The notes under the pieces were generated by a model, which searched no databases, was not told where the DNA came from, and was given only the letters and a program-made list of their open reading frames with translations. The position numbers and the translations under genes are program-made. This document shows, piece after piece, positions 1-33,656 of a stretch of DNA of 33,656 nt. Source of the stretch: an uncultured Pseudomonadota bacterium (GTDB taxonomy: Bacteria; Pseudomonadota; Gammaproteobacteria; Steroidobacterales; Steroidobacteraceae). Where the stretch lies: positions 1-33,656 of the forward strand of contig CAIOHZ010000261.1 of assembly GCA_903858165.1 (NCBI GenBank), read 5' to 3'. The stretch's first letter is position 1, and each line of letters opens with the position of its first letter.

Positions 1-39
1 CCCGAGACCGGCCGCAAGGTCCGCGCGACGGAGCGCTGA
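1..39 (+). CDS. C-terminal end of an upstream protein, probably RND periplasmic adaptor (partial)
   Basis: An open frame runs from the window edge and ends in TGA at 37-39 with the tail PETGRKVRATER. Only 12 residues are visible, so homology cannot be judged. The gap to the RND pump start is 3 nt, and the order adaptor-pump-outer-membrane channel is usual for tripartite efflux operons, so a membrane fusion protein is the natural inference. The GGAG that serves as ribosome binding site for the pump (30-33) lies inside this tail, which suggests coupled translation. Confidence 0.5.
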   Translation, partial: PETGRKVRATER

Positions 40-42
40 CCC

Positions 43-3000
43 ATGCGCTTCGCCCGACACTTCATCGACCGGCCCGTGCTGGCCGGGGTGCTCTCTCTGG
101 CCATGTTGCTGACTGGCTTGGTGTCGATGCGCCTGCTGCCGGTCGCCATGTTCCCGGAGGTGGTTCCACCCACCATCGTGGTTACCGCGAGTTACCCCGG
201 TGCCAACCCGAAAGTGGTCGCCGAAACCGTGGCTTCGCCACTGGAACAGGAGATCAACGGCATCGAGGGCGTGCTCTACATGTCTTCGAGCTCGGGCTCC
301 GACGGCTCGCTGCAGTTGGGCGTTACCTTCGAGATCGGCACGGACGTCGACAAAGCGCAAATGCTGGTGCAAAACCGCGTATCGCAAGCTTTACCGCGAT
401 TGCCCGAAGAAGTACGCGCACTAGGTGTTGCCACCACCAAGAGCTCACCCGACCTACTGATGGTCGTGCATCTCGTCTCCGACGAACGCTACGACCCCAC
501 CTATCTGCGCAACCTCGGGTTGCTGCAGGTGCGCGACCGCCTCTTGCGCTTGCCCGGCGTCGGACAGGTAGCCCTGAACGGCGGCGGCGACTATGCCATG
601 CGCATCTGGCTGGACCCCCAGCGGGTAGCCGCCCGCGGCTTGACCGCCGGCGACGTGGTACGCGCCATCCGCGAACAGAATCTGCAGGTAGCCGCTGGTA
701 CTGTCGGCGCCCCGCCAGCCACCGCCGGAACTGCCTTCCAGTTGACCGTCACCGCCGGTGGCCGCTTGAAGACGCCAGAGGAATTCGGCGCCATCGTGGT
801 AAAGGCCAACCCTGAAGGGGGCATCACCCGCTTGTCCGACATCGGGCGGGTGGAGCTGGGTGCAGGCTCGTACTTGGTGCGTAGCGGGCTCGACAACCAT
901 CCGGCGGTCGCCGTGGCCATCAATCAGGCCCCCGGCGCCAATGCTCTGGCATTAGCTACCGCAGTACGCGCCGAAATGGCCGACATCGCGAAGAACTTCC
1001 CGGAGGGCGTTCGCTACGAAGTGCCCTACGATCCGACCGAGTTCGTGCAGGAGTCCATCGAGGCCGTAGTCCACACGCTCCTCGAGGCGACCCTGCTGGT
1101 GGTCATTGTCGTGGTGCTGTTCCTGCAGAGTTGGCGCGCCTCAATCATTCCCTTGTTAGCAGTGCCAGTCTCGATCATCGGCACCATGGGGGCGTTGCTA
1201 GCCTTCGGTTTCTCTATCAATACGCTCAGCCTGTTCGGCTTGGTGCTGTCCATCGGTATCGTGGTCGACGATGCCATCGTGGTAGTCGAGAATGTGGAGC
1301 GCAATATCGCCGCAGGCTTCTCGCCACGCGAGGCCACAGTGCGCGCCATGGACGAAGTGACCGGGCCCATCATCGCCATCGCACTCGTCCTGTGCGCGGT
1401 ATTCATTCCCATCGCCTTCATCCCCGGTCTCACCGGTCGCTTCTATCAGCAGTTCGCGCTCACCATTGCGGCCTCCACCATCATCTCGGCCTTCAATTCA
1501 CTCACCTTGAGCCCGGCGCTGTCCGCAGCCTTGCTGCGCCCGCACGGTGCGCCGCCGGACCGCGTCTCGGCGTGGCTGGAAAAATACTGCGGCCGGTTTT
1601 TCGCGCGTTTTAATCGCGGATTCGCACGGTCGGGCGCGCGCTACGAGACAGCGGTCAAAGGCACGCTACCGCGCAAGGGCCGCATGCTGGCCATCTATGG
1701 CGTACTGGTAGTTCTAGGCGCCCTGGTGTTCCGCCAGGTGCCACCTGGCTTCGTGCCCTCCCTCGACGTCGGTAGCATCATCACGTACGTCCAGATGCCC
1801 GACGCCGCCACCATCGACCGCACCGAAAAAGTCACTCATCATGTTGGTGACCTATTACTCGCCGACCCGAACGTCGAGCATGTCATTCAGTTCACCGGAA
1901 TTTCCGTGAAGGGCTTCGCCCCCAACCCTTCATCGGCCATGATGTTCGTACGTCTGAAGCCCTATGCGGAACGTACCGGTAAAGAACTCACGGCACAGAC
2001 CATGGTGCCGCGTCTGCAAAAACTGCTCGCGCCCATCAAGGAAGCCCGGGTTGGTGTTGTGGAGTTCCCGCCCGTCCGCGGTCTTGGTCTGCTGGGCGGT
2101 GTCTCCATTCAAATTGAAGACCGCGCCGGTCTCGGCTATGACGCCTTGTTTGCCGCTACGCAAACAGCCGTCGCCAAAGCGGCGCAAACCCCCGGACTTG
2201 CCGGCGGCTTCAGTTCCTACAGCGTCAACGTCCCACAACTGCGTGTCGAGGTGGACCGGACGCGTGCCAAGGAGCAAGGTCTGCAACTGAACGACGTCTA
2301 CCAGACGTTACAGGTTTATCTAGGCTCGCTATATGTGAATGACCTCAACTTGTTCGGACGAACCTACCGCGTGATGGTGCAGGCCGATGCGCCCTATCGT
2401 TCGCGCGCCGAGGATATCCGTCTGCTGCAAACCCGGAACAACCGCGGAGAGATGGTGCCATTGGCCAGCGTCATTGAGGTCACGCCCTCCAATGGCCCGG
2501 ACCGCGTTTATCACTACAACGGCTTCCTCGCTGCAGATCTCAATGTGGCCGGCTTGCCCGGTGTTGCCAGTGGCGATGCTTTAGCAGCTACCGAAAAAAT
2601 CCTGCGCGACACGCTACCGAACGGGCTTACCTACGAGTTCAGTGACCTCACTTTGCAAGAAAAGCTTGCCGGCAATAGCGCGCTGATGGTGTTCCCGCTG
2701 TGTGTGGTGCTGGTGTTCCTCGTGCTGGCGGCGCTTTACGAAAGCTGGACCTTGCCACTGGCCGTGGTGCTGATTGTGCCGTTGTGTATTCTCGCCGCCC
2801 TAACCGGCGTTTGGCTCACAGGAGGCGACAACAACATCTTCACGCAGGTGGCGCTGTTCGTTTTGGTCGGCTTAGCCTGCAAGAACGCCATCCTCATCGT
2901 CGAGTTCGCCAAGTTGCGGCAGGACCATGGACTTACTGCCCGCGAAGCGGCGCTCGAAGCCTGTCGTCTGCGCTTACGCCCCATTCTCATGACCTCCATC

Positions 3001-3264
3001 GCGTTCATCGCCGGTGTCGTGCCCTTGGTATTTGCGACCGGCGCCGGCGCCGAGATGCGCCATGCCATCGGCATCTCGGTGTTTTTCGGCATGCTTGGCG
3101 TTACCGCTTTCGGTCTCTTGCTGACGCCGTCGCTGTTCGTGATGGTTCAGGAGGCTACTGCCCGCTGGCAGCATCCACGAGCCAACGCGCATCCGGAGAT
3201 TCCGCACGACCCCAGTCACGACTCTGATCCGAGCTCTGGCCAAGACGAGCAGAGATTGCCATGA
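43..3264 (+). CDS. RND multidrug efflux pump, inner-membrane subunit (HAE1 family, MexF/AcrB-like)
   Basis: Proton-driven export of hydrophobic drugs or toxic compounds as the inner-membrane trimer of a tripartite pump. The length, 1073 aa, is normal for the family. TM1 lies at about residues 12-30, followed by the porter domain, a TM2-6 block from about 345, a second periplasmic half and a TM8-12 block from about 890. The proton-relay residues are present: Asp409-Asp410 in the VVDDAIVVVENVER motif of TM4, and Lys947 in the CKNAILIVEFAK motif of TM10. The GRFYQQFALTIA and SAFNSLTLSPAL segments resemble MexF-type pumps. The tail after about 1040 is hydrophilic and rich in His, Pro, Asp and Ser. 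The start is chosen for GGAG at 30-33, 9 nt upstream. The stop overlaps the channel gene by 4 nt (ATGA). Substrates cannot be predicted, and no regulator gene is in view. Confidence 0.95.
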   Translation: MRFARHFIDRPVLAGVLSLAMLLTGLVSMRLLPVAMFPEVVPPTIVVTASYPGANPKVVAETVASPLEQEINGIEGVLYMSSSSGSDGSLQLGVTFEIGTDVDKAQMLVQNRVSQALPRLPEEVRALGVATTKSSPDLLMVVHLVSDERYDPTYLRNLGLLQVRDRLLRLPGVGQVALNGGGDYAMRIWLDPQRVAARGLTAGDVVRAIREQNLQVAAGTVGAPPATAGTAFQLTVTAGGRLKTPEEFGAIVVKANPEGGITRLSDIGRVELGAGSYLVRSGLDNHPAVAVAINQAPGANALALATAVRAEMADIAKNFPEGVRYEVPYDPTEFVQESIEAVVHTLLEATLLVVIVVVLFLQSWRASIIPLLAVPVSIIGTMGALLAFGFSINTLSLFGLVLSIGIVVDDAIVVVENVERNIAAGFSPREATVRAMDEVTGPIIAIALVLCAVFIPIAFIPGLTGRFYQQFALTIAASTIISAFNSLTLSPALSAALLRPHGAPPDRVSAWLEKYCGRFFARFNRGFARSGARYETAVKGTLPRKGRMLAIYGVLVVLGALVFRQVPPGFVPSLDVGSIITYVQMPDAATIDRTEKVTHHVGDLLLADPNVEHVIQFTGISVKGFAPNPSSAMMFVRLKPYAERTGKELTAQTMVPRLQKLLAPIKEARVGVVEFPPVRGLGLLGGVSIQIEDRAGLGYDALFAATQTAVAKAAQTPGLAGGFSSYSVNVPQLRVEVDRTRAKEQGLQLNDVYQTLQVYLGSLYVNDLNLFGRTYRVMVQADAPYRSRAEDIRLLQTRNNRGEMVPLASVIEVTPSNGPDRVYHYNGFLAADLNVAGLPGVASGDALAATEKILRDTLPNGLTYEFSDLTLQEKLAGNSALMVFPLCVVLVFLVLAALYESWTLPLAVVLIVPLCILAALTGVWLTGGDNNIFTQVALFVLVGLACKNAILIVEFAKLRQDHGLTAREAALEACRLRLRPILMTSIAFIAGVVPLVFATGAGAEMRHAIGISVFFGMLGVTAFGLLLTPSLFVMVQEATARWQHPRANAHPEIPHDPSHDSDPSSGQDEQRLP

Positions 3265-4736
3265 AGCCGACTCTCATCACTGCAAACAGGACAGCCATCC
3301 ATGCTGTGGGCGCAATACTCTGCGCGTCATTGCTGAACGGTTGCGCCACCTGGTGGCCATCACAGCCCCTGGCTTCATCGACCCCAACCGTGCCCGCCAC
3401 GTTTAGCACGCATGGCCCGACTGTCACCGGCGAAGCGCCCTTACCAACATTCTGGTCATCGTTTGGCGATCCAGTACTGCCAGAACTCGTCAGCGCCGCG
3501 TGGGGGCAGAACCGCGATCTCGGCCTGACGCTCACTCGTCTGCGCGAAGCGCAGGGGCTGCGGCATGAGCAGGCTTTTGATTACCTGCCGACGGTACGGG
3601 CCAGTGCCGGGCGTGCCGCCCAGCAGACCGCGCTGGTAGATGCACCAACGCTGAGCGTCAATGCTCGCGAGCGCACGGTTTATCAAGCCAGCTTCGACGC
3701 GCGATGGGAACTGGACTTGTTCGGCCGTGTGCGCGGTGCCAATGGTGCACGCGCTGCCGACCTGCGCGCTGCCCGTGCCGACCTCGATGCAGTGCGTGTG
3801 TCGTTGGCTGCGGAAGTCGCCAGGCAGTGGTTCGAATTCCGTGGCGCAACGGAGCGCTTGGCCGTGGCCAAGCGCAATGCCGAGACGCAAGCCGCCGCCC
3901 TGAAGTTGGTGAGCGAACGCCTAGCAGCCGGCCGCGGTTCAGGTTTGGATGTGGCTCGCTCGCGAGCCCAACTGGCCACGACGCAAGCAGCCGTTCCCGC
4001 GCTGGAACTGCAAACCGCGCGCGCGCGTTTGCGACTGGCCGTGCTACTTGGTGAACCGCCCAACAGCCAGACGCTCGCCCGCTTGACTGCCGGCGACCTC
4101 GTCGCCGCGCAGGTGCCGCAATTCCTCCCGACCGGCTCGCCTAGCGACTGGCTGCGGCGCCGTCCGGATATCCGCAGTGCCGAGGCCGAGCTCACCGCCG
4201 CCACGCGCCGGCGCGGCATAGCGGTCGCGGATCTCTTTCCCGTAGTGAGTTTTGGTGGCGTGTTCGCGTGGCGTGCCGGACAGCGCAGCGGTGTTGGCGA
4301 ACCCAACAGCGACAGCTACCAGTGGGGCCCTTCTCTCACCTGGCCGGCCTTGGATTTGGGGCGCATCTGGGCACGCTTGCAGCAAGCCGATGCTCGCGCT
4401 GAAGGCGCTGTGCTGCAGTACCAGCAAACCATACTGCTGGCGCTGGAAGAAACCGAGGCCTCGCTAACCGCCTTCGACCGACTAGGCGTCCGCCAACGCT
4501 TGCTGGGAGAGGCGGCTATCGCCAGTGGCGATGCTGCGCAACTAGCAACGCTGCGCTTCGAAGAGGGCTACAGCGACTTTCTCACCGTGCTGGATGCGCA
4601 GCGCACGCAGTGGGAAGCCGAGGACCGTGCCGCTCAAGGGCATACCGAAGCTTTGCAAGCCGCAGTGGCCGCCTACAAGGCGCTGGGTGCCGGCTGGGAA
4701 GCCGCCGCCACAACTCCGTTCGCCCCGCCGCGCTAA
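3261..4736 (+). CDS. Outer-membrane efflux lipoprotein (NodT/OprM/TolC family)
   Basis: Outer-membrane channel of the tripartite pump, trimeric with a long periplasmic alpha-barrel. The N-terminus is a lipoprotein signal peptide ending in the lipobox LLNGC, with Cys28 as acylation site. The body contains the two OEP repeats. The first includes the WELDLFGRVRGANGARAADLRAA stretch, split here as WELDLFGRVRG plus an Ala-rich helix near residue 155, and the family signature PSDWLRRRPDIRSAEAEL follows near 295. The length of 491 aa fits OprM/NodT proteins. The start ATG overlaps the pump stop (ATGA), so the two are translationally coupled. The gene converges on lnt and the two stop codons share bases 4733-4736, so it ends with no intergenic space. 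Confidence 0.93.
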   Translation: MKPTLITANRTAIHAVGAILCASLLNGCATWWPSQPLASSTPTVPATFSTHGPTVTGEAPLPTFWSSFGDPVLPELVSAAWGQNRDLGLTLTRLREAQGLRHEQAFDYLPTVRASAGRAAQQTALVDAPTLSVNARERTVYQASFDARWELDLFGRVRGANGARAADLRAARADLDAVRVSLAAEVARQWFEFRGATERLAVAKRNAETQAAALKLVSERLAAGRGSGLDVARSRAQLATTQAAVPALELQTARARLRLAVLLGEPPNSQTLARLTAGDLVAAQVPQFLPTGSPSDWLRRRPDIRSAEAELTAATRRRGIAVADLFPVVSFGGVFAWRAGQRSGVGEPNSDSYQWGPSLTWPALDLGRIWARLQQADARAEGAVLQYQQTILLALEETEASLTAFDRLGVRQRLLGEAAIASGDAAQLATLRFEEGYSDFLTVLDAQRTQWEAEDRAAQGHTEALQAAVAAYKALGAGWEAAATTPFAPPR

Positions 4737-6277
4737 AGGCGCGGCCGGTGCCAGACACCGGCCAGCACACCGGCCAACACGCCGGCGGTCGCCAGTAACA
4801 ACACCGCCCAGTCGCCACCAAGCCACGCGTAAGGCGTCAGGCCCGCATAAGGCACGACCTCACCGCGCAGCACCACGGGCTGGAACTGCGGCGCACGCGC
4901 GAGCACCTGCCCCTTGGGCCCGACGATGACGCTGATGCCATTGCTCGTGGCACGGACCAGATAACGGCCGGCTTCGATGGCGCGCATGCGCGAGATTTGC
5001 AAATGCTGATGCGAAGCGCTCGAATCACCATACCAGGCGTTATTGGTCACGTTCACCAACAGCTTGGCCTGCGTGAGCGGCGCCAACTGGTCACTGCCAT
5101 AGGCATCTTCGTAGCAGATGGTCGCCGCCAGCGGCAGGCCCTGCGCCACTGGCACTGGCTGGCCCTCTATCCCGGGCTGCAAATCCACGAACGCGAGACT
5201 CGACAACCGCATCCATTCGCGCACTTTGGCAGGTACCGGGAAATACTCACCGAACGGCACCAGGTGTCGCTTGAAGTACCACTGCGGTGCGCGCTGCGTA
5301 TCCAGCACCAGCAAGCCATTGCGGACACTGCCACTTTGCAGGTCGTAGCTCAGCAGACCCATCAGCAACGCGGAGCCCTGACGGCTGGCTGCACTCCACT
5401 GCTCACGCAGGAATGGTGTGGCTTCTTCTGCCAGCACCGGCAGCGCCGCTTCGGGCCAGACCACCAGTGGGGTGCCCCATACTGGCTTGGATAAATCACG
5501 GTAAAGCGCGAGGGTGGCATCACGTTGCGCTGGCGACCATTTGAGATCTTGCGGGACAGCGCCCTGAACAATGGCCACACCCAGCGGCTTGCCATCCGGG
5601 TGGGTCCATGGCACTGCCACCAAACCGCCACCGACGCCAACAATCCCAACGAGCAAACCCACCGGCCAACGCCAATGCTGTCGGTCCGCGCGCACCAAAG
5701 CCGCCATGGCACCTGCACAAACCGCTGTGGCCAAGGTCACCAGATACACGCCCCCCACGGGCGCATAACCGGCCAGCCAAGTGTCCACTTGGGTGTACCC
5801 CAGCGTCAGCCAAGGGAAGCCCGTAAACGCATGGCTGCGCGCCCATTCCACCAGCACCCAGCCCCCGGGCAGCACCACGAGCCAGCGCAAGCGGCCCGGG
5901 TGGGAAAACCAGCGGCGCGTCAGGTAGCCCAGCAGCGCATACCAAGCCGACATGAGCGCCACGAGCCCAGCCATGAGGAACAAGGCCAAGGCGACTGGCG
6001 CGTGTCCGAAACCGTGGATGGCCGTGAACAGCCAGTAAGTGCCCCCACCAAACAAGCCGACACCGAAAGCGAAACCAGTGCGAGCACCTACCGCAGGCGT
6101 GCCCTCATCCAACATCAAGAACAGGCCGGCCAGCGCCAGCACGCCCACCGGGTACCAACCCAATGGCGGGAATGCCGTCACCTGCAATAAGCCGAGCAGG
6201 CAGGCCGTCACGGCGGGCCAACGGCGGACCACGGACAACCTACCGTGTATCCACGCTACCGACATGCTCGCTGCCAC
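4733..6277 (-). CDS. lnt: Apolipoprotein N-acyltransferase
   Basis: Transfers the third acyl chain to the N-terminal cysteine of lipoproteins in the inner membrane, the last step of lipoprotein maturation. The N-terminal half is hydrophobic with several TM segments (about residues 22-220). The C-terminal nitrilase-like domain carries the catalytic triad Glu276 (VVWPEAALPVL), Lys336 (FKRHLVPFGEYF) and Cys388 (ATICYEDAYG), equivalent to E267-K335-C387 in E. coli. The length of 514 aa is typical. The longest start is GTG at 6275-6277. An ATG four codons in (6263-6265) is equally possible, and neither has a strong Shine-Dalgarno. It lies 5 nt after corC in the same operon. The C-terminus is a short AGVL repeat overlapping the convergent efflux gene. 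Confidence 0.95.
   Translation of the reverse strand: MAASMSVAWIHGRLSVVRRWPAVTACLLGLLQVTAFPPLGWYPVGVLALAGLFLMLDEGTPAVGARTGFAFGVGLFGGGTYWLFTAIHGFGHAPVALALFLMAGLVALMSAWYALLGYLTRRWFSHPGRLRWLVVLPGGWVLVEWARSHAFTGFPWLTLGYTQVDTWLAGYAPVGGVYLVTLATAVCAGAMAALVRADRQHWRWPVGLLVGIVGVGGGLVAVPWTHPDGKPLGVAIVQGAVPQDLKWSPAQRDATLALYRDLSKPVWGTPLVVWPEAALPVLAEEATPFLREQWSAASRQGSALLMGLLSYDLQSGSVRNGLLVLDTQRAPQWYFKRHLVPFGEYFPVPAKVREWMRLSSLAFVDLQPGIEGQPVPVAQGLPLAATICYEDAYGSDQLAPLTQAKLLVNVTNNAWYGDSSASHQHLQISRMRAIEAGRYLVRATSNGISVIVGPKGQVLARAPQFQPVVLRGEVVPYAGLTPYAWLGGDWAVLLLATAGVLAGVLAGVWHRPRL
4743..4763. terminator. 8-bp hairpin at the efflux/lnt convergence (possible bidirectional terminator)
   Basis: GGCCGGTG (4743-4750) pairs perfectly with CACCGGCC (4756-4763) around a 5-nt loop. 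It lies just past the efflux channel stop, inside the 3' end of lnt on the other strand. No U-run follows on either strand, so intrinsic termination is uncertain. It could also just reflect the repetitive codons of the Lnt tail (AGVLAGVLAGV). Confidence 0.3.
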
Positions 6278-6282
6278 GCGGG

Positions 6283-7215
6283 TCAGGCCTCGCTACCCGG
6301 CAAAGGCGGTTCATGACCGGCGTTATCGGTAGCGCCACGCTCGGCGGGTAACAGCACCTCTTCCGGGGTCACCACGCGCAGCAGTTCAATACGACGACGC
6401 GCCACACGCAGCACCCGGAACTCGAGTCCATCGAGCACTGTCTGGTCGCCACGGCGTGGCACACGACCAAAAGCATGGGCCACATAGCCGCCGATGGTGT
6501 CGAATTCATCCTCGGGCACGGCAAGACCAAACGTCTCGTTGAATTCCTCGATACGCGTGAGAGCGTTCACAGTGAAATTGCAAGACGACTCGCGCCGAAT
6601 CTGCGTGGCTTCTTCAACGTCGTACTCGTCATCGATGTCACCGATGATCTGCTCGATGACATCTTCGATGGTGACCAGGCCCGCCACGCCGCCGTACTCG
6701 TCCACCACGATAGCCATGTGGTTGCGACTGGCGCGAAAATCGCGCAGCAGAATATTCAGTCGCTTGCTTTCCGGCACCAGCACGGCCGGTCGCAACAGGC
6801 GCAGCATGTCGAAGTTCGTCTCGTTGCCGACATAGCGCAGCAAGTCTTTGGCCAACAAAATGCCGACAACCTCATCACGGTCGTCACCGATGACCGGAAA
6901 CCGCGAGTGCCCAGACTCGACCACGAGTGGGATGATGTCGCGGAGGGGGGCGTCGCGCTCCACCACCACGATGGCTGAACGGGGCACCATGATGTCCCGC
7001 ACTTGCTGGTCCGCCACCGCCATGACGCCTTCGACCATCGCTGCTGCCTCAGCGTCGATGAGCCCCGTCTCGCCCGCAGCGCGCAGATCTGCCAGCAGGT
7101 CCTCGCGGTCGCGTGGCTCGCCCGACACCGCGTGCAGAACGCGCGACAACCAGCCGCTTCGTCCTTCGCGCCGCGGTGTCGGTCTGGGTTCCGGGACGTC
7201 GCCGTCGTTATTCAT
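6283..7215 (-). CDS. corC: CBS-pair / CorC_HlyC domain protein (Mg2+/Co2+ efflux-associated)
   Basis: Soluble CorC-type protein, 310 aa. A polar N-terminus with EDLLADLRAA is followed by two CBS motifs, about residues 70-130 (VRDIMVPRSAIVVVE, SGHSRFPVIGDD) and 138-195 (VPESKRLNILL, DEYGGVAGLVTIEDVIEQI). A CorC/HlyC transporter-associated domain runs to about 290. No DUF21 membrane domain is present, as in E. coli CorC (YbeX). The family is linked to magnesium/cobalt efflux and, through the conserved ybeZ-ybeY-ybeX neighbourhood, to ribosome homeostasis; the exact activity is unsettled. It sits between ybeY (35-nt gap) and lnt (5-nt gap), the usual gammaproteobacterial order. Confidence 0.93.
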   Translation of the reverse strand: MNNDGDVPEPRPTPRREGRSGWLSRVLHAVSGEPRDREDLLADLRAAGETGLIDAEAAAMVEGVMAVADQQVRDIMVPRSAIVVVERDAPLRDIIPLVVESGHSRFPVIGDDRDEVVGILLAKDLLRYVGNETNFDMLRLLRPAVLVPESKRLNILLRDFRASRNHMAIVVDEYGGVAGLVTIEDVIEQIIGDIDDEYDVEEATQIRRESSCNFTVNALTRIEEFNETFGLAVPEDEFDTIGGYVAHAFGRVPRRGDQTVLDGLEFRVLRVARRRIELLRVVTPEEVLLPAERGATDNAGHEPPLPGSEA

Positions 7216-7250
7216 GGGTCAACCTCGAACTGGAAGGGGAAAGCTGAAAG

Positions 7251-7748
7251 TCATTCTTGCTCGGCCGCATAGGGATCCGGAAAACCTAGACCAGCGAGGA
7301 TGCGTCGTTCCAGACGCTCCATACGGACCGCCTCGGCATCCTGTTCGTGATCGTGCCCAAGCAAGTGCAGCACGCCGTGCACCACCAGATGCGCCCAGTG
7401 CGCGGACTGCGTTTTGCCCTGCTCCAAGGCCTCCGCGGCCACAATCGGCGCGCAGATGACGAGGTCTCCCAAGGGACGAGGGCGGACGACAGGAGGCATT
7501 CCCTCCACCGGGAAGGACAGCACGTTCGTGGCGTAATCTTTGTCGCGCCAATGCGCGTTCAGTCGGCGCGACTCCCGCTTGCCAACGATGCGGATCGCCA
7601 GTTCTGCGTGGCGCCCGCTAGTTCCTGCTGCTACCGCAGCCCACAGTGCCATGCGCTTTGCGGAGGGAGCCCAAGGCCGCCGGTCGGCGACCACTACTTC
7701 CACCTGCAAGTCCGGCACTACGGGCCGCTGGCGACTTCGCGGATTCAC
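7251..7748 (-). CDS. ybeY: Endoribonuclease / rRNA maturation factor YbeY
   Basis: Metal-dependent single-strand endoribonuclease needed for 16S rRNA 3'-end maturation and late 30S quality control. The UPF0054 signature HGVLHLLGHDH is intact, giving zinc ligands His124, His128 and His134 with the same 4- and 10-residue spacing as in E. coli. The upstream core DKDYATNVLSFP is also typical. The length is 165 aa. The start is GTG at 7746-7748, and its first bases overlap the phoH stop by 4 nt (GTGA), which argues for this start and for coupling. The partner ATPase gene phoH/ybeZ lies directly upstream. Confidence 0.95.
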   Translation of the reverse strand: MNPRSRQRPVVPDLQVEVVVADRRPWAPSAKRMALWAAVAAGTSGRHAELAIRIVGKRESRRLNAHWRDKDYATNVLSFPVEGMPPVVRPRPLGDLVICAPIVAAEALEQGKTQSAHWAHLVVHGVLHLLGHDHEQDAEAVRMERLERRILAGLGFPDPYAAEQE

Positions 7749-8761
7749 GGGGCGGGGCCTCCGCCGTTACCGCGCGGCGCGTGACGCTCATCTCCCACGG
7801 CGTCCATGCGGGAGTCCGGATGTTGCTGTCCACCCGTATCCGATGATTCGTAGGCCTGAACGATGCGCTGCACCAAGGGGTGGCGCACCACATCGCGACT
7901 GCGGAAGAACGTGAAGGCGACGCCATTAACCCCCGGCAGGATATCGATGACATGCCGCAACCCGGAAGGTCGGTTCGAGGGCAGGTCGATCTGCGTCACG
8001 TCACCCGTCACCACAGCCTTGGAGCCGAAACCGATACGGGTGAGGAACATTTTCATTTGTTCGATAGTGGTGTTCTGCGCTTCGTCGAGGATGACAAACG
8101 CATCATTGAGGGTGCGGCCGCGCATGAAAGCCAGTGGCGCAATCTCGATGACATTGCGTTCGATGAGCTTGGCTACCTTATCGAAGCCGACCATCTCGTA
8201 GAGTGCGTCGTACATGGGGCGCAGGTACGGATCTATCTTCTGCGTGAGGTCGCCGGGCAGAAAGCCAAGACGCTCGCCGGCTTCCACGGCCGGGCGCACC
8301 AGCACGATGCGGCGAACGCGGTCTGCCTGTAGCGCCTCGACAGCACAAGCCACGGCCAAGTAAGTCTTGCCCGTGCCCGCAGGCCCAATGCCGAAAGTAA
8401 GGTCGTGACACCGCACCTGGCGCAGGTACTGGACTTGGTTGGCCCCGCGCCCGCGGATCTGTCCGCGAAGTGTCTGTACCTTCACCTCGTCCGTGCCACC
8501 GGCACTCGCTTCCACCAATGCGAGGTGCACGTCTTCGGGACGCAGGCCACTACCGGCGCGTTCGTAGAGCGCCCGTAGGACATCGCAGCCCATCTCAGCC
8601 GCGGCGCCGACCACGTTGAAGGTATCGCCCTGTCGGCGAATCTCCAGCTCCAGGCGCTCCTCGACCAAACGCAGATTGCCATCGAGCGGACCGCAGACAT
8701 GCGCCAGCCGCGCATTGTCGGCGTTCTCGACGGTGAGGTTCAACGCCGGTACGGTACTCAT
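7745..8761 (-). CDS. ybeZ: PhoH-like ATPase (YbeZ)
   Basis: Cytoplasmic P-loop NTPase of the PhoH family, thought to act with YbeY on RNA. Walker A is GPAGTGKT at residues 126-133 and Walker B is FVILDEAQN with Asp226-Glu227. The region [16 protein letters not shown] downstream is the usual sensor-like motif. The N-terminal KH-like portion (about 1-110) is also present, and the length of 338 aa fits. Its ATG overlaps the miaB stop and its stop overlaps the ybeY GTG, each by 4 nt, so the three are one translational unit. Confidence 0.95.
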
Positions 8762-10086
8762 GCGGTCACCAGACGGCCGCGCAGACTATTGCGCATGACC
8801 TCGGTGATGACCACCTCCACGAACTGCCCAAGGAGTTCGGTGGGCGCCTGAAAATTCACCCAACGCATGTTTTCCGTGCGTCCTGCGAGCATGCCCTCGC
8901 CTTTCTTGGCGGGACGCTCCACCAATAGGCGCTGCGTGGTGCCCACCATCGCCAGCGAGATGTTTTGCGCGTTTTCGTTGAGTAGTGCTTGCAGACGCAA
9001 CAGACGCTCGTGCTTCACTTCCGCGGGCACATCGTCAGCCAACGAGGCCGCAGGCGTTCCCGGACGGCGGCTATAAATGAAGCTGAAGCTCTGGTCGATA
9101 CCGACGTCGCGCACCAGTTGCAGCGTGGCTGCAAAGTCGCGTTCCGTCTCGCCGGGAAAACCGACGATGAAGTCGGAGCTGAGGCAGATATCGGGCCGTG
9201 CCGCGCGCAGCTTGCGCACCTTCGCTTTGAACTCCAGCGCCGTGTAGCCGCGCTTCATGGCTGCCAGCACCCGGTCCGAGCCGGACTGCACGGGAAGATG
9301 CAGGAAATTGGCCAATTGCGGAATTCGCGCATAAGCCTCAGCCAAACGGTCGGTGAATTCCAGCGGATGCGAGGTAGTGAAGCGTATGCGCCCGACACCT
9401 GACAGCGCAGCCACTGCTTCGATGAGCAATGCCAAGTCCGCTTCACCCCCGCCGTCCATCTCACCACGGTAGGCGTTCACATTCTGGCCGAGCAGGTGGA
9501 TTTCGCGCACGCCCTGCGCAACAAGTCCGCGCACTTCAACCATCACTTGCTCGAAGGGGCGGCTAACTTCTTCACCACGCGTATAAGGCACCACACAGAA
9601 ACTGCAGTACTTGCTGCAGCCTTCCATGATGGAGACGTAGGCCGTCGCGCCTTCCGCCCGCGGCGGCGGTAAAGCATCGAATTTCTCGATCTCCGGAAAG
9701 GAGATGTCGACCTGCGGACGGGCCGACCGGCGACGTTCAGCGATAAGTTCCGGCAGGCGGTGCAAGGTTTGCGGCCCGAACACCACGTCGACGTAAGGCG
9801 CGCGCTGCAGAATGCCTTCGCCCTCTTGGCTGGCCACGCAGCCACCAACGCCGATGACGAGTTCCGGCTTGCGCAACTTCAGTTCACGCCACACGCCTAG
9901 ATGGGAAAACACCTTCTCCTGCGCCTTCTCGCGAACGGAACAGGTGTTCAGCAACACCACATCGGCCAGTTCAGGATCGTCCGTAGGTTCGAGGCCGGCA
10001 GACTCACGCAGCACGTCCACCATGCGAGCGGAGTCGTATTCGTTCATCTGGCAACCGAAGGTCTGGACGTAGACGTGGCCGGGCAT
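8758..10086 (-). CDS. miaB: tRNA-2-methylthio-N6-dimethylallyladenosine synthase
   Basis: Radical SAM methylthiotransferase that converts i6A37 to ms2i6A37 in tRNAs reading UNN codons. All six iron-sulfur cysteines are present: Cys12, Cys49 and Cys83 for the auxiliary cluster in the N-terminal UPF0004 domain, and Cys157, Cys161 and Cys164 (CSKYCSFC) for the radical SAM cluster. A TRAM domain ends the 442-aa protein. The start ATG at 10084-10086 puts Cys12 at the same position as in E. coli MiaB, although no clear Shine-Dalgarno precedes it. It is the first gene of the miaB-ybeZ-ybeY-corC-lnt operon and divergent from the TraB/GumN-like gene, with only 42 nt between them. Confidence 0.97.
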
Positions 10087-10128
10087 GAGGATGTCAGCAA
10101 GCAGAAGGAGGGCTAGTATAGCCGCACC

Positions 10129-11187
10129 ATGCTTGCAGCCCTGTTACTGGCTTTTTTGTTTACCTTGCCGCTGGCCGCGGTGGCGTCGCCGGGCACTGCC
10201 CCGACGGCAGGTACGCCCGTGGCCGAACCAAGCGCGGCGTCGGCCCCCATCGCGCCCGACCACCTTCCCGATTTGGAAGAAGTGGAGGTCACTGGTGAGC
10301 AGCCCGGGCCAGCCCTGTGGAAGGTCACCTTGCCCGCCAGCGCCACTGGGTCGACCGAGCCGCATGTGCTGTGGATTCTAGGGACCCTACGACCCCTGCC
10401 GCGGAAAATGGAATGGCGCCCTACAACGGTCGAACGGGTACTGACGGGGGCCGAGGTCTTCATTCCGTACCAACCGGATATCGACGTGAAAGCCGGCCCG
10501 TTTGCGCTGGTGGGCTTGTTCTTCTCGGCTCGTGGCGCCCTCAAAGACCCGGACGGCCAACCGCTGCGCGAGACGCTACCTGCGCCGCTTTATACCCGCT
10601 TCACCGTACTCAAGGCGCGCTACGCACCGCGCGCCGGCAGTATGGAAAAACGCCGCCCCGCCATTGCGGCCATGGAGTTGTATCGCGAAGCGCTGGACGC
10701 CGTGAAACTGTCCATGCGGCTGGACGTAGAGGGACTGGTAGCCCGACAGGCACGCAAACGTGGGGTGAAAGTGCGCCCTGTGAAGATGACAATGACCGAC
10801 CCGAAAGCGGTTCTGGCAGAACTGACCGCGCTACCGCGCAGCGCCGAACTGGCCTGCGTCGAGGCCACGCTTACTCGTCTGGAAACCGACTTGGGGCCCA
10901 TGCGGGCGCGGGCAGAGGCTTGGGCAGAGGGCGACCTGACAGCCTTGGGACGCTTGCCCTTCCCCGCTCAGGAAACGACCTGCGGCGATGCCATCGCCAC
11001 CTCGCCTCGCTTCAAGGCCCTGCTAATGCAGGCGCGCGCCGGCTGGCTGGAGGCGGTGAGCAGTGCCCTGCGTGAGCACCGGGTGAGCGTAGCCACCGCA
11101 CCGGTGCAATCTCTGCTGCGGCCAGGCGGCATTGCCGACCAACTGGCCAGCCGCGGGTTCCTCGTCGAGGCCCCCACGGCTGACTGA
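10129..11187 (+). CDS. Secreted TraB/GumN-like protein lacking the family histidines
   Basis: 352 aa with an N-terminal hydrophobic signal sequence (residues 1 to about 20, [15 protein letters not shown]) and a Pro/Ala/Thr-rich linker. The LWKV...[12 protein letters not shown] block at about 63-91 is the TraB/GumN opening motif. Where relatives have GxxH (GSIH/GTIH), this protein has GTLR, Arg88. The C-terminal VGAxHLxG motif is likewise replaced by [10 protein letters not shown] near 320-330. Two cysteines (in ELACVEA and ETTCGDA) may form a disulfide. Relatives are proposed metalloproteases (Tiki-like), so this one is probably catalytically inactive or divergent. The only in-frame start is this ATG. 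The AAGGAGGG at 10105-10112 is rather far away (16 nt). Function unknown. Confidence 0.7.
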
Positions 11188-11193
11188 TGAGCC

Positions 11194-11210
11194 GACCGGA
11201 TTAACCGGTC
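11194..11210. terminator. 6-bp hairpin between convergent TraB/GumN-like gene and ssb
   Basis: GACCGG (11194-11199) pairs with CCGGTC (11205-11210) around ATTAA, in the 44-nt gap between the two convergent stop codons. The position suits a bidirectional terminator, but there is no U-tract, so the call is weak. Confidence 0.35.
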
Positions 11211-11231
11211 ACCCGCCGCTTGGCGACTGGT

Positions 11232-11774
11232 TCAGAACGGAATGTCGTCGTCCAGATCCGGCGCGGAAGAACCGCCGCGACCACCGCCCGATGGGGCTGA
11301 CTGGCCGTAGTCGTCGTCGTAACCGCCACCGCTGGCACCACCACCCGCGCTGCTACCAGCGCTCGCGCGACGTGGGGCGCCGCCCTCACCGCCACCCATG
11401 CCGCCCCCCATGCCGCCCCCCATGCCGCCGCCGGCACCCTTGGAGTCAAGCAGTTGCATTTCGTTGGCGGTGATTTCCGTGGTGTAGCGGTCCTGACCGG
11501 CCTTGTCCTGCCACTTGCGGGTGCGCAAGCGACCTTCGATGTACACCTTGGAGCCCTTGCGCAGGTAATCCTTGGCAATCTCCGCGAGACGGTCAAACAT
11601 GACCACGTTATGCCATTCGGTCTGTTCTTTCATCTCCCCGGTCTGCTTGTCGCGCCAGCTTTCGCTGGTGGCGACACTGAAATTAGTGACCGCCTTACCA
11701 TTCGGCATGGCCCGGCTTTCGGGGTCCTTGCCGAGGTTACCGATGAGTATGACTTTGTTAACGCCGCGTGCCAT
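11232..11774 (-). CDS. ssb: Single-stranded DNA-binding protein
   Basis: Binds ssDNA during replication, recombination and repair. The N-terminal OB fold occupies about residues 1-110 ([19 protein letters not shown] start, [14 protein letters not shown]). A glycine-rich disordered linker includes a (GGGM)n run at about 114-127. The protein ends in the acidic tip DDDIPF that recruits partner proteins. The length of 180 aa is normal. AAGGAG lies 7 nt before the ATG. It is downstream of and co-oriented with the MFS gene but separated by 122 nt containing a likely promoter. The ssb / MFS / uvrA neighbourhood resembles Pseudomonas. Confidence 0.97.
11393..11433 (-). repeat. 12-bp tandem repeat coding for GGGM units in ssb
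   Basis: About three copies of a 12-bp unit (plus-strand CATGCCGCCCCC with minor change) encode successive Gly-Gly-Gly-Met units in the Ssb linker. Such an in-frame repeat can change copy number by slippage without a frameshift. Confidence 0.75.
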
Positions 11775-11781
11775 GGGAAAA

Positions 11782-11806
11782 CTCCTTGTCTGTTGGGCGC
11801 ATTGTA
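11782..11806 (-). promoter_or_regulatory. ssb -10 element and Shine-Dalgarno
   Basis: On the minus strand TACAAT (11806-11801) is a good -10 hexamer. The best-spaced -35 (17 nt) is GGCACA, only half matching. AAGGAG (11787-11782) follows, 7 nt from the ATG. The predicted leader is about 20 nt. No CTG-N10-CAG LexA box is seen. Confidence 0.45.
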
Positions 11807-11896
11807 GACGCCTCGCGCCCGGCTGTGCCGGCGCAAATACGCTGCGTTTGTAGCAATTGTCGCCGCCCCAACACCGGGGCCACCCCTAAGGGCAGT

Positions 11897-13072
11897 TCAA
11901 GCCGATTTTTTCGGCCGGAAGGCCAGCAACCACGCCAAGGCGAGCAGGCAAACGCCGGCAAACAGCCCGGACAATCCAAAGCGGGTACCGGACAACACTC
12001 CGCCGAGCGTACCCCCGGCAAACGCACCGAGAAATTGGCTGGTAGCGAACACGCCCATGGCCTGCCCGCGGCGCGCGGGGCCGGCGGCCTGCGACAACCG
12101 GGCAGGCAGGCGGGCCTCGAGGAAATTGAAAGCCACGAAGAACAGTGACAGGCCAGCCCCTAGCGCCCAGACGGTACCGTGGAACAGAGCCATGCCACCT
12201 TGGGCAAATACCAGCAAGGCAATGCCGTAGCGCATTACTCCGTCAGGGTGCCTGGCGCGTTCGGCCCACAACACCAGTCCACCGGTGCCGAGCAGCGACA
12301 GCAGGAACACCGGGAGATAAACCTGCCAGTGACTGGCCTGCGGCAAGGCGAGCAGATCGCGCAGGGCCAGAGGCACGCCGACGAAAGTCGCAGTCAGGAT
12401 GGCATGCAGGCAGAACATGCTCAGGTGCCAGGGCCAGAGCAATTCACCCGTTTCTTCCGCCACGCCCGCCTGACGCGGCGTCTGGACCGGGCGCGGCACG
12501 AAAAAATGCAGGACCAGCAAGCCGATGACGGCCAGCAGCGCCATACCCCAAAACAGACCCGGCACGCCCACGTGGGCAGCCAAGACCGGTGCCCCGAGCA
12601 GCGAAACGATGAAGCACAAGCCGATAGAAATGCCGATGAAGGCCATCGCGCGGGTGCGCACCTCGGTGCGGGTAAGATCGGCCAGCAAGGCCGTGGTGGG
12701 ACCGGAAATGGCTCCGGCGCCCTGAATGGCACGGCCGGCAATGACCCACCACAGCGGATAGCGGGAATGCGGCGCCAGTGCACCCACCACCGAACCGATG
12801 GCGAACAAGCCAAGCCCCAAGGCGATGACTGGATGGCGACCGATACGGTCGGACCAACGCCCCACCGGAATTTGCAGCAAGGCCTGCGTCAGTCCGTAGG
12901 CCCCCAAGGCGAGACCGATGCCTAAGGGTGTCGCTCCCGGCAGGCCGGAAGCGTATAGCACCATCACCGGGAGCACCCCAAACAAGGCCAGCATCCGCGT
13001 CGCATAGATGGTTCCCAGCGCCAGAACGGCGCGCCGTTCGGCAGGCAAGAGGCTAAGGGCGGTACTGGACAT
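11897..13072 (-). CDS. MFS transporter (12-TM drug/sugar-efflux-like)
   Basis: Integral inner-membrane transporter of the major facilitator superfamily, 391 aa, about 12 hydrophobic segments. Motif [14 protein letters not shown], lies between TM2 and TM3 (about residue 72-84), and the PFAM MFS_1 pattern of antiporters is evident ([18 protein letters not shown] around TM5). The substrate cannot be told; YajR-like export is one possibility. It is divergent from uvrA (80-nt gap) and upstream of ssb. In Pseudomonas an MFS gene also sits between uvrA and ssb, so the placement is conserved though the functional link is unknown. Confidence 0.85.
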
Positions 13073-13094
13073 GGGCAGCCTGCAATCAACGAGT

Positions 13095-13124
13095 TTGCGG
13101 CAGTGGCCGCGGCGGCGGTATCTT
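13095..13124 (+). promoter_or_regulatory. Possible uvrA promoter
   Basis: TTGCGG (13095-13100), an 18-nt spacer and TATCTT (13119-13124) lie 28 nt before the uvrA ATG. This is a fair but not strong sigma70 match. There is no canonical LexA box in the 80-nt divergent region. Confidence 0.35.
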
Positions 13125-13152
13125 AGCGGATTCGCCCTCGAGCACCTGCCTC

Positions 13153-15981
13153 ATGCATACCCTGCGCATTCGCGGCGCCCGCACCCACAATCTGCGGAAC
13201 GTCGACCTTACCCTGCCGCGCGACAAGATCATCGTGTTCACCGGTCTGTCCGGTTCGGGCAAGAGTTCGCTGGCCTTCGACACCCTCTACGCAGAAGGCC
13301 AACGCCGCTACGTAGAGAGCTTGTCGGCCTACGCCCGGCAGTTTCTGTCCATGATGGAAAAGCCCGACGTCGACAGCATCGAAGGTTTGTCGCCAGCTAT
13401 CTCCATCGAGCAGAAAAGCACTAGCCACAACCCGCGCTCCACCGTCGGCACCGTCACCGAAATTCACGACTACCTGCGTCTGCTGTTTGCGCGCGCCGGC
13501 ACGCCGCGCTGCCCGGACCACCACGTGGATCTCGCTGCGCAGACCGTCAGCCAAATGGTCGACCATGTGTTGGCGCTACCCGAGGGCACCGCCCTGCTGC
13601 TGTTAGCCCCCGTGGTGAAAGAGCGCAAGGGGGAGCACCGCGACATCATGGAAGATCTGCGCAGCCGCGGTTTCGTGCGCGCACGCATCGACGGCAAGGT
13701 GGTGGAATTGGAAGAGCCGCCAAAGCTCGACTTGCGCCGCAAGCATTCCATCGACGCGGTAGTGGACCGCTTCAAGGTCCGCAGCGACTTGGCACAGCGC
13801 CTGGCCGAGTCCTTCGAGACGGCGCTCAAGCTCGGCGAAGGCGTGGCACGTATCGCCTGGATGGATGACAGCCAGCCGGAACTAACCTTCTCCGACAAGT
13901 TCGCTTGCGCCGAATGCGGCTACTCGCTGCAAGAGCTCGAGCCGCGTCTGTTCTCGTTCAACAACCCGAGCGGTGCCTGCGCGAATTGTGATGGCCTGGG
14001 CGTGAAGCAGTTCTTCGACCCAGTGCGCCTGATCGTTAATCCGTCGCTGTCGCTGGCGGGTGGCGCAGTGCGCGGTTGGGACCGTCGCAACGCCTACTAC
14101 TTTCAGTTGGTGCAAAGTCTGGCACGGCATTTCAAGTTCGACGTCGAGACAGCTTGGCGCGAACTAGCCGCCAAGGACCAGCAGATCCTGCTCTACGGCA
14201 GCGGCGAAGAAAGCATCGAATTCCGCTACTTCGACGGTCGCGGCGGCACCCAGCGCCGGCGCCACCCGTTCGAGGGGATACTCCCGAACCTGGAGCGGCG
14301 CTACAAAGAAACCGAGTCGCAGACCGTCCGCGAGGAGCTTTCCAAGTACATCGGCAGCAAGCCCTGCCCCGAATGCAACGGCACCCGCCTGAACCGCGCG
14401 GCGCGCCACGTGTTCGTGGCGGACAAAGCCCTGCCAGACATCTCGCGCCTGGCCGTAGGCAAAGCGCTGAAGTTCTTCCGCGAACTGCATCTGGATGGCT
14501 GGCGTGGCGAGATTGCCGCCAAGGTAGTGAAGGAAGTCGGCGACCGGCTTGGCTTCCTCGTGGACGTGGGCCTCGACTATCTCTCGCTCGACCGCAGTGC
14601 GGAAACCCTGTCCGGTGGCGAGGCGCAGCGCATCCGTCTTGCCTCGCAGGTGGGCAGCGGCCTCGTGGGGGTTCTGTACATCCTTGACGAACCCAGCATC
14701 GGCCTGCATCAGCGCGACAACCAGCGCCTGCTCGATACCCTCACGCGTCTGAAGAATCTCGGCAACACCGTCATCATGGTGGAGCATGACGAAGACGCCA
14801 TCCGCCAGAGCGACTACGTGGTGGACTTGGGGCCCGGCGCCGGCGTCCATGGCGGGCGCATCGTCGCTGAAGGTACGCCCGCGGAAGTTGCCGCCCACCC
14901 GGATTCGCTCACCGGCCAATATCTCTCCGGCCGCCTTGCCATCGAGGTCCCCAAGCGCCGCCGTGCTCGCGACCCCAAGCGACAAATCAAAGTAGTGAAT
15001 GCCACCGGCAACAACTTGAAAGGCGTTACCACGTCTTTCCCCATCGGCATCATGACCTGCGTTACCGGTGTATCGGGCAGTGGCAAGAGCACGCTGGTGA
15101 ACGACACCCTGCTGCGTCAGGTGTCCGTGAAACTAAACGAGAGCACCGCGGACCCCGCGCCTTGCGACCGCGTCGAAGGCCTCGAGCATATCGACCGTGT
15201 CATCGACATCGACCAGTCACCCATCGGCCGCACACCGCGCTCGAACCCCGCCACCTACACCGGTCTGTTCACGCCCATTCGAGAAATGTTTTCGGGCGTT
15301 CCCGAGGCGCGCGCGCGGGGTTACGAACCGGGCCGCTTCAGCTTCAACGTCAAGGGCGGGCGCTGCGAGGCTTGCCAAGGCGATGGCGTGTTGCAGGTGG
15401 AAATGCACTTCCTTCCCGACGTTTATGTCCCTTGCGACATCTGTCAGGGCCGCCGTTACAACCGCGAGACGCTCGAGGTTCGTTACAAAGGCAAGAACAT
15501 CAACGAAGTGCTGGAGATGACCATCGAGGACGCAGCGCAGTTCTTCAGTGCCGTTCCCACCGTGGCCAGCAAGCTACAGACCTTGCTCGACGTCGGACTT
15601 TCCTATGTGCGTCTGGGCCAAAACGCCACCACCCTTTCCGGTGGCGAGGCACAGCGCGTAAAACTGTCCAAGGAACTTTCGAAGCGCTCTACCGGCAGGA
15701 CGCTCTACATCTTGGACGAACCGACCACCGGTCTGCACTTCCATGACATCGCACAACTCCTGAAAGTACTGCACCGCTTGCGCGACGAGGGCAACACCGT
15801 CGTCGTCATCGAGCACAACCTCGATGTCATCAAGACCGCGGACTGGATCATCGATCTGGGGCCAGAAGGCGGCGAAGGAGGAGGACGTATCTTGGTGGAA
15901 GGAACGCCCGAGACTGTGGGCGCGCACGCCAGCTCCTACACTGGCCACTACCTGCAGCCCCTGCTGCAGCGCGGGGCCTAG
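13153..15981 (+). CDS. uvrA: Excinuclease ABC subunit A
   Basis: Damage-recognition ATPase of nucleotide excision repair, acting as a dimer that loads UvrB. The length of 942 aa is typical. It has two ABC modules: Walker A at 31-38 (GLSGSGKS) and 639-646 (GVSGSGKS), signature motifs [12 protein letters not shown] and [12 protein letters not shown], and Walker B in [12 protein letters not shown] and [12 protein letters not shown]. Zinc-binding cysteine pairs are visible at CAEC/CANC, CPEC, and CEAC/CDIC in the second half. The start is [19 protein letters not shown], as in relatives. It converges on the GNAT gene with a 3-nt gap and is divergent from the MFS gene. Confidence 0.98.
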
Positions 15982-15984
15982 CCT

Positions 15985-16524
15985 TCAGGCTGCTGGCTTT
16001 CCAGCGGGACGGGCCGGCGTGCTAAAGGCATGCCGGACGTCGCCATCCACCAGGCGCTCCGTGTAAACACCGCTGGTGAAAGCACTGATGACACGGCGCC
16101 AAAACACGACCGCCGGTGTGTTGCGGTAGGCCTCTGATACCCGCCAGTCCCCGCCGAAACGGCGAAAAATGAGGCCAGCGGCTTCCGCGCCCACTCCCCG
16201 ACGTCGGTGCGGGGTGCGAATGAAGAACTCAGCCATTTCGTGCACTACAGGCTGGGTGGCAGCGGTCGCCTGGAGCGGGCGGGCCACCAGCGCAAAGCCG
16301 GCCGGCTGGCCAGCACTGAGAATTAGTAACGGGTGGGTTCGGTCGTCGCGGAACCAGCGCAGCAGCCATTCAGGCTGGCGGTTACCGTGCTCGGCATCCA
16401 CCGGAAAAGGCGCGGCAGTGCCACTGATACGCATCGCCAGTTCGTTTACGTACTCGGGATAGTGCCGAGAGATCCAAGCCCGGTCTTCAGCAGAAGGACG
16501 GGCATCGCGCAGTGTCACGGTCAC
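15985..16524 (-). CDS. GNAT-family N-acetyltransferase
   Basis: 179 aa. The acetyl-CoA binding motif A is visible as EFFIRTPHRRRGVGAEAAGLIFRR (key residues RRRGVG), preceded by a beta strand (PLLILSAGQPAGFALVARP). It is followed by a motif-B-like segment with aromatic residues (AVVFWRRVI) that usually contacts the substrate. The substrate is unknown. The gene converges on uvrA with 3 nt between stops and lies just downstream of the terminator of the small lipoprotein gene, so it needs its own promoter. None is obvious in the roughly 30 nt available. Confidence 0.8.
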   Translation of the reverse strand: MTVTLRDARPSAEDRAWISRHYPEYVNELAMRISGTAAPFPVDAEHGNRQPEWLLRWFRDDRTHPLLILSAGQPAGFALVARPLQATAATQPVVHEMAEFFIRTPHRRRGVGAEAAGLIFRRFGGDWRVSEAYRNTPAVVFWRRVISAFTSGVYTERLVDGDVRHAFSTPARPAGKPAA

Positions 16525-16554
16525 AGCGGCCCACTTCCATTCGCGGCCCAGAAA

Positions 16555-16589
16555 CGAAAAAGGCCGAGCAAGTTACCCTGCCCGGCCTT
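16555..16589 (-). terminator. Rho-independent terminator of the small lipoprotein gene
   Basis: On the minus strand an 11-position stem (16589-16579 with 16570-16560, one mismatch, 8-nt loop) is followed directly by a run of T residues. The core arms are AAGGCCG and CGGCCTT. It lies 26 nt past the lipoprotein stop. Confidence 0.75.
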
Positions 16590-16593
16590 CGGC

Positions 16594-16616
16594 AATCAAC
16601 GCACGAGGCGTTGATT
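16594..16616 (-). other. Perfect 9-bp hairpin covering the lipoprotein stop codon
   Basis: AATCAACGC (16594-16602) pairs with GCGTTGATT (16608-16616) around a 5-nt loop. On the minus strand the first arm contains two bases of the TAA stop codon. With the terminator 5 nt further on, it forms a tandem 3'-end structure that may stabilise a short abundant mRNA. Confidence 0.7.
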
Positions 16617-16800
16617 ACTGCTTCGGCGCCTCGGCCGGAGCAGCAGCGGCATCAGCCGGTGCAGCAGCGGCGTCAGCCGGTGCAGCAGCCGGTGCCTCAG
16701 CAGCGGCCGGAGCCTCAGCCGGAGCAGCCTCTTCCTTCGCGCCGCAAGCGGCGAGAACCAGCGCAAGCGCAGCAGCGCTCAGTGCGATCTTCGCGTTCAT
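16615..16800 (-). CDS. Small Ala/Pro-rich lipoprotein (61 aa)
   Basis: The signal peptide MNAKIALSAAALALVLAAC has lipobox VLAAC with Cys19. The mature part is about 42 residues, almost wholly Ala, Pro, Glu and Asp, with a seven-residue AAAAPAD-type repeat and a KQ end. No fold is expected; it is probably a lipid-anchored, disordered, acidic periplasmic peptide. The start ATG at 16798-16800 is chosen because the signal peptide begins there. Upstream in-frame residues are not signal-like. The Shine-Dalgarno is weak (GGGG 8 nt upstream). It has its own near-consensus promoter and intrinsic terminator, which suggests strong monocistronic expression. Function unknown. Confidence 0.85.
   Translation of the reverse strand: MNAKIALSAAALALVLAACGAKEEAAPAEAPAAAEAPAAAPADAAAAPADAAAAPAEAPKQ
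16640..16693 (-). repeat. 21-bp tandem repeat in the lipoprotein gene
   Basis: Two consecutive 21-bp units (16640-16660 and 16661-16681) differ at one base, followed by a partial third (16682-16693). They encode the AAAAPAD heptads in frame, so copy number could vary without frameshift. Confidence 0.8.
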
Positions 16801-16892
16801 CAGATGTACCCCAAAACGTTTCAGGTGTAGGAAAGATCTTTTCTGTGCAGTAGGGCTCTTGTTGGAACGCCAGCCTTCCTGTACGGGAGAAG

Positions 16893-16920
16893 ATTGTAGA
16901 GACTTTTTCGCGGATAGCAA
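16893..16920 (-). promoter_or_regulatory. Sigma70 promoter of the small lipoprotein gene
   Basis: On the minus strand TTGCTA (16920-16915), a 16-nt A/T-containing spacer and TACAAT (16898-16893) make a near-consensus promoter. The expected leader is about 85 nt before the ATG at 16800. Confidence 0.65.
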
Positions 16921-17059
16921 ACGGAATCAACGTTCAGAACGCGTTTTTTATGTCACAAACCCTCCAGCACGGTATTGTTCGCACATCATTCATGCCGGAC
17001 TGAGGTCGTGGAGCAACCCAAAAACGGGGTTCCGCGGCTCACCGCCTTCGGAGTTGCCC

Positions 17060-18403
17060 GTGAAGAACCCCCCGCCCTATGCCGCCGCCGAGCTAGACGC
17101 CTTGTTTCCAGCCCATCTGGCTACCCTCCAAGCCGGTACGGCGCAGACCTTGGCGGCCTGCGGACTGGATTCCCTGTTGGTTGGCGCAGGCAGCCTGCAC
17201 TTCCAGTTTCTGGACGATCAGCCGTACCCGTTCAAATCCAATCCGCTGTTCCGTCAGTGGGCGCCAATACTGGACGCACCCAATTCCTTCGTTGCTTTTA
17301 CCCCGGGTAAAAAACCGCTCTTAATCTTCATGCAGCCAGAAGATTACTGGCACAAGCCCCCGGCCTTGCCGACCGGCGCTTGGCTAGACAACTTCGAGGT
17401 CAGAGTCACCCGTGCCGCCGCGGAAGCAAGGCATCACCTGCCTGGCCAAGGACGCACAGGCTACCTTGGCGAGGTGCATGCCGGACTCGAGCACTGGGGG
17501 ATGACAGTGAACCCAGAGCCACTGCTTAACCGGATGCACTACAGCCGACTGGCCAAGACCCCGTACGAAATTGCCTGCATGCGCGTTGCGAACCACAAGG
17601 GCGCACTGGCACACCGGGCGGCCGTAGCGGCGTTCCGCGCTGGCCAAAGCGAATATGCCATCCACTTGGCGTATCTCGCTGCCACGGGCCACCGCGAAGA
17701 GGAACTGCCCTACCCGAACATCATCGCGCTTAACGAGGGTGGCGCCATCCTTCATTACACGGACCTTTCCACGCACCTTCCAGCGGCGCACCTGTCCTTA
17801 CTGATCGACGCGGGTGCGCAGTGCCGGGGTTACGCCAGCGACATCACCCGCACCACTGCTGCGACGGCCGGTGCGTTTGCTGACTTAGTCACGGCGATGG
17901 AAGAGCTAGAACTCGCGTTGTGCGCCCAAGTAGTGCCAGGCAAGCATTACCCGGAGATACACCTCGATGCCCACCTACGCTTGGCGCAACTACTCGGTGA
18001 GGCCGGCATCATCCGCGGCACGCCGGAGTCCGCGGTCGCTACTGGGCTTTCCAGTGTGTTTTTTCCGCACGGCATCGGGCACCCACTCGGTCTGCAAGTG
18101 CATGACGTCGGCGGTTTTCAGGCCGCACCGGAGGGGGGCACGCTTGAACGCCCTTCAGGCCACCCCTACCTCCGCCTGACGCGCACCCTCACCGAAGGGG
18201 CTGTGGTTACCATTGAGCCGGGCATCTACTTCATCGACCTGTTGCTGAAGAATGCGCAGGCAGACGGCCGCGGCCGCGACATCGTCTGGGAACGGGTAGA
18301 GGCCCTGCGCCCTTATGGTGGCGTCCGTATCGAGGACAACGTCGTGGCAACCGCCCAGGGCGCCGTGAATCTCACGCGCGAGGCATTCGCCTCTCTCGGC
18401 TGA
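17060..18403 (+). CDS. pepQ: Xaa-Pro dipeptidase (prolidase)
   Basis: Cytoplasmic M24B metallopeptidase that cleaves Xaa-Pro dipeptides. From this start the five metal ligands are Asp250, Asp261, His341, Glu386 and Glu425, matching E. coli PepQ (246, 257, 339, 384, 423) closely. The N-terminal creatinase-like domain carries FLDDQPYPFKSNPLFRQW, a PepQ hallmark. I chose the GTG at 17060 (447 aa, family about 443). It has GGAG 6 nt upstream and aligns with the E. coli N-terminus (FPAHLATLQ). A longer frame exists back to 16859, but it has no homology and overlaps the lipoprotein promoter. It converges on mscL, with a strong hairpin between. Confidence 0.93.
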   Translation: MKNPPPYAAAELDALFPAHLATLQAGTAQTLAACGLDSLLVGAGSLHFQFLDDQPYPFKSNPLFRQWAPILDAPNSFVAFTPGKKPLLIFMQPEDYWHKPPALPTGAWLDNFEVRVTRAAAEARHHLPGQGRTGYLGEVHAGLEHWGMTVNPEPLLNRMHYSRLAKTPYEIACMRVANHKGALAHRAAVAAFRAGQSEYAIHLAYLAATGHREEELPYPNIIALNEGGAILHYTDLSTHLPAAHLSLLIDAGAQCRGYASDITRTTAATAGAFADLVTAMEELELALCAQVVPGKHYPEIHLDAHLRLAQLLGEAGIIRGTPESAVATGLSSVFFPHGIGHPLGLQVHDVGGFQAAPEGGTLERPSGHPYLRLTRTLTEGAVVTIEPGIYFIDLLLKNAQADGRGRDIVWERVEALRPYGGVRIEDNVVATAQGAVNLTREAFASLG

Positions 18404-18420
18404 AGCGACGGACATCGAAA

Positions 18421-18469
18421 GCCGCCGCCCAAGTTCCTCGGGTATTCGACCGAGGTGCTGAGCGGCGGC
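18421..18469. terminator. Large nested hairpin between pepQ and mscL
   Basis: Outer arms GCCGCCGC (18421-18428) and GCGGCGGC (18462-18469) pair perfectly. Inside, CCTCGG (18436-18441) pairs with CCGAGG (18450-18455). On the minus strand the stem is followed by TTTCG. It lies between two convergent stops and probably ends mscL transcription, and perhaps pepQ too. Confidence 0.6.
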
Positions 18470-18495
18470 GTTGGTCTAACCTCGTTGCTGCCGAC

Positions 18496-18909
18496 TCAGC
18501 GTTGGCGCAACAAATCGCGTATTTCCGTCAGCAGTTGCTCTTCCCGCGTTGGCGCTGGCGGAGGTGGCGGAGCGGCAGCGGCCGTCGGCGCGGCGGGCGG
18601 CGCCACCAACCGGTTAATCGCCTTCACCGCCAAGAAGATGACCAACGCTACGAGCAGGAAGTCGACGACGGACTGCAGGAACACCCCGTATTTCAACAGT
18701 ACCGGCGCGCCTTTGGCGTCGACCCCTAACGTAAGCGCCAGTTCACTAAAATTCTGCCCGCTGGTGACCATACCCAGCGCCGGCATGACGATAGCGTCTA
18801 CCAACGCCGACACGATTTTGCCGAAAGCGGCACCGATGACGACACCGACCGCCAGGTCAATGACATTGCCCCGCATGGCGAAAGCCTTGAATTCGTCTAC
18901 AAAACGCAT
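18496..18909 (-). CDS. mscL: Large-conductance mechanosensitive channel
   Basis: Inner-membrane homopentameric channel that opens under high membrane tension to release solutes during hypo-osmotic shock. 137 aa: an amphipathic N-terminus ([26 protein letters not shown], start cut here at VVIG), TM1 with the pore constriction (about 17-40), a periplasmic loop, TM2 (about 75-100), and a Pro/Ala-rich linker before the C-terminal helical bundle ([15 protein letters not shown]). AAGGAGG lies 6 nt before the ATG, an ideal ribosome binding site. It is monocistronic between two terminators. A 14-bp palindrome lies about 75 nt upstream. Confidence 0.97.
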
Positions 18910-18982
18910 GTGAAGCCTCCTTAAGATGCCGCCAGGAAGTGATTCCCTAAGCTGGCAGAGCTGAGCATCCTCCCTAAAGGGC

Positions 18983-18996
18983 TAGTTGCGCAACTA
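18983..18996. promoter_or_regulatory. Perfect 14-bp palindrome upstream of mscL
   Basis: TAGTTGCGCAACTA is its own reverse complement and lies in the 110-nt region between the mscL start and the rplQ terminator. It could be an operator for a dimeric regulator. I see no confident promoter hexamers next to it. Confidence 0.4.
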
Positions 18997-19019
18997 CGAT
19001 GGCACGGTAGCCCAAACGC

Positions 19020-19045
19020 GAAAAGGCCGGCAGAGCCGGCCCTTT
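19020..19045 (-). terminator. Intrinsic terminator of the ribosomal superoperon (after rplQ)
   Basis: GGCCGGC (19025-19031) pairs with GCCGGCC (19035-19041) around AGA. On the minus strand TTTT follows (19024-19021). A second hairpin (19054-19073, 7 bp with one G-U pair) precedes it. It lies about 85 nt after the rplQ stop and 110 nt before mscL, so it closes the alpha operon. Confidence 0.8.
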
Positions 19046-19127
19046 CTAGGAAGGTAACGGAGAACCCCGCTACCTAGCGCAGTTCAGCAGCCCCAAAGGA
19101 GACGGCCGACAGCGCCAACCACCCAGC

Positions 19128-19592
19128 TTAGGCGGCGGCGCGCTTGCGCTTCGGCGCCGCAGCTTCGCCTTCGGCCTTGACCTTACGAGCACGCGGCTTC
19201 TTGGCGGGGGCTGCAGCAGCAGCCTCGACGGCCTTCGGGGCTTCCGTCAGCAACATCAGGGCCATCGGAGCAGCGTCACCCGACCGGTCCTCAAGACGCA
19301 GGATGCGGGTGTAACCGCCCTGACGATCCTTGAAACGGGGACCCAAGTCCTCGAACAGCTTGGTGACGAGTTCAGCATCACGCAGCTTGGCGAACGCCCG
19401 GCGGCGCGCCGCCTCGGAGTCCACCTTGCCGCTATTGATGATGGGCTCAACCACTCGACGCAGTTCCTTGGCCTTAGCCACGGTGGTGCGGATGGTCTCG
19501 AAACGCAGCAGGGCGATGCACAAGTTGCGCATCAGGGCGTGGCGGTGGGAGCTGTTGCGAGACAGCTGACGACCGGAGAGTTGGTGACGCAT
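19128..19592 (-). CDS. rplQ: 50S ribosomal protein L17
   Basis: Large-subunit protein near the exit tunnel. It starts [20 protein letters not shown], the conserved L17 N-terminus, so the ATG at 19590-19592 is used and 17 upstream in-frame residues are ignored. The core runs to about residue 117. A 35-residue Ala/Lys/Arg-rich C-terminal extension ([15 protein letters not shown]) makes it 154 aa, longer than E. coli (127). It is the last gene of the alpha operon, after rpoA, with an 81-nt gap that holds a 7-bp imperfect hairpin. Confidence 0.96.
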
Positions 19593-19622
19593 GGTACTTA
19601 GGTTCCGTTGGTCGCCCGCCCC

Positions 19623-19641
19623 GCCACCCCAAAGGGGCGGC
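19623..19641 (-). other. Hairpin in the rpoA-rplQ gap
   Basis: GCC-A-CCCC pairs with GGGG-C-GGC (19623-19641) with one A-C mismatch and an AAA loop (plus-strand reading). It is located 31-49 nt upstream of the rplQ ATG. It may be an RNase processing or stability element. Confidence 0.4.
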
Positions 19642-19673
19642 ATGAACGAGCCGTGTTTACTAGGAGGCTACTC

Positions 19674-20684
19674 TCAGAGCGCCTTGAACTCTTCGTCGCG
19701 ACGCAGCTGGGCCGGCGGCCAACCTTCGAGGCGCATGCCGAGGGTCAAGCCACGGCTTTCGAGGACTTCCTTTATCTCGGTGAGCGACTTCTTGCCGAGA
19801 TTCGGCGTACGGAGCAGCTCGACCTCGGTGCGCTGCACCAGGTCGCCGATATAGTGGATGTTCTCGGCCTTCAGGCAGTTTGCCGAACGCACAGTGAGCT
19901 CCAATTCGTCGACCGGACGCAGCAGCACCGGGTCGATGTGGGGAGTGCTGGACGACGAGCCCGAGCCATCGCCAGTGGACGCGCCACTGTCGAAGTCTGC
20001 GAACACAGCCAACTGGTCCTTGAGAATGGAACCGGCACGGCGGATAGCGTCTTCTGCGTCGATGGTGCCGTTGGTCTCGATGGTGACGACCAGGCTGTCG
20101 AGGTCCGTACGCTGGCCAACGCGCGTAGCGTCGACCGAGTACGTAACGCGACGCATCGGGCTGAAGGAGGCATCCAATCGCAGGCTGCCGATAGGGCGGG
20201 TCTGCTCTTCGAACACCGGGGCCGTTGCCGGACGATAACCGCGGCCGCGCTCGATCTTCAGCGTCATGCTGATCTCGGTGGGCTTGGTCAGCGTGGCAAT
20301 GACGAGGTCCTTGTTGACCACCTCAACCGTATGGTCGTGCTCGATGTCACCAGCGGTGACCGGGCCGGGGCCCTTCTTCCGCAAACGGACCTCGGCGCTG
20401 TCACGGTTGTGGAGTTTGAGGGCCACTTGCTTCAAGTTCAACATGAGTTCGACCACGTCCTCTTGGACGCCGTCGATCGTGGTGTACTCGTGAAGCACGC
20501 CATCGATATGCGCCTCGGTGATGGCAGCACCGGGCATCGACGAGAGCAGCACGCGCCGCAAAGCTGCGCCAAGAGTATGGCCAAAACCACGCTCGAGAGG
20601 GCCGATAGTGGCCTTAGCCTCGTTCGGGGCGGTGAGTTCCAGCTTCAGGCCGGCCCTCTGAAAATCGCTGACGGATCCATGCAT
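19674..20684 (-). CDS. rpoA: RNA polymerase alpha subunit
   Basis: Scaffold for RNA polymerase assembly and contact point for activators and UP elements. 336 aa. The N-terminal assembly domain (about 1-230) includes [23 protein letters not shown]. The flexible linker is acidic and Ser-rich ([14 protein letters not shown]), longer than in E. coli. The C-terminal DNA-binding domain (about 255-336) has [17 protein letters not shown] and [16 protein letters not shown], with the Arg that contacts UP-element DNA conserved. It lies between rpsD (63-nt gap) and rplQ in the usual alpha operon order. Confidence 0.98.
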
Positions 20685-20747
20685 GGGGTCTGTCCCTTTA
20701 TATTCGACGTATCAGTCGTGAAACCGGTCGCTCGTGCAGCCGCTCGA

Positions 20748-21371
20748 TTACTTCGAGTACAACTCGACGACCAGGTTCTCGTTGATGTCCGGCAGGATCT
20801 CGTTGCGCTCAGGCACGCTCTTCAGCAAGCCGGAAAGCTTTTTCTCGTCGACCTCCACCCAATCGGGGCGGCCAACCTGAGCCGAAATCTGCAGGGCACT
20901 CTGGATGCGAACCTGGGCCTTCGACTTCTCACGGATCTCTACCGTGTCACCAGCGCTGCACTGGTAGCTCGGCACATTGACGGGCTTGCTATTCACCAGC
21001 ACGCCCTTGTGGCTCACCAACTGGCGGGCCTCGGCGCGGGTAGAAGCGAAACCCATGCGGTACACCACGTTATCCAGACGACGCTCCAGAAATTTCAGGA
21101 GGTTCTCGCCTGTAGCGCCCGGACGACCGGCCGCCTTGTGGTAATAGTTACGGAACTGGGTTTCCAGCACACCGTACATGCGGCGCAGCTTCTGCTTCTC
21201 GCGAAGCTGCAGGCCGTAGTCAGACGTACGCTGGCGGCGCTCGCCCTTAATGCCGCCCGGCGGCACTTCGAGCTTGCACTTAGACTCGAGCGACTTAACG
21301 CCGCTCTTGAGAAAGAGGTCAGTACCCTCGCGACGCGAGAGCTTGCACTTGGGGCCGAGATAACGAGCCAT
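20748..21371 (-). CDS. rpsD: 30S ribosomal protein S4
   Basis: Primary 16S rRNA binder that starts 5'-domain assembly; in enterobacteria it also represses the alpha operon. 207 aa. [20 protein letters not shown] and [21 protein letters not shown] are near-identical to E. coli. The S4 RNA-binding domain lies at about 98-160 ([22 protein letters not shown]). It contains scattered Cys but no CxxC zinc knuckle, so it is the zinc-independent form. It sits 11 nt after rpsK. Confidence 0.98.
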
Positions 21372-21382
21372 CGTGATATTCC

Positions 21383-21781
21383 TTAGACGCGCCGCTTCTT
21401 GGACGGGCGGCAGCCGTTGTGCGGGATGGGGGTGACGTCGCTAATGGACGTAACCTTGAGGCCGGCAGCGTTGAGCGCGCGCACCGCAGACTCGCGACCA
21501 GGGCCGGGGCCCTTGACGCGAACTTCAACGGTACGCAGGCCATATTCCTGCGAAGCAACGCCGGCCTTCTCGGCCGCGACCTGGGCCGCGAACGGGGTGC
21601 TCTTGCGGGAACCGCGGAAGCCGCAGCCGCCGGAAGTCGCCCACGACAGGGTATTGCCCTGACGATCGGTGATGGTGATGACGGTGTTGTTGAACGACGC
21701 ATGCACGTGGGCGATGCCGTCCGACACTTGCCGACGTACCTTCTTGCGCTGGGGCTTGTTGCCCTGCTTCTGCTCAGCCAT
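21383..21781 (-). CDS. rpsK: 30S ribosomal protein S11
   Basis: Small-subunit platform protein contacting helices near the mRNA exit. 132 aa. It includes [22 protein letters not shown] and the [15 protein letters not shown] ending, with the Asn-Gly site that forms isoaspartate in E. coli. It lies 28 nt after rpsM and 11 nt before rpsD in the alpha operon. Confidence 0.98.
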
Positions 21782-21809
21782 TGCCTAACCCTTCCTATTG
21801 CCGCGTCGG

Positions 21810-22187
21810 TTACTTGCCGACTTGGCTGTTGAGCTTGACGGCCTGCTTGCGCGGGCCCTTGCGCGAACGCGCATTGGTGCGCGTGCGCTGGCCGCGGAGC
21901 GGCAGACCACGGCGATGACGCATGCCACGGTAGCAACCGAGGTCCATGAGCCGCTTGATGTTCATGGAAACCTCACGACGGAGGTCACCCTCGACGGTCA
22001 GCTTCGCCACCTGTGCGCGGAGCGCACCGACTTCGGCCTCAGTGAGGTCCTTGGTCTTGGTGGTGGGCGCCACACCGGCGGCCGCGCAAATAACCCGAGA
22101 CGTCGGACGGCCAATGCCGAAGACGTGCGTCAGGCCAATTACGATGTGCTTATTCATCGGGATATTAATCCCGGCGATGCGTGCCAT
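21810..22187 (-). CDS. rpsM: 30S ribosomal protein S13
   Basis: Small-subunit head protein that forms bridges to the 50S and contacts P-site tRNA through its basic tail. 125 aa, with [26 protein letters not shown], split here as the typical N-terminus, and [22 protein letters not shown] at the C-terminal end. GGAG lies 5 nt before the ATG. It is the first gene of the alpha operon. A near-consensus promoter lies 40-68 nt upstream. Confidence 0.98.
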
Positions 22188-22207
22188 GTCTGCTCCGGAT
22201 GCCTAGT

Positions 22208-22226
22208 GCCGCGGGAAAAGCGCGGC
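22208..22226 (-). promoter_or_regulatory. 6-bp GC hairpin at the alpha-operon transcription start
   Basis: GCCGCG (22208-22213) pairs with CGCGGC (22221-22226) around a 7-nt loop. It abuts the -10 element of the alpha promoter, so the predicted start site (about 22220) falls within its first arm. It would form fully only in read-through transcripts from the spc operon. Confidence 0.4.
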
Positions 22227-22255
22227 AGTATACTAAAAAATGCCTACTACTTCAA
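22227..22255 (-). promoter_or_regulatory. Sigma70 promoter of the alpha operon (rpsM)
   Basis: On the minus strand TTGAAG (22255-22250), a 17-nt spacer containing a T-run, and TATACT (22232-22227) are near-consensus with ideal spacing. It lies in the 82-nt gap between rpmJ and rpsM, where E. coli also begins its alpha operon. Predicted leader about 33 nt. Confidence 0.75.
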
Positions 22256-22269
22256 TGCGTTGGCTGCAA

Positions 22270-22383
22270 TCAACCCTGGCGCTGCTTGTGGCGAGCGTCG
22301 GAGCAGATGATGTAGACGATACCGCGACGGCGGACCACCTTGCAGTTTTTGCAGATCTTCTTGACTGATGGACGGACTTTCAC
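22270..22383 (-). CDS. rpmJ: 50S ribosomal protein L36 (GTG start)
   Basis: 37 aa: a short basic zinc-ribbon protein with CKNC (Cys11, Cys14), Cys27 and His32, and the conserved end HKQRQG. This is the zinc-binding type. The start is GTG at 22381-22383 with AGGAG 6-7 nt upstream. The stop TGA is at 22270-22272. It lies between secY (27-nt gap) and rpsM, the normal end of the spc operon. Because it is short and starts with GTG it is easily missed. Confidence 0.95.
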
Positions 22384-22410
22384 GGGTGTCTCCTGGAAAA
22401 CGGTGCCGCG

Positions 22411-23748
22411 TCAGCGGTTCAGGCCAGCAGGCCGCGGGTTGCCCCGCAGACTGGCCTTCTTCATGAGGCCCTCGTACTGGTGGGACATCAGGTGCGCCTG
22501 AAGCTGCGCCATGAAGTCCATAACCACCACTACGATGATTAGCAACGACGTACCACCGAAGTAGAACGGAACGTTACCGAAGGAAATAAGTAATTCCGGC
22601 AAGAGGCACACGCCGACGATATACAGCGCTCCCCACAGCGTCAGCCGCGTGAGTACCTTGTCGATGTACTCACCGGTGTGCTGGCCAGGACGGATACCCG
22701 GGATGAAGGCGCCGGCCTTCTTCAGGTTGTCCGCGGTTTCACGGGCATTGAAAACCAGGCCCGTGTAGAAGAAACAGAAGAACATGATGAGAACGGCGTA
22801 CAGCAGGATGTGCAAGGGCTGGCCGTAGCCCAACGCCGCCGACGCATTCTGCAAAGCCCGCGCGTGCCAACTGTCCCCCGTACCAGCGAAACTGGCGAGC
22901 GTCGCCGGGAACAGCAGCAAAGACGACGCAAAAATAGGCGGGATAACGCCCGACATGTTCATCTTGAAGGGCAAGTGCGTAGCCTGACCCTGCATGACCC
23001 GGCGACCAACCATGCGCTTGGCGTAGTTCACCGCAATGCGGCGCTGGCCACGTTCGACGAACACCACAAAGAAGGTGACCGCCGCGACCATCACCAGCAA
23101 AAGGATAGCGAACGCACCATTCATCTCGCCGCTGCTGACTTGCCCAAACGTACTGCCCAGCGCGCTCGGCAGGCCAGCCACGATGCCCGCGAGAATAATC
23201 ATGGAGATGCCGTTGCCAATGCCGCGCTCGGTAATCTGCTCACCCAGCCACATCAGGAACAGAGTTCCGGTAACTAAAGTCACGGTCGCCACGAACAAAA
23301 ACTGGAAGCCGGGGTTGAGTACCAAACCTTGGTTTTGGAACGCCCAGGACGCACCGAAGGCCTGAAAAGTCGCCAGAGCGACCGTGGAATACCGAGTCAT
23401 CTCGGTCATCTTGCGACGACCCGACTCGCCTTCCTTACGCCATTCCATCCATGGAGGATAAACCACTGCCACCATCTGAATGATGATGGACGCCGAAATA
23501 TAGGGCATGACACCCAACGCGAACAACGACAGACGCGACAGGGCTCCGCCCGAGAACATGTTGAACAGGCCCAGAATAGTGCCCGACTGCTCTTCAAAGA
23601 AACGGGCCAGCGCCACCGGATCGATGCCAGGCGTCGGGATGAAGCTCCCGATGCGAAACACGATCAGGCCACCCAGCAAGAACAGCACGCGCTGACGGAC
23701 TTCCGTCAAACGTGCTGCATCACCAAGCGTTGCTGCGGCATTTGCCAC
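22411..23748 (-). CDS. secY: Preprotein translocase subunit SecY
   Basis: Central channel of the Sec translocon in the inner membrane, exporting unfolded proteins and inserting membrane proteins with SecE and SecG. 445 aa with ten TM segments. The plug/TM2a region [30 protein letters not shown], written here in part as [16 protein letters not shown], is typical, as are the cytosolic loops [14 protein letters not shown] and [14 protein letters not shown]. The start is GTG (23746-23748) with AGGA 10 nt upstream. It sits between rplO and rpmJ in the spc operon. Confidence 0.98.
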
Positions 23749-23777
23749 GATCTGTTATTCCTGTTCCGTTCGGTTGT

Positions 23778-24209
23778 TTATTCGACGCGGCCGCCGGCTG
23801 CCTCAATGGCAGCGCGGGCACCCTTCGTTGCCAGAATGCCCTTCAGCACCACGGCCGTGCTGATGGCACCGGACAGCACCACCTTGCAGCGCTCGACGGT
23901 GTAAGGCACGAGGCTGGCGGCGATGAGCGCTGCCAAGTCGACCTCGGCCAAGCCGAGCTTGCCGATCTCAGTGAGAGTGACTTCGCCGCGCGTTGCCTTC
24001 ATGGCCGACCGGAAGCCGGTCTTCGGGAGACGGCGCTGCAGCGGCATCTGGCCGCCTTCGAAGCCAACCTTGTGATAGCCACCCTTGCGTGCTCGCTGGC
24101 CCTTGTGGCCGCGGCCGCAGGTCTTGCCCTGGCCAGCGGACGCACCACGGCCGACGCGGAGCTTGGTCTTTTTGCTGCCCGGTGCGGGCGACATGTCATT
24201 GAGCTTCAT
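23778..24209 (-). CDS. rplO: 50S ribosomal protein L15
   Basis: Late-assembly large-subunit protein. 143 aa with [14 protein letters not shown], the Gly/Lys-rich extension [19 protein letters not shown] and [17 protein letters not shown], all family hallmarks. It is encoded between rpmD (25-nt gap) and secY (29-nt gap). Confidence 0.98.
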
Positions 24210-24234
24210 GGTACGTGTTCCTGTAGCTTGGGCT

Positions 24235-24420
24235 TCAAGCCGGCTCGACGACGAGCAGATGCTCGGCGGTCTTCACCATGCCGCGGTTGGCAGGGGTGTC
24301 GATGACCATACGGCTGTGACCGATACGGCGCAAACCGAGGCCATGGACCGACTGGCGAATATTCGCCAACTGGCCAGATACGCTGCGCTTCAGGGTGACC
24401 TTAATCATGGGGGTGCTCAT
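24235..24420 (-). CDS. rpmD: 50S ribosomal protein L30
   Basis: 61 aa, the bacterial short form: [29 protein letters not shown] begins near residue 5 and is the L30 core. The annotated ATG (MSTPMIKV) is the longest; an internal Met5 is also possible. The upstream gap of 45 nt to rpsE contains a perfect 8-bp hairpin. Confidence 0.95.
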
Positions 24421-24445
24421 GTTCGCTACTCCTCGTCCTCGTTGG

Positions 24446-24465
24446 GACCTGCTTGGCAGCAGGTC
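24446..24465 (-). other. Perfect 8-bp hairpin directly after rpsE stop
   Basis: GACCTGCT pairs with AGCAGGTC around a 4-nt loop (24446-24465). It begins on the base immediately after the rpsE TAA and ends 25 nt before the rpmD start. No U-run follows on the minus strand, so it is not a terminator. It is a candidate processing or stability element. Confidence 0.65.
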
Positions 24466-24972
24466 TTAGCGGAGGATGTCCTCGACCGACTTGCCACGCT
24501 TGGCAGCAATCTCGCCCGGCGACTGGACGCGCTGGAGCGCATCGAAAGTGGCACGAACGACGTTGATGGCGTTACGCGACCCGTAGCTCTTGGCGAGCAC
24601 GTTGCGTACACCGGCGCATTCGAACACGGCACGCATGCCGCCGCCCGCGATGACGCCCGTACCGCCCGAGGCAGGCTGCATGTAGACGCGCGTGGTGCCA
24701 TGACGGCCCTTCACTGCGTAATGCAAGCTATCCTCGCGCAACGGCACGTTGACCATGTTCTTCCGCGCGGCCTGCATCGCCTTCGCGATAGCCGTAGGAA
24801 CTTCACGGGCCTTGCCGTAGCCGAAGCCGACGCGACCTGCGCCGTCGCCAACCACAGTCAACGCGGTGAAGCTGAACTGACGACCGCCCTTGACGGTCTT
24901 CGAGGTGCGGTTCACGGCAACCAGCTTCTCGATCATGTCGTCAGCTGGTGCAGCCTTTTCAACCCTAGCCAT
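24466..24972 (-). CDS. rpsE: 30S ribosomal protein S5
   Basis: Small-subunit protein important for decoding fidelity and for mRNA unwinding at the entry channel. 168 aa. It contains [20 protein letters not shown] and [16 protein letters not shown] in the dsRBD-like N-domain, and a C-domain with [21 protein letters not shown]. The start is ATG at 24970-24972 with AAAGGA 6 nt upstream. The in-frame TTG two codons earlier is rejected because it falls in that spacer. It is preceded by a strong hairpin in the rplR-rpsE gap. Confidence 0.97.
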
Positions 24973-24994
24973 GTTCAATCCTTTTGCGTCACGA

Positions 24995-25015
24995 GGACGG
25001 GGTCTGACCCCGCCC
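24995..25015 (-). other. 9-bp hairpin in the rplR-rpsE gap
   Basis: On the minus strand GGGCGGGGT (25015-25007... outer part) pairs with ACCCCGTCC around the loop CAG: nine consecutive pairs including one G-U. It lies 23-43 nt upstream of the rpsE ATG with no U-run after it. Confidence 0.65.
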
Positions 25016-25033
25016 GGTCGTTACCGGAATCTC

Positions 25034-25399
25034 TTAGAACTCAAGACCCGCTTCACGGGCGGCATCAGCCAGCGCCTTGATGCGACCGTGATACAGGAAG
25101 CCCGAGCGGTCAAAGGCAACTTGGCTGACGCCAGCGGCCTTGGCACGTTCGGCGATAGCCTTGCCCACCGCAGCAGCAGCGGCGACATTGCCCGTACCCT
25201 CGAGGCCCTTGGCGATATCGCCCTGAACCGTGGAGGCCGTAGCCAGCACCTTGCCGCCCTCGGCCGCGATGACCTGAGCATAGATGTGCCGCGGAGTACG
25301 GTGCACAGTGAGGCGGGCGACCTCCAACTCCTTGATCTTGGCGCGGGTACGAACCGCGCGGCGGAGCCGAATGCCCTTTTTGTTGATAGTTTTCTTCAT
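25034..25399 (-). CDS. rplR: 50S ribosomal protein L18
   Basis: 5S rRNA-binding protein of the central protuberance. 121 aa, a little longer than E. coli (117). It shows a basic N-terminus ([18 protein letters not shown]), [15 protein letters not shown] and the ending [26 protein letters not shown], here given in parts. It lies 3 nt after rplF and 61 nt before rpsE. Confidence 0.97.
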
Positions 25400-25402
25400 G
25401 GC

Positions 25403-25936
25403 TTACTTCTTCTTGGCTTCCTTGAGCTCGATGCGCTCGCCCGAGTAGCGCACGCCCTTGCCCTTGTAGGGCTCCGGAGAACGGTACGCGCGAATCTCGG
25501 CGGCCACCTGGCCCACCTGCTGGCGATTGATACCCTTGATCAGGATCTCCGTCTGAGTCGGAGTCGCGATCTCGATGCCTTCCGGCACCGGGTAAACCAC
25601 CGGGTGGGAGAAGCCGAGCGTCAGATTCAGAGACTTGCCCTGAACTGCCGCACGGTAGCCCACGCCCACGAGTTCAAGCTTCCGCTCGAAACCCTTGGTG
25701 ACGCCCTCGACCATATTGGCGAGGTGCGCACGCGTGCTGCCAGCCTTGGCTGCCTGGGCGGCAGCTCCTTCGGCCAGCTTGACGTTAATGGCCTTATCGA
25801 CCTGCTCCACCAACACGCCTTCGGCGAGAGGGAGCGAGAGGGTGCCCTTGGCACCCTTGACCGTCACGCTGCCGGCATCGACCGTGACGGTGACACCTTC
25901 GGGCAGGTTGACAGGCTTCTTGGCTACGCGGGACAT
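25403..25936 (-). CDS. rplF: 50S ribosomal protein L6
   Basis: Large-subunit protein near the sarcin-ricin loop and factor-binding site. 177 aa with two similar alpha/beta domains. The C-terminal signature [16 protein letters not shown] and the ending KKK are typical. The start is [15 protein letters not shown], as in relatives. It lies 22 nt after rpsH. Confidence 0.98.
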
Positions 25937-25958
25937 GATCTGTTATTCCCTGCTGGTA

Positions 25959-26354
25959 TTAGCTGACAACGCAGAGGACTTCGCCGCCGTGACCACCGGC
26001 GCGAGCCTGACGGTCCGTCATGACGCCCTGAGACGTCGAGACGATGGCGACACCGAGTCCACCGAGCACCTTGGGGAGTGCGCCCTTACCGCGGTAGGCA
26101 CGAAGGCCGGGGCGGGAGACGCGCTCGATGCGCTCAATGACCGGACGGCCGTGGTGATACTTCAGCTGCACCGACAGTACCGACTTGGCGCCCTGCGCCT
26201 CGACGGAGAAACCACCGACGTAGCCTTCGTCCGCCAGCACCTTGGCGATGGCGTTCTTGATGTTCGATGCACCGCACTTCACCTCAACATGGCCCGCCGC
26301 TTGCGCGTTACGGATGCGAGTGAGGAAGTCGGCAATAGGATCAGTCATGCTCAT
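25959..26354 (-). CDS. rpsH: 30S ribosomal protein S8
   Basis: Central-domain 16S rRNA binder; in E. coli also the translational repressor of the spc operon. 131 aa. It begins [18 protein letters not shown], so the first ATG is kept: GGAG lies 8 nt upstream and E. coli also starts MSM. The end [26 protein letters not shown], cut here to [16 protein letters not shown], is the conserved rRNA-binding C-terminus with an extra Ser-rich end. Confidence 0.98.
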
Positions 26355-26366
26355 TTCAAGCGCTCC

Positions 26367-26672
26367 TTACCAGCTCGCTTTCGAGAGGCCGGGGATTTCG
26401 CCCCGCATGGTTGCCTCACGCAGCTTGGTACGGCCGAGGCCGAACTTGCGATAGACACCGCGCGGGCGGCCGGTGATAGCGCAACGATTGCGCTTACGAC
26501 TAGGGCTGCTGTCGCGCGGCAACTTCGCCAAGGCAACGACGGCAGCTGCCTTCGCGTCCGGATCGGCGGTTTGGTCGGCGATCAGTGCCTTCAGCTTCAC
26601 GCGCTTGGCGCCATGCTGCTTGGCAAGGGCGGCGCGCTTCTTTTCGCGCATCAACATGCTGGTCTTGGCCAT
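26367..26672 (-). CDS. rpsN: 30S ribosomal protein S14 (zinc-independent long form)
   Basis: Head protein of the small subunit. 101 aa, the long form without the CxxC pairs of the 61-aa zinc form. Core motifs [21 protein letters not shown] and the ending [11 protein letters not shown] are intact (first one shown in 19 of its residues as [19 protein letters not shown]). It lies 11 nt after rplE and 12 nt before rpsH. Confidence 0.98.
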
Positions 26673-26683
26673 TTGTCAGCGCC

Positions 26684-27223
26684 TCACTTGCGGAACGGGA
26701 AATTGAACGCCTCGAGCAACGCACGACCGGACTTATCGTCCATGGCAGTCGTGGTGATCGTGATGTCCATACCGCGGATCTTGTCGACCTGGTCGTACTG
26801 GATCTCGGGGAAGATGATTTGTTCCTTCACACCGAAGTTGTAGTTACCACGGCCGTCGAAGGAACGGGGGCTCACACCACGGAAGTCGCGGATGCGGGGC
26901 ATTGCGATAGTGATGAGGCGGTCCAGGAATTCATACATGCGGGCGCCACGCAGCGTGACCCGCGCGCCGATAGCCAAACCTTCACGCAGCTTGAACGACG
27001 CGATCGCCTTGCGCGACTTGGTCGTCTGAGGCTTCTGGCCCGTCAGCTTGGTGAGGTCCGCCACGGCGTTCTCGAGCAGCTTCTTGTCGCTGACAGCCTC
27101 GCCCACGCCCATGTTCACCGTGATCTTTTCGATCCGCGGCACTTGCATGGTGTTGCTCAGGCCCAGCGTCGCTTTGAGCTGGGGTTGCAACGTCTCGGTA
27201 TAATGCTTCTTTAGTCGGCTCAT
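26684..27223 (-). CDS. rplE: 50S ribosomal protein L5
   Basis: 5S rRNA-binding protein contacting P-site tRNA and bridging to S13. 179 aa. It begins [18 protein letters not shown]; 53 upstream in-frame residues have no L5 similarity and overlap rplX, so the ATG at 27221-27223 is used. Typical segments: [33 protein letters not shown] and [19 protein letters not shown]. The spacer to rplX is 19 nt. In E. coli the S8 repressor binds around this start, but I could not recognise that structure here. Confidence 0.97.
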
Positions 27224-27242
27224 TTCAGTTTCCCAGTGGCCG

Positions 27243-27560
27243 TTAGGCGTCCACGACTTCGCCGTTGGACTTGAAGAAGCGGACCTTGCGGCCGTCCGCC
27301 AGAACCTTGACGCCGACGCGGTCAGCCTTGCCCGTTGCCGGGTTAAGCAGAGCCACGTTGGACACCGCGATCGGCGCCTCACGCTGGAGGATGCCGCCGG
27401 CCTGGTTGGCCTGCGGATTCGGCTTCTGGTGCTTCTTCACCATGTTCACATTCTCGACCAGGAGTTTGTCATCCGCCTGTACGCGGATGACGGTGCCCTG
27501 GCGGCCCTTGTCGCGACCGGTCGTTACAACGACCTTGTCGCCCTTGCGGATCTTGTTCAT
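27243..27560 (-). CDS. rplX: 50S ribosomal protein L24
   Basis: Assembly-initiator protein of the 50S near the tunnel exit. 105 aa with the KOW motif near the start ([19 protein letters not shown]), then [15 protein letters not shown]. It is in standard position between rplN (21-nt gap) and rplE (19-nt gap). Confidence 0.98.
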
Positions 27561-27581
27561 TGCCGTTTCCTGCCTTGTGCC

Positions 27582-27950
27582 TTACAGCACTTCGGGAGCG
27601 AGCGAGATGATCTTCATGAACTGCGCGGTGCGAAGTTCACGAGTCACTGGCCCGAAGATGCGGGTGCCGATGGGCTCGAGCTTGCTAGTCAGCAACACTG
27701 CGGCGTTACCATCGAAGCGAATAAGCGAACCGTCAGCACGACGGACGCCAGCGCGGGTGCGCACGACGACGGCATCGTACACCTCGCCTTTCTTCACCTT
27801 GCCACGGGGGATGGCGTCCTTGACGGACACCTTGATGACGTCGCCGACCGAGGCGTAACGACGCTTCGAGCCGCCGAGCACCTTGATGCACATGAGGCTG
27901 CGAGCGCCACTGTTGTCAGCCGCGGCGAGGAGGCTTCGGGTCTGGATCAT
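27582..27950 (-). CDS. rplN: 50S ribosomal protein L14
   Basis: Large-subunit protein forming an intersubunit bridge and the binding site of the silencing factor RsfS. 122 aa with [20 protein letters not shown], the L14 signature, and the ending [12 protein letters not shown]. The gap from rpsQ is 15 nt, so any separate spc promoter, as found here in E. coli, would have to lie inside rpsQ; I see none. Confidence 0.98.
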
Positions 27951-27965
27951 TTTCTAGCTCCCTTC

Positions 27966-28238
27966 TCAGCCGGCCGACTTAAGGACCCGCACGAGGCGCC
28001 AATTCTTGCGGCGCGACAGCGGGCGGCACTCCGCGATGGCGACCAGGTCACCCTCACGGCATTCGTTGTTTTCGTCGTGGGCGAGGACCTTGGTGGTGCG
28101 ACGCACGTACTTGCCGTACATGGAGTGCTTTACCAAGCGGTCGATGGCCACGGCGATGGTCTTATCCATCTTGGTGCTGACAACCCGGCCGGTCAATTCA
28201 TGACCAACGGCGGCAGTCACGGTGTTCTCTGCGGTCAT
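27966..28238 (-). CDS. rpsQ: 30S ribosomal protein S17
   Basis: Primary 16S rRNA 5'-domain binder with an OB fold. 90 aa, with [19 protein letters not shown] and [19 protein letters not shown]. The start ATG shares one base with the rpmC stop (TGATG arrangement), which indicates coupled translation. Confidence 0.98.
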
Positions 28239-28441
28239 CAGACTTCACTCCCGACGCGCTTCTTCTCGGTCAGCACGGTCTTCACCTTGGCAATGTTCTT
28301 GCGAACTTTGCTGATCTGGTCCGGCTTGCCAGCCTGACCGGCGGCACGCGCCATGCGCAGGTTGAACTGCTCGCGGCGCAGTTTCAGGAGTTCTTCCTGG
28401 AGACCGGCCACATCTTTTTCGCGGAGATTCTTCGCTTCCAT
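28238..28441 (-). CDS. rpmC: 50S ribosomal protein L29
   Basis: Two-helix protein beside the tunnel exit, part of the trigger factor and SRP docking site. 67 aa from [20 protein letters not shown]; 52 upstream in-frame residues overlap rplP and are not L29. The motif [16 protein letters not shown] is conserved. It overlaps rpsQ by 1 nt and lies 10 nt after rplP. Confidence 0.97.
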
Positions 28442-28451
28442 TACCGTCACC

Positions 28452-28865
28452 TCAGCGCACTGTGCGCTTGACGAAGATGGTTGGCAGCGAGAGCTTCGCG
28501 GAGGCGAGGCGGAAAGCCTCACGCGCGGTCGCCTCGGGCACGCCTTCCATCTCGAACAGAATCTTGCCGGGCAGCACCTTGGCCACCCAGTACTCAACGT
28601 TGCCCTTACCGGAGCCCATTCGGACTTCGAGAGGCTTCGCCGTCACCGGCACGTCCGGGAACACGCGGATCCAGATCTGGCCGCCGCGCTTGACGTGACG
28701 CGTCATGGCACGGCGGGCAGCCTCGATCTCGCGGCTGGTCATGCGGCCTCGCCCCGTGCACTTCAAGGCGAATTCGCCGAAGTTAACAGTGCTGCCGCGG
28801 TGTGCGGTACCGCTGCAGTTACCCTTGAACTGCTTGCGGAACTTGGTTCGCTTTGGGCTCATCAT
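28452..28865 (-). CDS. rplP: 50S ribosomal protein L16
   Basis: Late-assembly protein at the A/P-site tRNA elbows and an arginine hydroxylation target in E. coli. 137 aa. [36 protein letters not shown] and [19 protein letters not shown] are conserved. Two consecutive ATGs start it; the first is 9 nt from GGAG and is preferred. The gap to rpsC is 15 nt. Confidence 0.98.
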
Positions 28866-28880
28866 GATGAGTTACTCCGC

Positions 28881-29585
28881 TCAGGCTGCCGGCTGCGCGT
28901 CCGAAGACGGCGCGGCATCAGCAGAACCCTGGGCCTCGTCGAACGAGTCCTTGAAGACCTCGCCCTTGAAGATCCAGACCTTGATGCCGATGATTCCGTA
29001 CGTAGTACGGGCTTCGGCTAGGCCGTAATCGATATCCGCACGGAAGGTATGCAGGGGAATACGACCCTCGCGGTACCACTCCGTCCGGGCGATTTCGGCA
29101 CCGTTCAGACGACCACTCGAGCGGATCTTGATGCCCAGTGCACCACTGCGCATGGTGTTCTGCACGGCGCGCTTCATGGCACGACGGAACATCACGCGCT
29201 TCTCGATCTGCTGGGCGATACCCTCAGCCACCAGCTGGCTGTCCAGCTCCGGCTTGCGGATCTCGCCGATGTTGATGCGCACGTCTTGGACGGCCATCTT
29301 GAGAATCTTCGCCGTCTCGATACGGAGCTTCTCGATGTCCTCGCCCTTCTTGCCAATAACCATACCAGGACGCGCGGTCATGATAGTGATGTTGGCACGA
29401 CGAGCGGCACGCTCGATATTGATACGGCTGACCGATGCTTCCACAAGCTTCCGCTTGAGGTAGTCGCGCACGAGGAAATCCGTGTAGACGTTCGACGCGA
29501 AGGACTTCGAACCGGCGTACCAGCGCGAGGACCACTCACGCGTGATGCCGAGACGAATGCCGATTGGATTGACTTTCTGGCCCAT
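28881..29585 (-). CDS. rpsC: 30S ribosomal protein S3
   Basis: Head protein at the mRNA entry channel with helicase function. 234 aa. It begins [18 protein letters not shown]. The type II KH domain carries the GxxG loop GKKG at residues 78-81 ([16 protein letters not shown]). The C-domain has [21 protein letters not shown], shortened here to [18 protein letters not shown]. The tail is acidic and Ala-rich. Confidence 0.98.
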
Positions 29586-29603
29586 CGTTACTGCCTTGCG
29601 TCC

Positions 29604-29942
29604 TTACCGTGCCTTGTCGGCGACAGTGACCATGATGTGGCTGTTGCGCTTCGTGATGCGGTTGCCGCGGCCCTTGGCACGCGCATGAAACCGCTTCAGA
29701 ACCGGCGCCTCGCCGATGTCGATGGCCGACAGCGACAGTTCGTCGATGTCCGCGCCCGCGTTGTGCTCAGCGTTGGCAATAGCCGACGAGAGCACCTTAT
29801 AGATGAGCGCAGCGCCCTTCTTGGGGCTGAACTTCAGAATGTTGAGCGCCTGGCCGACCGGCTTGCCACGGACCATGTCCGCGACGAGACGGCACTTCTG
29901 GGGCGAGATGCGCGCGTTGCTAAGCGTTGCCTTGACCTGCAT
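29604..29942 (-). CDS. rplV: 50S ribosomal protein L22
   Basis: Its long beta hairpin lines the exit tunnel near the macrolide-sensitive constriction. 112 aa. It includes [20 protein letters not shown] and the hairpin-region segment [20 protein letters not shown]. It lies 3 nt after rpsS and 18 nt before rpsC. Confidence 0.98.
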
Positions 29943-29945
29943 GGC

Positions 29946-30221
29946 TTACACCGAACCCTTGCGGTCGCCAGCGTGCGACTTGAACGTACGCGTCGGGGCG
30001 AATTCGCCGAGCTTGTGACCAACCATGTTCTCGGAAACGAGGACAGGCAGGTGCTGACGACCGTTGTGAACGGCAATCGTCAAGCCAACCATCTCGGGAA
30101 GGACGACGGAGCGGCGCGACCAAGTCTTGATCGGGCGGCGGTCGTTCTTCTCGGCAGCCGTCTGGACCTTCTTGGCCAGGTGGTGGTCCACGAATGGACC
30201 TTTCTTGAGTGAACGGGGCAC
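29946..30221 (-). CDS. rpsS: 30S ribosomal protein S19
   Basis: Head protein that works with S13 near A-site tRNA. 91 aa. It begins [19 protein letters not shown] and includes the signature [17 protein letters not shown]. It lies 12 nt after rplB and 3 nt before rplV in the S10 operon. Confidence 0.98.
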
Positions 30222-30233
30222 TGTCGTTTCCTC

Positions 30234-31064
30234 TTACTTCTTCTTGCGCCGCTGAACGATGGCAGAATCCGTGCGCTTGTTGCTGCGCGTCTTCTTGCCC
30301 TTCGTCTGCCAGCCCCAGGGAGAAACCGGGTGCGGGTTACCCTGACCAGATTTACCTTCGCCACCACCGTGCGGGTGGTCGACCGGGTTCATGACGACGC
30401 CGCGCACGGTCGGGCGGATGCCCCTCCAACGCTTGGCGCCGGCCTTGCCGTACTGGCGAAGGTTGTGTTCGCCGTTGCCGACTTCACCAATGGTGGCGCG
30501 GCAGTCGATGTGCACGCGACGAATTTCACCGGACTTGAGCCGCAGCAGGGCGCTACCGCCTTCGCGGGCAGCCAACTGGGCGGAAGTACCAGCAGAGCGG
30601 GCAATTTGCCCGCCCTTGCCCGGCTTCAGCTCGATGTTATGCACCGTGCTACCGACCGGGATGTGCCGCAACGTCATGGCGTTACCGGCCTTGATGGGAG
30701 CTTCCGCACCCGAGGCCAGTTCATCGCCCGGCTTGATGCCGGCCGGTGCCAAGATGTAACGACGCTCGCCGTCACGGTACAACAGCAGCGCAATGTGCGC
30801 AGAGCGGTTCGGGTCGTACTCGACGCGTTCGACGGTGGCGGCAACGCCGTCCTTGTCGCGCTTGAAGTCGATGATACGGTACTTGTGCTTGTGCCCACCG
30901 CCCTTATGGCGGGTCGTCAGGCGACCGCTGCTATTGCGGGCGCCCGTCGAATTCTGGCTGACCGTCAACGACGGCAGCGAGCTCCCCTTGTACAGGTGGG
31001 AGCGGTCCGGTTTCACGACGAATCGTGTGCCGGGCGAAGTGGGCTTCATCTTGATGAGTGCCAT
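30234..31064 (-). CDS. rplB: 50S ribosomal protein L2
   Basis: Core 50S protein needed for subunit joining and peptidyl transferase integrity. 276 aa. Present are [18 protein letters not shown], the RNA-binding middle with [19 protein letters not shown], and [18 protein letters not shown] with the functionally important His. The basic tail ends RRKKK. Confidence 0.98.
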
Positions 31065-31074
31065 GGATGCTGCC

Positions 31075-31392
31075 TCAGGCCTGCTCAGCGCCGCCGAAGT
31101 CGATCGTCTGCCCGGCAGCCAAGCTGACGTACGCCTTCTTCGTGTCGCTACGACGGCCGGCGAAGCGACCGAAGCGCTTCTCCTTGCCGTTCTGGTTGAC
31201 CACGTTCACAGACGCCACTTTGACGTTGAACATGAATTCCACCGCAGCCTTGATTTCCGGCTTGGTGGCATCCGTTAGAACCTTGAACACATACTGGTTA
31301 GCCGCTGCAGCACGGGCGCTCTTTTCAGAGACGTGCGGCGCCACCAGCAGATTGATCAAGCGTTCCTTGCTGACTTTGAGGGTGCTCATCAT
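31075..31392 (-). CDS. rplW: 50S ribosomal protein L23
   Basis: Tunnel-exit protein that docks trigger factor and SRP. 105 aa. It includes [39 protein letters not shown] and a C-terminal half with [20 protein letters not shown]. Tandem ATGs begin the gene; the first overlaps the rplD stop (ATGATGA), is 8 nt from GGAG and is preferred. Confidence 0.97.
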
Positions 31393-32003
31393 GCCAGCTT
31401 CTCCTCGAGCATCTTGAGCGCGCCAACCGTAACGAGCACCTTTTCGTGCCGCGCCAGAGTGACGGGATCTAGGGCCGCTACCGTCGCTACCTGCACATGG
31501 GGCAGATTGCGGGCAGCGAGGAACAACTTCTCTTCGAACGCCTCAACAATGACCAGCACGTCGTGCAGGGCCAAGGCCTTAAGATGCGCGAGAAGCAGCT
31601 TCGTCTTGGGGCTTTCCAGCTCCACAGCGTTCGTGACCACGAGACGATCGGCGCGGACCAGCTCGGAGAGCATGGACTTAATGGCGCCGCGATACATCTT
31701 GCGGTTGACCTTCTGGGAGAAGTCACGGGGACGCGCCGCAAAGGCACGACCGCCGCCCACCCAAATGGGGGAACGAATGGAACCGGCGCGAGCACTGCCC
31801 GTGCCCTTCTGGTTCCAGGGCTTGCGACCGCCGCCGCTGACTTCAGAGCGCGTCTTCTGCGCTTTGGTGCCGGCACGGCCGGCGTTGCGGTAGGCGACGA
31901 GAACCTGGTGAACCAGGGACTCGTTGAACTCGCGACCAAACGTCGCGTCGTCCACCTGCACCTCGGAGCTTGCCGCTCCGGAGCCAATGACATTGAGCTT
32001 CAT
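31389..32003 (-). CDS. rplD: 50S ribosomal protein L4
   Basis: Its extended loop lines the exit tunnel. In E. coli L4 also represses the S10 operon by binding its leader, which makes the structured regions around rpsJ here relevant. 204 aa. It contains [21 protein letters not shown] and [15 protein letters not shown] (first shown from its loop, [16 protein letters not shown]). It lies 15 nt after rplC and overlaps rplW by 4 nt. Confidence 0.98.
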
Positions 32004-32018
32004 GATGCGTTCCTGGGA

Positions 32019-32699
32019 TTACTTCTTGGTCGCGGCGACGCGCACACGGCGCGCCTGACCGGCAACCTTCACCGAGGGACGAACGATCACCGTACCGCCT
32101 TCGGAGCCGGGGACCGCACCACGCACCAGGAGTAGGTTGCGCTCTGCGTCCACTTCGACAATCGAGAGGTTCTCAATGGTGACGCGGTCGACGCCCATGT
32201 GGCCCGACATACGCTTGCCCTGGAACACACGACCCGGCGTCTGACGCTGGCCAATGGAACCGGGGGCGCGATGGGTCACAGAGACACCGTGGGTAGCAGG
32301 CATACCAGCGAAGTTGTGACGCTTGATGGTGCCGGCGAAACCCTTGCCGATGGTCGTGCCCGTGACGTCGACCACTTGGCCGACGACGAACAGGTCCACC
32401 TTGAGCTCGCTGCCCGACTGCAGGCCTTCACCCTCGGCTACGCCGAGACGGAATTCCATGCTGGCCTCGCCAGGAGGCGTACCGGCCTTGGCGAAGTGGC
32501 CCTGCTGGGCCTTCGTGACACGGGAGGCACGGCGAGTGCCCCAGGTGACCTGGATGGCGCGGTAACCGTCCGTCTCGCTGGTCTTAACCTGCGTAACGCG
32601 GTTGGGGAGCGCCTCAATCACGGTGACGGGAATAGATTCACCCGCCGGCGTGAAGATTCGGGTCATGCCGCGCTTGCGGCCTACCAAACCGAGACTCAT
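32019..32699 (-). CDS. rplC: 50S ribosomal protein L3
   Basis: Early-assembly protein reaching the peptidyl transferase centre. 226 aa from [20 protein letters not shown]; 28 upstream in-frame residues are not L3. [20 protein letters not shown] contains the glutamine that PrmB methylates in E. coli. GAGGAACAGGAAG before the ATG gives an AGGA-type ribosome binding site. It is unusually far (364 nt) from rpsJ. Confidence 0.97.
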
Positions 32700-33063
32700 C
32701 TTCCTGTTCCTCGTTAATGAGACAGAACCACTGGCACCGCCCCGCTCTCGCGGACCGGACGTCAGGGCACTGCCCTCCACCACACCGACTGCAATTGGCC
32801 GGCGCTGAATTATGTTTTCCCGGCCCCGCTAGGCGGCAACCGGAACCCGTTTCCCTCAGGAAGCCTTACCGCGGAAAACCCGCGAGATCGACAACCTGCT
32901 CAAAACGACTCTGGGGACCTTGTCCGACCTACCGGTGGTTTCGGCAACTCAGTTACCGACGTACCGGGAGGGTTACCCGTTCAAAGGGCCCCGAAGAGCC
33001 GCGTACTCTAGGCGAAAGCCTTGGAGTACGCAAGCCCCGTTCCAACTATTTTTATGGAACGGC
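32700..33063 (-). promoter_or_regulatory. 364-nt non-coding spacer rpsJ-rplC with a chain of hairpins
   Basis: No plausible protein is encoded on either strand. Read 5' to 3' on the transcribed minus strand it holds: SL1 33062-33037 (CCGTTCCA/TGGAACGG, 10-nt loop); SL2 33031-33001 (GCGTACTC/GAGTACGC plus an inner GGC/GCC); SL3 33000-32987 (GGCTC/GGGCC closing a UUCG loop); SL4 32967-32932 (CCGGT/ACCGG outer, CGGTAA/TTGCCG inner); SL5 32884-32870 (CGCGG/CCGCG). A bulged hairpin lies at about 32840-32821. The last roughly 100 nt before rplC are less structured. Probably a cis-regulatory leader for rplC onward, or an mRNA processing region. Confidence 0.65.
32809..32839 (-). promoter_or_regulatory. 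Weak promoter-like pair upstream of rplC
   Basis: On the minus strand TTGCCG (32839-32834), a 19-nt spacer and CATAAT (32814-32809). The spacer is longer than ideal. It would start transcription about 105 nt before rplC. Confidence 0.2.
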
Positions 33064-33375
33064 TCAGTTGAGCTTGATCTGAACGTCAACGCCAGCCGGC
33101 AGTTCGAGCTTCATGAGCGCGTCTACCGTCTTGTCGGTGGGGTTCAGGATGTCCATGAGCCGCTTGTGGGTGCGGATCTCGAACTGGTCACGGGCGTCCT
33201 TGTCGCCGTGGGGGGCAACGAGCACAGTGAAGCGTTCCATCTTAGTCGGCAGTGGGACCGGTCCACGGACCGTGGCGCCCGTGCGCTTGGCGGTCTCGAC
33301 GATCTCGCGAGCCGAGGTGTCGATGAGACGGTGGTCGAATGCCTTCAGGCGGATGCGGATATTCTGATTAGCCAT
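33064..33375 (-). CDS. rpsJ: 30S ribosomal protein S10
   Basis: Head protein of the 30S that, as NusE, also joins the antitermination complex. 103 aa from [19 protein letters not shown]; the ATG at 33373-33375 matches the family start. Key segments are [15 protein letters not shown] and the [21 protein letters not shown] loop ([18 protein letters not shown]). A longer frame from 33414 (13 extra residues) is rejected. The AGGAG at 33401-33397 is 21 nt from the ATG in linear distance, but a 5-bp hairpin occupies most of that spacer. Confidence 0.97.
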
Positions 33376-33381
33376 GTTGCC

Positions 33382-33401
33382 GGGCCGTGAGGCCCTCTCC
33401 T
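33382..33401 (-). promoter_or_regulatory. rpsJ Shine-Dalgarno separated from ATG by a hairpin
   Basis: AGGAG lies at 33401-33397. Then GGGCC (33395-33391) pairs with GGCCC (33386-33382) around TCAC. Six nt later is the ATG. Removing the 14-nt hairpin leaves a 7-nt spacing. No other purine-rich site lies nearer the start. Confidence 0.55.
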
Positions 33402-33414
33402 GTCGCTTCGGCAT

Positions 33415-33433
33415 CCCGGGCGGTACGCCCGGG
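33415..33433 (-). promoter_or_regulatory. 8-bp GC hairpin in the rpsJ leader, with alternative pairing
   Basis: CCCGGGCG (33433-33426) pairs with CGCCCGGG (33422-33415) around TAC. The upstream CGGGCGG (33444-33438) could instead pair with CCGCCCG (33423-33417), excluding this hairpin, so two exclusive folds exist. Confidence 0.6.
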
Positions 33434-33448
33434 CCTGCCGCCCGTTAC

Positions 33449-33477
33449 CGATCGGACCCTGTTACAGAGCCCGACCG
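33449..33477 (-). promoter_or_regulatory. 13-bp hairpin in the tuf-rpsJ gap
   Basis: On the minus strand 13 consecutive pairs (three G-U) close a UAA triloop, with arms 33477-33465 and 33461-33449. It starts 36 nt after the tuf stop. There is no U-run after it, so it is not a classical terminator. Confidence 0.65.
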
Positions 33478-33513
33478 CGGGTAGGTTGCTGTGGTTCTAC
33501 TCGTTACCGCTGT

Positions 33514-33656
33514 TTAGGCGACGATCTTCGAGACGACGCCGGCGCCGACGGTCTTGCCACCTTCACGGATGGCGAAGCGCAGGCCTTCTTCCATCGCGAT
33601 GGGCGAGATGAGGTCGACGACGAACTTGATGTTGTCGCCAGGCATCACCATCTCCA
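33514..33656 (-). CDS. tuf: Elongation factor Tu, C-terminal end (partial)
   Basis: The last 46 residues of EF-Tu domain 3 are visible up to TAA (33514-33516): [20 protein letters not shown], then [21 protein letters not shown] and SKIVA. The rest lies beyond the window edge. EF-Tu delivers aminoacyl-tRNA to the ribosome. It is upstream of rpsJ by 138 nt, the common str-S10 junction. Whether this is one of two tuf copies cannot be told. Confidence 0.97.

Follow-up and report, generated by a model that had tools for sequence, protein, structure and literature searches.

Which RNA at this locus is the leader of the S10 operon: the conspicuous hairpins that precede rpsJ, or something further downstream? 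The window, by which we mean the whole 33,656-nt stretch of DNA analyzed here, is the entire contig C261 of a 3.38 Mb genome, and the closest named relatives of its S10 protein belong to uncultured Steroidobacteraceae and to other Gammaproteobacteria or Proteobacteria. The features discussed here lie on its minus strand, which carries the gene order tuf (3′ end), rpsJ, rplC, rplD and onwards. The 3′ end of tuf, coding for EF-Tu (33514..33656; stop codon 33516-33514; Pfam GTP_EFTU_D3, E = 5.6e-17), is cut by the contig end. It is followed by a 138-nt gap (gap1, 33376..33513) in which sequence and folding place three hairpins, H1, H2 and H3, and then by rpsJ for ribosomal protein S10 (33064..33375, start at 33375; Pfam PF00338, E = 1.6e-36). 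A 364-nt spacer (gap2, 32700..33063), our proposed site for the S10-operon leader, separates rpsJ from rplC for ribosomal protein L3 (32019..32699; Pfam PF00297, E = 9.6e-13). Next comes rplD (31389..32003; Pfam PF00573, E = 1.9e-67) for ribosomal protein L4, the proposed ligand. Many assemblies stop in tuf, a little upstream of rpsJ (the window at 33656; L002, L007, L010 and others), as would be expected if tuf were a duplicated gene.

The joint reading that we lean towards, and consider rather probable, is that the hairpins of gap1 are a genus-limited spacer structure, and that the L4 feedback leader of this operon lies between rpsJ and rplC. The S10 operon of E. coli is repressed by L4, according to the part of PMC10931766 drawn on here. 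Its leader there responds to L4 both as an attenuator and as a translation operator. The attenuator hairpin is stem E, and control by L4 depends on stem D, according to the part of PMC10578931 drawn on here.

The evidence for a leader downstream of rpsJ comes from comparison with relatives. Many spacers between rpsJ and rplC are long (across 102 loci the median is 269 nt and the range 10-2659), and parts of them are conserved. One such part, element B, is an 8-bp hairpin whose loop reads CAAUYGNA in 43 of the 49 distinct copies that form our alignment A2, a loop conservation that is partly the product of having chosen A2 by loop letters alone, which also fixes the closing C-G pair. In this alignment 94.9% of the cells are paired, and at six of the eight pairs both partners vary. 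For covariation the alignment scores 0.679, versus 0.278 in shuffles, with none of 500 shuffles scoring as high; and when the partner strand is slid by 1-3 columns, pairing falls to 22.7-46.2%. Element B sits 18-43 nt from rplC in 45 of the 49 copies.

A hairpin pattern that we chose after viewing the relatives (loop CAANYGNA, at least 5 bp) occurs in 45 of 90 distinct gap2 sequences, being absent from the other half, and in 0 of 500 shuffled gap2 sequences. By the same pattern, 0 of 90 distinct tuf-rpsJ gaps, the window's among them, have a hairpin with the CAAUCGNA-type loop. This bears out a remark of the initial annotation, namely that the architecture ahead of rpsJ here does not obviously match the L4 leader of E. 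coli. Ten of the 90 distinct gap2 sequences carry a tandem pair of CAAUCG-type hairpins before rplC, with loops 44-66 nt apart (L049, L052, L055, L057, L059, L061, L066, L069, L077 and L039). Promoter-like sites matching the consensus at 9 or more of 12 positions are found on the sense strand of 44 of the 74 distinct gap2 sequences of at least 100 nt, and on the antisense strand of 4, where 3.8 would be expected. None of 20 relatives' loci gave a match in Rfam 15 at the gathering score.

A second feature of the same spacers, element A, has the form GGGCGAGGTTGG-hairpin-CCAAGACCACTCGAG, with outer strands that are nearly invariant and an inner hairpin that varies. It is present in 23 of 90 distinct gap2 sequences (L008 and 22 other loci). 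Element A may possibly be a second protein site.

The window has its own copy of element B at 32782..32805 (covariance model match 32775-32810), an 8-bp hairpin with loop CAAUUGCA, which we propose as the core of an L4-type leader. We built two models, R1 from A2, and R2 from A3, an alignment of 65 hairpins that leaves out the window, its congener G001 and E. coli; rows of A3 needed the loop and at least 6 of 8 pairs, so that its pair counts favour structure. R2, with no row from the window or G001, still finds the window copy with E = 1.8e-9 in the window. In a search of the whole genome the E-value is 1.8e-7, and the next match has E = 0.6.

Several properties of this copy speak against reading it as a leader of rplC. 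Counted from the end of the loop plus closing pair, 89 nt separate it from rplC; its promoter-like site matches only 7 of 12 positions; and a 141-nt piece folds in favour of a rival pairing. In the fold of 32697-33030 (334 nt, reaching from the promoter-like region as far as the AUG of rplC) element B is formed, with z = -3.06 and 0 of 100 shuffles as stable. The weak promoter-like site, TTGCGT-17-TAGAGT at 33005..33033, is below the threshold of our window scan, and the 44 of 74 distinct spacers counted above each have a better one. By eye, the site lies largely within an 8-bp inverted repeat, GCGTACTC...GAGTACGC, at 33000-33031. Also by eye, CGAGGUUGG...CCAAGACCACUCG at 32932..32967 is a possible diverged member of the element A family, and it forms a stem in the 334-nt fold.

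How widely does element B occur? Both models were run on 369 gammaproteobacterial genomes. R1 has a match with E ≤ 0.1 in 48 of them, and we examined 30 loci. Fourteen matches have E < 1e-3; all but one, in G293, are located between rpsJ and rplC, and 11 of those 13 are absent from A2. Among the other 16 loci examined, one lies between rpsJ and rplC (G288) and 15 elsewhere. R2, run with stricter filters, reports 63 of 369 genomes at E ≤ 0.05. Among the best 31, which are the ones we located, 30 lie between rpsJ and rplC (E ≤ 1.1e-4; 17 families, with the window's own genome included), and the 31st is again G293, elsewhere. Nine of these 30 hairpins belong to neither alignment (G041, G106, G113, G134, G136, G246, G249, G260 and G362), some of the nine being alike within a family.

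These searches start from the model. Starting from the gene, we inspected 97 rpsJ loci across the class (92 with tuf within 400 nt upstream), a non-random set picked by hand, by family and room on the contig: an S10 match exists in 327 genomes, and the choice was made among the best-scoring of these that were listed. Seven of the 97 have the hairpin (at least 4 bp) in gap2, and none has it upstream of rpsJ. A further 29 genomes, three of them within the 97 and 28 with a readable gap2, have the hairpin in 4 gap2 sequences, one of only 4 bp, and again in none upstream. Since the hairpin is in gap2 of only 7 of 97 loci and 4 of 29 genomes, element B is a minority trait outside the window's order. 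Every copy that we located at this operon, the window's included, is downstream of rpsJ, except in E. coli, where it is upstream.

A few model matches fall away from the rpsJ-rplC copy (G293:C13:41389-41431, G343:C3:35292-35334 and G246:C12:223304-223339; E-values from 2.8e-5 to 0.017), and that of G293 is away from both rpsJ and rplC. It is possible that such hairpins belong to another target gene.

The comparison with E. coli MG1655, the sole genome known as enteric in our set, is what connects element B to L4. The operon is shared, and the E. coli S10 leader, which precedes rpsJ, contains the hairpin CCCAU-CAAUCGUA-AUGGG, whose loop is to be compared with the CAAUYGNA of element B. The commonest element B loop, CAAUCGNA, has 7 of its 8 letters in common with the E. 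coli hairpin; the window copy has 6, differing at 2 of 8, and is also the one placed farther upstream. Several copies in other families combine a U-A closing pair, as in E. coli, with the sequence UCAAUCGUAA, and by their sequence these copies are a bridge between the E. coli hairpin and element B. With filters off, R2 places the S10-leader hairpin first in 3.5 kb of E. coli sequence (E = 0.0011; the next match has 0.38). R1 misses it with default filters, and with filters off reports E = 0.018 in 230 nt. The E. coli stretch itself has no Rfam match up to E = 10.

There is a further resemblance. The E. coli S10 leader has CAAUCG at two sites, each in one of two adjacent hairpins of its fold, which recalls the tandem hairpins in the spacers of 10 relatives; we assign the two E. 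coli hairpins to stems D and E from their position. A partial likeness is the promoter-like site found in 44 of the 74 distinct spacers, the site of the window matching only 7 of 12 positions. Taken as an L4-responsive S10 leader, element B has a covarying stem with a CAAUCGNA-type loop, and it stands in the leader of the L3-L4-L23-L2 genes. It does not lie upstream of rpsJ. The difference from E. coli is thus one of place: element B is found between rpsJ and rplC, usually near the start of rplC, and the E. coli hairpin before rpsJ.

If element B corresponds to the attenuator hairpin in the S10 leader of E. coli, as we propose, then the feedback leader of the L3-L4-L23-L2 operon would lie one gene downstream of its place in E. 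coli, with the CAAUYGNA hairpin as its core. L4 would most likely bind element B, because of that correspondence, and excess L4 would shut down rplC and the later genes while leaving rpsJ with tuf. We infer both the ligand and the repression from the comparative analysis.

We regard as unlikely an alternative in which the hairpin between rpsJ and rplC serves a different protein, L3 or L2, as its leader, and the likeness of its loop to E. coli arose by convergence. L4 is a putative ligand, element B stands directly before rplC and not before rplD, and the element A family in the same spacer could be the real binding site. Against this stand the 7 of 8 loop letters that the commonest form shares with E. 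coli (6 of 8 for the window copy), and an E. coli hairpin that comes out on top with a model built without E. coli. Moreover, it is L4 that represses the same operon in E. coli (PMC10931766, in the part drawn on here).

Returning to L4 as the probable ligand, the placement of element B bears on the history of this control. The part of PMC10931766 drawn on here describes the L4 site as not widely conserved in gammaproteobacteria: it has been demonstrated in enterobacteria, Haemophilus and Vibrio, and not in Pseudomonas. An ancestral-state reading, on which we are evenly divided, is that an L4 leader lies between rpsJ and rplC in the families from which the 30 located hits come, at least 17 in the Gammaproteobacteria. 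On that reading, rpsJ would go with the str/tuf unit and the unit under L4 control would begin at rplC, the E. coli order, in which leader and promoter precede rpsJ, would be derived, and control by L4 would go back much further than the late origin stated for it. The rpsJ-rplC hairpin offers an evolutionary path along which leader and rpsJ swapped order.

As for precedents, a predicted L4 leader ahead of rplC-rplD exists in Archaeoglobi (PMC7247131, in the part drawn on here). It resembles element B by position, and its lineage is archaeal. In the parts of the table drawn on from that source, a list of 20 new r-leaders, the L4 entry is for Archaeoglobi only. Our full-text phrase search of the literature on rplC leaders and promoters, from which key older papers fall outside, brought up no such leader by title or abstract opening, and the novelty of an rpsJ-rplC leader is provisional. 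A covarying hairpin with the loop of the E. coli attenuator type, and with no match in Rfam 15 in the loci scanned, is a direct and testable leader candidate. The element B loop may resemble a stretch of 23S rRNA as well.

What, then, are the hairpins in front of rpsJ? The initial annotation had described a 13-bp stem with a UAA loop and an 8-bp GC stem in this gap, and folding reproduces both. H1 (33449..33477) pairs 33477-33465 with 33461-33449, with pair probabilities of 0.97-1.0 on the minus strand, and has an optional 4-bp extension (33481-33478 with 33444-33441). Only 1 of 500 dinucleotide shuffles of gap1 has a stem of 13 bp or more, the mean longest stem being 5.8 bp. H2 (33409..33440) is the GC stem 33433-33426/33422-33415 with a UAC loop and a mean pair probability of 0.98, and beyond an internal loop it extends by a 5-bp outer stem, for a span of 33440-33409. 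H3 (33382..33395), absent from the initial annotation, is a 5-bp hairpin between the Shine-Dalgarno sequence AGGAG (33401-33397) and the rpsJ AUG. With H3 folded, the spacing between the two goes from 21 nt to about 7 nt, and H3 would thereby move the Shine-Dalgarno sequence to a working distance.

On the minus strand gap1 folds at -66.1 kcal/mol (z = -3.05), and 1 of 200 shuffles is equally stable; on the plus strand z is -0.59. This strand-specific stability is consistent with the G-U pairs of H1.

Conservation of gap1 stops at the genus. A DNA search with gap1 in 59 relatives, own genome included, gives matches in five genomes, and only two of them, the window's own (G000) and G001 (same genus, 91%), have the match at rpsJ. 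Likewise, among 30 rpsJ loci (own included; three by their last 60 nt only), the one with the same gap as the window is that of G001 (L087). In G022, G034 and G057 the match covers 25-43 nt of a contig other than the one with rpsJ; G001 has an additional second match of 30 nt (L006). The remaining two genomes of the genus, G002 and G003, have no rpsJ at E ≤ 1e-10, and so covariation in gap1 is limited to two species.

Those two species are informative about H1. G000 and G001 differ by 8 substitutions in the arms of H1 and by one base inserted in the loop. All 13 pairs remain standard in G001, with six pairs altered, in two cases at both partners. When substitutions were placed at random at these H1 positions, all pairs were retained in 44 of 20,000 trials. 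Because the pairs survive 8 substitutions, which is rare at random, selection appears to act on the RNA structure of H1, as far as two species can show. In G001, the core of H2 is invariant and its outer stem is shorter by one pair, while H3 retains its stem and has an altered loop.

Elsewhere, most tuf-rpsJ gaps are short (the median is 33.5 nt and the range 4-317 for the 100 of 110 loci measured, with some genomes counted twice, under name and handle). The gaps of other relatives are mostly unrelated to gap1, and their hairpins are by eye dissimilar in sequence. Since only one congener shares it and the other gaps are short and unrelated, gap1 looks like a genus-specific intercistronic structure of a tuf-rpsJ message, not an S10-operon leader.

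Strong folds are nevertheless frequent in tuf-rpsJ gaps. In the 37 distinct gaps of at least 50 nt, G000 and G001 included, z is below -2 for 24 on the sense strand and for 20 on the antisense strand. Because antisense folds are nearly as frequent as sense folds, the strong folds in these gaps could be DNA palindromes. Should the gap1 hairpins be read in this way, as DNA-level palindromes or small REP-like repeats that insert into the tuf-rpsJ gap and have no RNA role? The seemingly unrelated sequences of the hairpins would agree with it. We think it improbable: the stability of gap1 itself is strand-specific, and the pairing of H1 survives sequence change. We also looked for a close dispersed repeat, and rejected it, as gap1 gives a single match in its own genome at E ≤ 0.001.

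Intercistronic stabilizing hairpins do exist, for instance between malE and malF in E. coli. H1 resembles them in being a stable stem behind a highly expressed operon gene, with no terminator-like site. It is unlike them in that gap1 has no close dispersed repeat in its own genome at E ≤ 0.001. On our preferred reading, a genus-limited spacer structure, the gap1 hairpins would be structured RNA within a presumed tuf-rpsJ read-through message. H1 and H2 would most likely form a 3′ roof of the tuf message, a barrier to do with stability or processing, with the abundant EF-Tu outlasting S10. As a genus-level spacer structure the gap1 hairpins are of little importance, and the candidate L4-type leader between rpsJ and rplC is the more important result.

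The initial annotation had also proposed that gap1 contains two mutually exclusive folds, and had taken them as a hallmark of attenuators and protein-responsive leaders. The pairing as such is possible, and with H1 and H2 the three structural statements of the initial annotation hold up. The 3′ arm of H2 (33423-33417) is Watson-Crick complementary to CGGGCGG at 33438..33444; the pair of exclusive 7-bp helices arises here from the repeated word CGGGCG. Among 300 shuffles of gap1, 6 contain two exclusive helices of 7 bp or more. Forcing the rival fold gives -59.1 versus -66.1 kcal/mol, a cost of 7.0 kcal/mol, and a mean probability of about 1e-5 in the full gap1 leader, where the rival is negligible. 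The rival fold is best solely in RNAs ending near 33417-33412 (-39.9 vs -39.4 kcal/mol at 33415), and H2 overtakes it once its outer arm has been made (RNA end 33410). The two folds of comparable stability expected of a leader switched by a protein or ligand are thus near-equal in truncated RNA only, and for the complete gap1 leader the computed energies give no support to a switch.

A scan for a hairpin followed by a U-run finds 0 terminator-like sites in gap1, and we reject an intrinsic terminator there; an intrinsic attenuator is not supported. A consensus scan of the window finds no promoter-like site in gap1, and 0 of the 37 distinct tuf-rpsJ gaps of at least 50 nt have one. An Rfam 15 scan, also suggested by the initial annotation, returned nothing in the window at the gathering score; without that cut-off there are five matches, with E-values of 1.8-5.6 and far below their gathering scores, and we reject any Rfam identity for the window. 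A role of the tuf-rpsJ hairpins as attenuator, or as protein-binding leader of rpsJ and its operon, is therefore very unlikely, even though H1 is beyond chance and kept through 8 substitutions, and a brief co-transcriptional switch is conceivable from the marginal advantage of the rival helix in short RNAs: that helix all but vanishes in the full leader, terminator-like and promoter-like sites are lacking in gap1, and at rpsJ the structure was found only in G000 and G001.

A small feature is common to the two spacers that flank rpsJ: by eye, GGTAAC occurs four times across them on the minus strand (window 32900-33513).
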